The notes under the pieces: generated by a model
Databases searched by the model: none
What the model was told of the DNA's origin: nothing
What the model saw: the letters and a program-made list of their open reading frames with translations, nothing else
Position numbers and translations under genes: made by a program
Assembly: GCA_913055825.1 (NCBI GenBank)
Contig: CAJXKB010000008.1
Span: forward strand, 1 to 58,324
Direction: 5' to 3'
From: an uncultured Bacteroidota bacterium
Lineage (GTDB): Bacteria > Bacteroidota > Bacteroidia > Bacteroidales > F082
Length of the DNA: 58,324 bases
Shown: positions 1 through 58,324 of the stretch, piece after piece
How positions within the stretch are numbered: position 1 is the first letter of the stretch
Layout: every line of letters begins with the position of its first letter

Positions 1-75
1 GTCTAGAATATAATTATCTGAAGCTGTGAGCAAAGCTTAGGCCGAGCTGAGGTTAGTTATTTCAATAAATTTATT

Positions 76-112
76 TAAAGGGATAGGGCGTTTGCTTTAT
101 CCCTTTATTTTT
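76..112 (+). terminator. Intrinsic terminator of an upstream gene
   Basis: A perfect 10-bp inverted repeat (76-85 with 98-107) closes a 12-base loop and runs into a T-run. It probably ends a gene lying mostly before the window. A short open frame ends at 29, but nothing in it can be identified. The hairpin also separates that gene from pth. Confidence 0.6.
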
Positions 113-130
113 GCAGTATAATTTGATAAC

Positions 131-694
131 ATGAAATATTTGATTGCCGGTTTGGGAAACATTGGAGCCGAATACTCCAACACGCGACATAATATTGGTT
201 TTGTTGTAGCCGATGCGCTGGTGTCGGATTTGGACGGGAAATTTGAAACCCTGCGCCTGGCCGGAGTGTCCCGTGTAAAATTTAAAGGACGAACTCTTGT
301 TGTCATTAAACCGACTACCTATATGAACCTGAGCGGGAAAGCAGTTAAATACTGGCTGGAAAAAGAAAAAATTCCCAAAGAAAATTTACTGGTTGTCCTC
401 GATGATATTGCATTACCTCAGGGAAGCCTCCGTCTGAAAAAACAAGGTGGCGATGCGGGTCATAACGGCTTAACCGATATTATCGAAAAATTGGGCACAG
501 CAGTTTTTCCACGCCTGCGGGTGGGAATTGGAAATGATTTTCCCCGCGGATTTCAGGTCGATTATGTGTTGGGACAATGGAGTAAAGCGGAAGTTGAACG
601 GTTAACACCCAGTGTTGAAAAAGCTGTAGAAATTGTAAAAAGCTTTGCCAGCCTGGGCATCGACCGCACCATGAACTTATTTAACAAGAAGTAA
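131..694 (+). CDS. pth: Peptidyl-tRNA hydrolase
   Basis: Cytosolic enzyme that cleaves peptidyl-tRNA dropped from stalled ribosomes, recycling the tRNA. The 187-residue length is normal for the family. Family signatures are visible: the N-terminal GLGN motif, the TRHNIGF segment containing the catalytic His near residue 21, the KPTTYMN stretch near residue 60, and the GGDAGHNGL block near residue 106. The ATG at 131 places GLGN at residues 8-11, as expected. It follows a terminator hairpin, so it is probably expressed independently of whatever lies upstream. Identification is secure from motifs. Confidence 0.96.
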   Translation: MKYLIAGLGNIGAEYSNTRHNIGFVVADALVSDLDGKFETLRLAGVSRVKFKGRTLVVIKPTTYMNLSGKAVKYWLEKEKIPKENLLVVLDDIALPQGSLRLKKQGGDAGHNGLTDIIEKLGTAVFPRLRVGIGNDFPRGFQVDYVLGQWSKAEVERLTPSVEKAVEIVKSFASLGIDRTMNLFNKK

Positions 695-760
695 AAATCC
701 TAAAGAAAATTAACACGCCTGAAAGTGATAAATTTCCGCCGGATTATTCAGCATCCCGAT

Positions 761-1339
761 TTATTTACTGGTTTCTTTCACACGGATATCTCCAAGTAAA
801 ACATCCCAAAAACCAATGAGGCGACCTCCTATTTGGGTTTCTTTTCGTTTTACGTAAACAGTAATATCTTTTTTGGTGGTATCCTGATAAATCAACCGAC
901 CCTCTTTGTCGTAGCCTTTAAATTTTTGGAAAACGGTAATAACACCCACAAAAGTACCATCGGGCTGACGTTGCAGGTCACTTACATAATCTATTTTATA
1001 CCATTCAATTTCAACTTTATTGTAATTAAGACGCATGAGACGCTCAAAGTACTGACGAACGCCGTAATAGGCAATTTTAGGCCTAAGCAAAGAGGAAACT
1101 CCAATTTCAGAACCCTGCATAAACAATTCTTCTGCACGGTCAATCACCCTGTTAGCTTCGCTCCAAGGGGTACCTTTGCTGCCAATAATTGTAATGTATT
1201 TGCTTAAGTCGCGTACTTTTTCAAGTGCCAGGCTATCCACGGCCTGTTTCCGATCGGGACTCAGATTATCCTGGGCCGAAACCGGCAAAACCATGAAAAT
1301 ACCAAGGACAAAAAGTATACTATAAATTAAATTTTTCAT
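761..1339 (-). CDS. Secreted or periplasmic protein of unknown function
   Basis: A 192-residue protein with a clear signal peptide ending at about residue 22 (VSAQ). The mature part is mixed alpha/beta, with a Trp/Tyr-rich segment around residues 110-150 and no catalytic motif that I recognise. It starts 5 bases after the stop of the lipoprotein gene on the same strand, so the two are almost certainly co-transcribed and may work together in the envelope. I do not recognise the family; no function is assigned. Confidence 0.75.
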   Translation of the reverse strand: MKNLIYSILFVLGIFMVLPVSAQDNLSPDRKQAVDSLALEKVRDLSKYITIIGSKGTPWSEANRVIDRAEELFMQGSEIGVSSLLRPKIAYYGVRQYFERLMRLNYNKVEIEWYKIDYVSDLQRQPDGTFVGVITVFQKFKGYDKEGRLIYQDTTKKDITVYVKRKETQIGGRLIGFWDVLLGDIRVKETSK

Positions 1340-1344
1340 GTTGA

Positions 1345-2010
1345 TTATTTTTTAAGAAGTTCCAGTTCGGTGATTTTTCCGTTTTCGTCTTTTTTAACCG
1401 ATTCAACACGGTAGCGATAGGCTTTTTGATCTTTTAAATAGTTAAGAAATTTTGAAGCGGTAGTGGGCCGGTCGTAATCGTTAAAACCCTCAGCCTGGCT
1501 GATAATAATTAACACCGGCACATCAGGAGTGGCAAATAAACGAAGTGCAGCCGCTATTTTCTGATTGGCTTCATCATAAGAATTTGAGCGCGCAATATTT
1601 TCCAAATTGCGGTCGATGTTGGCAAAACGAGCTTGTTCGGCCTGCTTTTTGGCAGCTTCGGCTTCACGCAGCCTCTTTTCTTCCGCTTTACGGGCAGTTT
1701 CGGCTTTAGCCGCATCCAGCTTGTTTTCAACTTTCACAATCAGGTCTTTTACTTCCTGGTCGTCAATATTATACGATTTAATCACATCAAGTCGTTTCAG
1801 TTGTTCGTCAAGTGTCCACTGCGTAGTGCCGTTGAGCATGGCTGTAAGGTCGGTTTTTGCCTGTTGAACTTTTGCGGCATAAGCTGCAGCAGCTTTATCC
1901 CGTGCAAGTTTCTTATTACTTTTACATGAGGAAAGGCCTCCCATGGTAATGGAAACAACAAATACCACCAATAAAAATTGTGGGAACCTTGTTAAAAATT
2001 TTTTTGACAT
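1345..2010 (-). CDS. Coiled-coil lipoprotein of unknown function
   Basis: Predicted lipoprotein. From the ATG at 2010 a signal peptide is followed by a lipobox-like LSSC with the lipidated Cys at residue 29. The longer frame reaching 2052 would add 14 residues in front of the signal and is unlikely. An Ala/Lys/Glu-rich segment at about residues 90-130 should form a coiled coil. The C-terminal 90 residues look globular and start around a VPVLIIIS strand. It is first in a two-gene unit with the secreted protein at 761-1339 and is divergent from ftsX. Function unknown. Confidence 0.75.
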   Translation of the reverse strand: MSKKFLTRFPQFLLVVFVVSITMGGLSSCKSNKKLARDKAAAAYAAKVQQAKTDLTAMLNGTTQWTLDEQLKRLDVIKSYNIDDQEVKDLIVKVENKLDAAKAETARKAEEKRLREAEAAKKQAEQARFANIDRNLENIARSNSYDEANQKIAAALRLFATPDVPVLIIISQAEGFNDYDRPTTASKFLNYLKDQKAYRYRVESVKKDENGKITELELLKK

Positions 2011-2204
2011 ATCTTTAAAATTAAAATGATTTTCTATCGAGAAACCGGACAAAAATATTCAAAAAAACACACGCTGTGCTCTTCAAGCATAATTTTATTT
2101 TTCAATTTTAGAATTTTTTAACAACAAAAAAAATATTAGCAAAATGAAACAATTTGCGAAAGCGGTATCCCGAGTGTTATAAATTTCCTAATTTAGCAGC
2201 AAGA

Positions 2205-3089
2205 ATGCAGCTTAAGGAAGATACATATTACAAAAGGAGGATGAACTCGTCTTACATTACTTCGGTAATTAGTATTACCCTTGTTTTATTTACTCTCGGC
2301 TTTTTGGGTTTACTGGTTATCCATGCTAAAACTTTATCCGATTATATTAAAGAAAATATTGGTTTTGAAGTGATTATCAAACCCGGTGTCAAAGAGGCCG
2401 AAATCATTCATCTTCAAAAACAATTGGATACCCGTCCGTATGTGAAATCGACAGATTATATTACCAGAAAAGAAGCTGTGAGAAGACTGAAAGCTGCACT
2501 CGGAGCTGATTTTGTGGATTTTATGGGTAACGATGAAAATCCTCTGTTACCTTCTATTGATGTCCGGTTTAATGCCAGATGGGCCAATAACGACAGCATT
2601 CAGAAAATTGAGCAAACCATCCTGGCCAATTCTTATGTGAAAGAAGTGTATTATCAGAAATCGTTGGTACAGGTCATCAACAAAAATTTAAGAAAAATCA
2701 GTTTGGTTCTTTTGGGCCTTAGTGCATTGCTTTTGGTTATTGCCACTGCCTTAATCAACAATACAATCAGACTTTCAATTTATTCCAAACGGTTTATTAT
2801 TAAAAGTATGCAACTGGTGGGTGCCACCAAAAGTTTTATCCGGCGGCCGTTTATTTTTAAAGGAATACTCCATGGTGTTTACAGTGCCTTTTTTGCTTTG
2901 TTGTTGTTGAGCATTCTTATTTTGGTGGCCCGCGAAAACATCCCCGAACTGGCTTTACTCGAAAAAAACGATCTTATTGCCGCTTTATATCTCTTTGTTT
3001 TGCTACTGGGAATGGCCCTGTCGGGGATTTCAACGCGTTTTGCGGTAAATCGTTTTTTAAGTGTGGATACCGATAAATTGTATTTTTAA
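2205..3089 (+). CDS. ftsX: Cell division protein FtsX (ABC-like permease)
   Basis: Integral membrane partner of FtsE, coupling division to cell-wall hydrolase activation. The start is chosen at ATG 2205, giving 294 residues that begin MQLKED and reach the basic KRRMNSSY segment typical of Bacteroidota FtsX. An in-frame TTG at 2154 would add 17 residues. A first membrane helix (about 20-40) is followed by an extracytoplasmic domain of roughly 110 residues and three further helices (about 165-185, 215-240, 255-275), the standard FtsX topology. No ftsE is adjacent, which is usual in this phylum. Confidence 0.92.
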   Translation: MQLKEDTYYKRRMNSSYITSVISITLVLFTLGFLGLLVIHAKTLSDYIKENIGFEVIIKPGVKEAEIIHLQKQLDTRPYVKSTDYITRKEAVRRLKAALGADFVDFMGNDENPLLPSIDVRFNARWANNDSIQKIEQTILANSYVKEVYYQKSLVQVINKNLRKISLVLLGLSALLLVIATALINNTIRLSIYSKRFIIKSMQLVGATKSFIRRPFIFKGILHGVYSAFFALLLLSILILVARENIPELALLEKNDLIAALYLFVLLLGMALSGISTRFAVNRFLSVDTDKLYF

Positions 3090-3102
3090 TAAACCAACTA
3101 TC

Positions 3103-3801
3103 ATGTTTTCCTCAGTGTGGATACGCGATTTTGCAGGGCTTTTCTTTCCAAAAACCTGTATATCATGTGGAAACTCCCTGTACTCTGACGAAGAAGTTTT
3201 GTGCTTGAAATGCCAATACCGGCTTCCGCGTACAAATTTTCATTTGTCACACGAAAATCCTGTAATGGAAATATTCAGGGGACGACTGCCTCTTTATTCG
3301 GCTACATCCTTTTTGTTTTTCAATAAAGGAGGAATGTCGCAACAATTAATTCACCAACTAAAATATAAAGGAAAAAAGGAAATAGGACTTTATGTGGGGA
3401 AATTATTTGGACGACAATTAAATGAGAGTGAATTGTTTCAACATGCAGACGCGTTGATTCCCGTTCCGTTACATCCGAAAAAACAGTTTAAACGCGGATA
3501 TAACCAAAGCCTCCTTATTACCCGGGGTATGGCCGCAACAATGAATGCCGGGGTTTATCCCAATACGTTATTCCGAAAAATCCACAGTTCTTCCCAAACC
3601 AAAAAATCGCGCTATCAGCGTTGGGAAAATGTGAAAGATATTTTTGAAATGAAACAAGCGGAAAAGCTTGACGGCAAACATCTTATTTTGGTGGATGATG
3701 TGATTACTACCGGTGCCACATTGGAAGCCTGTGCAAACATACTCTTGCAAATACCCAACGTAAAACTTAGTGTTGCTTCTCTCGCATATACTCAGGTTTA
3801 G
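3103..3801 (+). CDS. ComF-family phosphoribosyltransferase
   Basis: ComF-like protein linked to DNA uptake and processing in other bacteria. Two CxxC pairs (C19/C22 and C34/C37) form the N-terminal zinc ribbon. The C-terminal half carries a type I phosphoribosyltransferase PRPP loop, VDDVITTGAT, near residue 200. The start is ATG 3103; the open frame extends to 3061 inside ftsX, but that extension is not conserved-looking. It follows ftsX by 13 bases and may be co-transcribed. Its 3' end overlaps the opposite-strand gene ending at 3767 by 35 bases. Confidence 0.88.
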   Translation: MFSSVWIRDFAGLFFPKTCISCGNSLYSDEEVLCLKCQYRLPRTNFHLSHENPVMEIFRGRLPLYSATSFLFFNKGGMSQQLIHQLKYKGKKEIGLYVGKLFGRQLNESELFQHADALIPVPLHPKKQFKRGYNQSLLITRGMAATMNAGVYPNTLFRKIHSSSQTKKSRYQRWENVKDIFEMKQAEKLDGKHLILVDDVITTGATLEACANILLQIPNVKLSVASLAYTQV

Positions 3802-4447
3802 ACGGAATGGTATCCTGTGGCCGGCCCAATTCAATCATTTTTTGGTTGTATGCTCTCCGGTTTCTGATAAGTTTTCGTTGTAACACAGCTTTTGCGTTCA
3901 GCCAATTATATAAAGCCTGGATGGGCCCTCCCGCGGTGAATGCCTGATTGGGTTGCGTATACAATAATGGATTTTGATCCAATTCTTTTTTCAGGTTATA
4001 ATACGGAGCTGGTTTCATGTGTGTAACCATATATTTAAAGGTTTCATAATCCCAAAATGCATGAATAACAATTTCGTGTATCAGAACGGTATCCAAGGCC
4101 ATGCGAAAAGTGATAGGTTGCGGTAACGACAAAAGGCTGTCGGTTACAGGTACAACCTTTGCTTGATAACCCAACGACGAAAACATGAGTGAATCGCCGG
4201 GGTTTACCACAATATTGAATCGCCCCAGGGTATCACTAAAACTCCCTACATAATTGTCTTTGCTTAAAATTTGCGCATCTGCTACCGGATGAAGGCTGTC
4301 AGCCCCCAACAAAATACCGGAAATTTCTATTAATTCAGTTTTTTTGTTCTGGGCTTTTAAGTTTCCCGAAAATATAAAAAGGCTTAAAAAAATAATTACA
4401 ATAGGTATGGTTCTGTAATTCAACAATATATATTTTATATTTTTCAA
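3767..4447 (-). CDS. Secreted protein with carboxypeptidase-regulatory-like domain
   Basis: A 226-residue protein with an N-terminal hydrophobic signal (about residues 12-32). The segment from about 40 to 110 has the beta-sandwich pattern of CarboxypepD_reg-like domains (ISGILLGADS, DTLGRFNIVV, SSLGYQAK). The C-terminal 100 residues are basic and unrecognised. Such proteins are common in Bacteroidota and usually sit at the periplasmic face of the outer membrane. The gene converges with comF and overlaps its end by 35 bases. The specific role is unknown. Confidence 0.8.
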   Translation of the reverse strand: MKNIKYILLNYRTIPIVIIFLSLFIFSGNLKAQNKKTELIEISGILLGADSLHPVADAQILSKDNYVGSFSDTLGRFNIVVNPGDSLMFSSLGYQAKVVPVTDSLLSLPQPITFRMALDTVLIHEIVIHAFWDYETFKYMVTHMKPAPYYNLKKELDQNPLLYTQPNQAFTAGGPIQALYNWLNAKAVLQRKLIRNRRAYNQKMIELGRPQDTIPSKPEYMREKQH

Positions 4448-4598
4448 AAATTGAATAAGATGTTTTGAAATACGAAGATAACAACTATATTAGCATGCTA
4501 AAAGTTAACAGTAAATTCTTTTCTTAATTAATCATAAATGATAAATTGAGAAACTCAATTAAATAATATTTCTATTTTATTCACTTAAAACAACAACC

Positions 4599-5957
4599 AT
4601 GAATAGTTTTACCTTAAAAAAAATGATGGCATTTCTGTTTGCTTTTGCTTTCGTTTTTAGCGTCAGCGCTCAGGATCAGAACAAAACCGATCAAAAAACA
4701 AAGAAAACCAAAAAAGAAGAAAAGATTAAAAAAGGATGGAATCTCGGTGCTTTACCTGTGGTGTCGTTCGACAGCGATTTGGGTTTTCAGTATGGTGCTC
4801 TTATGAACCTTTACAATTATGGCGATGGAAGCGAATATCCCAATTACCGGCAATCGTTGTATGCTGAAGTTTCACGATATACTAAAAAAAGCGGGATTTA
4901 CCGGATAAATTACGATACCAAAGACCTGATTAAAAACATGCGTACCTTTATTGATCTCAGTTATATGCCCGACCAGGCCTATGGCTTTTATGGCTTTAAC
5001 GGATACGATGCCTTGTATAATTCGCACTGGACAACCACTGATGATGCGACTTACAAAACCCGCGTGTTTTATAATTACCAACGAAAATTTTTCCGGTTTA
5101 AAATTGATTTTTTGGGTTATTTTAAAAACAAAAAATTACACTGGATTGGTGGAGTTGGTTTGTATAGTATTAAAACTGCCCCTGTGGATTTATCAATTTT
5201 AAACAGACACAAAAAAACCGATTTATTACCTGTTACAGCTACGTTATTTGATCATTACTTAGACTGGGGAATCATTCCGCAAAGCGAAAAAGATGGTGGT
5301 TTCTTTACTGTATTTAAAGGTGCATTAGAATATGACAGCCGTGATAATGAAGCCAATCCCAACAAAGGTGTTTGGGATGAAATTGTGCTGGCTGCAGCTC
5401 CCGGTTTTACATCAAATATGAATCAGGGGTTTCTGAAACTCTCATTTACTCACCGTCAGTATATTACCATTGCCAAAAATCGTCTTACGTTTGCATATCG
5501 TATTGGCGGACAAGTAAGTTTGGCCGGGCATACGCCTTTTTATGCTGTTCCTTTAATTTTTTATGCCCGTTCAACGGATGCCTATAACGAAGGCCTGGGT
5601 GGTAGCAAAAACCTCCGGGGAATCCTTCGTAACCGCGTGATTGGTGACGGCGTTTTATACGGAAATTTTGAATTTCGCTGGAAATTTGTGAGATTTAACA
5701 TAGCCAATCAGAATTTTTATCTTGCCCTCAATACTTTCTTCGATTCGGGTACGGTAATTCAACGTTATGATGTGGACCAAAATTTAAATAAACCCGATTA
5801 TTTTAATTTTCAGACTGAAGGTTTACACAACAGTGCAGGCTTAGGTTTACGAATTGCCATGAATCAGAATTTTATTGTTGCCGTGGATTACGGAAAAGCA
5901 TTAAACGATCAGGATGGAAGTTCAGGCATTTATGTCGGACTTAACTTTTTGTTTTAA
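4599..5957 (+). CDS. BamA/Omp85-like outer-membrane beta-barrel protein (surface antigen D15 type)
   Basis: A 452-residue protein with a signal peptide (residues 1-24, ending VSAQ), a short Lys-rich linker (about 30-48) and then a beta-barrel made of alternating aromatic strands. Features resembling Omp85 C-terminal barrels include the GGSKNLRGILRNRVIGD segment near residue 335 and a final strand ending in Phe (GLNFLF). No POTRA domains precede the barrel, so it is not a full BamA. It may translocate or insert a lipid or protein, or be a simple porin-like barrel. It is followed 23 bases later by another barrel-type protein. Confidence 0.8.
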   Translation: MNSFTLKKMMAFLFAFAFVFSVSAQDQNKTDQKTKKTKKEEKIKKGWNLGALPVVSFDSDLGFQYGALMNLYNYGDGSEYPNYRQSLYAEVSRYTKKSGIYRINYDTKDLIKNMRTFIDLSYMPDQAYGFYGFNGYDALYNSHWTTTDDATYKTRVFYNYQRKFFRFKIDFLGYFKNKKLHWIGGVGLYSIKTAPVDLSILNRHKKTDLLPVTATLFDHYLDWGIIPQSEKDGGFFTVFKGALEYDSRDNEANPNKGVWDEIVLAAAPGFTSNMNQGFLKLSFTHRQYITIAKNRLTFAYRIGGQVSLAGHTPFYAVPLIFYARSTDAYNEGLGGSKNLRGILRNRVIGDGVLYGNFEFRWKFVRFNIANQNFYLALNTFFDSGTVIQRYDVDQNLNKPDYFNFQTEGLHNSAGLGLRIAMNQNFIVAVDYGKALNDQDGSSGIYVGLNFLF

Positions 5958-5980
5958 GCCATTAATTTACATACTTATTA

Positions 5981-6877
5981 ATGAATAGCAGGCTTTTTCC
6001 GTCTACTCGTAAGAGCATGAAGGTTTTACCAATTTTACTTACACTATTACTTTTTATGTTGGTAAACTTTCAATCGAATGCCCAGGAAAGCCCTGGTAAA
6101 ACCGTTTATTATCTGGCCCGGTCACACTGGGAACCCCTGATGCTTGATCCTATTGCTGCACAAGCTAACGGCAGCCTGAATGCCTATTGGCAGGATTCAC
6201 AGCGAAAAAATATAGTTTGGGCTATGTTTGCCATCGGTTTTCAGCGTTCATTAATTTGTTGGAATTTTAAAGGTAGTAAAAGCCTGGAAGTGGGATTGGA
6301 ATTGGCCGCGTTTACTCAATTTGAATTTAAATGGGTAGATGGTATTTCGCAGCGTAATATTCTAAATACCGATTTTAAAGTGGGGGTTCCTTTGGTTTAT
6401 CATTCCGGATTTTGGGATTACCGTCTGCGCATTTTTCATTTGTCCTCTCACTGGGGTGACGATTATATGATACGAAACCATATTACCGCCTACATACCCA
6501 ACGCTGTAAATTATGAGCAGATGGATTTTACAGTTAGTTACACAAAAGATTTTTATCGAATTTACGGCGGGGCAGGCCTTGTTGTGCGGCCTCACACCAT
6601 CCGCAAACGCTGGGATTTTGAAGGCGGTTTCTTTTTAACGAAATATTTAGGCGGTCAACAAAAAAGGGCGCTTATTGGTGGCCTGGATATAAAAGCATAT
6701 CAACAAAACGGTTTTAATCCCGGATTTAATATGGGTTTCGGACTGCAATTGGGCAGAACAGAAAAACGTCCGTTGAAAATATTTTTGCAATACTATCACG
6801 GGCATTTGCCCTATGGAGTTTACGAAATACGGAAAGTGCAATGGCTGGGCCTCGGAATTTTTATTAATCCCGGATAA
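5981..6877 (+). CDS. DUF1207-like outer-membrane protein
   Basis: A 298-residue protein with an N-terminal signal (about residues 14-34). The mature part looks like an outer-membrane barrel. The HLSSHWGDDY segment near residue 152 and the SHWEPLMLDP segment near residue 50 resemble what I remember of DUF1207 proteins; the family call is from memory. The ATG at 5981 could be replaced by ATG 6017, which starts nearer the hydrophobic core (MKVLPILL). It is probably co-transcribed with the Omp85-like gene upstream. Substrate and role are unknown. Confidence 0.65.
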   Translation: MNSRLFPSTRKSMKVLPILLTLLLFMLVNFQSNAQESPGKTVYYLARSHWEPLMLDPIAAQANGSLNAYWQDSQRKNIVWAMFAIGFQRSLICWNFKGSKSLEVGLELAAFTQFEFKWVDGISQRNILNTDFKVGVPLVYHSGFWDYRLRIFHLSSHWGDDYMIRNHITAYIPNAVNYEQMDFTVSYTKDFYRIYGGAGLVVRPHTIRKRWDFEGGFFLTKYLGGQQKRALIGGLDIKAYQQNGFNPGFNMGFGLQLGRTEKRPLKIFLQYYHGHLPYGVYEIRKVQWLGLGIFINPG

Positions 6878-6950
6878 AATCCTTCTGAAACCGGCAACTG
6901 GCACAATAGTTGCAGATTTTTCGCAATTTTAACCCTTTATAATTTGTTAT

Positions 6951-7508
6951 ATGAAAAAAGTAGCAGTGTTATCCATGTTATTGTTGATATTTGTCAGCAA
7001 CGCAGCGTTTTCACAAAAAGTAGTAAAAACAAGCAGTATCGATGTCAAACTTTTTGGACTTGTTGATTATGCCAGAGAATTTCCCGTTTCAAACAAAACA
7101 GTGATTAACGTTTTTGGCGGAATGAATAGCGGTTTTTCCTGGAATAGCTTTGATGGTATCTCTTTTGCCTTTTTTCCGGTTGTTGGCGTTGAGCCCCGGA
7201 TTTATTACAATATGGCCAAAAGGTTGTCTAAAAACAAGAAAATTGATTTTAATTCGGCAAATTATGTGGCACTGAACTGCACTTTTCTTTTTGGGGTATT
7301 TTCTAATTATGATAATAGTGTGGAATCAGCTTTCACAGTAACTCCGGAATGGGGTTTCAGGAGATACCTTGGCAAACAGTTTACTTTCGATTTGGCTCTG
7401 GGGCCCATGCTTTATAAAGCGCGGGCCGACTACATCAAAGCTTCAATAAGTGCATTAGTAACGTTTAGTTATCAGTTTAAAATCAAAAATACCGGTTCGG
7501 TTCATTAA
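6951..7508 (+). CDS. Small outer-membrane beta-barrel protein, unknown function
   Basis: A 185-residue protein with a clean signal peptide (residues 1-21, ending AFSQ). The rest alternates aromatic and polar residues in strand-like blocks and resembles an 8-stranded barrel, though the terminal residue is His rather than Phe. It follows the DUF1207-like gene by 73 bases on the same strand and is the last of three consecutive outer-membrane genes. No closer family is recognised. Confidence 0.7.
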   Translation: MKKVAVLSMLLLIFVSNAAFSQKVVKTSSIDVKLFGLVDYAREFPVSNKTVINVFGGMNSGFSWNSFDGISFAFFPVVGVEPRIYYNMAKRLSKNKKIDFNSANYVALNCTFLFGVFSNYDNSVESAFTVTPEWGFRRYLGKQFTFDLALGPMLYKARADYIKASISALVTFSYQFKIKNTGSVH

Positions 7509-7559
7509 ACATTATACCGTTATTTTATTAGGAATAAAGTTGAAATCATCCAATGACAA

Positions 7560-9029
7560 TCAAATAAAACAGGTGTGTTCTTTTCCTTGTTTGTCGTTAT
7601 ACGAAATGGTGGACTGATGTGACTTCAGGTCAACCCACAAGATACTATATCTTTTATCCTGAACCCATTTGAGTTCTAATTCGTAATCTTGCGGTTTGCT
7701 TACCGAAAACGTGCCTTCAAAAGAAGGATGTGTATTCCGGAATTCAATAAGTTTGAGTAATCGTTGCACCACTTCCCGGTGGACAGCCTGCTCAATTTCC
7801 TGCTCGGTATAATTGTGCCGGTTAATTTCGCGCCCTTCGCCTGTTTTGGCAACACCTTGTGTATCATTTTTCCCCGATAACAACCCCACATAATATATTT
7901 GTGGAATCCCGGGCGTAAACAATTGTAAGGCCCTTGCCTGTATATAAGCATCGTCTTCCTGACCCAGGGCACTATAAATTGTACATCTTATTTGATGGAC
8001 ATCAAAACCATCCGGACTTTTATATTTATCGGAATAAACCAGGCTGAGGTTAGCTCCCCGTTCTACACAAACATCTACAACTTTTTTTGCATCTGTGGAG
8101 GATACTAAATCATCCAAATCGGGTTTTACGGGAATCCCGTCATGGCAATCCAGCATGGTAAACTGACTGTGTGGCCTGTCGCGCAAATAATCCACCAGCC
8201 GGTCCGTTTTATGAAACATAACAGCTTCCAGAATGTAGTAGGGCAAAACAAAATCATAAATCCAAAAACCCCGCTCCGAGAGTTTATACTGCGTGTTAAT
8301 TTGGGCATGAACTTCCGGAAGTAGCTCAATACCTAACCCATCGGCAAGGGCCTTGATTTCATCTATGAACCGGTAAATATCGGGCTCCACAAAGAAACAG
8401 CTTGTTCCCATCTTTTTGATGACATAACCCACGGCATCGAGACGCACTATCCGTATATTGTTATGACTGAAAAAGGTAAAAACTTCTTTGAAAAATGTTT
8501 TAGTAATCGCCGCCTGAACATCTAAATCTATTTGTTCCGAGGGGTCTGTTTTGCCAAAGGTGGTCCACAAAGTTTCTTTTTGACCGGTATCCGCAATTGT
8601 AAAAGTGGAATACGGCACTTTTCTGCGCAAAAACATCCGGTCTATGTCCTGCTGTACCGGCTTCCCGTCAGGCCAAAGTTTGTCTAAGGTCAAAAACATG
8701 TCGGCGTATTGCGACTGTCTTCCTTTTTGCAAAAAGTCCTTCACGAAAGGCGATGCTTTTGAAATGTGATTGACCATAAAATCCAACAATAAATCGTATT
8801 CTTTTCCCAAAGCTTTGACATCTTGCCAATTGCCAAAGGCAGGCTCTATTTCAAAATATGAAATAGGTGCAAAGCCTCTGTCTCCCGACGACGTATAAGG
8901 GGGCAACAGGTGAATTCCTCCCTGAAATATTCCATCAAAGTGTTTTTTCAAAACCTTGTGAAGAGTTTTGATATTTCCTCCCATCGAATCAGGATAGGTA
9001 ATCAACTGAACTTTGTTTTTTACCGACAT
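7560..9029 (-). CDS. GH13 subfamily 18 phosphorylase (sucrose or sucrose-6F-phosphate phosphorylase)
   Basis: Cytosolic enzyme that splits an alpha-glucoside with phosphate, giving alpha-glucose 1-phosphate and the acceptor. The 489-residue protein is collinear with sucrose phosphorylases: NKVQLITYPDSMGG at the start, the nucleophile in RLDAVGY (D198), the acid/base in LLPEVH (E239) and the transition-state Asp in LDCHDG (D297). The acceptor loop reads FDVHQI with H345, where the Bifidobacterium and Streptococcus mutans enzymes I remember have Tyr. Arg135-Arg136 lie in the other acceptor loop. As I recall, Arg plus His at these sites marks sucrose-6F-phosphate phosphorylases, so substrate is open. 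It is the last gene of the sugar locus, 11 bases after the transporter. Confidence 0.9.
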   Translation of the reverse strand: MSVKNKVQLITYPDSMGGNIKTLHKVLKKHFDGIFQGGIHLLPPYTSSGDRGFAPISYFEIEPAFGNWQDVKALGKEYDLLLDFMVNHISKASPFVKDFLQKGRQSQYADMFLTLDKLWPDGKPVQQDIDRMFLRRKVPYSTFTIADTGQKETLWTTFGKTDPSEQIDLDVQAAITKTFFKEVFTFFSHNNIRIVRLDAVGYVIKKMGTSCFFVEPDIYRFIDEIKALADGLGIELLPEVHAQINTQYKLSERGFWIYDFVLPYYILEAVMFHKTDRLVDYLRDRPHSQFTMLDCHDGIPVKPDLDDLVSSTDAKKVVDVCVERGANLSLVYSDKYKSPDGFDVHQIRCTIYSALGQEDDAYIQARALQLFTPGIPQIYYVGLLSGKNDTQGVAKTGEGREINRHNYTEQEIEQAVHREVVQRLLKLIEFRNTHPSFEGTFSVSKPQDYELELKWVQDKRYSILWVDLKSHQSTISYNDKQGKEHTCFI

Positions 9030-9040
9030 TTTATTTTGTT

Positions 9041-10555
9041 TTACTCAGTGCTTACTTTACTGTTACTTAAAAACATAGCCAGGGTTCCGGCAATCAAAAA
9101 GAACACTCCGCCAAATAGAATCGCATTGATGGCCGAGTTGTTTAAAAAGTTTTTAATGATTGGTCCAAAAGTTATGGTTTGAATGAGCATAGGAATCACA
9201 ATCATCATGTTGATAATCCCCATGTAAACGCCTCTTCTATCCTGAGGTATTACTTTGGAAGCCATCGAATAAGGAATTCCCATCATCGCTGCCCAACCGA
9301 TACCAAAAAACATCATGGGGATGATGAGTAACCAACGATTGTGGATATAAGGCAAACTCAGCATAGCTAAACCGGTGAAGAATAAACTTGCCGAATATAC
9401 CCGTTTATTGCCATATTTAGCAGCAAAAGGTACCAGTACCAGAGCCACAACCATTGTGGTTGCGTTGTAAACCATATTCAGAAAGGCTGCATGCCCAAGA
9501 GCAGCTCCTTCTGAGATACCCATGCTCTCCACAGACATAGGAGCTACAAACTGCCAATATATAAACAATGCATACCACTGAAAGAAATAAACCACGGAAA
9601 GCTGTCGCAACAATTTGGGCATCTCGGATATAGCATCTGTAGCTTCTATGATAGGACCCAACAAGTCTCCCAGCCTTTTTATCATGCTATTGCGTTTATT
9701 TCTTTTTACCATTTTAAATAGGGCGAACAACCAAACAATGGCTATTATCAACATTAAAACAACCAAATAGTAGTATTCCTTAAGCAGGATAGGAAATAAA
9801 TAGTAGGCTATCAACATGCCCAGCCCCAGCGGTATTGAAAAAATAACCACAACAACGCTTAATATCTGAATTAGTTGATTGGGTTTATCCTTATTAAATT
9901 CCTGAATTTCTTTTATTTCTTTATCTGAAGGAGGTATCTCAGGAGTTTTTAGAACCGACCACAGGATGGTGGTCACAGAAGCAATTGCCCCAATAAAAAA
10001 GGAATAGTACAACCAAGTGGGGATGGTGTCTGCAGCAACCTTAACAGCGACATCCCCAAACCATTTTTGGAATAAAAATATGGAAGCATTGGCCAAAACG
10101 ATGCCGGCACCTACAAAAAGGCTTTGCATCTGGAACCCTATATTATATTGTTCATCAGGAAGTTTGTCTCCCACAAAAGCCCTGTAAGGTTCCATGGCGG
10201 TGTTGTTGGCTGCATCTAAAATCCAAAGCAAAAATACGGCAACCCATAAAGCAGGACTAAAGGGAAATGCAAACAGACAGAGACTGGCCAAAATAGCTCC
10301 GACTAAAAAATAGGGTTTTCGCCTCCCCCATTTAAACGACCACGTTTTATCCGATACGGCACCAATAAGCGGTTGAATAATTAAACCTGTAACTGGCCCT
10401 GCAAGGTTTAATAATGGAAGTTGGGCATTGTGGGCGCCCAAAAATGAAAAGATAGGATTAATGGCTGTTTGCTGCAATCCAAAACTAAATTGGATACCCA
10501 AAAACCCAACATTCATATTCCAGATTTGCCAAAAACTCAAGCGTGGTTTATTCAT
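9041..10555 (-). CDS. MFS/GPH-type sugar transporter (SLC45/sucrose-proton symporter-like)
   Basis: Inner-membrane transporter with about 12 hydrophobic helices in 504 residues. The loop after helix 2 carries DKTWSFKWGRRKPY (near residue 70), the GRR-P signature shared by plant sucrose carriers, animal SLC45 and bacterial maltose/sucrose carriers of the GPH group. A long charged cytoplasmic loop (about 205-230) contains many Lys and Glu residues. It lies between the P-loop kinase and the GH13_18 phosphorylase, 11 bases before the latter, so transport and phosphorolysis of the same sugar are likely coupled. Substrate specificity cannot be read from sequence alone. Confidence 0.85.
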   Translation of the reverse strand: MNKPRLSFWQIWNMNVGFLGIQFSFGLQQTAINPIFSFLGAHNAQLPLLNLAGPVTGLIIQPLIGAVSDKTWSFKWGRRKPYFLVGAILASLCLFAFPFSPALWVAVFLLWILDAANNTAMEPYRAFVGDKLPDEQYNIGFQMQSLFVGAGIVLANASIFLFQKWFGDVAVKVAADTIPTWLYYSFFIGAIASVTTILWSVLKTPEIPPSDKEIKEIQEFNKDKPNQLIQILSVVVVIFSIPLGLGMLIAYYLFPILLKEYYYLVVLMLIIAIVWLFALFKMVKRNKRNSMIKRLGDLLGPIIEATDAISEMPKLLRQLSVVYFFQWYALFIYWQFVAPMSVESMGISEGAALGHAAFLNMVYNATTMVVALVLVPFAAKYGNKRVYSASLFFTGLAMLSLPYIHNRWLLIIPMMFFGIGWAAMMGIPYSMASKVIPQDRRGVYMGIINMMIVIPMLIQTITFGPIIKNFLNNSAINAILFGGVFFLIAGTLAMFLSNSKVSTE

Positions 10556-10668
10556 ATTTTAGTGTTTCTACTTTAATGCCGGGACAACATTACAACAAAA
10601 CGCTGTCAATCCTTATCTTAATGAATACAATTTAAAAAACATTTTCAAGGGTTTAAAAAGTGTATTGT

Positions 10669-11319
10669 TTATTTTATAAAATGAACATTAAAAGATTTAT
10701 CAATTATTATATCGGCCAGCGCTTTATGTTTATGAATAATACTGTGTTCTATTTCTAAAACCTTTTCAATAAACGGATCACTCGCATCGCGGCCTCTTTT
10801 ATGACGGTCTTTATAGGTATCCTTATAGTTACGGTCGATAAAAATAAGTCGGTCAACATTTTTAAGTAAGGAAGTGTAAGTTCCTTCGGCAATACAGACT
10901 TTAATGCCTGTCATATCAAAGACCTCAGTGGTAATCTTGTTTTCAGCGTAGATAGTCAAAGGTTTTTCAATTATTTCCTTCCCTTGCTTCGCCTCTGTTA
11001 GATGCTGGTCTAATAAACTTAGGTTTACTTCATTTGTCCCAACCCGGGCTATATTCTTTCTTCTTTCCTGATCGTTTGACAAAGGAGGCAGGCGGAAGTA
11101 ATCATCCTGCTGAAATATTTTTACTTTTATGCCATTATTTTCCAGCTGCTCGGCAATTGCAGCAGCTGTAATTGATTTCCCGGCTCCGGATTCTCCGGCT
11201 ACAGAAATATTGAAAATACCATTTGTTTCCTTTATTTCATCCAAAAGGGGTTCCACGATATTTCCGGCTGTTTGACGATATTCATCAGTTAAGTTTATAA
11301 TATCTCCCACCATATTCAA
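10669..11319 (-). CDS. Uridine kinase/phosphoribulokinase-like P-loop kinase
   Basis: A 216-residue protein of the uridine kinase/phosphoribulokinase superfamily. It has a Walker A motif GESGAGKS at residues 42-49, an acidic QQDDYFRLPP segment (70-79) matching the base/substrate site of uridine kinases, a Walker B-like VCIAEGTY (141-148) and an Arg-rich lid RHKRGRD (172-178). It lies inside the sugar locus between receptor and transporter, which suggests a substrate such as fructose, another acceptor or the disaccharide itself rather than uridine. That role is inference from context. A second in-frame ATG at 11313 is an equally possible start. Confidence 0.8.
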   Translation of the reverse strand: MNMVGDIINLTDEYRQTAGNIVEPLLDEIKETNGIFNISVAGESGAGKSITAAAIAEQLENNGIKVKIFQQDDYFRLPPLSNDQERRKNIARVGTNEVNLSLLDQHLTEAKQGKEIIEKPLTIYAENKITTEVFDMTGIKVCIAEGTYTSLLKNVDRLIFIDRNYKDTYKDRHKRGRDASDPFIEKVLEIEHSIIHKHKALADIIIDKSFNVHFIK

Positions 11320-11613
11320 GTATATTACTCAATTGGGGTATCTTATCATCACCCGTGGTATTTCTGATCGGGCTGATAAACAGCCGTTTGCAAAAATATT
11401 GTGCATTTTGAGAGTTATGACCGGATATCCCACTTAAAAATTAATAATTTTAAAAGAAGATTTTAATAGTCCATTCCGACATAAACTTGGTATATCAATA
11501 CTATATTACCCGGATGAAACCCGGGTAATATAGTAATGTAACAAAACTATCACATGAGAACCAATCTAATTAAAAGTTATGTTTACAAAAATATTTTAAG
11601 GACATTATCCTTA
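11320..11613. other. 294-base intergenic gap inside the sugar locus
   Basis: No coding frame is supported here. It separates the receptor gene from the kinase-transporter-phosphorylase genes and holds one strong inverted repeat, listed separately. The gap is much longer than the others in the locus and could carry a second promoter or a processing site. Confidence 0.5.
11501..11533 (-). promoter_or_regulatory. 13-bp perfect inverted repeat downstream of the TonB receptor gene
   Basis: Arms 11501-11513 and 11521-11533 are exact reverse complements around a 7-base loop. It lies about 80 bases past the receptor stop, on the way to the kinase gene. There is no T-run on the minus-strand side, so it is a poor classic terminator. 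It may be an mRNA 3'-end stabiliser, a processing site or an operator. Confidence 0.55.
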
Positions 11614-14292
11614 TTAAAAATTATATTTGAATGACAAAACAGCCGAACGGCCTAAAATTGGTCTTGCATAAAAGTACTGGCTGTTGACACTTGTTAAGCC
11701 CGATCTTGGATTTCCTTCGGTCAAACCAATCACATTGAAAAGGTTGTTTCCAGATGCGGTAACGCTAACATGCTTACTGATTGCGAAATCTAGCTGAGCA
11801 TTAATTTGTGAGAATTGAGGAAGTACTTGTTTATTTGCAGGGTTTGTGTAACGTTTCCCGAAATATTGCCATGTAATACTGGCATTAAGACGACCAATTT
11901 GATACGAAGGACGGAAAGTAAAATACAGTTTAGGTAAACGCTGAATAACATGTCCGTTAAAATCAAATGTCTCACCGGCATCAATTACACCGTTACCGTT
12001 TAGATCTTGATGATAAATCCAGTTGTGATACCTCATATCCTGATAAGTTCCGGTAAAGGACAAATTCAAATTTCCAAATTTAGCAACAGCTTCTAATTCC
12101 AAGCCTCCGGCTGAAGTGTTATAAGTCTGCTGGATAGCGGTCAGTACTCCGTTTTGCTGAACAAAATCAGTAAATTTTATGTTATTAAAATAGCTATAAA
12201 ATCCTGTTGCAAAAAGACCAATCTTTGAAGAATTATATTTTAATCCCAATTCATATTGGTAAATTCCTTCAACTCTCGTTGAAGCGGGAAATCCGTTTAC
12301 TGTTGATTCAGTTCCACCAAAGGCATAAGCACGGTCAGCCGGGGCACGGTTTCCTTTACTGGCCCTGGCAAAAATAGCGGTCTGTTTGTTAAATTGATAG
12401 TTAAGACCTACCGACCAGGATAAAACATTGTATTTATAACTAACAGGGATAAAATTCCCGGTCCCATACTGTACACCTTTTTCAGCCGGTGAAATAACGC
12501 CATCATTATTAACATCGTAAGAATAAGTTGCTGTTTTTTCGGTATAGCCATAAGTACTACCTATATCATAACGTAAGCCGGCATTAATAGTTAGCTTGCC
12601 AATATCCCATTCATCATTAAGGTATAAAGCGTTGATGCGGGTTAATGCATAATAATCGCGATATAGTGATCCGTATTGTGAATAACCGTCAGTTGTAAGT
12701 GATTGACCTGTTGCATCATTAACCAGATTCAATTTACGTGTGTTATCTGAGATGTCAACCAGCATATTATGCCACCACCATTTTGCAGCGACCTGATTAG
12801 TTGAAAAATACCAACCACCCGTCAAAGTATTGTTTTTAAATTTCTTGGTTAATTTAAAATCATTGGCAAATTGTTCAAGAGGAAGGTCAACGGCCCACCA
12901 TCCATAAGTTCCGACTAATCCGTTACCATTCAGTGTACTCATGTTGTTAATAGGCACCCCGGCATTGTATCCGTCTGCATAGGCATAATGATAATTTGTC
13001 AGTCCCATATTATTGGCATAATCACTGGCACTAGTTGGGCCATCTACTGCAAAAATGGAGTTAAACTGTTCTTTTATTATAGATTTTTGGAAATTATCTT
13101 TAAAGCTCCAGTTACTACCTAAATTGAAAAAGGCTTCACCCCCGAGAGTAACTACTTTAGGATTCATTCCATCCGCCAGGTTTTCATTTACTTCTGTACC
13201 GGTTGGAGTAGTAGCATGCAGTCTCATTAGATCCAGACTTTTCATTGTACCATAATTGGCATTAAATCCCGGGATAGATGTGGCAGGATCTCCTTGCAAA
13301 GGAATAGGAAGATAAGCAATATTTCTGTCGTTTAACAATTTCCCCCTCAAACGCACATACCCTTTTTTAAAGAGGTAAGTAAGGTTTGCTTTAATTTGAC
13401 CCCCGTTATTTGCTGTGTATCCGGGAGAACGAATACCATCATCAGCCCGATAAAAACCACCAATGTGGTAACGAAGATTTTTCGATATCGGCCCACCGAT
13501 ATCAAAACCCGTTAGTGAATGTAAATAAGTTAACCCTATAGTTTCCGTAAAAGCACCTTTTGTTGTTTCACCACCTGTTTTGGAAATAAAGTTAATTATT
13601 CCACCGGGAGCATTACTTGTTAGGATGGAAGCAGAACCTCCCCTAATGGCCTCAACCCTGCCAACATTCTGGTCAACACGAAGAAAAATATCAGTATTTC
13701 CAAACATAAGGTCTCCATATTCAAAAACAGGTAAACCATCTTCCTGAAGTTGAACATAACGAAGTCCTCCTGAACTGGGAAGTCCGCGTGCAAATACATT
13801 GGCATTACCTTCTCCCCCTGAACTTTCTACATAAAATCCGGGAACTGCTTTAATCAGGTCTGCAGCACTTCGGGGAGCAACTTCTGTAATTTTCTTTGCA
13901 GAAATTGTTGTAATAGCCACACTGGATTGCAATTTGGTTTTGTTGTTTTGGACACCAGTTACAACAACCTGGTCAAGTGAAAGAAGGTCCTCTGCTAAAA
14001 CAAAGTTTTTGGAAATCGTTTCCCCATCTTTAATATTGAATTCATACTCCACAGGTTTGAATCCTGTATAGGAGACAGAAAGCGTGTTTTTTCCAGCCGG
14101 AACCTGAAGTGAATACTTTCCGTTAAAATCGGTAGTTGTTCCCGTTGTAGTTCCTTTAAGTAAAACAGTGGCACCGACAAGCGGTTGCCCTTTTTTTGAA
14201 TTAATCGTACCTTGTAGGGTACCTTGTGCCATTAACCCAACCGAAAAACTCAGGGTTAGAATGACAAGAATAAATCGGACAATCTGTTTCAT
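11614..14292 (-). CDS. TonB-dependent outer-membrane receptor without a SusD partner
   Basis: Active outer-membrane importer energised by TonB. From ATG 14292 the protein has 892 residues: signal peptide (1-22, LMAQ), a CarboxypepD_reg-like domain (about 25-110), a plug domain (about 120-235, with VVVTGVQ near the TonB-box position and APGGIINFISK near its end) and a 22-strand-type barrel ending in YNF. The open frame extends upstream to 14463, but that extension is basic and has no signal. No SusD gene follows, unlike typical polysaccharide loci, so a small soluble substrate is likely. It is divergent from a LacI regulator, as in the Xanthomonas sux sucrose locus. Confidence 0.92.
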   Translation of the reverse strand: MKQIVRFILVILTLSFSVGLMAQGTLQGTINSKKGQPLVGATVLLKGTTTGTTTDFNGKYSLQVPAGKNTLSVSYTGFKPVEYEFNIKDGETISKNFVLAEDLLSLDQVVVTGVQNNKTKLQSSVAITTISAKKITEVAPRSAADLIKAVPGFYVESSGGEGNANVFARGLPSSGGLRYVQLQEDGLPVFEYGDLMFGNTDIFLRVDQNVGRVEAIRGGSASILTSNAPGGIINFISKTGGETTKGAFTETIGLTYLHSLTGFDIGGPISKNLRYHIGGFYRADDGIRSPGYTANNGGQIKANLTYLFKKGYVRLRGKLLNDRNIAYLPIPLQGDPATSIPGFNANYGTMKSLDLMRLHATTPTGTEVNENLADGMNPKVVTLGGEAFFNLGSNWSFKDNFQKSIIKEQFNSIFAVDGPTSASDYANNMGLTNYHYAYADGYNAGVPINNMSTLNGNGLVGTYGWWAVDLPLEQFANDFKLTKKFKNNTLTGGWYFSTNQVAAKWWWHNMLVDISDNTRKLNLVNDATGQSLTTDGYSQYGSLYRDYYALTRINALYLNDEWDIGKLTINAGLRYDIGSTYGYTEKTATYSYDVNNDGVISPAEKGVQYGTGNFIPVSYKYNVLSWSVGLNYQFNKQTAIFARASKGNRAPADRAYAFGGTESTVNGFPASTRVEGIYQYELGLKYNSSKIGLFATGFYSYFNNIKFTDFVQQNGVLTAIQQTYNTSAGGLELEAVAKFGNLNLSFTGTYQDMRYHNWIYHQDLNGNGVIDAGETFDFNGHVIQRLPKLYFTFRPSYQIGRLNASITWQYFGKRYTNPANKQVLPQFSQINAQLDFAISKHVSVTASGNNLFNVIGLTEGNPRSGLTSVNSQYFYARPILGRSAVLSFKYNF

Positions 14293-14328
14293 AGCAATTA
14301 TTTTTTGATGAATAATATTAATTAAACC

Positions 14329-14360
14329 CAAAAATAAATCATTAATTGCCTGTAAAACAA
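14329..14360 (-). promoter_or_regulatory. Putative Bacteroidota promoter for the TonB receptor gene
   Basis: On the minus strand a -7 box TATTTTTG (14336-14329) is preceded, after 21 bases, by TTG (14360-14358) in the -33 position. Transcription would start about 30 bases before the receptor ATG. The call is based on the TAnnTTTG consensus only. Confidence 0.45.
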
Positions 14361-14366
14361 TAGAAA

Positions 14367-14403
14367 GCGTACGCGTTTTTAACGCACACCTGAACGCACA
14401 CCT
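14367..14403. promoter_or_regulatory. Candidate LacI-family operator cluster
   Basis: Directly upstream of the putative receptor -33 box lie three elements: a perfect palindrome GCGTACGC (14367-14374), an overlapping dyad GCGTT-TTT-AACGC (14373-14385) and two copies of AACGCACACCT at 14381-14391 and 14393-14403. CG-centred palindromes are typical of LacI-family operators. The cluster sits between the divergent receptor and LacI genes, so it is the natural binding site for that regulator. Confidence 0.55.
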
Positions 14404-14515
14404 TAATTGTTGATAAGTAATTAGTATTGTTAATAAAAAATTATTCGCCTTATTTGTTGTCAAAGATTTTAGTAGTAGAAGTAATTTCTATATTTTAGCC
14501 TATAAATACCAAAGA

Positions 14516-15562
14516 ATGCCTCGAAAAAGAAGGAATAGGGTTACCTTAAAAGATATTGCCAATAAAATAGGTGTGTCGCATACAACTGTTTCAAGAGCGT
14601 TGCGTAATCATCCGGACATCAGTCCTGAAAGAAAAGAGCAGATTCGAAATCTGGCTCAACGCATGCATTACAACCCAAATGCTTTTGCACTTAGTTTGCG
14701 CAATTCTTACAGTAAAATAATAGGGTTGATTATACCGGAAATCACTTTGTATTCGTTCCCTTCTATGGTTAAAGGTATTTCTGAATATTGTTATAAGTAT
14801 GGCTACAACGTCATTGTCCTCTCATCCAATGAGTCTTATGAAAGAGAGGTGCAAAATACTGAGCTCATGTTGTCCAGTCAGGTTGACGGATTATTGGTGG
14901 CCATTTCAAAAGAGACACAAAAATATGATCATTTTGAACGCCTAGAGGAAGATGGGATTCCTGTTGTTTTTCTAGATCGTGTTTGTAAAGACTATGGAAA
15001 ATCAAAAGTAATTATAGATGGTAAAAGAGCGGCATATTCAGCTACTAAACATCTGATTACAACCGGACGCAAAAAATTAACTTATTTCGGGGGGAATCCT
15101 TCCTTAGATATTACCAAACAGCGTCTTGATGGTTTTAAGAAAGCACTTGATGAAAGAAATATGCAGGAACATTCTATAATTTTTGCAGATGATGCCGAAG
15201 AAGCCAGGGCTAAGACTTTTGATGTTTTTGCAACCAAGGATGTACCTGATGGCATTATGAGTATCAGCGACGAGGTACTAACAGGGATTATCCCGGCCTT
15301 GCAAGAACTTAAAATAAGTATTCCTGAGCAGGTGGGAATTATCAGTTTTAGTGACGGGCCGATTTCTCTAATGTATAAACCGGCAATTTCTATTATTCAT
15401 CACTCGCTTTCACGGGTTGGCCAGGTGGCAGCCGATATATTGATACGTCGTATTGAAAATCCGGAGGAAAACCATAATCAAATCCACATTATTGATACTA
15501 ACCTTATTGTCCGGGGTAGTACCATGAATAACACGGCCAATAATATTCAGGCCGGTTCATAG
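14516..15562 (+). CDS. LacI-family transcriptional regulator
   Basis: A 348-residue DNA-binding regulator. The N-terminal helix-turn-helix is VTLKDIANKIGVSHTTVSRA (residues 9-28), followed by the hinge helix region (about 50-62) and a periplasmic-binding-protein-like sugar domain (about 65-335, including IGLIIPEI and VGIISFSD). It is divergent from the TonB receptor gene, with a CG-centred palindrome in the intergenic space, so it likely controls the receptor-kinase-transporter-phosphorylase genes in response to the sugar or a product. Whether it represses or activates is not visible. Confidence 0.93.
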   Translation: MPRKRRNRVTLKDIANKIGVSHTTVSRALRNHPDISPERKEQIRNLAQRMHYNPNAFALSLRNSYSKIIGLIIPEITLYSFPSMVKGISEYCYKYGYNVIVLSSNESYEREVQNTELMLSSQVDGLLVAISKETQKYDHFERLEEDGIPVVFLDRVCKDYGKSKVIIDGKRAAYSATKHLITTGRKKLTYFGGNPSLDITKQRLDGFKKALDERNMQEHSIIFADDAEEARAKTFDVFATKDVPDGIMSISDEVLTGIIPALQELKISIPEQVGIISFSDGPISLMYKPAISIIHHSLSRVGQVAADILIRRIENPEENHNQIHIIDTNLIVRGSTMNNTANNIQAGS

Positions 15563-15591
15563 ACCTTCTTATTCAAAAGGTTTACGTGTTT

Positions 15592-16593
15592 TTATCTTTT
15601 TCCGTCGTAAGCCCATTTCAGATAAATGGCACCCCAGGTAAATCCGCCACCAAAAGCAGCAAGAACAAGGTTATCACCTTTCTTTAACTGGTTTTCCCAC
15701 TCGTACAAACACATAGGGATGGTACCGTTGGTGGTATTTCCATACCGCTGGATGTTAATCATCACCTTGTTTTTATCCAGTTTCATCCTGCGGGCGGTTG
15801 CCTCAATAATGCGTAAGTTAGCCTGATGAGGAACCAACCAATCAATATCATCCGATGATAAATGGTTCCGTTCCATGATTTCAACAGCTACATCGGCCAT
15901 ATTGGTAACGGCAAATTTAAAAACCGGTTGCCCTTCCTGGTAAATAAAGTGTTCGCGGGCATCTACCGTTTCGTGAGAAGCAGGTTTTACCGACCCTCCG
16001 GCTTTTTGGTGCAAATGCACACGTCCCGAACCATCCGTATAAAACCGGTGATCCATAATCCCGATTTCATCAGTTGTGGGTTCCAGCAAAACAGCACCGG
16101 CGGCATCGCCAAAAATAACACATGTTGCCCGGTCGGTATAATCGGTGATGGAAGACATTTTATCACCACCCACTACAATTACTTTTTTATATTCACCTGA
16201 TTCTACGTATTTTGAAGCGGTAACTAAAGCAAAAATAAAAGTCGAACAAGCTGCATTCATATCAAAACTAAAGGCATTTTTGATACCCACTTTGTCACTG
16301 ATAATATTGGCAGTTGCAGGAAATTGCATGTCCGGTGTTACCGTAGCGCATATTAGCAAATCAACTTCATCGGGAGTAGTGCCTGTTTTTTTAAGCAGAC
16401 CTTTTACCGCTTCCACGCCCATGTCGGAAGTGCCCAGGCCTTTACCTTTTAAAATATGCCTTTCTTTAATACCTGTCCGGGAGGTTATCCACTCGTCGGT
16501 GGTATCCACCATTTTCTCAAGTTCCTTATTGGTAAGAATATCTGCCGGGGCCCAGGCATGAATACCTGTTATGGCGGCTCTTAATTTTGCCAT
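15592..16593 (-). CDS. fabH: Beta-ketoacyl-ACP synthase III
   Basis: Condenses acetyl-CoA or another short acyl-CoA with malonyl-ACP to start fatty acid synthesis. The catalytic Cys is C116 in DMNAACSTF; the His is in VPHQANLRI (about residue 256) and the Asn in [10 protein letters not shown] (about 286). These three form the KASIII triad. The 333-residue length is normal. It lies downstream of rpmF on the same strand, in the conserved DUF177-rpmF-fabH order, but a terminator-like hairpin between them suggests partly separate transcription. plsX, often present in this cluster in other phyla, is absent here. Confidence 0.96.
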
Positions 16594-16684
16594 ATATAAT
16601 CTTTCTTTTTATTTCTAAAGCAACAAAAATAAGTATTTCATCAGATGTTGTACAAATGTTTATGATTTTTTTCGATTTATTTAA

Positions 16685-16726
16685 AAAATCACAAAAAGCC
16701 CTGACTTAATTTTAAGAAAGGGCTTT
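16685..16726 (-). terminator. Intrinsic terminator after rpmF
   Basis: Arms AAAGCCCT (16695-16702) and AGGGCTTT (16719-16726) pair perfectly. Read on the minus strand the hairpin is followed by a T-rich tract (16694-16685). It lies between rpmF and fabH and should end or attenuate the DUF177-rpmF transcript. Confidence 0.6.
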
Positions 16727-16804
16727 ACAATCTTTACAATTTTGTTTCATCTCTGGTTACAAGTAATTTAAAACTTGTGCCGTACTTTTAAAATGAATTA
16801 ATAA

Positions 16805-16993
16805 CTAAGCTTCAGCAGCAGGAACCACCAATTTACCTTTATAATAAAGGTCGCCATCAACGTAATAAGCACGATGATAAACGTGCACAGTACCGGTTGT
16901 AGGGCAGGTAGCCAAAACAGGGGCATGTGCTTTGATATGCGTTCTTCTTTTATCTCTTCTTGTTTTTGAAATTTTTCTTTTTGGATGTGCCAT
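16805..16993 (-). CDS. rpmF: 50S ribosomal protein L32
   Basis: Small basic protein of the large ribosomal subunit. The 62 residues start [17 protein letters not shown], the hallmark L32 N-terminus. Only one Cys (C29, in LATCPTTG) remains of the zinc-binding set seen in some L32 forms, so this is likely a zinc-independent variant. It starts 21 bases after the DUF177 gene, the conserved pairing. Confidence 0.96.
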
Positions 16994-17014
16994 TTTACTT
17001 ATTTTTAAATTTTT

Positions 17015-17554
17015 CTACTGATTTGTTTTCAATTTTTTTAATGCGTCCCATCGTGGGTCGGTCGTGTGTTTTGTATGTTTGTCCAACCTGTCAAGCATTT
17101 CGGGCTTACAGGTACTATTTCCGTTTTCATCATCAGGATGTACCCTTTTAATAGGTAACATCAGATTAATATATTCGTAAATATATTGCTTTAAGTCCAT
17201 CCTGTTTTCGTCAAAAGGAATAGTAATCATTTCATCCGAGACATCTTCAAATTTTTCGGCAAATTTTACAATCAGACGAAAATCACCGGTAAGTGCTTGG
17301 GAATAATCTTCTAAGCAACGATCGCATTGCAAAATTACCGCACCGCTAAAATGAAAAAGAAAAACCATTAAATTGGATTCTTTTTCCATCTCTACCGACA
17401 ATTTCAATTGTCCGCCCCGGATGTTGAGCAACTCATAACTTTCAAAGAACGGTTTATCTATCTCAAAGTCGTAGTGATGTTCCCCAAGTCCCAAGCCTTT
17501 AAAGGGTATTATAAAATCACTGTTCTTTTTCACCTCATCAAAATTGGGCGGCAA
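17015..17554 (-). CDS. DUF177 (YceD-like) 23S rRNA accumulation protein
   Basis: A 179-residue protein matching the DUF177/YceD family, which in other bacteria and plants is needed for 23S rRNA accumulation. The central CDRCLEDY motif (about residues 76-83) and a later Cys (about 152, STCKPEML) are the expected metal-type cysteines. The position immediately upstream of rpmF is the classic genomic context. It begins an operon with rpmF. Confidence 0.88.
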   Translation of the reverse strand: MPPNFDEVKKNSDFIIPFKGLGLGEHHYDFEIDKPFFESYELLNIRGGQLKLSVEMEKESNLMVFLFHFSGAVILQCDRCLEDYSQALTGDFRLIVKFAEKFEDVSDEMITIPFDENRMDLKQYIYEYINLMLPIKRVHPDDENGNSTCKPEMLDRLDKHTKHTTDPRWDALKKLKTNQ

Positions 17555-17740
17555 AATTATAGATAATAATTCGTTTTAACAAATTTTTTAAAGGCTTATA
17601 TCTGAAACAGATATAGCGAAAATACTTTTTAGGATTGTTGTCATGTTGCATGTTGTTTGATTTTTCGGGGAAAGCTGTTTTTGATACGGTTGTGAATGTT
17701 GCACAATCTGTTTGAAAAGAGTATAAATTGCTTTTTACTG

Positions 17741-17770
17741 TTTGGAATTCTGAATTAAAATATAATTTTG
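17741..17770 (+). promoter_or_regulatory. Bacteroidota-type promoter upstream of proline dehydrogenase
   Basis: A -33 TTTG (17741-17744), an 18-base spacer and a -7 box TAATTTTG (17763-17770) match the TTTG/TAnnTTTG consensus of this phylum. The start codon at 17796 leaves a leader of about 20 bases. The same gap also holds an 8-bp inverted repeat (17597-17615) of unknown role. Confidence 0.65.
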
Positions 17771-17795
17771 CTTCCGGATAATAAATTATACAGCT

Positions 17796-18713
17796 ATGAT
17801 GTGGTTTAACAAAATGATTGCCTACATTTTACCCCATATGCCCAAGCAATTGGTGTGGGTGTTTTCGAAGCGATATATCGCCGGACGAACTATCAATGAT
17901 GCGGTTCGTGTGGCCAAAAAACTGAATGCCGAAGGTTACATGGTAACAATTGATTTATTGGGTGAGTTTATTAACAAATTGAGTGAAGCTGAGAAAAACC
18001 GCAACCAGTACCTCAACATTGTCGAGACCATCGAAAAGAACAAGATTAAAGGAAACTACTCGCTGAAACCCAGTATGTTTGGTTTACTTTTGGATGTAGA
18101 GGCCTGTTATAAAAACATGCGTGATATCGTGAAAAAAGCAGCGGAGGCAGGTAATTTTGTCCGTATCGACATGGAAGATTCTTCCTGTGTGGATCGTGAA
18201 ATTGAAATCTTTAGACGATTGAAAAAGGAGTTTCCAAACCATGTTGGTTTGGTTTTACAAGCCTATATGCGTCGTACTCCCGATGACATTAAAAAGTTGA
18301 TGGACATCCACAGCGAAGATTCCCCGCTCAACTTTCGTTTATGTAAAGGAATTTATGTAGAGCCGGAAGAAATTGCCTATAAAAAGTATGAGGAAATTAA
18401 TGCCCATTATTTGGAAAACCTGGAATTTATGTTAAAAAATAACATTTATCCGGGTATTGCCACCCATGACGTGCCATTGATTGAAGGGGCTTATAAATTG
18501 TTGGAAAAATATAAAGTTCCTAAAGATAAATATGAATTTCAGATGCTTTATGGTGTAACTCCTGCTTTAAGAAAAAGTATTATTGATAAGGGACATCGGT
18601 TGCGTGTTTATGTCCCTTTCGGCGAAGATTGGTTTCCGTATTCAACAAGGCGTCTGAAAGAAAATCCGAAAATAGCTTCCGATATTATTAAAGCCATTTT
18701 TGTGAAAGGATAA
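17796..18713 (+). CDS. Proline dehydrogenase family protein
   Basis: FAD-dependent enzyme that oxidises proline to pyrroline-5-carboxylate. The 305-residue, single-domain form shows the family core: FVRIDMEDSS (about 123-132), FRLCKGIYVE (about 180-190), ATHD (about 222) and the C-terminal LRVYVPFGEDWFPYSTRRL, whose paired Arg residues bind the proline carboxylate. The second ATG, one codon downstream, is an alternative start. No pyrroline-5-carboxylate dehydrogenase is nearby, so the second step must be encoded elsewhere. Confidence 0.92.
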   Translation: MMWFNKMIAYILPHMPKQLVWVFSKRYIAGRTINDAVRVAKKLNAEGYMVTIDLLGEFINKLSEAEKNRNQYLNIVETIEKNKIKGNYSLKPSMFGLLLDVEACYKNMRDIVKKAAEAGNFVRIDMEDSSCVDREIEIFRRLKKEFPNHVGLVLQAYMRRTPDDIKKLMDIHSEDSPLNFRLCKGIYVEPEEIAYKKYEEINAHYLENLEFMLKNNIYPGIATHDVPLIEGAYKLLEKYKVPKDKYEFQMLYGVTPALRKSIIDKGHRLRVYVPFGEDWFPYSTRRLKENPKIASDIIKAIFVKG

Positions 18714-18800
18714 ACTCGTTTTTCTTTCTGTTTCTATGCTTTTTTAAAGGCCTTTTAAATAGCCTCAGGTTTGCTTTTGCGTGATTGTCTGTGGCTTTAG

Positions 18801-18831
18801 TTGAAGCGGTGGAATATTTTCACTACTTTTG
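18801..18831 (+). promoter_or_regulatory. Bacteroidota-type promoter upstream of the GT5-like gene
   Basis: TTG (18801-18803), a 20-base spacer and TACTTTTG (18824-18831) fit the -33/-7 pattern. The start codon follows at 18861. This placement also argues that the longer reading frame from 18801 is not used. Confidence 0.55.
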
Positions 18832-18860
18832 CACAGCTAAAATCTCTAAATTTAAAAACA

Positions 18861-19673
18861 ATGAGTAAGAAAAGGGTGCTTTTTGTAGCACAAGAGATTA
18901 TGCCCTATTTACCTGAATCACACATGAGTAAAATAGGACGTTTCCTCCCGCAAAAAATTCAGGAATCAGGAAAAGAAATCAGGGTGTTTATGCCCCGCTT
19001 CGGACTTGTAAATGAAAGACGAAACCAGCTTCACGAGGTTATCCGCTTATCGGGGATGAACCTGATTATTGAAGATATTGACCATCCTTTGATTATTAAG
19101 GTAGCTTCTATACAGCAGGCTCGTATGCAGGTTTATTTTATTGAAAATGAAGATTTTTTTCATCGTAAATTTATTTTTAGGGACGCCAAAGAGAAATTTT
19201 TTGATGACAATGATGAGCGTACCATATTTTTCTCAAAAGGGGTACTCGAAACCGTTAAAAAACTGGGATGGGCTCCTGATGTAATCCATTGTCACGGTTG
19301 GTTCTCGGGTTTGTTGCCTCTTTTTGTACGAACCGCATATAAAGACAATCCCCTTTTTGCCGATTCAAAAATTATTCTTTCATTATACAATGATGGTTTT
19401 AACGAATCATTTGAATCCGGTTTTGTCGATAAAATTAAAATGAATGGTATTCCTGACAAATTACTCGGCTATTACAATAATGGAAATTACATTTCGTTGA
19501 TGAAAGGTGCCATGGATTTTGCAGATGCGTTTATTATCGGTGAAGAAAAAATTAATGATGAGTTGCTTGAATATGCTCAGGCCAGTGGAAAACCAATTTT
19601 AGATTATAAGGGAGATGAAGGTTATTTTGATGAGTACAACCAGTTTTATGACCAAATTATTGAAGCCAATTAA
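18861..19673 (+). CDS. Short glycogen/starch synthase-like (GT5 N-terminal domain) protein
   Basis: A 271-residue protein resembling only the N-terminal Rossmann half of GT5 glycogen synthases: VLFVAQEIMPY at the start, RVFMPRFG (about 44-51) and DVIHCHGWFSGLLP (about 149-162). The donor-binding KxGGL motif that normally follows the first strand is missing; the equivalent position reads ESHMSKIGRF. The C-terminal half that binds ADP-glucose is also absent. It is therefore unlikely to be an active glycogen synthase. In Bacteroidota this short form commonly precedes a DUF4270 gene and glmS, as here, so it may act in envelope or cell-wall precursor control. Start chosen at ATG 18861. Confidence 0.82.
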   Translation: MSKKRVLFVAQEIMPYLPESHMSKIGRFLPQKIQESGKEIRVFMPRFGLVNERRNQLHEVIRLSGMNLIIEDIDHPLIIKVASIQQARMQVYFIENEDFFHRKFIFRDAKEKFFDDNDERTIFFSKGVLETVKKLGWAPDVIHCHGWFSGLLPLFVRTAYKDNPLFADSKIILSLYNDGFNESFESGFVDKIKMNGIPDKLLGYYNNGNYISLMKGAMDFADAFIIGEEKINDELLEYAQASGKPILDYKGDEGYFDEYNQFYDQIIEAN

Positions 19674-19692
19674 GTCTTACGGGCAGAGGAAA

Positions 19693-21006
19693 ATGCCCCT
19701 TTTTTTATTGTCGGTTGTTTTTTTGCTTGCAGCTGCGTTTATTACCTCTTGTACAAAAGTCCCCGATAAATTGGGTGCCGATCTTTTACCCGACAGTACA
19801 CTTCAGGTGTTTTATTCCGATACTGCCGATATGGTGGTGTATTCCGCACCCATCGATACTACTCGATCCGATGAACTGGTTAACTCTTATTTGGGAAGTA
19901 TTAATGATCCCGTATTTGGGGAAACCAAAGCCGATTTTTATACTAAGATTATCCAATCCACCGTGGGACATGATTTTGGTAAAAATCCACGGTTAGATTC
20001 ATTGGTGTTACAGCTTTCATTTGGAAGTATTTACGGCGATAGTACAACGAACTTGCATCTCCATGTTTACGAGTTGAAAAATGACATTTTTTATGATAGT
20101 GTTTACTACTCAAATCGTACGGTTCCAGTGTTTTCAACCGATTATGCCGACTATACATTTCAACCTCAAAATAAAAATGAAGCAATTGTCGGAAAAGATA
20201 CCGTTCACAATGTTATTCGAATACGCTTGAGTGATCTTTCCGATGCATTGGGAAATAAATTGCTGAATGCCGATTCCACCGTTTTGGATAGCAATGAATT
20301 ATTTATGGGTTATTTTAAAGGATTGTACCTTACCACCGACCGGGTTAACAACGACGGTGCTCTGGTTTCATTTAACACCAATTCGCCTTATTCAGTACTA
20401 ACTATTTATTATTCAAATGACGATAATGATTCGTTACGTTATGCTTATAAAATCAGTTCATCTATGGCGCGAATCAGTCATTATGAGCATGACTTCTCTA
20501 AAGGCTCACAATCCTTTGTTAATCAAGTTGTAAACCATGATACGGCTTTGGGCAGGACTCAATTTTATGTTCAGGGCCTGGCCGGTGTAAAAACTATTAT
20601 CCGTTTTCCTGAAGTTAAGAATTTTGCACGGTTGGGTAAAATTGCTGTTAATGAAGCAAAGCTGATCCTTCCCGGACTTGAAAAAGACCCGTATTTGGGT
20701 GCTCCGGCAAATTTATCCTTGATTCATATTGCTTCCGACTCAACTTATAATACATTGTACGACGAAAGCGAAGGCAGCGATTATTTTGGTGGTTCATACA
20801 ATGCTGCTTCTAATGATTATGAGTTCAGGATTACACATTATATTCAATCGTTAATTCAGGATACCACACAAAATGACCTGGGTTTGTTGTTATTTGTAAA
20901 CAATGGTTCCATTCAGCCTCAGCGATTTATTTTTGGTGGTCCGCATCCCGACAATGACACCCTTGTGCGTGCCAAATTGAAGCTGATTTATACCAAACTG
21001 AAATAA
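19693..21006 (+). CDS. DUF4270-family lipoprotein
   Basis: Predicted lipoprotein of 437 residues from ATG 19693, with a signal peptide and lipobox ITSC (Cys at residue 20). The mature protein has beta-rich blocks typical of DUF4270, such as PDKLGADLLP close to the Cys and a C-terminal GGPHPDNDTLVRAKLKLIY. The frame is open upstream to 19615, overlapping the GT5-like gene, but those extra residues would spoil the signal peptide. It lies 19 bases after the GT5-like gene and 66 before glmS. Function is unknown; the recurring neighbourhood suggests a link to amino-sugar or envelope metabolism. Confidence 0.82.
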   Translation: MPLFLLSVVFLLAAAFITSCTKVPDKLGADLLPDSTLQVFYSDTADMVVYSAPIDTTRSDELVNSYLGSINDPVFGETKADFYTKIIQSTVGHDFGKNPRLDSLVLQLSFGSIYGDSTTNLHLHVYELKNDIFYDSVYYSNRTVPVFSTDYADYTFQPQNKNEAIVGKDTVHNVIRIRLSDLSDALGNKLLNADSTVLDSNELFMGYFKGLYLTTDRVNNDGALVSFNTNSPYSVLTIYYSNDDNDSLRYAYKISSSMARISHYEHDFSKGSQSFVNQVVNHDTALGRTQFYVQGLAGVKTIIRFPEVKNFARLGKIAVNEAKLILPGLEKDPYLGAPANLSLIHIASDSTYNTLYDESEGSDYFGGSYNAASNDYEFRITHYIQSLIQDTTQNDLGLLLFVNNGSIQPQRFIFGGPHPDNDTLVRAKLKLIYTKLK

Positions 21007-21072
21007 TTGTTTTATTTTTGTATTCTCAGCCATAGTAATTGCTATTTATTCAATTAATTAAACCGTTCAAAA

Positions 21073-22911
21073 ATGTGTGGAATTGTTGCTTACCTTGGTC
21101 CCCGTGAGGCTTACCCCATTTTAATAAAAGGACTTCACCGGTTAGAATATCGTGGTTACGACAGTGCCGGAGTAGCTTTATTAAATGGAGGTTTATCGGT
21201 ATTTAAAACCAAAGGGCGTGTTAGCGATTTGGAAAACTTTGCCCGGAATGAAAATCTGCACGCCACTATTGGCATTGCACACACCCGTTGGGCCACCCAT
21301 GGCGAACCTAATAGCATCAATGCCCATCCCCATTATTCTCAAAGCAAAAAACTGGCCATCATTCACAATGGGATTATTGAAAATTATGCAGTACTTAAAA
21401 AAGCTTTAATTAACAGGGGATATCACTTTCAATCGGACACTGATACTGAGGTACTTGTAAACCTGATTGAAGATATACAAATTAATGAAAAAGTGGAATT
21501 GGAGGAAGCTGTACGTATTGCCTTAAATCAGGTAACCGGCGCCTATGCCATGGTCCTTTTGTCGGAAGATGATCCCGATTTGCTTATTGCTGCACGTAAA
21601 GGAAGCCCTATGGTAATTGGGATCGGTAAAGATGAATTTTTTGTTGCTTCCGATGCTACCCCGTTGGTTGAATATACAAAATCAGTTATTTACCTTTCGG
21701 AGGAAGATGTGGCTGTGATGCGGCGCGGTGAGCAAATTCACCTAAAAAATATTAAAAATCAGGAAAAAAACCCTTATGTCCAAGCGCTTGAAATGGATAT
21801 TAACAAGCTGGAAAAAGGTGGATATGAGCATTTTATGTTGAAAGAGATTTTCGAACAGCCCAGTTCTATCCGCGACAGTATGCGCGGGCGCCTTCATGCT
21901 GAGAAAGGCATTGTTTCTTTGGGTGGCCTGGTTGATTACGAACAAAAGATTGCCCATGCCAAACGGATTATCATTGTGGCTTGCGGGACCTCGTGGCATG
22001 CTGGTTTAGTGGGTGAATACCTGATTGAAGATCTTGCCAGGATTCCTGTTGAGGTAGAATATGCTTCCGAGTTTAGATATCGAAATCCAATTATTACCGA
22101 AGAAGATGTGGTGATTGCGATTTCACAGTCGGGCGAAACTGCCGACACCTTGGCAGCTATTGCTTTGGCCAAAGAAAAGGGCGCTACTATTCTTGGTATT
22201 TGTAATGTGGTGGGTTCGTCTATTGCCCGTGTTACCGATGCCGGTTCTTATACCCATGCCGGCCCCGAAATTGGAGTAGCTTCTACAAAGGCCTTCACGG
22301 CTCAGGTAACGGTACTTATTCTGCTGGCTCTGCGGTTAGCCCAAATCAGGGCAACGATTCCTGTTTCACGTTGGATGGAGTTGTTACATGAATTGAATGC
22401 AATCCCCGAAAAAGTGGATAAAGCCTTACAATGTCATGATCAGGTTAAAAAAATTGCTGATGAATTTAAAGATGTACGAAATTTCCTGTATCTCGGAAGG
22501 GGCTATAATTTCCCGGTGGCTCTTGAGGGGGCTTTAAAATTGAAAGAAATTTCTTACATCCATGCCGAAGGTTATCCTGCTGCTGAAATGAAACACGGCC
22601 CCATTGCATTGATTGACAAGGATATGCCGGTTGTGTTTGTTGCCCCCAATACCGGAATTTACGATAAAGTGGTTAGCAATATCCAGGAAGTAAAAGCACG
22701 TAACGGAAAGGTAATTGCCATTGTAACCGAAGGGGATGAAACCGTTCGGAAAATGGCAGATTATGTTGTCGAAATCCCCGCAACCGAAGAAATGTTTGTA
22801 TCGCTTTTGGCTACTATTCCTTTGCAAAAACTGGCTTATCATATGGCTATCCTCAGGGGATGTAATGTGGATCAGCCTCGTAACCTCGCTAAATCGGTTA
22901 CAGTGGAGTAA
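21073..22911 (+). CDS. glmS: Glutamine-fructose-6-phosphate aminotransferase (isomerizing)
   Basis: Makes glucosamine 6-phosphate from fructose 6-phosphate and glutamine, the entry to UDP-GlcNAc. The 612 residues comprise the Ntn glutaminase domain (1-225, nucleophile Cys2 in MCGIVAYLG) and two SIS isomerase domains (about 290-420 and 460-600). The ISQSGETADT, ASTKAFT and C-terminal DQPRNLAKSVTVE motifs are all present. It follows the GT5-like and DUF4270 genes on the same strand. A TATTTTTG box at 21013-21020 may give an additional promoter. No upstream ribozyme-like structure is apparent. Confidence 0.97.
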   Translation: MCGIVAYLGPREAYPILIKGLHRLEYRGYDSAGVALLNGGLSVFKTKGRVSDLENFARNENLHATIGIAHTRWATHGEPNSINAHPHYSQSKKLAIIHNGIIENYAVLKKALINRGYHFQSDTDTEVLVNLIEDIQINEKVELEEAVRIALNQVTGAYAMVLLSEDDPDLLIAARKGSPMVIGIGKDEFFVASDATPLVEYTKSVIYLSEEDVAVMRRGEQIHLKNIKNQEKNPYVQALEMDINKLEKGGYEHFMLKEIFEQPSSIRDSMRGRLHAEKGIVSLGGLVDYEQKIAHAKRIIIVACGTSWHAGLVGEYLIEDLARIPVEVEYASEFRYRNPIITEEDVVIAISQSGETADTLAAIALAKEKGATILGICNVVGSSIARVTDAGSYTHAGPEIGVASTKAFTAQVTVLILLALRLAQIRATIPVSRWMELLHELNAIPEKVDKALQCHDQVKKIADEFKDVRNFLYLGRGYNFPVALEGALKLKEISYIHAEGYPAAEMKHGPIALIDKDMPVVFVAPNTGIYDKVVSNIQEVKARNGKVIAIVTEGDETVRKMADYVVEIPATEEMFVSLLATIPLQKLAYHMAILRGCNVDQPRNLAKSVTVE

Positions 22912-22926
22912 TAACCTCAGTTTAAC

Positions 22927-25518
22927 CTAATTTCCGATTCTTCCGGCCAATACCGCTGTCTTTTTATAGTGTTTTACAGTTCCTTTCAGATCGACAATCT
23001 GAATATAAAGTATATAAATTCCAACGGGTGCTTTGGTGTTGTTGTCCATCAAACCATCCCAGGAAATCATGCCTTTTGTCCCCATATACTCATTATTAAC
23101 AAGCTGCCTGATGAGTTGTCCTGATGAGTTGAAAATGTTGATGGTCAATGTGTATCCTGCTTCCGGAAAATTATATTTTATGGGTAAAACATCCTGATAA
23201 CCATCATTATCGGGTGAAAAGATTTCCGGATCTATTTGAATTTCATTACCGGTTGCCGAATCGGATATAAATTGTGAATTTTTATAGCCCGGTGTGCCAA
23301 AACCCACGGTTTCCGAAGCAGAATGCCAGTTGTTTTTGTCGTTAGTCACGCCATCAAAACTGATACGTTCCAGCGCCACACCATCCTTATAGTTTAAAAG
23401 GGGATATTGCATGTCTTCGGAGTAATGAAATTGATCGATCAATAGATTATTTTGTCGCAGCATTACAATACCTTCTTTGTCCCCATAATTAGGGAAAGGT
23501 TTCATTCTTAAGAAGGCCTTTGTATTATTGGTGAAGTATTGATTTTTGACAATTTCGGGGGAAGATGTCAGTAAAAGATAGGTATGGGGCATGAAAAGTT
23601 TTTGCTGACGGTTTACCGGATAAAAAAGGGTATCATTGGCAGCCGGTGGACTGATTTTTACGTTGCCCAACCGAAGACTGCCAAGGTCGATAATTTTATC
23701 GGAACGATTGTATAATTCAACATAATCAACACCACCGGCCAATGGATTAAATAGAACTTCATTGATGACAATGTCACGATTTCCCGCTTGTTGGGGCAGG
23801 CCAAAACTGATGATGGTATCAGCCTGTAAAGGGATTGACATACAATTATTAACGGAAGATTTTATTTGCAATTTATAAACCGTACTACTATCGAAAGTGT
23901 CGGGAAAATGTAAACCGACTGCCGATGGCCATTGCCCAATAATTTGTATACTATCGGGAGAGATGTTTTCCGGTATAATTTTGTAAGCATTGGGCTGGCC
24001 AATGGATTTTTCGTCCATCTGCTGGCTAAAATAAAGGTTGATTGTCTGATTAGAGGGAATTTGAAAATGATCCATAAAAGGTGAAAAAACGAGATTGCTA
24101 AATACAGAATTGGGCTTTCCGGGGGTGCCACCTGATGGATTCCCAGAAGCTTTCCAGTTTTCTGCTCCAGAACAGACGTTTTCGGGGTTTATTTGTTCGA
24201 GCGACCATCCGCCTGCAGACTTACCTGCATCACGATACCAACTGTCGGTATAGGAAACCCGGGAAATTATTTCCCCGTCGGGAGAAAGTAATTTTAGTTG
24301 CTGTCCGCTGTTTGTAAGGCTCAGGCTGTTGAACCCGTAAAACAAACCTGAACCGGCGAAGGCGTTAGCTGCCTCAGTACGGCTGACAATTAGAAAATCG
24401 CCGGCAGGCAAAATCATTTCATCAAATACTTTCCGGCTGTTTCCGATTTGTAACTGCCAATTTTTTAAGGAAATATTTACCCGGCTTTGGTTCCATAATT
24501 CAATATATTCATATTCGGGAAGCCCTACGGCCGGAGTGGGATCGGCCATAATTTCGTTAATCACGATATCAAAAGCATGAGGGTGATAAAAAGTGAACGG
24601 CACCTTTTGGGTTTTCATACGGTTTCCTGCCACATCCTGCAAGCCTGATACTTCAAGCGTATCGGTGATACCGTTTGAAAATACTGTTGGAAAAATCAAT
24701 AGTATCTCCGTTGAATGTCCAGACAATTCAATGTGTTTTGGATGATTAGCCGAGCTGAGCAACCGATAGTTTTGTGGCTGTAATGCCACGGATTCGAGCA
24801 GGCTTTCATCAAATTTCAACATCAGGCTGCTATCAGAAAGAACAGTAATATTCTGAAGCTGAGGTGGAGTTTTGTCCAATATCACCGGTCCGGCATAAAC
24901 ATCATCGAAATATATTTTTGTGCGGTTGCTGGATGTATAATGACAATAAAAGCCAAAAGCGGACGACGAAACATAAGTATCGTCAGTGCCGGAGGCCTCC
25001 TGCCGGAATGCTGTACCCCCACTCGTATCTGAAAAGAGCTGCCAATGGCCTTTTCCATCCCGGATAATTTTTATGCGGATATTGAAAGCTGAGGAAATTT
25101 CCCCATTAACTCCTCTGCAAATTGAAACAGTTTTATCCCCATCCTGCCTGTAAAGTTCCAATGCATCTTTTGAGCCCGATTCGCCCAATTGTAAAAAATA
25201 TCCGTGCATGGGCTTACTCAAATTAGTTTCGTCACTCATTAGGTAAATACGGATAAAGTTGTTGGATGATGGACTAAAAGCGGCTTTAACAAAGCATTGC
25301 CATTCCATGGCCGTGTCAGCCCGGGAGGAAGTAGCAATCCAGGCTGTTCCGGAAGCGGTATCGTTCAACTGAAGTTGTAGTGCTGTGTTAACAACAAATT
25401 TATCAACATTGCCCCACCAGACAGGATTTTGGGTGAAATTACCATCTCCGAAGTCGTCACTGATTTGTGCCTGTGCAAAAAGGGGAATCATTATTAAAAG
25501 GAAAAGAGTGGGTTTCAT
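22927..25518 (-). CDS. Large secreted lamin-tail-domain protein with FlgD-like C-terminus
   Basis: A secreted protein of 863 residues from ATG 25518, with signal peptide ending FAQAQ (about residue 18). In order: a laminin-G/lectin-like region (about 20-205), an Ig-like domain (210-315, LQNITVLSDSS), a first lamin-tail domain (about 320-460, DIVINEIMADP), a linking Ig-like region, a second lamin-tail domain (about 580-740, DIVINEVLFNP) and a C-terminal FSPDNDGYQD plus FlgD-like fold. The end resembles sorting or anchoring modules of Bacteroidota, so type IX export is possible. Longer frames to 25566 lack a signal. It is divergent from asd and convergent with glmS. Confidence 0.85.
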   Translation of the reverse strand: MKPTLFLLIMIPLFAQAQISDDFGDGNFTQNPVWWGNVDKFVVNTALQLQLNDTASGTAWIATSSRADTAMEWQCFVKAAFSPSSNNFIRIYLMSDETNLSKPMHGYFLQLGESGSKDALELYRQDGDKTVSICRGVNGEISSAFNIRIKIIRDGKGHWQLFSDTSGGTAFRQEASGTDDTYVSSSAFGFYCHYTSSNRTKIYFDDVYAGPVILDKTPPQLQNITVLSDSSLMLKFDESLLESVALQPQNYRLLSSANHPKHIELSGHSTEILLIFPTVFSNGITDTLEVSGLQDVAGNRMKTQKVPFTFYHPHAFDIVINEIMADPTPAVGLPEYEYIELWNQSRVNISLKNWQLQIGNSRKVFDEMILPAGDFLIVSRTEAANAFAGSGLFYGFNSLSLTNSGQQLKLLSPDGEIISRVSYTDSWYRDAGKSAGGWSLEQINPENVCSGAENWKASGNPSGGTPGKPNSVFSNLVFSPFMDHFQIPSNQTINLYFSQQMDEKSIGQPNAYKIIPENISPDSIQIIGQWPSAVGLHFPDTFDSSTVYKLQIKSSVNNCMSIPLQADTIISFGLPQQAGNRDIVINEVLFNPLAGGVDYVELYNRSDKIIDLGSLRLGNVKISPPAANDTLFYPVNRQQKLFMPHTYLLLTSSPEIVKNQYFTNNTKAFLRMKPFPNYGDKEGIVMLRQNNLLIDQFHYSEDMQYPLLNYKDGVALERISFDGVTNDKNNWHSASETVGFGTPGYKNSQFISDSATGNEIQIDPEIFSPDNDGYQDVLPIKYNFPEAGYTLTINIFNSSGQLIRQLVNNEYMGTKGMISWDGLMDNNTKAPVGIYILYIQIVDLKGTVKHYKKTAVLAGRIGN

Positions 25519-25576
25519 TATTTTGATATTTTTGCAAGAGTTTTCAACGAACCTATAAAAGTACAAAATTTTTTAA

Positions 25577-26578
25577 ATGAAAGTAGTTGTGGTAGGAGCC
25601 ACCGGCTTGGTGGGTAGAAAAATGATTCAGGTGTTGGAGGAGAGAAATTTCCCCTTAACAGGATTGCTCGCTGCAGCATCTCCAAAATCAGTAGGTAAAA
25701 ATATCCTTTTTAATCGCTCGGAAATCGAAGTGATCTCTATTAAAAAAGCAGTGAAAGAGAAACCTGATATTGCCTTGTTTTCTGCCGGGGGCGATGTTTC
25801 AAAAATATGGGCTCCGGAATTTGCAAAGGCCGGTACGCTGGTTATTGATAATTCATCGGCTTGGCGCATGGATTCCAAGGTTCCTTTGGTTGTGCCCGAA
25901 ATTAACGGAAAAATCATAAAATCATCTGATAATATTATTGCCAACCCTAATTGTTCTACCATTCAAATGGTAATGGCCTTGGCGCCTTTACACAGAAAGT
26001 TTGCTATCGACAGGATTGTTGTTTCTACTTACCAATCTGTCAGCGGCAGCGGAGTAAAGGGTATTAATCAGTTGATGAATGAACGTGCCGGAAAGACAGG
26101 ACCCATGGCTTATCCGCATCCCATCGATTTAAACACGCTGGCCCATGCCGGTGATTTTGAAGAAAACGGATATACTACCGAAGAAATGAAATTGGTGAAT
26201 GAAACCCGTAAAATATTAGGAAATAATGATTTGGCTATTTCTGCTACTGCTGTGCGTGTGCCCGTTACCGGTGGGCATTCGGAGTCGGTAAACGTTACGT
26301 TTAAAAAGTCTTTTGTATTGGATGAAGTACGGTATTTACTGAATGAGATGCCGGGAGTTACCGTTTTGGATGATCCGGACAAAAATCTTTATCCCATGCC
26401 CGTTTTTGCTCACGAAAAAGATGTTGTTTTTGTGGGAAGGGTTCGAAAAGACGATTCGGTGAAAAACGGCCTGAATTTGTGGATTGTGTCCGACAACTTA
26501 CGGAAAGGGGCAGCCACTAACGCAGTGCAAATTGCAGAATATGTTATTAAACATCAATTGATTAACCGGCGTAAATAA
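25577..26578 (+). CDS. asd: Aspartate-semialdehyde dehydrogenase
   Basis: NADPH-dependent reduction of aspartyl phosphate to the semialdehyde, feeding lysine/diaminopimelate, threonine and methionine synthesis. The N-terminal VVGATGLVGRKM is the nucleotide-binding loop; the catalytic Cys lies in NPNCSTIQM (about residue 131); RVPVTGGHSESV (about 225-236) contains the active-site His and substrate-binding Arg. The 333-residue length is typical. It is followed 10 bases later by ribF. Confidence 0.96.
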   Translation: MKVVVVGATGLVGRKMIQVLEERNFPLTGLLAAASPKSVGKNILFNRSEIEVISIKKAVKEKPDIALFSAGGDVSKIWAPEFAKAGTLVIDNSSAWRMDSKVPLVVPEINGKIIKSSDNIIANPNCSTIQMVMALAPLHRKFAIDRIVVSTYQSVSGSGVKGINQLMNERAGKTGPMAYPHPIDLNTLAHAGDFEENGYTTEEMKLVNETRKILGNNDLAISATAVRVPVTGGHSESVNVTFKKSFVLDEVRYLLNEMPGVTVLDDPDKNLYPMPVFAHEKDVVFVGRVRKDDSVKNGLNLWIVSDNLRKGAATNAVQIAEYVIKHQLINRRK

Positions 26579-26588
26579 GCATAGAAAA

Positions 26589-27512
26589 TTGAAAGTTTAT
26601 CATTGTATATCCGATTTTAAAGAGGTTCAGCACCCCATTGTTACCATCGGTACTTTTGATGGTGTACATCTGGGGCACCAGGCTATTTTTCAACAAATGA
26701 AAGCTGAAGCAAAAGCTTGTGGCGGTGAAACGGTGGTAATCACTTTTTTTCCACATCCCCGTCTGGTATTGTATCAGGACAGCATTGATTTGAAATTTAT
26801 CAATACACAGGAAAAAAAACTTGAACGCCTTCAACGTGCGGGGATTGATCATTTGATTATTATTCCTTTTACACGGGAATTTTCGCGAAATTCATCGGAA
26901 AAATTTATTTCAAATTATGTGGTGAAATATGTTCACCCATATAAGATAATTATCGGCTACGATCATCATTTTGGAAAAAACAGAGAGGGAAACCTTCATT
27001 TGCTCGAAAGAGTTAAAGATAAATATGGCTTTAAGGTAGAGGAAGTCCCTCCGTATTTTGTGAAAGATGTGGCCGTGAGCTCTACCCGGATCCGAAATCT
27101 ATTGCATGAGGGAAATGTTAGGGAGGCCAATGAGATGTTGGGATATGAATATGCCATCGCAGGAAAAGTTGTCCACGGGAATAATATTGGCCACAGTATT
27201 GGCTTTCCGACCGCAAACATCGAAATTGCAAACGAGTATAAACTCATAGCTGCCAACGGTGTTTACGCCTGCCGCGTGTTGGTCGATGGTAAGATGTACA
27301 AAGGGATGAGCAATATCGGCGTCAGACCTACTGTTGACCATGGTAACCTTACCATTGAAATCAATATTTTTAACTTTGACAAGAATATTTACGGACAAAC
27401 CATCGTTATTCAATTTGTTGACCGCATGCGCGACGAAAAAAAGTTTAAAAACCTGGAGGCATTAAAAGACCAATTGAAAAAAGATAAGAAGATGAGTATC
27501 AGCATCCTTTAA
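26589..27512 (+). CDS. ribF: Bifunctional riboflavin kinase/FAD synthetase
   Basis: Converts riboflavin to FMN and FAD. The N-terminal adenylyltransferase domain carries GTFDGVHLGHQ (about residues 21-31) and ISSTR-like SSTRIRNL near 158; the C-terminal kinase domain carries GFPTANI (about 199-205) and the NIGVRPTV loop (about 239). The only start that keeps the first beta strand is a TTG at 26589, giving 307 residues, the normal size. It is 10 bases after asd and 9 before the START-domain gene, which suggests a three-gene transcript. Confidence 0.95.
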   Translation: MKVYHCISDFKEVQHPIVTIGTFDGVHLGHQAIFQQMKAEAKACGGETVVITFFPHPRLVLYQDSIDLKFINTQEKKLERLQRAGIDHLIIIPFTREFSRNSSEKFISNYVVKYVHPYKIIIGYDHHFGKNREGNLHLLERVKDKYGFKVEEVPPYFVKDVAVSSTRIRNLLHEGNVREANEMLGYEYAIAGKVVHGNNIGHSIGFPTANIEIANEYKLIAANGVYACRVLVDGKMYKGMSNIGVRPTVDHGNLTIEINIFNFDKNIYGQTIVIQFVDRMRDEKKFKNLEALKDQLKKDKKMSISIL

Positions 27513-27521
27513 CTCTGCAAT

Positions 27522-28175
27522 TTGAGAATATTTAACCAAATAACCGTTTTTGTATTTCTGCTTGTAAACTTACAGGTATCTAAGGTGCAGGGGCAAGCGT
27601 GGCGTTGTGTTCGAAAAACCAGGGGAGTGATTGTTTATGCTAAAAAATCAGAACATACAGGGATTAAAATTATTAAAATAGAAACTACTATTCATACTAC
27701 CTTGTCTGCTATAGTGGCTGTTATTAAAGACGCCCCCAATAATAAAAACTGGATCTATTTAAATAAGTCAGCCAAATTGTTGGAATCTGACAACCCCTTT
27801 TTCTGGGTGTATTATGGACAATCGGATGCCCCCTGGCCTGTTGCCGATCGTGATATAGTTGTACAATGTCATCTAAAACAGGATAGCGTAAATAAAATCA
27901 TTCATATTAATTCATATGCAATACCCGAATATATTCCTATCAAAGAGGGATATGTCAGAATTCCTTATTCTCTTTCTCAATGGACCATCGTTCCGGAAGA
28001 TAATGGAACCGTTCATGTGGAATTTATGGTAGAAATAAATCTTGGAGGGAAGATCCCCAAATGGATGATGAACCTGATGGCTTCCCGGGGGCCTTATGAA
28101 TCAATTATTCGATTTAGAAAACAACTCACATTGAAAAAATACAGAAATATACATTTATCCTATATTATGGATTAG
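27522..28175 (+). CDS. START-domain lipid-binding-like secreted protein
   Basis: A 217-residue protein beginning with TTG 27522 and a signal peptide (about residues 1-25). The mature region fits the START/Bet v 1-like fold: ETTIHTTLSAIVAVIKD (about 49-65), a helix-grip strand with PWPVADRDIV (about 103-112) and a long C-terminal helix. In eukaryotes such domains carry lipids or sterols; in bacteria their ligands are mostly unknown. It lies 9 bases after ribF and is probably co-transcribed, though no functional link to flavin synthesis is evident. Confidence 0.8.
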   Translation: MRIFNQITVFVFLLVNLQVSKVQGQAWRCVRKTRGVIVYAKKSEHTGIKIIKIETTIHTTLSAIVAVIKDAPNNKNWIYLNKSAKLLESDNPFFWVYYGQSDAPWPVADRDIVVQCHLKQDSVNKIIHINSYAIPEYIPIKEGYVRIPYSLSQWTIVPEDNGTVHVEFMVEINLGGKIPKWMMNLMASRGPYESIIRFRKQLTLKKYRNIHLSYIMD

Positions 28176-28239
28176 TTAGAAGTCCATTTTCACTAATTCT
28201 TTATTTTTGTGTTTTTTTTGAAATTATAAAAAGAATATT

Positions 28240-29988
28240 ATGTGTAAAAATAAGCAGCAAATAATTTTGCTTTTTACTACGGCTCTGATTTTTTTAGGTT
28301 TTAATTCCAGTGCCTGTACCAATTATTTAATTACCAAAGGAGCCTCAGCAGATGGTTCGGTAATGATTTCATACAATGCTGATTCACATGTACTTTACGG
28401 AGAGCTTTATCATTGGCCTGCCGGGGTTTGGCCCAAAGGTACTATGATGGATGTGTACGAATGGGATACCGGTAAATACCTGGGAAAAATAGAGCAGGCA
28501 CATCAAACCTACAATGTTATTGGAAATATGAACGAAAATCAGGTGTCCATTGGCGAAACCACTTACGGAGGAAAAGCTGAATTGCAACATCAGCCAACGG
28601 CTACTGTTGATTATGGTAGTTTGATCTATCTCGGTTTACAACGGGCAAAATCGGCTCGGGATGCCATTAAAATTATGACCGGCCTGGTGGCCCGTTACGG
28701 CTATTACAGCGAAGGAGAGTCTTTTTCTATTGCGGATAAAAATGAAGCCTGGATACTTGAAATGATTGGCAAAGGCAAATTTGAAAAAGGTGCTGTTTGG
28801 GTAGCCCGGCGTATTCCCGACGGTTATGTTTCAGGACATGCCAACCAGGCACGTATTACCACTTTTCCGCTCGCTGACGGGAAAACTTCCATTACTTCAA
28901 AAAATATAGATAAAATATATGATCCTTCGGTTTCAACCGTTTATGCGGATGATATAATTTCTTTTGCCCGTAACCATGGTTGGTACAAAGGAAAAAATAA
29001 GGACTTTTCTTTTTCCGATACATATGCCCCAGTTGATTTTGAAGGTGCACGCTTTTGTGAAATCAGGGTCTGGACTATGTTTAACGATGTAAAATCAGGA
29101 ATGGACAAATACTGGGATTATGCCAAAGGAAGTATTGAACATGGAAAAAAATTGGCCAATGGCGATAAAAATGTAAACGGCTATGCCACCAACCGCATGC
29201 CGCTTTGGGTAAAACCCGATAAGAAAGTTACCTTACAAGACATGATGCATTTTATGCGTAACCATTTGGAGGGTACCGAACTGGATATGAGCAAAGATGT
29301 TGGTGCCGGCCCTTTTCATTGCCCTTACCGCTGGCGTCCGCTTACCTGGAAAGTAAATGGAACGGAGTATCTTAACGAAAGAGCTACTGCTACCCAACAA
29401 ACCGGTTTTACCTTTGTGGCACAGTCGCGCAACTGGCTTCCCGACGCCATTGGTGGCATTATTTGGTGGGGCGTTGACGATGCATCCGGTACGGTTTACA
29501 TGCCCATGTATTCGAGTATAACCAAGGTTCCTGATAATTTTAAGGTGGGAAACGGCTCCATGATGAAATGGTCGGAAACATCCGGTTTTTGGATTTTTAA
29601 TCAGGTGGAGAATTTTGCTTATTCGGCATGGGACCGTATCCATCCCGATATTGTAAAAGTACAAACGAAGTTGGAGAATCAATTTATAGAAGATATTCCT
29701 GCTGTTGATGCAGGTGCCAAAGTGCTTTACGCGAAAAATCCGAAGGCCGCTGTCGAATACCTGACTACTTACAGTAACAGTATGGCTTCAAAGACGTTTA
29801 AAACCTGGAAAAACCTCTATCATTTTCTGTTTATGAAATATATGGACGGTAACATTAAAACCAAAAGGCCGCTTCCAAAAGGATACAAATATGTTACTCC
29901 CACATTGAAGCAACCGGGTTATGGTGAAGACTGGTATAAACTGATTATCGATAAAACAGGCGACCGGTTTAAGGAGCCACAAAAGTAA
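28240..29988 (+). CDS. C69-family dipeptidase (Ntn hydrolase), secreted
   Basis: A 582-residue peptidase. The signal peptide ends just before Cys26 (NSSA-CTNYL); cleavage there would expose Cys as the N-terminal nucleophile, the hallmark of C69/PepD-type Ntn hydrolases. Conserved-looking segments include SYNADSHVLYGELY (about 50) and SFSIADKNEAWILEM (about 162-176). It probably acts in the periplasm on dipeptides, but the natural substrate is not visible. A TATTTTTG box (28202-28209) lies upstream. It converges on the HIT gene. Confidence 0.9.
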   Translation: MCKNKQQIILLFTTALIFLGFNSSACTNYLITKGASADGSVMISYNADSHVLYGELYHWPAGVWPKGTMMDVYEWDTGKYLGKIEQAHQTYNVIGNMNENQVSIGETTYGGKAELQHQPTATVDYGSLIYLGLQRAKSARDAIKIMTGLVARYGYYSEGESFSIADKNEAWILEMIGKGKFEKGAVWVARRIPDGYVSGHANQARITTFPLADGKTSITSKNIDKIYDPSVSTVYADDIISFARNHGWYKGKNKDFSFSDTYAPVDFEGARFCEIRVWTMFNDVKSGMDKYWDYAKGSIEHGKKLANGDKNVNGYATNRMPLWVKPDKKVTLQDMMHFMRNHLEGTELDMSKDVGAGPFHCPYRWRPLTWKVNGTEYLNERATATQQTGFTFVAQSRNWLPDAIGGIIWWGVDDASGTVYMPMYSSITKVPDNFKVGNGSMMKWSETSGFWIFNQVENFAYSAWDRIHPDIVKVQTKLENQFIEDIPAVDAGAKVLYAKNPKAAVEYLTTYSNSMASKTFKTWKNLYHFLFMKYMDGNIKTKRPLPKGYKYVTPTLKQPGYGEDWYKLIIDKTGDRFKEPQK

Positions 29989-29994
29989 ATGAAT

Positions 29995-30024
29995 AAAAAA
30001 GCATGGCTAATAACACGCTTTTTT
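29995..30024. terminator. Putative terminator between convergent genes
   Basis: An A/T-rich inverted repeat (29995-30002 with 30017-30024, AAAAAAGC/GCTTTTTT) lies just after the C69 peptidase stop and before the HIT gene end. It has T-runs on both sides and could serve both genes. The stem is weak, with only two G-C pairs. Confidence 0.4.
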
Positions 30025-30037
30025 TATATCTCATTTT

Positions 30038-30439
30038 TTACATCTTTTCATAAGCAGCCCTGATTTCAGCAGCAATTTGTTCAAACTCTTCCTGACTGAA
30101 TTTTAGCTTTGGCTGCTTAAAATCCATATCGTAAAGACCATTTATCGGAATCAGGTGAATGTGGGCATGGGGCACTTCGAGGCCGATAACAGTAATGCCC
30201 ATGCGTTTGCATGGCACCACCGATTCGATGGCTTTTCCCACCTTTTTGGCAAAAGAAAACAGTCCCTTGTAAAGCTCATCTTCAATATCAAAAATATAAT
30301 CAATTTGCTTTTTAGGAATCACCAGTGTATGCCCTTTTGCCAACGGGTTAATGTCAAGAAAAGCATAATAATCAGTTGTTTCTGCTATTTTATAAGAAGG
30401 GATTTCGCCTTTTACAATTTTTGTGAAAATACTTGCCAT
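30038..30439 (-). CDS. HIT-family nucleotide hydrolase/transferase
   Basis: A 133-residue protein with the histidine-triad motif HAHIHLIPI near residue 96. The catalytic His is the middle residue of the triad. The N-terminal IFTKIVKGEIPSYKI is the typical HINT-branch start. Such enzymes hydrolyse purine nucleoside phosphoramidates or related nucleotides. It lies 56 bases after greA on the same strand; this greA-HIT pairing is common in Bacteroidota. Confidence 0.93.
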   Translation of the reverse strand: MASIFTKIVKGEIPSYKIAETTDYYAFLDINPLAKGHTLVIPKKQIDYIFDIEDELYKGLFSFAKKVGKAIESVVPCKRMGITVIGLEVPHAHIHLIPINGLYDMDFKQPKLKFSQEEFEQIAAEIRAAYEKM

Positions 30440-30495
30440 GATCAGTTTTTTTCAAAAATACAAAATGATTTGATGAATTTCAATAAAAGACCGGA

Positions 30496-30969
30496 TTAAC
30501 GGCTTACTTCTACAATTTCAAATTCGAGGATTCCTGCAGGAACTGAAATTTCGACTTTGTCACCGACCGTTTTACCCAACAATCCTTTGGCAATGGGTGA
30601 GCTTATCGATATTTTACCTGATTTCAGGTCAGCTTCCTTTTCGGGAACGAGCATGTAATTCATGGTAGCACCATTTTTCAGGTTCTTGATTTTCACTTTT
30701 GAAAGAATCAAAACCTTGGAGGCATCCATTTTCGATTCGTCGATTATACGTGCATGGCTTATGATATCGCGCAATTTCGATATTTTTAGTTCGAGCAGGC
30801 CCTGGGCCTCTTTGGCGGCATCATATTCTGCATTTTCCGACAAGTCGCCTTTGTCACGGGCTTCGGCAATGGCTTCTGATATTTTTTTCCGTTCCACAGT
30901 AGTCATATATTCCAGCTCATCACGCAATTTCTGCAAGCCTTCTTCGGTATAATATTTTGATTCTGCCAT
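30496..30969 (-). CDS. greA: Transcription elongation factor GreA
   Basis: Rescues backtracked RNA polymerase by stimulating transcript cleavage. The 157-residue protein has an N-terminal coiled coil with the acidic tip DKGDLSENAEYDAAKE (about 39-54), whose Asp and Glu reach the polymerase active site, and a C-terminal FKBP-like domain (about 80-157, including SPIAKGLLGKTVGD). Length and motifs are standard. Confidence 0.97.
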   Translation of the reverse strand: MAESKYYTEEGLQKLRDELEYMTTVERKKISEAIAEARDKGDLSENAEYDAAKEAQGLLELKISKLRDIISHARIIDESKMDASKVLILSKVKIKNLKNGATMNYMLVPEKEADLKSGKISISSPIAKGLLGKTVGDKVEISVPAGILEFEIVEVSR

Positions 30970-31009
30970 GATGTTAATTTTTTTTGGTTCAATCGATTAA
31001 ATGACAAAA

Positions 31010-31034
31010 GACTCCTCTTTAAAAGAAAGGAGCC
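31010..31034 (-). terminator. Weak intrinsic terminator
   Basis: A 7-bp stem (31010-31016 with 31028-31034, one G-U pair on the minus-strand RNA) is followed by TTTT. It lies about 50 bases past the end of the gene at 31084-31533 and probably ends the PorW/bactofilin/AtpZ transcript. Confidence 0.45.
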
Positions 31035-31083
31035 TTTACCGGCTGCAAAGATACAAATTTAAGTAAATAGCAATAAATTTGTT

Positions 31084-31533
31084 TTATTCGTAGGGCCGGT
31101 GGAGTATTTCAGAATAAATTACGGCTTTTCGTAAATTTATACGGCTTGTTTTTTTTCGTTTTTTCATGGCTTCTTGCTCGAAAAACGAAGATGTAGGAGA
31201 AGGTTCCGTTACCGGGACACCTTCCTGAACTGATAATTTTTTGCCCGGATCAGGGCTTGGCTCAATGGTTTTGTCAGGTGTTTTTTCGAATACATCAAGA
31301 ATCTCAGGTTCAGGCACTCTTGTGTCAAAGGTTTCATCACTTTCAGGTTGAGGCACTGTTTCCTGATTAAAATCTTCCAAAAGGTCATCAAAAAATGAAG
31401 ACTTTTTTTGTACGGGTTCCGCTTTTTGGTCCTGTTTTTTGTTTTTGTTGGCACCTTTGTAAATGGAATAAACTATCCAGGCAATACCCAGCAACACATA
31501 AAACCAATTTTCCACACCACATTGAACCAACAT
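31084..31533 (-). CDS. Single-span membrane protein of unknown function
   Basis: A 149-residue protein with one N-terminal membrane helix (about residues 9-26) followed by a Lys/Glu/Pro-rich, probably disordered middle. The C-terminal 20 residues (INLRKAVIYSEILHRPYE) look conserved; I recall similar tails on small Bacteroidota proteins. It is last in the run of minus-strand genes below the PorW-like gene. A role cannot be assigned. Confidence 0.65.
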   Translation of the reverse strand: MLVQCGVENWFYVLLGIAWIVYSIYKGANKNKKQDQKAEPVQKKSSFFDDLLEDFNQETVPQPESDETFDTRVPEPEILDVFEKTPDKTIEPSPDPGKKLSVQEGVPVTEPSPTSSFFEQEAMKKRKKTSRINLRKAVIYSEILHRPYE

Positions 31534-31583
31534 GTTTTTTGTTTTTAGATGCTATAAAATTACGAAAAAATCTCATGCGAAAT

Positions 31584-31970
31584 TTAAAGCTTTTTGTTTG
31601 CCTTGTTAAGTGAAACCACTTCGTAAGCCGTAAAAAACAAATAGTAAACAAAAAAAGTAATCACAAAGGAACCTGCATCATTACGGTTTAAGTATGCATA
31701 AATAAAGATAATTATGGAAAAAAGAACCAATTTTAAGAAGTTAATAATCATATAGGTATTGGTAAAACGGCTTATTTTTCCGTGAAGGCTCTTCAGAATG
31801 GCATAAAAAGTGAACAGGGTAAACAGATAAAAAAATAGCAGGATATACGGATAAACGGGGGTAATTTTTAACTGCGGAAGCCATTGTGCCACGCCAAAAC
31901 TTATTAAAACCAGCAAAAGAGTGTAAAGGCTAAAGCCCAAAGTGAATTTTATTTTTTCTGATTGTAGCAT
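31584..31970 (-). CDS. Four-helix membrane protein, AtpI-like position
   Basis: A 128-residue, strongly hydrophobic protein with about four membrane helices (about 10-30, 41-61, 74-92, 97-117). It lies 14 bases after the AtpZ-like gene. In many Bacteroidota a small membrane protein of this kind lies between AtpZ and atpB; atpB is not present here. Function unknown; an ATP-synthase-assembly role is only inferred from position. Confidence 0.65.
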   Translation of the reverse strand: MLQSEKIKFTLGFSLYTLLLVLISFGVAQWLPQLKITPVYPYILLFFYLFTLFTFYAILKSLHGKISRFTNTYMIINFLKLVLFSIIIFIYAYLNRNDAGSFVITFFVYYLFFTAYEVVSLNKANKKL

Positions 31971-31984
31971 CTGATTGTACTATT

Positions 31985-32212
31985 TTATGGGTTATTTTTA
32001 AACAAGTCGCGGATGCCGTAAATTACAGCCAGCACTACTGCTAAAATAGTAAGTAACAGCGTGAAAACCGGAAATTTCCAGTTTACCCATTTGTCAAGTT
32101 CGCGCCCGCCAAAAGCTCCCGCAAGAATAATCAGCCCCATTTGAAAAGCCAGGGCCGAATAAATGGCATAAAATTTAAGCGGGTTTTTTTTGTCCTTTTT
32201 TTTGTCTTTCAT
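31985..32212 (-). CDS. AtpZ/AtpI-like small membrane protein
   Basis: From ATG 32212 a 75-residue protein: a Lys-rich start, then two membrane helices (about 12-33 and 44-66) with a GGRELDKWVN loop, the pattern of AtpZ/AtpI proteins that assist the F-type ATP synthase or carry Mg/Ca. The frame opens to 32296, but that part overlaps the bactofilin gene and is unlikely to be translated; ATG 32218 is also possible. The start overlaps the bactofilin end by about 38 bases, suggesting translational coupling. Confidence 0.7.
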   Translation of the reverse strand: MKDKKKDKKNPLKFYAIYSALAFQMGLIILAGAFGGRELDKWVNWKFPVFTLLLTILAVVLAVIYGIRDLFKNNP

Positions 32213-32576
32213 TAACATCTGTGCTGCCCGTCTTTTCCATGGTGCAACTTCCTGTGAACAAGGCACCGGGTTCAATGGAAATTTTTTTCGTAACAATATC
32301 GCCGGTAAACTTTGACGATGCTTTCAGTAACGTTAATTCCTGCACGGTTAGCGTAGCTTTTACCTCACCCGAAATGTCCGCTTTGTGACATGTTATTTCA
32401 CCATCAACATGGCCTTTTTCTCCAATAACAACCTTACCTTTAGCAATGATGGTTCCCGACATCCAACCATCAATTCTTACATCGCCATCTGATTCAATTT
32501 TACCCGTAAGACGTGTTCCCTGCGAAAGAATATTGGGAACCTGTGAATCATTCGTCCCATTTGAATACTTCTTCAT
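32175..32576 (-). CDS. Bactofilin (polymer-forming cytoskeletal protein)
   Basis: A 133-residue bactofilin. Short, glycine-spaced beta-helix repeats fill residues 15-110 (GTRLTGKIESDGDVRIDG, GEKGHVDGEITCHKADISGE). Bactofilins polymerise without nucleotides and organise envelope or cell-shape factors. It directly follows the PorW/SprE-like gene (one base between them), as often seen in this phylum, so the two may be co-translated. Confidence 0.9.
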   Translation of the reverse strand: MKKYSNGTNDSQVPNILSQGTRLTGKIESDGDVRIDGWMSGTIIAKGKVVIGEKGHVDGEITCHKADISGEVKATLTVQELTLLKASSKFTGDIVTKKISIEPGALFTGSCTMEKTGSTDVNERQKKGQKKPA

Positions 32577-32577
32577 T

Positions 32578-35247
32578 TTATTTTTGATTTTGATTTGTTT
32601 GCTGATAATATTTTTTAAAAAATTGCTGATAAATATCCAAATTTTTGTCCCTGTAAAATACAGGATAATTTTTATCTGAAATAATTAATATACGGTAATT
32701 TTTCATTTCGATACCCGAAAACACATATGAATTTTGTTGTAACGTGTTGTAATATTTTTGTGCTTCCGCCAAATTCATTTTTCCAATGGTAATCAGTGTG
32801 GATTGATCATCAAGGGCCAGGCTGTTTATTTTTAAGGGTAATTGTTTAAAATAGTTGTGGTTGAAATCGGATAACCGAATAACAAGGGCGTTAATCTGCA
32901 CCTTTTTATTATTGGCAATCACCATCACAAATTGTGGGCTGCCGGCATCAAACACATAATCGCCGATTCCTTTTTGTTTTTTGCTTTTGGCCAGCATGGC
33001 TGCATGTTCCTGAGCGCTGATGCCAATGCCATATTCTTTTTGCAGCATTTTTATGATTGCTTGCGCCCGTGGTATGATTTTGTTTTTGGGATATTTCTCA
33101 ACCAGTCGTTGAAGATGGTTATATAAACTATCGGGGACTTCTGTTTTCCCAATTGCAAGGGCTTGTAAGAACATAAATTTCGGAGTAAGCACCGTGTCAG
33201 GCGCAAACTGGTTTAGCGCTCTTCGAGCGTACGAAAGTGCCCGGTAGTATTGTTCATGCTTGTAAGCTTCATAAGTGCGATAGTACAGTTTCTCAGCTTC
33301 CAGCTGTTTTTGCTCCAGCTTTTTATAAAAATCAGGGTCTGAAATAACCTTGGCATACAGACTGTTGGGATAGTTTTGAAGAATCTGTTGTTTGTAGGCC
33401 TGTGCAGGCTTATCTTTATGTAAACCGGAATAAATTTTATATAAATGGTACCAGGTTTCCAACCGGTACGGATTATCAGGATAACGTTTGTCAAAACGTG
33501 AATAAATATCCTGTGCATGAATGGTATCGTGCAATTCTTCGAGATACAAAAATCCAAGTTTGTTAAAAGCCTCAATAATCAATGAGTCGGAAATACGGAA
33601 ATCCTGCGGGGTTTTTGGTAATCCTTTCAGATAAAATGCCCTTTGGGTGGGGTCTTTATCAGGGATCAACTTATTTTTACTGCCGGTATTCCGGCCTGTC
33701 GTTGTGGTATTAGCTTCTATTGTAATGTTTTCAATCAGTTGCTTATCGCTGATAAACCAAAGGTCTTCCAATTTACGGTTACCCCAGCGTTTCAAAAATT
33801 CGGAATACCCTTTCGATTTGGCTGCCGTATTATAAAAATACCAGCCTCCGTTGCCGGGAGTAAAGCCCGAAGGTGCTTTTACGCTTCCTGAAAAAGAAGC
33901 ATTAGCAGCTGATATTTCGGCTTCTTTTTTCTTTTCGGCCTGTGCTTTTTTGTACAACTTTATTTTATTGTCGAGTAAAGCATAAAGTGTTGTGGTATCC
34001 ATATGTGCAAGCCGTTGCAGGCTGTCCTGAATATAAATGGTCTGCAAATAATTTACCATTCTCGATAAAACACCCGCAGTCATAACCACTTGGTCGTAAT
34101 TGGGAAAGTCTTTGGGTAAAAACCTGACGGCGGTATCATAATATGCTTTGGCTGTTACATATTTTCCGGTATTAAACAGCAGGTCGGCCAGTTTTAACGA
34201 GGAAGTAGATTTTTGGAATTTATTGTCTTTGCTGTTACCAACCGATAATTTTAAATAATGAATCTCCAGGCTGTCCTGATGATTTTTTTCGGCCACATCG
34301 GCTAAAGCAAAATAAATTTGATCAAGAAAATCGTGATACTGATTTTTTTTGGCCATTTTTTTCAACGTGTTTACAATGTATTTTTTATTGCCATTGGCTG
34401 CATCGTAACTGGTGGCCAGGTTTAAACGGGCTTCAAAAGCCATCTGAAACGGAGGGTTTCGTTTGATAACCTGTTTGTAATAGTTTCCGGCAAGTTTTAA
34501 ATTTCCGTCCTTTTGGTTAATTTGCCCCATGATAAACAAAATCCGGCTCTTTAAATCACGGTCTTTGCAAACGCGCAAGCTTCTCTCCAAAAAAGGATAA
34601 GCTGCGGCAGTGTTGTGTTTGGCCAGATAAAAATCAGCCTGCACCAACGGGAGTTTGTTTTCAACATCGAGGGGAAAATTATTTTCTGTTTCCTTACTAT
34701 TTAAAAAGTTGAGGGCCGCATCTGCTTTTTCAAAATGTTGTGTTTCGATGGCTGTTTTGGCAAGCCAAAGGATACCGAGGTAGTGAATAGGCAGGAAATT
34801 GAATTTCTTGGAAACAAAATCGAATACCCGCCGGGCTGCTGTGTAATTATGCTGATAAAAGTATGCCCGACCCATCATCAAATAGCTTTCTGTAACCCAA
34901 TGTACCTGCTCTTTTCCATTAAAAACCATCGAATGATGCTGAATAGCCAGCGATGCTTTTTGCAGGGTCCGGTTCATTTTAGAATGCATTTGTTTGGCAA
35001 GCTTTTGGTCGCCATAATTATAAACCCTGAGGATATGCTGGTAATTGTCTTTCCGGTTTCTGAGCATAAAGACAATACCCTCCTGCATATTGTTCATGCC
35101 ATTCCAATATACGTTATAATGGCTGGTCAAGTTATGATAACCACGTGCTGCTGCTGTGTTTCGCCTGGTGGAACACCCCGAAAAGCTCAGTAGCCAGATA
35201 GCAATTAACACAAATAAAAGAGTGATCTGTATTTGTTTCGATTTCAA
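32578..35247 (-). CDS. PorW/SprE-like type IX secretion lipoprotein (TPR)
   Basis: An 889-residue predicted lipoprotein (lipobox FSGC, Cys25) made largely of TPR helices (about 100-430 and 560-740), with a C-terminal domain of about 120 residues. The N-terminal RRNTAAARGYHNLTSHYNVY segment fits SprE/PorW, the periplasmic lipoprotein that links the type IX secretion core to its motor. Length is close to SprE of gliding flavobacteria. A functional type IX system is also supported by the C-terminal sorting domain of the protein at 52576-56538. The gene heads the bactofilin/AtpZ-like unit. Confidence 0.82.
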   Translation of the reverse strand: MKSKQIQITLLFVLIAIWLLSFSGCSTRRNTAAARGYHNLTSHYNVYWNGMNNMQEGIVFMLRNRKDNYQHILRVYNYGDQKLAKQMHSKMNRTLQKASLAIQHHSMVFNGKEQVHWVTESYLMMGRAYFYQHNYTAARRVFDFVSKKFNFLPIHYLGILWLAKTAIETQHFEKADAALNFLNSKETENNFPLDVENKLPLVQADFYLAKHNTAAAYPFLERSLRVCKDRDLKSRILFIMGQINQKDGNLKLAGNYYKQVIKRNPPFQMAFEARLNLATSYDAANGNKKYIVNTLKKMAKKNQYHDFLDQIYFALADVAEKNHQDSLEIHYLKLSVGNSKDNKFQKSTSSLKLADLLFNTGKYVTAKAYYDTAVRFLPKDFPNYDQVVMTAGVLSRMVNYLQTIYIQDSLQRLAHMDTTTLYALLDNKIKLYKKAQAEKKKEAEISAANASFSGSVKAPSGFTPGNGGWYFYNTAAKSKGYSEFLKRWGNRKLEDLWFISDKQLIENITIEANTTTTGRNTGSKNKLIPDKDPTQRAFYLKGLPKTPQDFRISDSLIIEAFNKLGFLYLEELHDTIHAQDIYSRFDKRYPDNPYRLETWYHLYKIYSGLHKDKPAQAYKQQILQNYPNSLYAKVISDPDFYKKLEQKQLEAEKLYYRTYEAYKHEQYYRALSYARRALNQFAPDTVLTPKFMFLQALAIGKTEVPDSLYNHLQRLVEKYPKNKIIPRAQAIIKMLQKEYGIGISAQEHAAMLAKSKKQKGIGDYVFDAGSPQFVMVIANNKKVQINALVIRLSDFNHNYFKQLPLKINSLALDDQSTLITIGKMNLAEAQKYYNTLQQNSYVFSGIEMKNYRILIISDKNYPVFYRDKNLDIYQQFFKKYYQQTNQNQK

Positions 35248-35427
35248 AATAATTCTTTACTTAGATAACGGTTTTAAGAAAATTTAGTTTACAAAAAAAG
35301 CAAAATTAGTGATTTATCCCGTAATTTCAGCATAGCCCGGGCTTGATTTGTATTTGAAGATCGCTAAAAGAACATGCCCCGAATTCCTAAAACTTATTGT
35401 TACCTTTGCCCCGGTTAATCAACACGG

Positions 35428-36315
35428 ATGTTACAAAGTCAGAAAAACGAGAAATGGTACCGTAAATTACGGATAAAATACCGCCTTGTACTTTTTAATG
35501 AAACTACTTTTGAAGAGCGGTTCGGTTTTCGCCTTACGCGTTTAAACGTAATCAGTCTTGTGGTAGGTTTGGGTGTAATATTTTTTGTGTTGACCTATTT
35601 TCTCATCGCCTATACATCGTTGCGCGAATATATTCCGGGTTACCCTGACATTCAGCAAAAAAAAGAACTTTATCGTTTGAGCCGTACGGCTGATTCATTA
35701 TTGGCCGATGCGCATAAAAAGAGTGTTTATATTGAAAATATTAAGCGCCTTATGGAAGGGCGGCCCATTAAAGAAAATTATTCAGAACCGGAAGTGTCAA
35801 CAAAAAAATACGATACTATCACCGATAAACGTTCAAAGCAGGACAGCCTATTGAGAGTTTCGTTTGAAAACCAAACCCGGTTCAGTCTATATTCGAAAGA
35901 ACCGATAGTTTCAGGTTTTGATGAGAGCGGCGCGTTAATTCAAAACCAAAATTTTTACAAGCCAATTAATGGAATTATCACCGCTAAATTTAATCCACTT
36001 GGGCGGCATTATGGAATCGACATTGTAGCCTCGCACAACGAGGCGGTGAAGTCCGTTTTAAATGGTACGGTAATTATGTCCGGCTGGACCCTCGAAACCG
36101 GTTATATTATTGTATTACAGCATGCCGGCAATTTAATTTCGGTTTACAAACACAATGCTGCATTACTCAAACATGAAGGAGATGTGGTAAAAGCCGGCGA
36201 GCCCATTGCCATTGTCGGAAATTCGGGTGAAATTACCACCGGGCCTCATTTGCATTTTGAGCTTTGGTATAACGGCAACCCCGTTGACCCGACCAATTAT
36301 ATTAATTTCAACTGA
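35428..36315 (+). CDS. M23-family metallopeptidase (LytM-type), membrane-anchored
   Basis: A 295-residue protein with one N-terminal membrane helix (about residues 40-63), a coiled region and a C-terminal LytM domain (about 185-290). Zinc ligands are visible: His and Asp in RHYGIDIV and the HLHFELW motif near the end. It would cut peptidoglycan cross-links or regulate such cutting. A TACCTTTG box at 35401-35408 is a candidate -7 element. The gene overlaps no reading start of dxr; the GTG start of dxr follows 13 bases later. Confidence 0.88.
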   Translation: MLQSQKNEKWYRKLRIKYRLVLFNETTFEERFGFRLTRLNVISLVVGLGVIFFVLTYFLIAYTSLREYIPGYPDIQQKKELYRLSRTADSLLADAHKKSVYIENIKRLMEGRPIKENYSEPEVSTKKYDTITDKRSKQDSLLRVSFENQTRFSLYSKEPIVSGFDESGALIQNQNFYKPINGIITAKFNPLGRHYGIDIVASHNEAVKSVLNGTVIMSGWTLETGYIIVLQHAGNLISVYKHNAALLKHEGDVVKAGEPIAIVGNSGEITTGPHLHFELWYNGNPVDPTNYINFN

Positions 36316-36328
36316 TGCAAAAAGAATA

Positions 36329-37486
36329 GTGAGAAAAAGAATAGCTGTATTTGGCTCAACGGGTTCTATCGGTGTTCAGGCACTGCAAGTAATCAGCATT
36401 CAAAAGGAATATTTTGTAGTAGAGGTTTTAACTGCTTTTCATAATGCTGATTTGCTTATTCGTCAGGCACTGATTTTTGAGCCCAACGTAGTGGTTATCG
36501 GTGATGAAAATCTTTATGAAAAAGTTTCAAGGGCTCTTGAAAGTACTAATATAAAAGTATATGCCGGCAGTAATGCCATTTGGCAGGTTGCCCGGATGGA
36601 CAGCATCGACCTCATGTTGATGGCTATTGTAGGTTTTGACGGATTGAAGCCTTTACTAACAGCTCTCGATAATAAAAAACCTGTTGCACTTGCTAACAAA
36701 GAGAGCCTCGTGGTGGCAGGAGAACTGATTGCGGCAAAAGCCAAAAAAAATCATACTGCCGTAATTCCTGTTGATTCGGAGCATTCGGCTATTTTCCAGT
36801 GTCTTATGGGTGAATTTGACAATCCTGTTGAGAAAGTGGTTTTAACCGCGTCAGGCGGGCCTTTTCTGAAAAAATCATTGGCTGAGATGAAGGACGTTAG
36901 TCCGGGGAAAGCCCTTTTGCACCCCAACTGGAAAATGGGAAATAAAACCACTATCGACTCTGCCAGCCTGATGAATAAAGGACTTGAAGCCATTGAAGCC
37001 AAATGGCTGTTTGGCCTGAAACCGGGGCAAATTGAAATCCTTATTCATCCGCAATCGGTTGTCCATGCACTGGTTTATTTTACCGATGCTTCGGTGAAAG
37101 CAGTGCTCAGTGCCACTGATATGCGTATTCCTGTTCAGTTTGCTTTAAGCTATCCGGAACGCTTCGGTAACTCTTTGGAAAGATTGGATTTAACCCGTTA
37201 CGGATCGCTGGAATTTACACGTCCGGATATGAAAAAATTTCGTAATCTTGCACTCGCTATTGAAGCGATGAAAAAAGCAGGAAATTTACCTTGTGTCCTA
37301 AACGCTGCAAATGAGGTGGCGGTTAGTGCGTTCCTTAAAAATAAAATTGGTTTTATGCAAATTCCGGAAGTGGTGGAAAAATGTATGGAAAAGTTGCCTT
37401 TTATTCAAAAGCCAACGCTGGACGACTATTTTGAAACCGACAAGATTTGCCGCATCAAAGCCAACGAATTCATCAATAACATTTGA
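36329..37486 (+). CDS. dxr: 1-deoxy-D-xylulose-5-phosphate reductoisomerase
   Basis: Second enzyme of the MEP isoprenoid pathway. The GTG at 36329 gives 385 residues, the family norm, and puts the NADPH loop GSTGSIG at residues 9-15. The frame extends upstream to 36206 inside the M23 gene, but no start there would give a sensible N-terminus. Metal and substrate motifs are present: NKESLV (about 123), PVDSEHSAIFQ (about 145) and ALANKE. rseP follows 10 bases later. Confidence 0.95.
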   Translation: MRKRIAVFGSTGSIGVQALQVISIQKEYFVVEVLTAFHNADLLIRQALIFEPNVVVIGDENLYEKVSRALESTNIKVYAGSNAIWQVARMDSIDLMLMAIVGFDGLKPLLTALDNKKPVALANKESLVVAGELIAAKAKKNHTAVIPVDSEHSAIFQCLMGEFDNPVEKVVLTASGGPFLKKSLAEMKDVSPGKALLHPNWKMGNKTTIDSASLMNKGLEAIEAKWLFGLKPGQIEILIHPQSVVHALVYFTDASVKAVLSATDMRIPVQFALSYPERFGNSLERLDLTRYGSLEFTRPDMKKFRNLALAIEAMKKAGNLPCVLNAANEVAVSAFLKNKIGFMQIPEVVEKCMEKLPFIQKPTLDDYFETDKICRIKANEFINNI

Positions 37487-37496
37487 ACAAAAAAAC

Positions 37497-38828
37497 ATGG
37501 TTATTTTAATAAAAATTTTACAGCTGTTGCTCAGCCTCTCTATTTTGGTGATTATCCACGAGTTCGGACACTTTGCGGCAGCTAAAATATTTAAAACAAG
37601 GGTGGAAAAGTTTTATCTTTTTTTCGACCCCTGGTTTTCAATTTTCAAGTTTAAGCACAAAGGTACCGAGTACGGCATGGGATGGTTACCTCTTGGTGGC
37701 TATGTAAAAATTGCCGGAATGATTGACGAATCAATGGACAAGGAGCAGATGAAAAAGCCGCCCCAGCCATGGGAATTTCGTTCCAAACCCGCTTGGCAGC
37801 GTTTGATTATCATGCTTGGGGGCGTAACCATGAACGTGGTGCTGGCCATTGTAATTTATGTTGGCCTGTTGGCCTATTTTGGCGAGGAATATTTACCCAC
37901 AAAAGAAGTAAACAAATATGGGATAACAGTAGATACGCTGGCCCGCGAAATGGGTTTTCACAATGGTGATAAGATTTTGTATGTTGGAGGTAAATATGTG
38001 GATGATTTTCAGAAAATTCCAATGGAAATTATTCTTAATGAAGTCCATACCGCAACAGTACTGCGCAATGCCGATACAATAAGGATTCAGTTTCCCGAAG
38101 GGAGCCTTGCTAAACTTATCAAGCAAAAAAAACCTGAATTTTTATCACCACGTATTCCTTTTGTGGCAGGAAAATTTGCTAAAAAGTCAGTAGCCAAAGT
38201 GGCCGGTTTGCAGGTGGGAGATACTATTTTAGGTTTGAACGGCAAAAATCTGAAATACTATTTTGAATTCAGGGAAGAAATACAAAAGCATAAAAACCAG
38301 CAGGTTGTTGTGATGGTTAAGCGTAAAAACGACACACTGCAAATACCAATAAAACTGGGGAAAAGTGGTTTGTTGGGGGTTTATGCACAAGCTAACCTGG
38401 AGAAAATTTTTCACCTGAACCAAAAAAAATATAATCTGATACAGGCAGTTCCTGCCGGCTTTGAACGCACATGGGTTGGCATTGGAAATTATCTGAAACA
38501 GCTTAAGTTGATGTTCTCGCCGGAGGTAAAAGCCTATCAAAATGTGGGTGGGTTTATTACCATTGGCAGCATATTCCCGGCTGTTTGGCATTGGGAAAGT
38601 TTTTGGCGGCTTACCGCTTTTCTTTCAATCATGCTTGCAATTTTAAATGTTTTGCCTATCCCCGCACTGGATGGGGGCCATGTGCTATTCTTGCTTTATG
38701 AAATTATCGCCCGGCGCAAACCCAGTGACAAATTTCTTGAAAATGCACAGATTGTGGGCATGGTGATTTTATTTTCGCTACTGATCCTTGCCAACGGAAA
38801 TGATATTATAAAACTGTTTCATCATTAA
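37497..38828 (+). CDS. rseP: RIP metalloprotease RseP (site-2 protease)
   Basis: Intramembrane zinc protease that cuts membrane-bound regulators. From ATG 37497, 443 residues: HEFGH zinc site at residues 21-25 in the first membrane helix, one or two PDZ domains (about 145-330), and the second zinc ligand in NVLPIPALDGGH near residue 385. The open frame starts earlier, inside dxr, but the ATG places HExxH where the family has it. The dxr-rseP order is widely conserved. The next gene starts directly after the stop. Confidence 0.95.
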   Translation: MVILIKILQLLLSLSILVIIHEFGHFAAAKIFKTRVEKFYLFFDPWFSIFKFKHKGTEYGMGWLPLGGYVKIAGMIDESMDKEQMKKPPQPWEFRSKPAWQRLIIMLGGVTMNVVLAIVIYVGLLAYFGEEYLPTKEVNKYGITVDTLAREMGFHNGDKILYVGGKYVDDFQKIPMEIILNEVHTATVLRNADTIRIQFPEGSLAKLIKQKKPEFLSPRIPFVAGKFAKKSVAKVAGLQVGDTILGLNGKNLKYYFEFREEIQKHKNQQVVVMVKRKNDTLQIPIKLGKSGLLGVYAQANLEKIFHLNQKKYNLIQAVPAGFERTWVGIGNYLKQLKLMFSPEVKAYQNVGGFITIGSIFPAVWHWESFWRLTAFLSIMLAILNVLPIPALDGGHVLFLLYEIIARRKPSDKFLENAQIVGMVILFSLLILANGNDIIKLFHH

Positions 38829-39299
38829 ATGTGGAAAATAGAAATTCCCGGATTTAGGAAGTTGGAAATCAATTATCTGGTTTTCGATTTTAACGGCACA
38901 CTGGCTGTAGATGGTATCCTGTTTCCCGGTTTGAAAGAACAAATTATTGCTTTATCGCACCAATTCAAAATTCATGTGGTAACTGCGGATACTTTTGGAA
39001 AAGCAGCCCAACAACTGCAGGAAATACCTTGTTACCTCAAAATTCTTCCTGCCGAAAATCAGGCGGAAGCCAAGCGCCGGTATATACAGAAACTCGGAAG
39101 TGAGCAAACCGTTGCCATAGGCAATGGACGTAACGACCGTTTGATGCTTGTTGAAGCCGTGGTGGGTATTGCTGTTTTACAAGAAGAAGGTGCTTCATCT
39201 GAAACTTTATTGGCCTCCGACGTGGTTTGCAAAAATATTTTTGATGCACTAAACCTATTTTCTCATCCCAAACGGCTGGTAGCCACTTTAAGGGGTTAG
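38829..39299 (+). CDS. HAD-family hydrolase, P-type-ATPase-like (soluble)
   Basis: A 156-residue soluble protein with the HAD nucleophile motif as DFNGTLAVDG (Asp at about residue 19), Thr in VVTADTF (about 52), Lys in the middle segment and the GNGRNDRLML acidic motif (about 98). This matches the soluble relatives of the P-type ATPase P-domain. The substrate is unknown. It starts at the base after the rseP stop codon, so translation is probably coupled, yet no functional tie is obvious. Confidence 0.85.
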   Translation: MWKIEIPGFRKLEINYLVFDFNGTLAVDGILFPGLKEQIIALSHQFKIHVVTADTFGKAAQQLQEIPCYLKILPAENQAEAKRRYIQKLGSEQTVAIGNGRNDRLMLVEAVVGIAVLQEEGASSETLLASDVVCKNIFDALNLFSHPKRLVATLRG

Positions 39300-39403
39300 T
39301 AAATATAAAAATGCAGTAAAAGTAATTGTTGTTTGGAATTTCAACACTTCAAAATCTATAAACCTTGGAAATGTCGTGTAATTGAGTCAAAACAGATGGT
39401 ATT

Positions 39404-39766
39404 CTAATTTTTTTTCTCTTTGTCTTCCAAAAATTTGGAAATACGATTTTCATCTTTTATACCGTCAATCAGGTGCATAATTGTTAAGCCCGGAAAACGT
39501 AGCATCATTCGCGGGCCTGAATAACGCATCACTTCACGAATAGCCTCCTTGTTTCGGGTTGAATAACAATGAACTGTGCAGTTTTTACAGGTGGGTTTAT
39601 CCGGATTAAAAACACAATTTTTTATCCGTGCGAAAGCATAATTTTTTAACGATTGACAATCTGCGCACAGCTCATCGCCTTTAGTGTGGTGATGGTCGTG
39701 GCAATACAATTTAATCATTTCCTCAACGGTTTTCATTTCACGTTTCGTGCGTTTTGTCGTCTCCAT
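39404..39766 (-). CDS. YgbA-like cysteine-rich protein (nitrous-oxide-stimulated promoter family)
   Basis: From ATG 39766, 120 residues with seven Cys clustered between about 25 and 63: YCHDHHH, CADC, NCVF, CKNC and HCYS. The pattern resembles YgbA/nitrous-oxide-stimulated-promoter proteins, which in enterobacteria are induced by NO. The cysteines likely bind metal or an iron-sulfur cluster. Family naming is from memory. The frame extends to 39784 with a second ATG. It is divergent from the Lys-rich secreted protein. Confidence 0.8.
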   Translation of the reverse strand: METTKRTKREMKTVEEMIKLYCHDHHHTKGDELCADCQSLKNYAFARIKNCVFNPDKPTCKNCTVHCYSTRNKEAIREVMRYSGPRMMLRFPGLTIMHLIDGIKDENRISKFLEDKEKKN

Positions 39767-39793
39767 CCTGTTTTGCTTTAGCATTTAAAAAGA

Positions 39794-39820
39794 TTGCAAA
39801 AGTAAAGATTTGTAACTTTG
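39794..39820 (+). promoter_or_regulatory. Bacteroidota-type promoter upstream of the Lys-rich protein gene
   Basis: TTG (39794-39796), a 16-base spacer and TAACTTTG (39813-39820) match the -33/-7 pattern. The start codon lies at 39837, a short leader. Confidence 0.5.
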
Positions 39821-39836
39821 CAGCAAAAAAGATCCG

Positions 39837-40163
39837 ATGTATAAATATTTTATCCTTTTAATAAGCCTGTTTTTTGTACTACAAACCGGCCGGGCACAAA
39901 ATAAAGTTCAGCCGGATAAAACCATTCAATCGGTTCAAAAGAAAATGCAAAAAAGCCTTGACAAGACCGGTCGATTAGGAACAAAAACCTGGAAAGCCAC
40001 CAAACAGGAATCGAAAAAGATCTATAAAAAGGGAAAGAAAACAGGGAAATCGACTTTGCAAAAGGTTAAAAAAGAAGCCCCGAAAAAATGGGATACTGTT
40101 AAAAAGAATACCAAAACGACCACTAAAAAGTTAAAGAAGAAAATTCATACTTTTTCGAAATAA
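39837..40163 (+). CDS. Small Lys-rich secreted protein, unknown function
   Basis: A 108-residue protein with a signal peptide (about residues 1-20, TGRAQ). About a third of the mature sequence is lysine, with Thr and Glu, in heptad-like repeats (KKMQKSLDKTGRLGTKTWK and later KKNTKTTTKKLKK). It is strongly basic and probably helical or disordered. It might bind polyanions such as DNA or LPS in the envelope; that is only inference. It is followed 23 bases later by rlmN. Confidence 0.6.
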   Translation: MYKYFILLISLFFVLQTGRAQNKVQPDKTIQSVQKKMQKSLDKTGRLGTKTWKATKQESKKIYKKGKKTGKSTLQKVKKEAPKKWDTVKKNTKTTTKKLKKKIHTFSK

Positions 40164-40186
40164 GCCTGGATTGAATCCGCCAAGAA

Positions 40187-41293
40187 ATGACAATAAATCA
40201 ATCAAAAGAGCCCTTGTTTGGGAAGAATCTGAAACAAATTCAGGAGATTACCGAAAAAATGGGCATGCCCCGTTTTGCAGCCAAACAGATTACCGACTGG
40301 TTGTATAAAAAAGATGTGGAATCTATTGCCGAAATGACGAACTTGTCGAAAAAAGCACGTGAACTGTTGTCACAAAATTATCAATTCGGCCTCCAAAAGC
40401 CCATGAATGTCCAAACTTCGGCCGATGGAACTAAAAAGTACCTTTTCCGTGCCGGAGAACATGGCTATATTGAATCGGCTTATATCCCTGAAAAGAAAAG
40501 AAATACGCTTTGTTTGTCTTCACAGGTGGGTTGTAAAATGGGTTGTTTATTTTGCATGACCGGTAAGCAGGGTTTTCAGGCCAATCTGAGTGCCGGTGAA
40601 ATTCTTAATCAGGTTCGCAGCATTCCCGAATGGCACCAACTTACCAATTTGGTATACATGGGCATGGGCGAACCGATGGATAACCTAAATGCGGTGATGC
40701 AAAGCCTCGAAATTCTGACGGCCGACTGGGGATTTGAATTCAGTCAGCGTAAAATTACTGTTTCAACCATTGGTATTGTACCTGCCATGAGGCACTATCT
40801 CGAAAACAGCCATTGCCACCTTGCGGTGAGTTTGCATACCCCGTTTGAAAAAGAGCGGCGTATGTTGATGCCCATAAGCCAAAAATATCCCATCAATAAA
40901 GTGCTTACGGCGTTGAAAAGCTATGATTTCGACCGACAACGCAGGGTCTCTTTCGAGTATATCGTATTTAACGGATTAAACGACACGCCGAGGCATGTAA
41001 AGGAACTAGCGCGTATTTTAAACGGACTTAAATGCCGGATTAACCTAATCCGGTTTCACACCATTCCCGGAACGCCTTTGAAAGGAACTAACGAAGAATC
41101 TCTTTTAAATTTTAAATATGCCCTGAACGCAAAAGGCATCACCACTACTATCCGTGCTTCGCGTGGCCGTGATATTGATGCGGCCTGCGGTTTGTTAAGT
41201 ACACGAGAATTGCGTGGCGAACTGCATGATCAGCAGGTTACGGACAGAAACGAGACTTATAAACGCTTAAAAATCTATCAAAAAAATGAATAA
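40187..41293 (+). CDS. rlmN: Dual-specificity 23S rRNA/tRNA adenine-C2 methyltransferase
   Basis: Radical SAM enzyme that methylates A2503 of 23S rRNA and A37 of some tRNAs. The iron-sulfur motif is CKMGCLFC (C116, C120, C123); the second catalytic Cys lies in DIDAACGLL near residue 338. GMGEPMDN (about 158) is the SAM-binding segment. The 368-residue length is typical. Its 3' end overlaps the aldolase-family gene by 8 bases, suggesting coupling. Confidence 0.95.
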   Translation: MTINQSKEPLFGKNLKQIQEITEKMGMPRFAAKQITDWLYKKDVESIAEMTNLSKKARELLSQNYQFGLQKPMNVQTSADGTKKYLFRAGEHGYIESAYIPEKKRNTLCLSSQVGCKMGCLFCMTGKQGFQANLSAGEILNQVRSIPEWHQLTNLVYMGMGEPMDNLNAVMQSLEILTADWGFEFSQRKITVSTIGIVPAMRHYLENSHCHLAVSLHTPFEKERRMLMPISQKYPINKVLTALKSYDFDRQRRVSFEYIVFNGLNDTPRHVKELARILNGLKCRINLIRFHTIPGTPLKGTNEESLLNFKYALNAKGITTTIRASRGRDIDAACGLLSTRELRGELHDQQVTDRNETYKRLKIYQKNE

Positions 41294-42320
41294 ATCATTT
41301 GCCAGTGACAATTGGTCGGGTGTTTGCCCTGAAATTATGGACGCCTTGCAACAGGCGAACCTGGCACACGTGGAAGCGTATGGCGAAGCGGGTGACCCTT
41401 ATACGCAATCGGCCATCCAAAAATTTAAGGCATTGTTGGGCGATAACATTTCTGTTTTTTTTGTGTATAACGGAACGGCTGCCAATGTATTGGGAGTAAA
41501 GCATTTATTACGGTCGTACCATGCGGTGGTTTCGGCTAAAAGCGCACATTTAAATGAAGATGAATGTGCCGCTCCGGAAAAATTTATCGGAACTAAGATT
41601 CTGGAAATTGAGACGGAAGATGGTAAAATAAGGCCTGAACAAGTTGCTCCTTTTTTAAGCAGTATCGGATTTCAGCATCATGCCCAGCCACGGATAATTT
41701 CCATTTCACAAGTTACCGAAAAGGGGACGATTTATCAGCCTGAAGAAATAAAAGCTTTGGCTGATTTTGCACATGGGCACGATATGTTTTTGCACATGGA
41801 TGGCGCCCGCGTGAGCAATGCAGCTGTGGCTTTGGGAAAAGAAATCAGGTCGTTTACAACAGATGTCGGAGTGGATGTGATGTCGTTTGGCGGCACAAAA
41901 AACGGGATGATGTTTGGTGAGGCTGTGGTCTTTTTTAATCCTGAGTTGGGAAAGGAATTTGAATATACCCGAAAACAGGGGATGCAACTTCACTCAAAGA
42001 TGCGGTTTATTGCCGCTCAGTTCGACCGCTTTTTGACGGATGAATTGTGGAAAAAGAACGCTTCACATGCCAATAAAATGGCAGACATGCTCGCGGCCCG
42101 GATTCGTGATTTTAAACGCATTAAAATTACTCAAGAAGTTAGTGCCAACGGCGTTTTTGTGGAATTGCCCGAAGCGGCAATTCCAAAAGTGCAGAAAGAT
42201 TATTTTTTTCATATCTGGAATGAGAATACTCATGAAGTGCGGTTGATGTGCTCGTGGGATACAACCAAAGAAGACATTGAAGGTTTTGCAAGTGTGTTGG
42301 AAAAAGCTATTGAATATTAA
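41286..42320 (+). CDS. Threonine-aldolase-family PLP enzyme
   Basis: A 344-residue fold-type I PLP enzyme of the beta-eliminating lyase/threonine aldolase group, which splits threonine or allo-threonine to glycine and acetaldehyde. The Schiff-base Lys is in DVMSFGGTKNGMM (about residue 205); HMDGARVSNA (about 170-179) holds the cofactor-binding Asp and Arg. The exact substrate is not fixed by sequence. It overlaps rlmN by 8 bases and ends near a convergent gene. Confidence 0.9.
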   Translation: MNKSFASDNWSGVCPEIMDALQQANLAHVEAYGEAGDPYTQSAIQKFKALLGDNISVFFVYNGTAANVLGVKHLLRSYHAVVSAKSAHLNEDECAAPEKFIGTKILEIETEDGKIRPEQVAPFLSSIGFQHHAQPRIISISQVTEKGTIYQPEEIKALADFAHGHDMFLHMDGARVSNAAVALGKEIRSFTTDVGVDVMSFGGTKNGMMFGEAVVFFNPELGKEFEYTRKQGMQLHSKMRFIAAQFDRFLTDELWKKNASHANKMADMLAARIRDFKRIKITQEVSANGVFVELPEAAIPKVQKDYFFHIWNENTHEVRLMCSWDTTKEDIEGFASVLEKAIEY

Positions 42321-42397
42321 GCCGTTGTAGTGGGTTTTTCTGTTTGAATATTCGGAAACTATTGGTTGAGTTTCGATACTCATGACCGTAAAGGTTT

Positions 42398-42883
42398 TTA
42401 AGACTTATAACGGCTTTTTTTCGAAGGAATTATCACTTGATTCAGCTCGTGCATTTCGATATTCTCCAGAAATAAATCCATCTTTTGCAGGAGGTTAAAA
42501 TCCTGTCTTAGTATTGCATAAATCTGTTTTATATTCCTGATTTGTTTTATTTTACCATCAAAAGCACTCTCGGACAAACTGCTTTTAATAAGGAGGAAAT
42601 AGTCGATTTGCTTCAGCGCCGGGATTAAAAGAATATTGCCGGCGTTTTTGTTCCCGATTAAGTAGTAGCGGGTATTGATGTTTTCATCATAAAAAAAATA
42701 CCACGAATAAGCTGGTTTACCGGCTTTTTCATCGCCGTAAGGCAAGTCGTTATATTTTTTGAGCTGTAGTCCGGCTTTTTGATTGATAAAAAAACTGATA
42801 CGATAGTCTGATAGTGGGCTTACAATGGCATACAGAAGAAAATCTTCCGTAAAATTATCGTGTATTTCCAGCTTTTTAACCAT
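42398..42883 (-). CDS. IPExxxVDY-family protein
   Basis: From ATG 42883, 161 residues. The motif that names the family appears as IPALKQIDY (about residue 90). This small, uncharacterised protein occurs downstream of rnc across Bacteroidota, and the same order holds here, 86 bases after rnc. The frame reaches 42898 with an earlier ATG. No catalytic residue is evident. Confidence 0.82.
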   Translation of the reverse strand: MVKKLEIHDNFTEDFLLYAIVSPLSDYRISFFINQKAGLQLKKYNDLPYGDEKAGKPAYSWYFFYDENINTRYYLIGNKNAGNILLIPALKQIDYFLLIKSSLSESAFDGKIKQIRNIKQIYAILRQDFNLLQKMDLFLENIEMHELNQVIIPSKKSRYKS

Positions 42884-42969
42884 GCTAACTTTTTTCAAAT
42901 GTACGAAATATGACAGTTACCTGACAGGTTAAAAAAAGGTCATCCTGAAACACAAGAGGCTGAAAAAAA

Positions 42970-43692
42970 TTAGTTTTCCGACAACATGGCCCACGTTTTT
43001 TCAGCGGCAAGGTTTTCAGCACCTTTGATGTTGTAATCGTAGGCAGACGCATAGGCTTTTTTGTCAATCAGTACTTCAACCTGATATTGGTTTTGTCCTT
43101 TTACCTTTCTTTGGTCAATGATGGAAAAGTTCAATACCCGTTTTTCTTTTTGGGCCCATTCAATCAGTCTGCTTTTATAACTGATTTCCGAATTTTCCAG
43201 ATCATTCATATCAAAATGCATTTTGATAATACGTTTGACCATGATTTTATAAGTAAAGTTATACCCCCTGTCGAGATAAAGAGCGCCGATAAATGCTTCA
43301 AAAGCATTACCGCCTACCGATTTCATTTGTCGGCCTTCGGAGGATGAAATGAGGAGATAATTTTTTATGCCCAGTTTGTGCGAAAGTTTGTTCAGCGATG
43401 TCCGGCTTACAATTTTTGAACGCATTTCGGTAAGGAATCCTTCATCTTTATATGGAAAGTGTTTAAACAAATAATCGGCCACCACCGCACTAAGAATTGC
43501 ATCACCCAAATATTCAAGCCGTTCGTTATTTATTTTTACTCCTCCTTTTAGCTTGATGCTGGCTGATTTGTGGCGTAAAGCCAGTTTATATAAAGAAATA
43601 TTTCCGGGATAAAACCCGAAAATATTTTTTATTGCTTTTCGTAAATCTCTTTCGGAAGAAAAATAAAATCTCAAAAAATTTCTAACAGACAA
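42970..43692 (-). CDS. rnc: Ribonuclease III
   Basis: Double-strand-specific endoribonuclease for rRNA and mRNA processing. The signature NERLEYLGDAIL (about residues 56-67) holds catalytic Glu and Asp; a later FEAFIGALYLDRG (about 131-143) supplies the second metal ligand. A double-stranded-RNA-binding domain follows (about 170-238). It begins 12 bases after the fabF stop, in the conserved acpP-fabF-rnc order. Confidence 0.95.
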   Translation of the reverse strand: MSVRNFLRFYFSSERDLRKAIKNIFGFYPGNISLYKLALRHKSASIKLKGGVKINNERLEYLGDAILSAVVADYLFKHFPYKDEGFLTEMRSKIVSRTSLNKLSHKLGIKNYLLISSSEGRQMKSVGGNAFEAFIGALYLDRGYNFTYKIMVKRIIKMHFDMNDLENSEISYKSRLIEWAQKEKRVLNFSIIDQRKVKGQNQYQVEVLIDKKAYASAYDYNIKGAENLAAEKTWAMLSEN

Positions 43693-43704
43693 AACCGTAT
43701 AAAT

Positions 43705-44961
43705 TTATTTTGAGAATTTCTTAAAAATAATAGAGGCATTATGTCCGCCAAAACCAAAAGTATTGCTTAAGGCAGCAAAAACATTACGTTCGACCGCTTT
43801 GTCTCCAAAAGTAAAATTCAGTTTATTATCAATTTCCGGGTCATCGGTAAAATGATTAATAGTCGGGGGTACAATATCATATTTCACTGCGAGAAGTGTA
43901 GCGATAGCCTCTATGGCTCCGGCGCCTCCCAGCAAATGACCGGTCATCGATTTGGTGGAGTTAATGTTTATGTTGTAAGCATGTTCTCCAAAAAGGTTAA
44001 CTATGGCTTTAGGCTCAACCACATCACCTACCGGTGTAGAAGTTCCGTGCGTATTGATATGATCGATGTCAGCCGGCTTAAAGCCGGCATCTTCCAACGC
44101 ATCTTTCATACATAAATAAGCACCCAATCCCTCGGGATGAGGCGCCGTCATGTGATAAGCATCGGCTGAGAGCCCTGCTCCGGCAACTTCTGCGTATATT
44201 TTTGCACCGCGGGCCATCGCATGTTCCATTTCTTCCAGTACCAATCCTCCTCCTCCTTCACCAATGACAAAACCATCGCGGTCTTTATCAAAAGGCCTTG
44301 AAGCGGTTTTAGGATCATCATTTCTGGTTGAAATAGCATGTAACGAATTAAACCCGCCAACACCATCTTGTGTAATAGAAGCTTCAGAACCTCCTGTAAC
44401 AATGGCATCAGCTTTTCCCAAGCGGATATAATTGTATGCGTCTGCCATGGCATTTGCCGAAGAAGCACAAGCGGATACGGTAGCAAAATTTGGCCCGCGA
44501 AATCCATATTTAATGGAGATGTGGCCTGCTGCTATATCAGCAATCATTCTGGGGATAAAAAATGGGCTGTACCGTGGAGTACCGTCTCCTTTAACAAAAT
44601 TTTCCACTTCGTTGTGGAAACTTTGAAGGCCGCCAATACCCGAAGCCCAAATAACACCAACTCTGTTTCTGTCGATTCCGTCGGCTAACAAACCGGCATC
44701 TTCAACGGCTTCATTAGCGGCCACAAGGCCAAATTGAGCATAACGATCATATTTCCGTGCTTCCTTCCGGTCGAAAAACTGCTTGGGATCAAAATTTTTT
44801 ACTTCGCAGGCAAATTTGGTTTTGAATTTTGATACATCAAAATGCGTAATGGGAACCGCACCACTTTTTCCTTGTAGTAACGAGTCCCAATACGCTTTAG
44901 CAGTATTTCCAATGGGAGTGATTGCGCCAATACCGGTAACAACTACTCTCTTTAGCTGCAT
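43705..44961 (-). CDS. fabF: Beta-ketoacyl-ACP synthase II
   Basis: Elongates fatty acyl-ACP with malonyl-ACP. Catalytic Cys lies in VSACASSANAM (about residue 166); the two His are in NTHGTSTPVGD (about 309) and SMTGHLLGGAGA (about 344). The N-terminal RVVVTGIGAITPIG and 418-residue length are standard. It lies 18 bases after acpP on the same strand. Confidence 0.97.
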   Translation of the reverse strand: MQLKRVVVTGIGAITPIGNTAKAYWDSLLQGKSGAVPITHFDVSKFKTKFACEVKNFDPKQFFDRKEARKYDRYAQFGLVAANEAVEDAGLLADGIDRNRVGVIWASGIGGLQSFHNEVENFVKGDGTPRYSPFFIPRMIADIAAGHISIKYGFRGPNFATVSACASSANAMADAYNYIRLGKADAIVTGGSEASITQDGVGGFNSLHAISTRNDDPKTASRPFDKDRDGFVIGEGGGGLVLEEMEHAMARGAKIYAEVAGAGLSADAYHMTAPHPEGLGAYLCMKDALEDAGFKPADIDHINTHGTSTPVGDVVEPKAIVNLFGEHAYNININSTKSMTGHLLGGAGAIEAIATLLAVKYDIVPPTINHFTDDPEIDNKLNFTFGDKAVERNVFAALSNTFGFGGHNASIIFKKFSK

Positions 44962-44979
44962 AAAATGTTCCTTCTTTTT

Positions 44980-45213
44980 TTATTGATGATCTTCAATATA
45001 CTTAACAGCGTCACCAACGGTTTCAATTTTTTCTGCCTCTTCATCAGGAATGGAAAGGTTAAATTCCTTTTCGAATTCCATGATCAACTCGACAGTGTCC
45101 AGTGAATCAGCTCCTAAATCATTAGTGAAGCTGGCCTCGTTAGTAACTTCACTTTCTTCAACACCTAATTTGTCAACAATGATATTGACAACTTTTGAAC
45201 GAATGTCTGACAT
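44980..45213 (-). CDS. acpP: Acyl carrier protein
   Basis: Carries acyl chains on a phosphopantetheine arm. The 77-residue acidic protein has the attachment Ser in [11 protein letters not shown] (about residue 39). It is first in the acpP-fabF-rnc-IPExxxVDY run and diverges from purN across a 206-base A/T-rich gap. Confidence 0.97.
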
Positions 45214-45386
45214 ATTGTGTAATTTTTAAGTTAAACAGGCTGCAAAGTAATGCATTAATGAAATAAAAAACAAAAAAAAGATAGACTTTGTGCTTTTTAC
45301 GAATCATAAAAAATTATAAATCAAGTATTTCATGTTGAATTATGGCCTTTAAGCACTTTCAATTCCTATATGATTCTGAATATATT

Positions 45387-45394
45387 TATCTTTG
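45387..45394 (+). promoter_or_regulatory. Putative -7 promoter box upstream of purN
   Basis: TATCTTTG matches the TAnnTTTG element, 25 bases before the purN start. No clear -33 TTTG is seen, so the call is tentative. Confidence 0.45.
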
Positions 45395-45419
45395 AAAAAT
45401 ATTATTAATTAGTCATTAA

Positions 45420-46004
45420 ATGTCCTATCAATTAAAGCGTATAGCGGTTTTTGCATCGGGGGCAGGAACCAATGCGGAAAACCTGATACGTTATTTTAGA
45501 AACAGTAAAGTGGCAGGAGTGGAGGTTGTGTTCACCAATAAGCCCGATGCCGGGGTAATACAACGGGCCCGCAAGTTAGAGGTTCCTTGTATTATTTTTA
45601 ATAGAAATCAGTTTTATGAATCAGATGAGATCATAAATCTTTTAAAAGAAAAGAAGATAGACTGGATAGTGTTAGCAGGTTTTTTGTGGAAAATTCCCCC
45701 GGCACTTATTGCAGCTTTTCCCGGACGGATTGTCAATATTCATCCGGCTTTATTGCCGGAGTTTGGAGGAAAAGGCATGTACGGAAGTCATGTTCACGAA
45801 GCGGTAATCAGGTCGGGCGCCGGCGAGAGCGGAATCAGTATTCATTTGGTTGACGAAAACTACGACCGTGGAAAAATTATATTTCAGGCAAAAATAAAAG
45901 TGGAAAAAGATGACAGTCCGGAAAGCCTGGCCCAAAAGATACATGGCCTTGAATACAAGCATTTTCCCGTGGTGGTTGAAACGATGATTGCAGAAAATAG
46001 TTAA
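45420..46004 (+). CDS. purN: Phosphoribosylglycinamide formyltransferase (folate-dependent)
   Basis: Third step of purine synthesis: transfers a formyl group to GAR. The N-terminal IAVFASGAGTNAENL binds the phosphate, and VNIHPALLPEFGGKGMYG (about 104-121) carries the catalytic Asn and His. The 194-residue length is typical of PurN. It stands alone, divergent from acpP. Confidence 0.95.
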   Translation: MSYQLKRIAVFASGAGTNAENLIRYFRNSKVAGVEVVFTNKPDAGVIQRARKLEVPCIIFNRNQFYESDEIINLLKEKKIDWIVLAGFLWKIPPALIAAFPGRIVNIHPALLPEFGGKGMYGSHVHEAVIRSGAGESGISIHLVDENYDRGKIIFQAKIKVEKDDSPESLAQKIHGLEYKHFPVVVETMIAENS

Positions 46005-46125
46005 CTGCGATCGGGTTTGCAGTACAAAGAGTCTTACCGATATAAGGTTCAAACGAGCAGAAAACAGATTTCACAATGCAGTCATATTTTTCTCATCTTT
46101 GCCAAATCGTTTTTAAATTATATTT

Positions 46126-47082
46126 ATGTCTAAGAATTTTGCACTGATTGGTGCTGCCGGATATGTTGCACCACGGCACATGAAAGCCATAAAAGAAACA
46201 CATAATGAGCTGGTTGCCCTTCTCGATCCTTTTGATAGTATCGGTATTGTTGACAGTTTTTTTCCTAATGCCGATTTTTTTACCGAGCCTGAACGCTTCG
46301 ATCGACACCTGGATAAACGTCGCCGTTCCGGACAATCTAAAGTCGATTATGTGAGTATTTGTTCTCCAAACTATCTGCATGATGCGCATATCAGGCTGGC
46401 CTTGCGTAACCAGGCTCATGCAATCTGCGAAAAACCGCTTGTGCTAAATCCATGGAACCTTGATGCTTTGGAAGAAATTGAAAAAGAAAGTGGTTATCAT
46501 ATTTACAACATCCTTCAGTTACGTTTACATCCGGCAATCATCGCACTAAAGAAAAAAATTGACGCTCTTCCATCTGATAAAATGGCAGATATCGATTTGA
46601 CTTATATCACTTCCCGAGGAAAATGGTATTATTACTCATGGAAAGGAAACATTGCAAAATCGGGAGGCGTGGTTACCAACATCGGGATACATTTTTTTGA
46701 TATGCTTAGCTGGATATTTGGCGAGGTGCAAGACATCAAGGTACATAAACTCGATGAAAACAAAGCGGCAGGTTTCATGCAGTTAAAAAGGGCGCGCGTT
46801 CGTTGGTTCCTGAGTTTGGATCGCAATGATTTGCCTAAGAAAGCCATTGATCAGCAGCTGCCTACTTACCGCTCCATCACAGTGGATGGTAAAGAAATTG
46901 AATTCAGTGGCGGATTTACCGATCTACATACCGAAAGCTATAAAAATATCCTTGCCGGGAAAGGCTTTGGTATAACAGAAGCCAGAAACAGCATCAACGT
47001 GGTGCACAAAATCAGACATAGCGATATTAGCGGGTTAAAGGGCGATTATCACCCGTTTCTTGGCAAACATATGGCGAGGTAA
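46126..47082 (+). CDS. Gfo/Idh/MocA oxidoreductase, WlbA/WbpB-like
   Basis: An NAD-dependent sugar dehydrogenase of 318 residues. The N-terminal FALIGAAGYVAPRHMKAI and the DSFFPNADFF and CEKPLVLNPW segments closely resemble what I remember of WlbA/WbpB, which oxidise UDP-GlcNAcA at C3 in the path to diacetylated mannuronic acid in O-antigens. The Lys of EKP (about residue 104) is the usual catalytic Lys. Other genes of that path (WbpA, E, D, I) are not nearby, so function is by similarity only. Confidence 0.85.
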   Translation: MSKNFALIGAAGYVAPRHMKAIKETHNELVALLDPFDSIGIVDSFFPNADFFTEPERFDRHLDKRRRSGQSKVDYVSICSPNYLHDAHIRLALRNQAHAICEKPLVLNPWNLDALEEIEKESGYHIYNILQLRLHPAIIALKKKIDALPSDKMADIDLTYITSRGKWYYYSWKGNIAKSGGVVTNIGIHFFDMLSWIFGEVQDIKVHKLDENKAAGFMQLKRARVRWFLSLDRNDLPKKAIDQQLPTYRSITVDGKEIEFSGGFTDLHTESYKNILAGKGFGITEARNSINVVHKIRHSDISGLKGDYHPFLGKHMAR

Positions 47083-47291
47083 AATATCATCTTTCATTAG
47101 TAAAATTAGGAGGACTTAAACGTTGATAATTTACGTTACACCTCACCGAAGGAGTCTTCCAGACAAAATAATATTTGCTACTAAGCCAACGTCGAAGTGA
47201 GCATGTCGATTTTTTTATATCTTTGAATTTCAAACCAACAAAAGCTTTTTACCGGTTATTTATACCGATAATGGTCAGGATAACTTATTGA
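47083..47291. other. Intergenic gap upstream of the two-component system
   Basis: A 209-base gap without a coding frame. A TATCTTTG box (47218-47225) lies 67 bases before the histidine kinase start and is a candidate -7 element. No hairpin of note was seen. Confidence 0.4.
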
Positions 47292-49475
47292 TTGATGAAC
47301 CATTTACTATCATTTCCAGTATTTCTTTTTCTCCTTTTTGCATCAACAGCAGTTACGGGAAAAAATCCACATTTAAATCCGGCAGATCAAACGGATAAAA
47401 CGATTGCCCGATATGACAGCATGGCAACTGCATCTTTTCAAAAAGCTGATTACCAAAAAGCCCTTTTGTTTTATAACCAATCGCTTGCGCTGAAAAAAGA
47501 TCGCCACAACCTGGCTGGCATACTTTGGAGTTATGAAAAAATAAGTAGCGTTTTACAGGCACAGAAAAAATATAAAAAAGCTATTCCGTATGAATTGCGA
47601 GCCGTGGAGTTAGTGCTAAAAATTGCTCCATCCCTACTTGAATCATACTACCTGTCTGTAAAGAAATTACTGCCAAAAGCCACCGATAGTCTGAATATTA
47701 CCCGACTGTACTATAAATTCAGTCTGTTGCTTTCGCACCGGGGTGCTACAAAAAGAGCCATCGGATATTTAAAAAAATCGTTGGAATTGGCACAAGGCCT
47801 GAAAAATGACAAAGCCATTGCAACCATTACCAACGATTTGGGAGGTGAGTACTGGGATTTGGGCAAGCGGGCCCTTTCCACACAATATTACAAACTTTCG
47901 TTACAAGCAGCCAAACGACTGCAAGACAGTAACCGCATAGCCGGGGTTTTATTAAACCTTGGTGATAATTACAAAGAGCAGGGAAAGCTGAAAATCGGGA
48001 TGGAACAGTTTTTAAAAGCGCTGAAATTAAAAGAGCATATTAGTGATTCATCACATTTAAGTTTTTATTACATTAAAGCCGGTGAAATTTCGAACGAAAG
48101 CCGTAACTGGAAAAATTGGGAAAAATACATCCTTAAGGCCTATGCTTTACGCAACAACCCCAAAACTACCAGCCCCATGGAAAAGGCCATTATTTACGAA
48201 AACATGGGCGGCATTGCCGAACTTAAAAACCAAAATCAACAAGCTTTAAGTTATTATGATACGCTCATGCAAGTCAGTAAAAAAGCAGGATATGAAAACG
48301 GCCAACGTAACGCCTTGACAAACAAGGCACATATTTATCAAAACCGGGGACAACTCAAAACAGCCCTAAAACTGATTGGGAAAGCTGATAAACTGACTAC
48401 TGAAAATCCGTTTTATCAAATCAGCAGCAACAATCAAAAAGCTGAACTTTACAGGCAATTGGGGAATTACTCTAAAGCCCTCACAATGGTAAAAGCAAAT
48501 ATTACGATGCCTGCTCTGGCAAATTACGCTCTCGCAAAGCGCCACACTTTAGAATTACTCTATCGATTAAATGCACGGCTACGTCATTACCAGGAAGCTT
48601 TTCGATGGAACGACTCGCTCCGGGATTTTGAAAATTATCTGCGCGATAAAGATGTGCGGATCAAGATAACAGAACTGGAAACCAAATACCAGACTGAGAA
48701 AAAAGAACATCAAATTAAGTTACTCACTGTCCAAAACAAAATTACAACACAGCAAATCCGTATTGCCATTTTGATCATTATTATCCTTTTTATTATCATT
48801 ATGCTGGGTGTATATGCTCAACGCATGAACAAATTAAAAGCCGGGTACCGTGAAGCCATTTTGCATCAACAACTGTTTAGGGTACAAATGAATCCACATT
48901 TTATTTTTAACGCATTGGCCTCCATTCAAAACTTTATGCTGCAAAACGAAACACGGAAAGCTGCTTTTTACATGGGGAAGTTTGCTGCGATTTCGCGCCT
49001 CGTGTTAGAATATTCAACCCGCGAAAGCATACCCTTAAGCAAAGAAGTGGAAATTTTACAAAGTTATATCGAGCTGGAAAGGATGCGAAAAGGCTATATG
49101 TTTGCATATGATATAATTATAGATGAATCATTGGAAACCGATTTTATTGAAATTCCTCCCATGGCCTTACAACCTTTTGTGGAAAACGCCATTAAACACG
49201 GACTGAAAGACAGTGGAAAAGACGGCTACTTAAAATTGAATATCAGAATTTTAGATGATATTGTTGAGGTTACTATTGAAGACAACGGAATAGGAATACA
49301 AACCACTCAAAAAAGCAAAAAAGAAAATCACAAATCCATGGCTATGGATATTTTTGAAAAAAGAAGAAGGCTATGGGAAAAACAGCTCAAAAAAACACTA
49401 CTTTTAACTACAATTGATTTAAGTAGTGAGGGAAAAACAGGCACCCTGATTATCATTCATTTACCCATTTTGTAA
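47292..49475 (+). CDS. TPR-containing LytS-type sensor histidine kinase
   Basis: A 727-residue sensor. Signal peptide (about 1-23), periplasmic TPR array (about 35-430), a coiled linker, one membrane helix (about 491-512) and a cytoplasmic His_kinase/HATPase module. The phosphorylated His is in QMNPHFIFNALASIQ (about 535); the ATP lid starts at NAIKHG (about 632), with DNGIGIQ following. This architecture is common in Bacteroidota and pairs with LytTR regulators. The regulator starts 4 bases after the stop, so they form one operon. The signal is unknown. Confidence 0.93.
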   Translation: MMNHLLSFPVFLFLLFASTAVTGKNPHLNPADQTDKTIARYDSMATASFQKADYQKALLFYNQSLALKKDRHNLAGILWSYEKISSVLQAQKKYKKAIPYELRAVELVLKIAPSLLESYYLSVKKLLPKATDSLNITRLYYKFSLLLSHRGATKRAIGYLKKSLELAQGLKNDKAIATITNDLGGEYWDLGKRALSTQYYKLSLQAAKRLQDSNRIAGVLLNLGDNYKEQGKLKIGMEQFLKALKLKEHISDSSHLSFYYIKAGEISNESRNWKNWEKYILKAYALRNNPKTTSPMEKAIIYENMGGIAELKNQNQQALSYYDTLMQVSKKAGYENGQRNALTNKAHIYQNRGQLKTALKLIGKADKLTTENPFYQISSNNQKAELYRQLGNYSKALTMVKANITMPALANYALAKRHTLELLYRLNARLRHYQEAFRWNDSLRDFENYLRDKDVRIKITELETKYQTEKKEHQIKLLTVQNKITTQQIRIAILIIIILFIIIMLGVYAQRMNKLKAGYREAILHQQLFRVQMNPHFIFNALASIQNFMLQNETRKAAFYMGKFAAISRLVLEYSTRESIPLSKEVEILQSYIELERMRKGYMFAYDIIIDESLETDFIEIPPMALQPFVENAIKHGLKDSGKDGYLKLNIRILDDIVEVTIEDNGIGIQTTQKSKKENHKSMAMDIFEKRRRLWEKQLKKTLLLTTIDLSSEGKTGTLIIIHLPIL

Positions 49476-49479
49476 ATCT

Positions 49480-50232
49480 ATGATCAACGCAGTAATTATA
49501 GACGACGACCCAGGTATCAGGGCATTAAACAGCAGACTGCTGAAAGAATATTTCAGTGATAAGATCAGGCTCGTTGGCGAAGCAGATTCGGTGGAAAGCG
49601 GTATCAACCTCATTCGGCAGGTAAAACCTGAGCTGGCATTACTCGATATTGAAATAAAAGGCGGCACTTCTTTTGATATTCTGGAACAACTCCGTCCCTA
49701 CGATTTCAAATTAATTTTTATTACGGCTTTTAATTCGTATGCGCTGAAAGCCATTAAGTTCAGTGCTATCGATTACATTGTGAAACCCATTAACGAAATT
49801 GAATTTCAACAAGCTCTTCAACATGTGATACACCTAATTGAAACCTGCCAGAATACACAGGCACAAAACAATCAGCTGCTCGATTCGTATAAAAAAGAAA
49901 CACAACTGAAAAAAATCGTCCTGCGTACCTCAGATGCCATTCACATAGTGGATCTCGCAGAAGTAATGTATTGCAAAAGCGACAATAGTTATACCACCTT
50001 TTTTCTTGAGTCGGGAGAAAAAGTCATTGTTTCAAAAAGCATCAGGGACTTTGCCGATATGCTTATCGAATATGGTTTTTTCCGGCCGCACCAGTCCTAT
50101 CTTGTTAACCTTAATTTTGTGAAACGGGTGGATAAAAGCGAAGGCGGTTTTGTGGTTATGAAAACGGGAAAAGAGATCCCGCTTTCTGCCCGGCAGAAAA
50201 AACGTATCATTGAATTTCTCGAAAAACTGTAA
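49480..50232 (+). CDS. LytTR-family response regulator
   Basis: A 250-residue regulator: receiver domain (1-120) with acidic pocket DDD (8-10), phospho-acceptor Asp near 56 (LLDIEIKGG) and Lys in YIVKP (about 103); then a LytTR DNA-binding domain (about 145-250, YCKSDNSYTTF and PHQSYLVNLNFVKR). It is cognate to the upstream kinase, 4 bases away. The envelope genes that follow on the same strand are possible targets. Confidence 0.95.
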   Translation: MINAVIIDDDPGIRALNSRLLKEYFSDKIRLVGEADSVESGINLIRQVKPELALLDIEIKGGTSFDILEQLRPYDFKLIFITAFNSYALKAIKFSAIDYIVKPINEIEFQQALQHVIHLIETCQNTQAQNNQLLDSYKKETQLKKIVLRTSDAIHIVDLAEVMYCKSDNSYTTFFLESGEKVIVSKSIRDFADMLIEYGFFRPHQSYLVNLNFVKRVDKSEGGFVVMKTGKEIPLSARQKKRIIEFLEKL

Positions 50233-50399
50233 TTCCCTTTTTTGTTTTTTCGTGTATTTTCCTCTTCCTTTTTTTCACGCTTTTCCATTAAATCTTTACG
50301 GATTCAAGCCCAAGCCTTGCGAATTCAAATCGGCGCTTTTATTGTTATTCCGGTGAAGTACTTTTACCCTGAATTTTTATATCAAAAAGGTTAATTTCA

Positions 50400-51683
50400 G
50401 TGAAAACAAAAACATTTCTTCTCGTTTTATTTATTGCCGGATGGGGTTTTTCGGCATCATCCCAAACCATTAAAGTACCCATCAAAAAAAAGGTAGTGAA
50501 CCAAATTAATACCCGTGCCAACAATGATGTTGACAAAGTCCTTGACAAAGGTTTTGATAAAATAGAAAAAGGTATCGGGGGGTTATTCAAAAAAAAGAAA
50601 AAGAAACACAGCCAGTCGGAAGCAAAAACCGAAACGCCACCTGCACAGGCTGCCGGTCAACAGGCAAAGCCTGAAACAACGGCGGAAAATATGGCTGCCC
50701 AGCCGCGCAAACCGGAAGTAAAATGGGCTAAATATGATTTTGTCCCGGGCCAAACTGTCATTTTTGAGGACGGTCCTGCTAAGGATGAGGAAAACGGTGA
50801 ATTTCCCAGTCGGTGGGATTTGTATGAAGGGAATGCCGAAATAGGCGAAGTGGATGGAGAAAATGTAATCATGTTTTTAAGCTCCAATACCTATATTGTC
50901 CCTTACCTGAAAAATTCAAGAGAAGACTATCTGCCCGATGTTTTCACCCTGGAAATGGATGTTTGGTTTAGTAAAAGCCATTCCACGGCAAACAGGATGA
51001 ATGTTTACCTCGGAGACAAAAAAAATCAAAGACATGATGGCGGTTCAAGTGTCGATCTGATAATTATGCCCCACAGCCTGGAGTTTTTAAAGTCGGAAAA
51101 GAGTTATCCGGGAACTGAAAATGTGGGTTGGACAGTAGAACGAACCGGCTCATGGCGTCATATTGCAATTGCTTATACCAAAGGAAAATTTAAAGCCTAC
51201 ATGAATGACACGCGGTTGATCAATGTGCCCCATTTGGAAGTGAATCCAAAGGGAATCACGATTCAATCGCAAAATGATAATATATTTATTAAAAATATCC
51301 GCATTGCCAAAGGTGGTGTCAAATATTACGACCGTGTACTTTCGGATGGAAAAATTGTGGAAAACGGTATCCGTTTCGATGTAAACAAAGCCACGCTGAA
51401 ACCTGAAAGCATGGGCCCCATCAACAAAATTTACAAACTGATGGTTAAATATCCCGACCTGAAATTCAGTGTGGAAGGCCATACCGACAGCGATGGTGAT
51501 GCCGCTTCTAACATGAAATTGTCAAAAGCCCGTGCTAAGGCTGTCATGAATAAATTGATGGCCATGGGTATTCCGGCCGACCGGTTGAAATCGGCAGGTT
51601 GGGGCGAAAGCAAACCTTTGGATACCAATGCTACCCCTGAAGGTCGTGCCAACAACCGCCGGGTGGAATTTGTGAAATTTTAA
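50400..51683 (+). CDS. OmpA-domain envelope protein with LamG-like module
   Basis: From a GTG start at 50400, 427 residues: signal peptide (1-22), a Lys-rich linker, a lectin/laminin-G-like domain (about 110-310) and a C-terminal OmpA peptidoglycan-binding domain (about 320-427, with FSVEGHTDSDGD and NRRVEFVKF). It would anchor to peptidoglycan while exposing a sugar- or protein-binding fold. It lies 167 bases after the LytTR gene. The sequence between them is T-rich but shows no strong hairpin. Confidence 0.88.
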   Translation: MKTKTFLLVLFIAGWGFSASSQTIKVPIKKKVVNQINTRANNDVDKVLDKGFDKIEKGIGGLFKKKKKKHSQSEAKTETPPAQAAGQQAKPETTAENMAAQPRKPEVKWAKYDFVPGQTVIFEDGPAKDEENGEFPSRWDLYEGNAEIGEVDGENVIMFLSSNTYIVPYLKNSREDYLPDVFTLEMDVWFSKSHSTANRMNVYLGDKKNQRHDGGSSVDLIIMPHSLEFLKSEKSYPGTENVGWTVERTGSWRHIAIAYTKGKFKAYMNDTRLINVPHLEVNPKGITIQSQNDNIFIKNIRIAKGGVKYYDRVLSDGKIVENGIRFDVNKATLKPESMGPINKIYKLMVKYPDLKFSVEGHTDSDGDAASNMKLSKARAKAVMNKLMAMGIPADRLKSAGWGESKPLDTNATPEGRANNRRVEFVKF

Positions 51684-51701
51684 ACATTATTATATACACT
51701 T

Positions 51702-52529
51702 ATGAAAAATAATCAGAAAAAAACCAGTAAAATGAAGTATTTATTACCCCTGCTGCTTATGGTATTTTCTATTGCCAGCGCACAAAATAGCCAAGAGATA
51801 CCAAAACGTTACGAAATAAAATCGGCACAAGTAACCTACACCGAAAATTCGCCGGAAGGCAAAGGTACCAAAGTACTTTTCTTCGACCAATACGGCATGC
51901 GCGAATCTAAACGGGAGACTTTGCAAAAAAAAGGAAAAACCGTCAAAGATCAACTTTCCATCATAAATAACAGGAAAGTCCTTATTATCAATATGCTGGA
52001 TCATACTGGTATTGCCAGAGACTTGAGTGGAACGATGCAAATGATGCAAATGGGCGGAAACGACATGGCGGCCACAGGTAAAAACATGCTCAAGACGATG
52101 GGCGGTAAAATGACCGGTCACGTCAGTTTTCTTGGAAAAAATTGCGAAAAATGGGAAGTCAATACCATGGGGAAGACCACCATGCTGTTATGGAAAGCCA
52201 TCCCACTGAAATCAGAATCCAAAATCATGGGAATTGGAACCGTTGAAGAAGCCACATCAATACAGACGGGGAAATCCTTTACAGCTTCCGATTTTGAACC
52301 TCCGGCCGGAATAAAAATGGAACAAACCATGCCCCAGGGAATGGACATGGGATTGGGCGGCGCCGATTTGAAAATGACAAACGAAGACAAACAACAACTC
52401 GAAAAATTGAAAAACATGTCGTTTGCCGATTTTAAAAAAATGATGAAAAAAGAAAACCCGGATATCACCGACGAAGAACTGCAACAGAGCTTCAAGATAA
52501 TGAAAAAAATGGGAACCCTAATAAAATAA
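51702..52529 (+). CDS. Met-rich secreted protein of unknown function
   Basis: A 275-residue secreted protein (signal about residues 12-27; ATG 51732 is an alternative start). The middle has short beta strands, and the rest is notably rich in Met and Lys (MQMMQMGGNDM about residues 114-124, MEQTMPQGMDMGLGG about 206-220, then a helical tail). Met clusters can bind copper in other proteins; no Cys/His metal site is present here, so this is only a hint. It lies 18 bases after the OmpA-type gene and 46 before the PKD-repeat gene. Confidence 0.7.
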   Translation: MKNNQKKTSKMKYLLPLLLMVFSIASAQNSQEIPKRYEIKSAQVTYTENSPEGKGTKVLFFDQYGMRESKRETLQKKGKTVKDQLSIINNRKVLIINMLDHTGIARDLSGTMQMMQMGGNDMAATGKNMLKTMGGKMTGHVSFLGKNCEKWEVNTMGKTTMLLWKAIPLKSESKIMGIGTVEEATSIQTGKSFTASDFEPPAGIKMEQTMPQGMDMGLGGADLKMTNEDKQQLEKLKNMSFADFKKMMKKENPDITDEELQQSFKIMKKMGTLIK

Positions 52530-52575
52530 TTTTCAAAGTACTTATCCATCATCACATCTTAAAAATATTTATTTT

Positions 52576-55500
52576 ATGAAAACATTTACTCAATTCTTCG
52601 CTATTCTAAGCTTTTTGCTGGGGATAACCCTACAAAATCTGGATGCCCAGGTAGCCGTTACCGGGGTCAGCCTCAACAAAACCACCTTGATCCTTAATCT
52701 CTATGAATCGGCACAATTAACAGCCACCATAAGTCCCTCCAACGCCACCAATCAGACAGTAAGTTGGACATCATCAAACAGCTCTATTGTAACGGTTTAT
52801 AATGACGGCCAAGTGAGCGCCTCACACGACGGTGTGGCAACAGTTACCGTAACAACCGACGATGGCAATTACACGGCCTCCTGCGAAATTACGGTCAAAG
52901 ATGATCAGGCTGCCAATATCGATTCGTGGTCATTTTCAAGCGAAAGCCACCAAACAAGTCTTTCGGACGAAACACAAAAAGTAACGGGTTTTTTGCCTTA
53001 TGGTACCGACCCCTCCAATTTATCCGTCAGCGATTATCAGATTACTCCGGGGGCTTCGATTGTTCCCCTTCCGGAGACAGTTCATGATTATAGCGACACC
53101 GTTCAATTTGTGGTTACGTCACCCGATGGAACGACCCAAAAAACATGGAAAGTCAGTGCCATGGTACTCCCTGATTTAAGGGGCACGCAGAAAGTGGAAC
53201 TTACTTTCAGTACAGCACCTCAGGGATGGATTGATGATACAGTTTCGTGGGAGGAGAGCAATATCCATTTTCATATTGACTATCCTAATCCTGCGGATGA
53301 TACGTGGCCCCCTTCTGCTGCCGTTGGCAGGGACGAGGACTATTCGCATAAGATGGGGATTTCTTTATTTCCGGCCAAACTCCGGTTTTACCTTGAAGAC
53401 ACCAACAAAGTTATCGTTGCTGCTTCCATGTACATTTTTGAAAATTGTGCTGACAGTTGCACTTATGCTTCTTTTTTCGGTATCGGTGGCTATCATAAGG
53501 AATATATTGATAAAATGACCCGTGAGTTTCATTTTATTAACCTGAAAAATGTCAAAGCCGAACAAGGCATATTTCAATCCTCTGAAAGCTCATTCTCGGG
53601 AATTACCTTTTGGCTTGCCAACAAAGACGGCTCGGTAAACCACCAGCCGGTAGCCGATGCGGGGCCCAACCAAACTGTATACTCCAAAGATACGGTTCAA
53701 CTTGACGGTTCTGCTTCCATGGATCCCGATCATGATGCCCTCAGTTACGCATGGTTAGCACCACAGGGAATTATACTCAACAACTCCAGCACGGTAAATC
53801 CCACATTTATTGCTCCCAACAGCATGGATACCTTGCATTTACATTTCACGCTGACTGTTACCGACCATAAAAGTGACCCGGTAGCCGATGAGGTAATCAT
53901 CACCGTCATTCCTACCAACCATGCACCGGTAGCTGATGCCGGCCCCAATCAAACGGTAGCTGAAAGTGATTCAGTTTATTTGGACGGTTCGGCTTCTTCT
54001 GATCCGGATGGAGATCCGCTTACTTATTTATGGTTAGCACCCGGAGGCATTCATTTGACAGACTCTACGAGTGCTACCCCCGCTTTTAAAGCTCCGGATG
54101 TCGATCAAACCACCACTTTTTCCTTTGGACTTATTGTGAACGATGGTTTGGTAAACTCAACGCATGACACCGTGTTGATTACGGTGGAAAATATTAATCA
54201 CCGTCCCATTGCCTGGATTGATATGGATCAGATTCAAGTAGATGAAGGAGATTCTACCTATGTGGAAGGACATTATAGTTACGATCCGGATGGTGATTCG
54301 CTCAGGTTCCACTGGTGGGCACAGGATGGTAGCGGCATAGGGTTTTTTGATTCTACCGCTATGGATGTAAGAATTGGCGTTCCCATGGTCGATCATGATA
54401 CGACATTTGAAGTTTATGTCAAGGTAAGTGACGGGCAACTTTTTTCCGAACCGGATACGGCTTATATTCATATCATGAATTTTAATTCATCTCCTGTTGC
54501 CATTTTACAAAAACACACTTCCCCGGTATTTGATGGAGATACGGTTTATCTTGACGGTTCTTCCTCCTATGATGCCGATGGTGATTCGTTGACTTATAAA
54601 TGGTCAGGACCCAAAAGTGTCTATCTGAATAAAGAAGGCGATTCAGCCTGGTTTGTGGCACCTATTGTTAAAACAACAACACCCTTTGTATTTACATTGG
54701 TCGTCAATGACGGGCATATTGATTCACCTCAGGATATTGACACCATTTGGGTAAATCATATAAACCATGCTCCTGTTGCCCAGGCCGGTTATCCTATTAC
54801 AATGTTTGAAAACGATTCATCCTATCTTTACGGATCATTATCTTACGATTACGATGGTGATAGTTTGTCGTACTCATGGAAAACACCTGCCGGATTTTGG
54901 ATTGCCGACTCCACACAGGCCGATTCACGCTTTGTTGCTCCACAGGTTCAACACGATACAACATTTTCGCTGGTGCTCACTGTTTTTGACGGACAACTTT
55001 ACTCATCTCCCGACACGTGCCGTGTTACTGTGAAAAATACAAACCAGGCACCGGTAGCTGCTATTGTTTCCACATCACAAATATTTCATGGCGTCACTGT
55101 AAACGAGGGCGATACATTGTGGATCGACGGTAGTCCGTCGTATGACCCGGATGGGGATCCGATAACCTATGATTGGGCTATACCCAAAGCATTTGATTAT
55201 TATCATTACGATTCGGTAAAAGTGATGATTGTCGCCCCCGAGGTACAGGAAACCACTTCTTATGATGCAGCACTATTTGTGAGTGATCCCACCGTTCGTT
55301 CCGCTCCTGACAACTTTATCATTCAGGTGATCAACGGGAACAAAGCACCGGTTGCCGATGCGGGAAAAGATTTTTCGGCTCTCTCGGGACGTACCGTCCA
55401 GCTAAAGGGTTCCGGTTCGTATGATGCTGACGGCGACTCATTATCTTATACCTGGACAGCCCCTACGGGCATAGTATTGGATGATGTGCATGCCGTAAGC

Positions 55501-56538
55501 CCTACCTTCACAGCACCGGACGTAACTTCCCAACAAACACTGACCTTTCAATTGGTGGTAAACGATGGCGTACTCAACTCGAACATCGCTACCGTAAACG
55601 TAGTGATTGTTCCGCTGGAAGCCGTACTCCAGGTTTCACCTTATCTGAACGACAGCCTTTTGTCGGTTGGGAGACGGCATGTTTCAATTTATTACAATGA
55701 TGCAGGACGTTGGACACCGCAAAATGTGTTGTCTTACGAAGAAGCCGGAGAAAGTTATTTTGCTGTTTGGCCCGGACAATGGATGATTTCGGTTGATCCC
55801 CTTGACGATAGCGCCGGATTCGTTTCCACTTTCAGCGGCGATGTGCCTTATTGGGCCGAAGAAAACGCTTTCCAGGTAACCGCAGGACAAATTAATCAAC
55901 AAGACATTCATCTCATAGCAGTAGCAGCTCAACAAACAGGAGATGGATCGATTGGTGGTGCTATTTATCATAATCCGGATACCATAACGGCAATGCGTAA
56001 TAGCATTGAACAGCTGGATGGGGGTCAATCGGATTTAACCCCGGCAGAAGGGGTGAGCATCTTTCTGTATCAAAAATCGAATGATGCCCTACTCGCTTCA
56101 AGACTTACCGACAAAGAGGGGAAATTTCGATTTGATAACCTACCCAATGCGGTTTACTACTTATCTGTCCAGTTGCCAGGCTATGACGAAAATGAGCATT
56201 GGGATGTTACTGTAAGTGATGACCAGACCGAGAATGACAGTGTAAATTTTGTTATCAACGAAGGAACGCAAACCATTTCAGATGTTGATGAGCAAATGGA
56301 TATGAACATTCATGTATATCCTAACCCAACCTCCGGGCAGCTTTACATAACCCGTGATGCAACACGTGAGAATAACGCAGAGCTGCATATTTACAGCGTA
56401 ACCGGAAAGCTGATGATTCATAAAAAGCTTAAGGATCTGACAAACAAAATTGATGTGAGTCACTTGACAAAAGGCCTTTACTTTATCAGGATTTCCAGCC
56501 AAAACAGCGTAATCACCCGAAAATTTATTAAACAGTAA
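52576..56538 (+). CDS. Giant secreted PKD-repeat protein with type IX sorting domain
   Basis: A 1320-residue surface or secreted protein. Signal peptide (about 1-25); a BIG2 Ig-like domain (27-105); an unrecognised region (about 210-350); seven tandem PKD-like units (355-1014); a carboxypeptidase-regulatory/SdrB-like domain (about 1120-1220); and a C-terminal type A sorting domain (about 1245-1320, starting VYPNPTSGQLYI and ending with a KFIKQ tail). The sorting domain directs export by the type IX system. The Asp-rich loops in each repeat suggest calcium binding and a role in adhesion or surface structure. Confidence 0.92.
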   Translation: MKTFTQFFAILSFLLGITLQNLDAQVAVTGVSLNKTTLILNLYESAQLTATISPSNATNQTVSWTSSNSSIVTVYNDGQVSASHDGVATVTVTTDDGNYTASCEITVKDDQAANIDSWSFSSESHQTSLSDETQKVTGFLPYGTDPSNLSVSDYQITPGASIVPLPETVHDYSDTVQFVVTSPDGTTQKTWKVSAMVLPDLRGTQKVELTFSTAPQGWIDDTVSWEESNIHFHIDYPNPADDTWPPSAAVGRDEDYSHKMGISLFPAKLRFYLEDTNKVIVAASMYIFENCADSCTYASFFGIGGYHKEYIDKMTREFHFINLKNVKAEQGIFQSSESSFSGITFWLANKDGSVNHQPVADAGPNQTVYSKDTVQLDGSASMDPDHDALSYAWLAPQGIILNNSSTVNPTFIAPNSMDTLHLHFTLTVTDHKSDPVADEVIITVIPTNHAPVADAGPNQTVAESDSVYLDGSASSDPDGDPLTYLWLAPGGIHLTDSTSATPAFKAPDVDQTTTFSFGLIVNDGLVNSTHDTVLITVENINHRPIAWIDMDQIQVDEGDSTYVEGHYSYDPDGDSLRFHWWAQDGSGIGFFDSTAMDVRIGVPMVDHDTTFEVYVKVSDGQLFSEPDTAYIHIMNFNSSPVAILQKHTSPVFDGDTVYLDGSSSYDADGDSLTYKWSGPKSVYLNKEGDSAWFVAPIVKTTTPFVFTLVVNDGHIDSPQDIDTIWVNHINHAPVAQAGYPITMFENDSSYLYGSLSYDYDGDSLSYSWKTPAGFWIADSTQADSRFVAPQVQHDTTFSLVLTVFDGQLYSSPDTCRVTVKNTNQAPVAAIVSTSQIFHGVTVNEGDTLWIDGSPSYDPDGDPITYDWAIPKAFDYYHYDSVKVMIVAPEVQETTSYDAALFVSDPTVRSAPDNFIIQVINGNKAPVADAGKDFSALSGRTVQLKGSGSYDADGDSLSYTWTAPTGIVLDDVHAVSPTFTAPDVTSQQTLTFQLVVNDGVLNSNIATVNVVIVPLEAVLQVSPYLNDSLLSVGRRHVSIYYNDAGRWTPQNVLSYEEAGESYFAVWPGQWMISVDPLDDSAGFVSTFSGDVPYWAEENAFQVTAGQINQQDIHLIAVAAQQTGDGSIGGAIYHNPDTITAMRNSIEQLDGGQSDLTPAEGVSIFLYQKSNDALLASRLTDKEGKFRFDNLPNAVYYLSVQLPGYDENEHWDVTVSDDQTENDSVNFVINEGTQTISDVDEQMDMNIHVYPNPTSGQLYITRDATRENNAELHIYSVTGKLMIHKKLKDLTNKIDVSHLTKGLYFIRISSQNSVITRKFIKQ
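53638..55617 (+). repeat. Seven tandem PKD-like protein repeats
   Basis: Units start at 53638, 53917, 54196, 54484, 54763, 55042 and 55339, mostly 279 bases (93 residues) apart, with 288- and 297-base variants. Each begins N-x-x-P-V/I-A and carries an S-x-D-x-D-G-D-x-L/I-x-Y/F-x-W core; the first unit has DPDHDAL in place of the usual core. DNA copies have diverged well past simple duplication, so this is an old protein repeat. Confidence 0.92.
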
Positions 56539-56546
56539 TAAGCTGT

Positions 56547-56578
56547 CCTTTCATGCCGCCGACCGGCGGCATGAAAGG
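56547..56578 (+). terminator. Strong hairpin terminator after the PKD-repeat gene
   Basis: Arms 56547-56561 and 56564-56578 are perfect 15-base reverse complements with only two bases between them; the GC-rich tip will open to a four-base loop. A short T-run (TTTAAT) follows. It starts 9 bases past the stop codon and should end that transcript. Confidence 0.75.
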
Positions 56579-56696
56579 TTTAATCAAAATAATTCAGTGG
56601 ACTTTACCCACTAAAAAACAAACCTGTCCCGTACAGAAACCACACGGGGGCGTATCTGAAAAGCCTTATGAGTAGGAAAACAACAAAAATTAAATT

Positions 56697-57047
56697 ATGA
56701 ATTGGTATTTAAAAGTTTTACAACAGTATGCTGACTTTAACGGTCGTGCAAGAAGAACGGAATTTTGGATGTTTGTTCTATTCAATATGATTTTTTCAAT
56801 CATCGCCAACGTATTGGATTATATGTTTGGCACCGTTTACATTTTCGCCGGCATTTACGGGTTGGCCATGCTTATTCCCGGTCTTGCCGTTTCGGTACGC
56901 CGTCTGCACGATGTGGGTAAAAGCGGTTGGATGATTCTTGTGAGCCTTATCCCCGTTATCGGCTTCATATGGCTTTTGGTACTTTATGTGACGGAAGGGA
57001 CCCCGGGCGAAAACCAATATGGCCCAAATCCAAAAGAAGAATTATAA
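56697..57047 (+). CDS. DUF805 inner-membrane protein
   Basis: A 116-residue membrane protein of the DUF805 family: start MNWYLKVLQQYADFNGRARR, three to four helices, and the typical RRLHDVGKSGWM segment (about 67-79). The family is widespread and has no established role. It lies after the strong hairpin at 56547-56578, so it probably has its own promoter. Confidence 0.92.
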   Translation: MNWYLKVLQQYADFNGRARRTEFWMFVLFNMIFSIIANVLDYMFGTVYIFAGIYGLAMLIPGLAVSVRRLHDVGKSGWMILVSLIPVIGFIWLLVLYVTEGTPGENQYGPNPKEEL

Positions 57048-57075
57048 TATCATAAATCAGAATTTAATCACAATC

Positions 57076-57108
57076 GTATCGCATTTGTCATTCAAATGCG
57101 ATGCTTTT
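57076..57108 (+). terminator. Hairpin terminator after the DUF805 gene
   Basis: A 12-bp stem (57076-57087 with 57093-57104, one G-U pair) around a five-base loop is followed by TTTT. It starts 29 bases past the DUF805 stop codon and lies before the next start codon at 57136. Confidence 0.65.
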
Positions 57109-57135
57109 GGTATCTAATCATTTAAAAAATTAACA

Positions 57136-58324
57136 ATGAAATATCTTTTTATCTTATTCGCCACTTTGCTATCGGTTACGGCTGTGTCAAAAAGTAAAGT
57201 CGCAACCCCTACCGGAGACTGGTTGCTAACCAAGGCTGTTGTAAACACACAAGAACAAGCGGTCAATTATCCGGTTTCTTTCACGGCAGAAGGAAAATTT
57301 ATGGTCATGGACCGGGAAATGGGTACATGGAAATTCAACAAAAAAGAAAAGGTAATGACCATTGCTTCCAAAATGTTTAAAAAGCTGGATGGGAAAAACC
57401 GGATATTGAGATCCAACAAGGAAGAAATGGTTCTCGAAAATCCGGTTTCGCATGTCACATTTTATTTCAAAAAAATGGACAAGGAAAAAATCGTCAAAGA
57501 AAATGCAGCTTCCGGCCTCATGGGAAGTTGGAAATATGTGGATAAAGACGCACCGGATATTCTTACAATTATCACGTTTCAAAAGCCCGATAATTTCAGC
57601 ATGCTTACAAAAGAACCCGGCGTACAATCGAAAAGCAGTGGCACCTGGATTTTCAATAAAAAAGAAAATACCCTTTCGTTGATTGGTCTCAGGAGAGAAG
57701 ATTTTTTGAGCGGGAAAAGTAAAATAATAAGTATTGGAAAAGACGGGGTCAGCCTCGAAAACAAAGGAGAATCGTACACCTTAAAAAGAATGCAGGAAAA
57801 CAAAAAAGCAATTGAAAGGCTTACCTACAAAAGTGATGACTTTTTTGATGCCGATGGAAACTTCAAATATGAAAATGACGAAGAGAAGTTGCCAACCGAA
57901 TGGCGTGAGCCTTCTGAAATGCTGGACTATTTAAAGGGAATTCATCAACTCATCTATCGGTACTCCGTATTAAATGAGGGCACCACGACCTTCAACACAA
58001 AAACATTGGTAGCCGGGATAAATACCAATGAAGCATCCCAATCGGTGAGTATCGATTACATTTTTAACGGGTATGATAAAAACAGTGCTTCCGCAGATAG
58101 AGAACTTCCCGATAATCAGATCAATATCTTTGACAATTACAATCGATTATATCCCGAAAAGGAAATGAGCTTCAGGGTAACCGGACAAGAAACCATTACC
58201 GTTCCGGCCGGAACTTTCCAATGTACGGTGATTGAAGCCGTAGGTGATTTTGACACCAACAAGAAACTCTGGATGATCGATGACAAACCGGGTGTTTATG
58301 CCAAAATTATTGAAGAAAACCCGG
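57136..58324 (+). CDS. Secreted protein with two lipocalin-like repeats, cut by the window edge
   Basis: An open frame from ATG 57136 runs to the window end without a stop (396 residues visible). Signal peptide about 1-19. Two similar blocks of about 80-100 residues follow, each starting G-x-W and containing GTWKFNKKE or GTWIFNKKE (about 67 and 174), the pattern of small lipocalin-like domains. A later region (about 250-395) has VPAGTFQCTVIEA and a WMIDDKPGVYAK segment, like periplasmic DUF3108-type folds. No function is assigned. The minus-strand frame at 57226-57627 is its shadow. Confidence 0.75.
   Translation, partial: MKYLFILFATLLSVTAVSKSKVATPTGDWLLTKAVVNTQEQAVNYPVSFTAEGKFMVMDREMGTWKFNKKEKVMTIASKMFKKLDGKNRILRSNKEEMVLENPVSHVTFYFKKMDKEKIVKENAASGLMGSWKYVDKDAPDILTIITFQKPDNFSMLTKEPGVQSKSSGTWIFNKKENTLSLIGLRREDFLSGKSKIISIGKDGVSLENKGESYTLKRMQENKKAIERLTYKSDDFFDADGNFKYENDEEKLPTEWREPSEMLDYLKGIHQLIYRYSVLNEGTTTFNTKTLVAGINTNEASQSVSIDYIFNGYDKNSASADRELPDNQINIFDNYNRLYPEKEMSFRVTGQETITVPAGTFQCTVIEAVGDFDTNKKLWMIDDKPGVYAKIIEENP

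Follow-up and report, generated by a model that had tools for sequence, protein, structure and literature searches.

What does a P-loop kinase contribute to a locus that otherwise resembles a sucrose uptake system, and which sugar does the phosphorylase encoded nearby cleave? The locus lies in the genome of an uncultured Bacteroidota bacterium (G000, 97% complete; labels of the type Gnnn and Lnnn denote compared genomes and loci of this analysis), which was assembled to 3.1 Mb in 145 contigs. Contig 8, with a length of 58,324 nt, is the entire stretch that we analyzed and is called the window. An initial sequence-only reading had described a LacI regulator, a TonB-dependent receptor without SusD, a P-loop kinase, a GPH/SLC45-like transporter and a GH13_18 phosphorylase, and had interpreted them as Sux-like sucrose uptake with phosphorolysis replacing amylosucrase. 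All five ORFs were found in place by ORF listing, the Pfam and NCBIfam profiles agreed with the family assignments of all five proteins, and these gene families support the Sux-like interpretation. The locus contains the following features:

7560-9029, minus strand: GH13_18 phosphorylase, 489 aa, predicted sucrose 6F-phosphate phosphorylase of the TtSPP type
9041-10555, minus strand: MFS/GPH (GPH/SLC45-like) transporter, 504 aa, predicted cation/sucrose symporter
10669-11319 (ORF; likely ATG start at 11313), minus strand: P-loop kinase (PRK/uridine-kinase-like), predicted ATP-dependent sucrose 6F-kinase
11496..11538, minus strand: strong stem-loop between the receptor and kinase genes, arms 94% complementary, no U-run
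11614-14463 (ORF; likely start at 14292, at the signal-peptide-like MKQIVRF), minus strand: TonB-dependent receptor, predicted sucrose receptor
14364..14378, no strand assigned: candidate LacI operator, the palindrome AAAGCGTACGCGTTT with overlapping arms in the divergent promoter region
14516-15562, plus strand: divergent LacI-family regulator, assigned by family profiles

The four minus-strand genes are arranged head to tail with gaps of 294, 113 and 11 bp between the listed ORFs and are thus likely to form one operon. No ORF of at least 100 aa was listed between the receptor and kinase genes or between the receptor and LacI genes, and no SusD domain was detected in the five proteins with the Pfam and NCBIfam profiles, so that the locus lacks the SusD partner of a SusCD-type polysaccharide utilization locus.

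The GH13_18 protein scored 510.5 bits against TIGR03852 (sucrose_gtfA; cut-off 334.4). Its closest solved structure is 6s9v, the sucrose 6F-phosphate (S6FP) phosphorylase TtSPP of Thermoanaerobacterium thermosaccharolyticum, with 706.6 bits over residues 1-484 of the query, compared with 437.8 bits for the next chain. Loop A reads GFDVHQ (DGFDVHQ for the residues up to H345 and Q346), which is the mark of TtSPP, whereas sucrose phosphorylases (SPs; EC 2.4.1.7) carry N(L/V)D(I/L/V)YQ (PMC7178133; this and all other papers are cited from excerpts). The latter motif is absent from the operon protein and was found in the GH13_18 proteins of L136 and L137. The TtSPP residues that bind the fructose 6-phosphate part and those involved in catalysis are named in the excerpted PMC6720575, and all nine that we checked (Arg134, Arg195, Tyr201, His344, Gln345, Arg399, Asp197, Glu238 and Asp296) are kept at +1 in the operon enzyme, as the S6FP ligands R135, R196, Y202, H345, Q346 and R400 and the catalytic D198, E239 and D297. 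Because TtSPP is the best match, the GFDVHQ loop is present and every checked residue is kept, the protein is very probably an S6FP phosphorylase (SPP) of the TtSPP type (GH13_18, EC 2.4.1.329) and not an SP; the earlier view of an enzyme working mainly on sucrose does not fit its sequence, signature loop and phosphate-binding residues. Glucosylglycerate phosphorylases (GGaPs) are marked by (T/S)ETN in the acid/base loop and by a Glu residue in loop A; the operon protein has PEVH and HQ, and we rejected a reading with a glycerate kinase and glucosylglycerate as these motifs do not fit. The GGaP marks (ETN/YE) occur instead in the second GH13_18 gene of the genome, on contig 44. Searches with the phosphorylase matched 344 plasmid records, all below 60% identity, and yielded three pattern matches among viral contigs, with no relative among them.

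If the enzyme is an SPP, a source of S6FP would be needed. We rejected a phosphotransferase system (PTS) and own synthesis as sources; both appear unlikely because, in this 97%-complete genome, no enzyme I exceeded the cut-off of 341.7 (a single 923-aa frame matched, at 87 and 31 bits) and a model search, which did not extend to sucrose-phosphate synthase, gave no match for an S6PP phosphatase. Among the 17 genomes examined, enzyme I was over the cut-off in two (G372 and G254), and S6PP matches over the model's low cut-off were obtained in eight (best 49 bits); the eight include the SPP-bearing G739 and G449, with weak matches of 35 and 38 bits.

We then considered the kinase, a stand-alone protein of about 215 aa that scored 33.7 bits against the Pfam PRK profile PF00485 (cut-off 22). 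Its nearest relative, 74% identical, comes from an uncultured Bacteroidetes bacterium; the search for solved structures gave no close relative (best PDB match E 3.7e-5), and an AlphaFold model based on a two-row alignment was set aside because of its poor mean pLDDT of 52. A tblastn search of plasmids matched two records, one of which is an Agathobacter rectalis megaplasmid (30.1% identity over query residues 10-213, E 2e-16). At this locus (L085), the match covers the C-terminal region of an alpha-galactosidase, and the next gene is annotated as a sucrose phosphorylase and has a KxxYYQ motif. We take this A. rectalis protein as the E. rectale counterpart of Ruminococcus gnavus AgaSK described in PMC7688924. 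The excerpts of that paper report that the isolated RgAgaSK kinase domain, modelled on uridine kinase, phosphorylates sucrose with a Km of 1.0 mM, state that the phosphate is placed on C6 of the glucose unit, with the product identified as S6P by mass spectrometry, and describe the adjoining RgSPP as acting on the 6F-phosphate; the findings on AgaSK and RgSPP are repeated in the part of PMC10112845 available to us. With the A. rectalis protein as reference, the operon kinase contains a PRK/uridine-kinase-like P-loop domain related to the C-terminal domain of AgaSK, without the fusion to a GH36 alpha-galactosidase; a separate kinase has been reported for Clostridium sp. L2-50 (PMC7688924, in excerpt). 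The motifs GESGxGKS, DDYF and EGTY are conserved in 6/6 rows of the kinase alignment. When the kinase domain of A. rectalis was in turn used to search plasmids, it matched nothing but itself.

Three HMMs were built, from 14 sucrose-locus kinases with AgaSK left out, from GH65-linked kinases (10 rows) and from Chlorobiaceae-like kinases (7 rows). The A. rectalis domain scored 106 bits with the 14-kinase HMM, compared with 61 and 57 bits with the GH65-linked and Chlorobiaceae-like HMMs, respectively. Complete GH65-linked and Chlorobiaceae-like kinases reached 129-165 bits with the 14-kinase HMM, above the 106 of AgaSK (87 for a single short row), and the scores of two proteins resembling uridine kinase were 68 and 53 bits, indicating that AgaSK is not the closest relative of the operon kinase. 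In a tree of 35 rows, with two of the weaker uridine-kinase-like matches as outgroup, a branch supported by 100/97 sets apart the 18 rows of GH65-linked and Chlorobiaceae-like kinases; the sucrose-locus kinases lie on its other side, together with AgaSK and both uridine-kinase-like rows. AgaSK forms a long branch without firm placement. A kinase fragment was also seen in G775.

The genomic company of the kinase was surveyed in 395 genomes at phylum, 395 at class and 60 at order level, plus named records, and 15 kinases, AgaSK included, were placed in the sucrose-locus group. Eight have a GH100-like protein as neighbor or fusion partner (L064-L068, L086, L110 and, as the fusion, L109); five of these proteins were called by Pfam PF12899, with partial-profile matches of 34-63 bits, and the other three by BLAST. 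In Pfam, this family comprises alkaline and neutral invertases. Five lie near an SPP gene (the window, with the transporter gene in between, L111, L114, L115 and L085). One (L112) adjoins a GT4 gene with a partial sucrose-synthase domain, of the kind also present at L064, and the last (L113) is on a 3.4-kb contig that carries no GH100-like, SPP or GT4 gene.

A complementary survey started from the phosphorylase and covered 38 loci with 38 GH13_18 proteins, sorted according to motifs from the literature (E no higher than 1e-40 and no more than two proteins per locus; rows that were unclassified and also below 150 bits were dropped, and the GH13_18-type matches of G022, G282, G305, G336, G368 and G380 were left out). 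Kinases were sought with purpose-built PfkB and PRK HMMs, which could miss remote ones. All ten SPP loci had a kinase within 6 kb, five of them a member of the PRK-type family of the operon kinase and five a PfkB protein. The PRK-type family was present at 3/3 loci of the TtSPP type (SPP-Tt) and at 2/7 loci of the SPP-Ic/Rg type, the other five of which have PfkB (L087-L091, from genomes sharing the label f7, perhaps Flavobacteriaceae). It was found at neither of the two SP loci, one of which (L137) has PfkB, and none of the 26 GGaP loci had either kinase. L085 entered the SPP count through the kinase search and is hence biased, and L111, L114 and L115 were first seen via the kinase and found again by the phosphorylase searches.

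In the order, a Tt-type phosphorylase occurs in 3/242 genomes, the window included, and each of the three has the PRK-type kinase. Two other genomes of the order likewise combine a receptor and the kinase with this phosphorylase type, so that the linkage goes beyond chance. The exact five-gene set, for which the sequence-only reading had proposed a neighborhood search across Bacteroidota, was not encountered a second time among the genomes examined, and it is the trio of receptor, kinase and phosphorylase that returns, at L114, where the locus stops at the contig end, and at L115, which has a different MFS protein and no LacI match beside it. What recurs at the core is the kinase together with an enzyme that splits sucrose or S6FP. 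The kinase had been regarded as unexpected; with its relationship to the AgaSK-type kinase domain and its recurrence in other sucrose-type loci, it no longer is.

The transporter matched MFS_1 with 111.8 bits as well as MFS_2, and gave a partial match to TIGR01301 (GPH_sucrose) of 72.9 bits, far under the cut-off of 511. Homologues are encoded at L087-L091 and at L066, L067, L086 and L109-L111; the latter six are the kinase-side loci with GPH transporters, and sodium:solute symporters are found instead at L065, L068 and L064 (the last cut by the contig end). The receptor consists of CarbopepD_reg_2, Plug and beta-barrel domains and is 33-39% identical (377-558 bits) to nine receptors of SPP, SP and GH100 loci, compared with 24-28% (26-278 bits) for four receptors of GGaP loci. 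Its membership in the sucrose receptor clade is not well supported (36/0 for the group of all ten sucrose-type receptors). The receptors of L114, a locus with SPP and the PRK-type kinase, and of L137, which has the SP motif and PfkB, are sisters (support 100/99), suggesting that L114 imports the same sugar as L137, probably sucrose. If L137 takes up sucrose, in line with its SP motif, L114 probably does as well, and S6FP would then have to be formed by a kinase within the cell.

Taken together, we favor, with a probability of about 0.65, a LacI-controlled, kinase-first operon for sucrose scavenging, for which we infer the sugar, the direction of import, the position of the phosphate and the regulation as follows. 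Sucrose would pass the outer membrane via the TonB-dependent receptor and the inner membrane via the GPH symporter. In the key step, the PRK-type kinase would use ATP to convert sucrose to S6FP by phosphorylating its fructose unit at position 6, and the GH13_18 enzyme, judged by its likeness to TtSPP and its kept ligand residues, would split S6FP into glucose 1-phosphate and fructose 6-phosphate, bringing both hexoses to the hexose-phosphate level for one ATP. Repression by the LacI regulator would presumably take place at the palindrome (14364-14378) and be relieved by sucrose or a derivative. The relationship of the kinase to the A. rectalis AgaSK-type domain and its pairing with SPPs of two different clades count for this route. 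The five loci pairing SPP with PfkB, the sister-clade kinases outscoring AgaSK, the S6PP matches in other SPP genomes and the 6-glucose phosphate reported as the AgaSK product (PMC7688924, in excerpt) count against it. The sequence-only reading had left open whether the kinase handles the acceptor or the disaccharide, and the evidence favors the disaccharide.

The acceptor would be the substrate if the phosphorylase worked mainly on sucrose, releasing glucose 1-phosphate and free fructose, and the kinase were a fructokinase of unusual fold. We consider this unlikely, but it is kept alive by the promiscuity of TtSPP, which also uses sucrose, with a KM of 76 mM compared with 13 mM for S6FP (PMC7178133, in excerpt), and a kinase acting after phosphorolysis would be a normal arrangement, as with SP and PfkB at L137. 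In the genome of the window, some of the three PfkB genes could be fructokinases. The absence of the PRK-type family from both SP loci and its presence at SPP loci of both clades argue against a fructokinase, as do the complete set of ligands for the phosphate of S6FP, the strict S6FP specificity of the two tested enzymes of the KxxYYQ clade (excerpts of PMC6720575 and PMC7178133) and the activity on sucrose of the characterized kinase relative (PMC7688924, in excerpt).

Two further readings concern the product and the sugar. The imported compound might be another alpha-glucoside whose acceptor is phosphorylated, considering that GH13_18 comprises several specificities and that TtSPP accepts many acceptors (PMC6720575, in excerpt); the SPP rather than GGaP signature, the GH100-like neighbors in relatives and the kinship of the receptor to that of an SP-motif locus make this distinctly improbable. 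Finally, the kinase might form sucrose 6-glucose-phosphate, as stated for RgAgaSK in the excerpted PMC7688924, with the phosphorylase serving a separate S6FP pool. This we hold to be very improbable indeed: the residues of subsite -1 for an unmodified glucosyl unit are kept (roles from excerpts of PMC6720575), the results for enzyme I and S6PP give no pointer to another S6FP supply, and the kinase is paired with SPPs of two clades.

The kinase-first route has a precedent, as the concept of a kinase joined to an SPP is already in print for gut Firmicutes (R. gnavus), where the relationship of the two genes was noted by Tauzin et al. (PMC6521584, in excerpt), and the arrangement presented here is a variant. 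The R. gnavus Rgaga1 locus (AgaSK and RgSPP), compared through the A. rectalis locus L085, likewise has a PRK/uridine-kinase-like sucrose kinase beside an S6FP-specific GH13_18 phosphorylase. It differs in the fusion of the kinase to GH36, uptake by an ABC transporter and a phosphorylase of the KxxYYQ clade, whereas the operon combines a stand-alone kinase with a TonB receptor, a GPH symporter and a TtSPP-type phosphorylase. The T. thermosaccharolyticum locus shares the phosphorylase type and GFDVHQ signature, but its operon encodes a PTS along with a putative phosphofructokinase (PMC7178133, in excerpt), unlike G000 with no enzyme I over the cut-off. With the Xanthomonas sux locus (suxA, suxB, suxC, suxR; PMC1790865, in excerpt), the operon shares, by gene families alone, the TonB receptor, inner-membrane sugar transporter and LacI-type repressor, as well as an intracellular GH13 enzyme, which is an amylosucrase in Xanthomonas and an S6FP-type phosphorylase accompanied by a kinase here. 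Among the matches listed from open-licence literature, there was no report of a kinase-first arrangement in Bacteroidota.

The operon thereby suggests a possible origin of S6FP, a sugar of unknown natural origin; it predicts the missing step, and the simple two-protein arrangement makes this origin testable. Adjacent automatic labels such as 'sucrose phosphorylase' and 'uridine kinase' may mask a different sucrose pathway. More tentatively, and with the odds somewhat against it, the kinase might be a true sucrose 6F-kinase and the missing S6FP source, the 6-glucose assignment of AgaSK might be wrong, and the kinase might be part of a broader family of disaccharide kinases that has no name yet. 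The phosphorylated products of this family would be split by interchangeable partners: the two GH13_18 clades, GH100-like proteins, perhaps a GT4 resembling sucrose synthase and, for the sister clade, a HAD-GH65 fusion whose substrate would be the phosphate of another glucose disaccharide.

Two noncoding elements of the locus were also inspected. The palindrome AAAGCGTACGCGTTT is the sole exact copy in the genome, and its pattern has five further matches at two mismatches, six in all, compared with 12 for a reversed-pattern control, so that we make no claim of a LacI regulon from it. The stem-loop at 11496..11538 has an energy of -29.5 kcal/mol and a z of -5.99, calculated for an 81-nt stretch that includes a second small hairpin, and is a possible mRNA stabilizer or processing site.

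The closest relative of the window's kinase, a P-loop protein predicted to phosphorylate sucrose, is the kinase of locus L064 (74%; stretch 942-5352), which is flanked by a GH100-like gene and a GT4 gene with a partial sucrose-synthase domain, followed by the gene of a DUF4922 protein. This locus perhaps serves the NDP-dependent cleavage of sucrose or sucrose 6F-phosphate (S6FP). At a further locus, the GH100-like partner and the kinase form one protein, paralleling AgaSK, in which the kinase is fused to GH36.

L109, 9813-11597: GH100-like/kinase fusion, 595 aa

In the window itself, the spacer between the TonB-dependent receptor and kinase genes harbors a strong stem-loop that lacks a U-run.

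Window, 11496-11538: stem-loop, within an 81-nt stretch of z -5.99

Kinases of a sister clade are linked to GH65: in 7 of 10 loci (L116-L125), they adjoin a HAD-GH65 fusion protein, including one in the window's own genome.

L116, L118, L120-L123 and L125: sister-clade kinase with HAD-GH65 fusion
L125, contig 76, 8706-12586: the pair in the window's own genome

The GH65-linked kinase perhaps acts on another glucose disaccharide, the phosphate of which would then be split by GH65, or is a glucokinase. One or two relatives of this clade were observed in each genome labeled f19, perhaps Chlorobiaceae (L009-L031, L069-L081); the one at L069 adjoins the gene for a three-domain TPP enzyme, which we take to be MenD-like.

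Five loci from genomes labeled f7, which we assume to be Flavobacteriaceae (L087-L091), combine an S6FP-type phosphorylase of the KxxYYQ clade with a GPH transporter and a PfkB kinase (Pfam was applied to three of the five kinases). This PfkB protein may represent a second S6FP-making kinase, unrelated to the family of the window's kinase.
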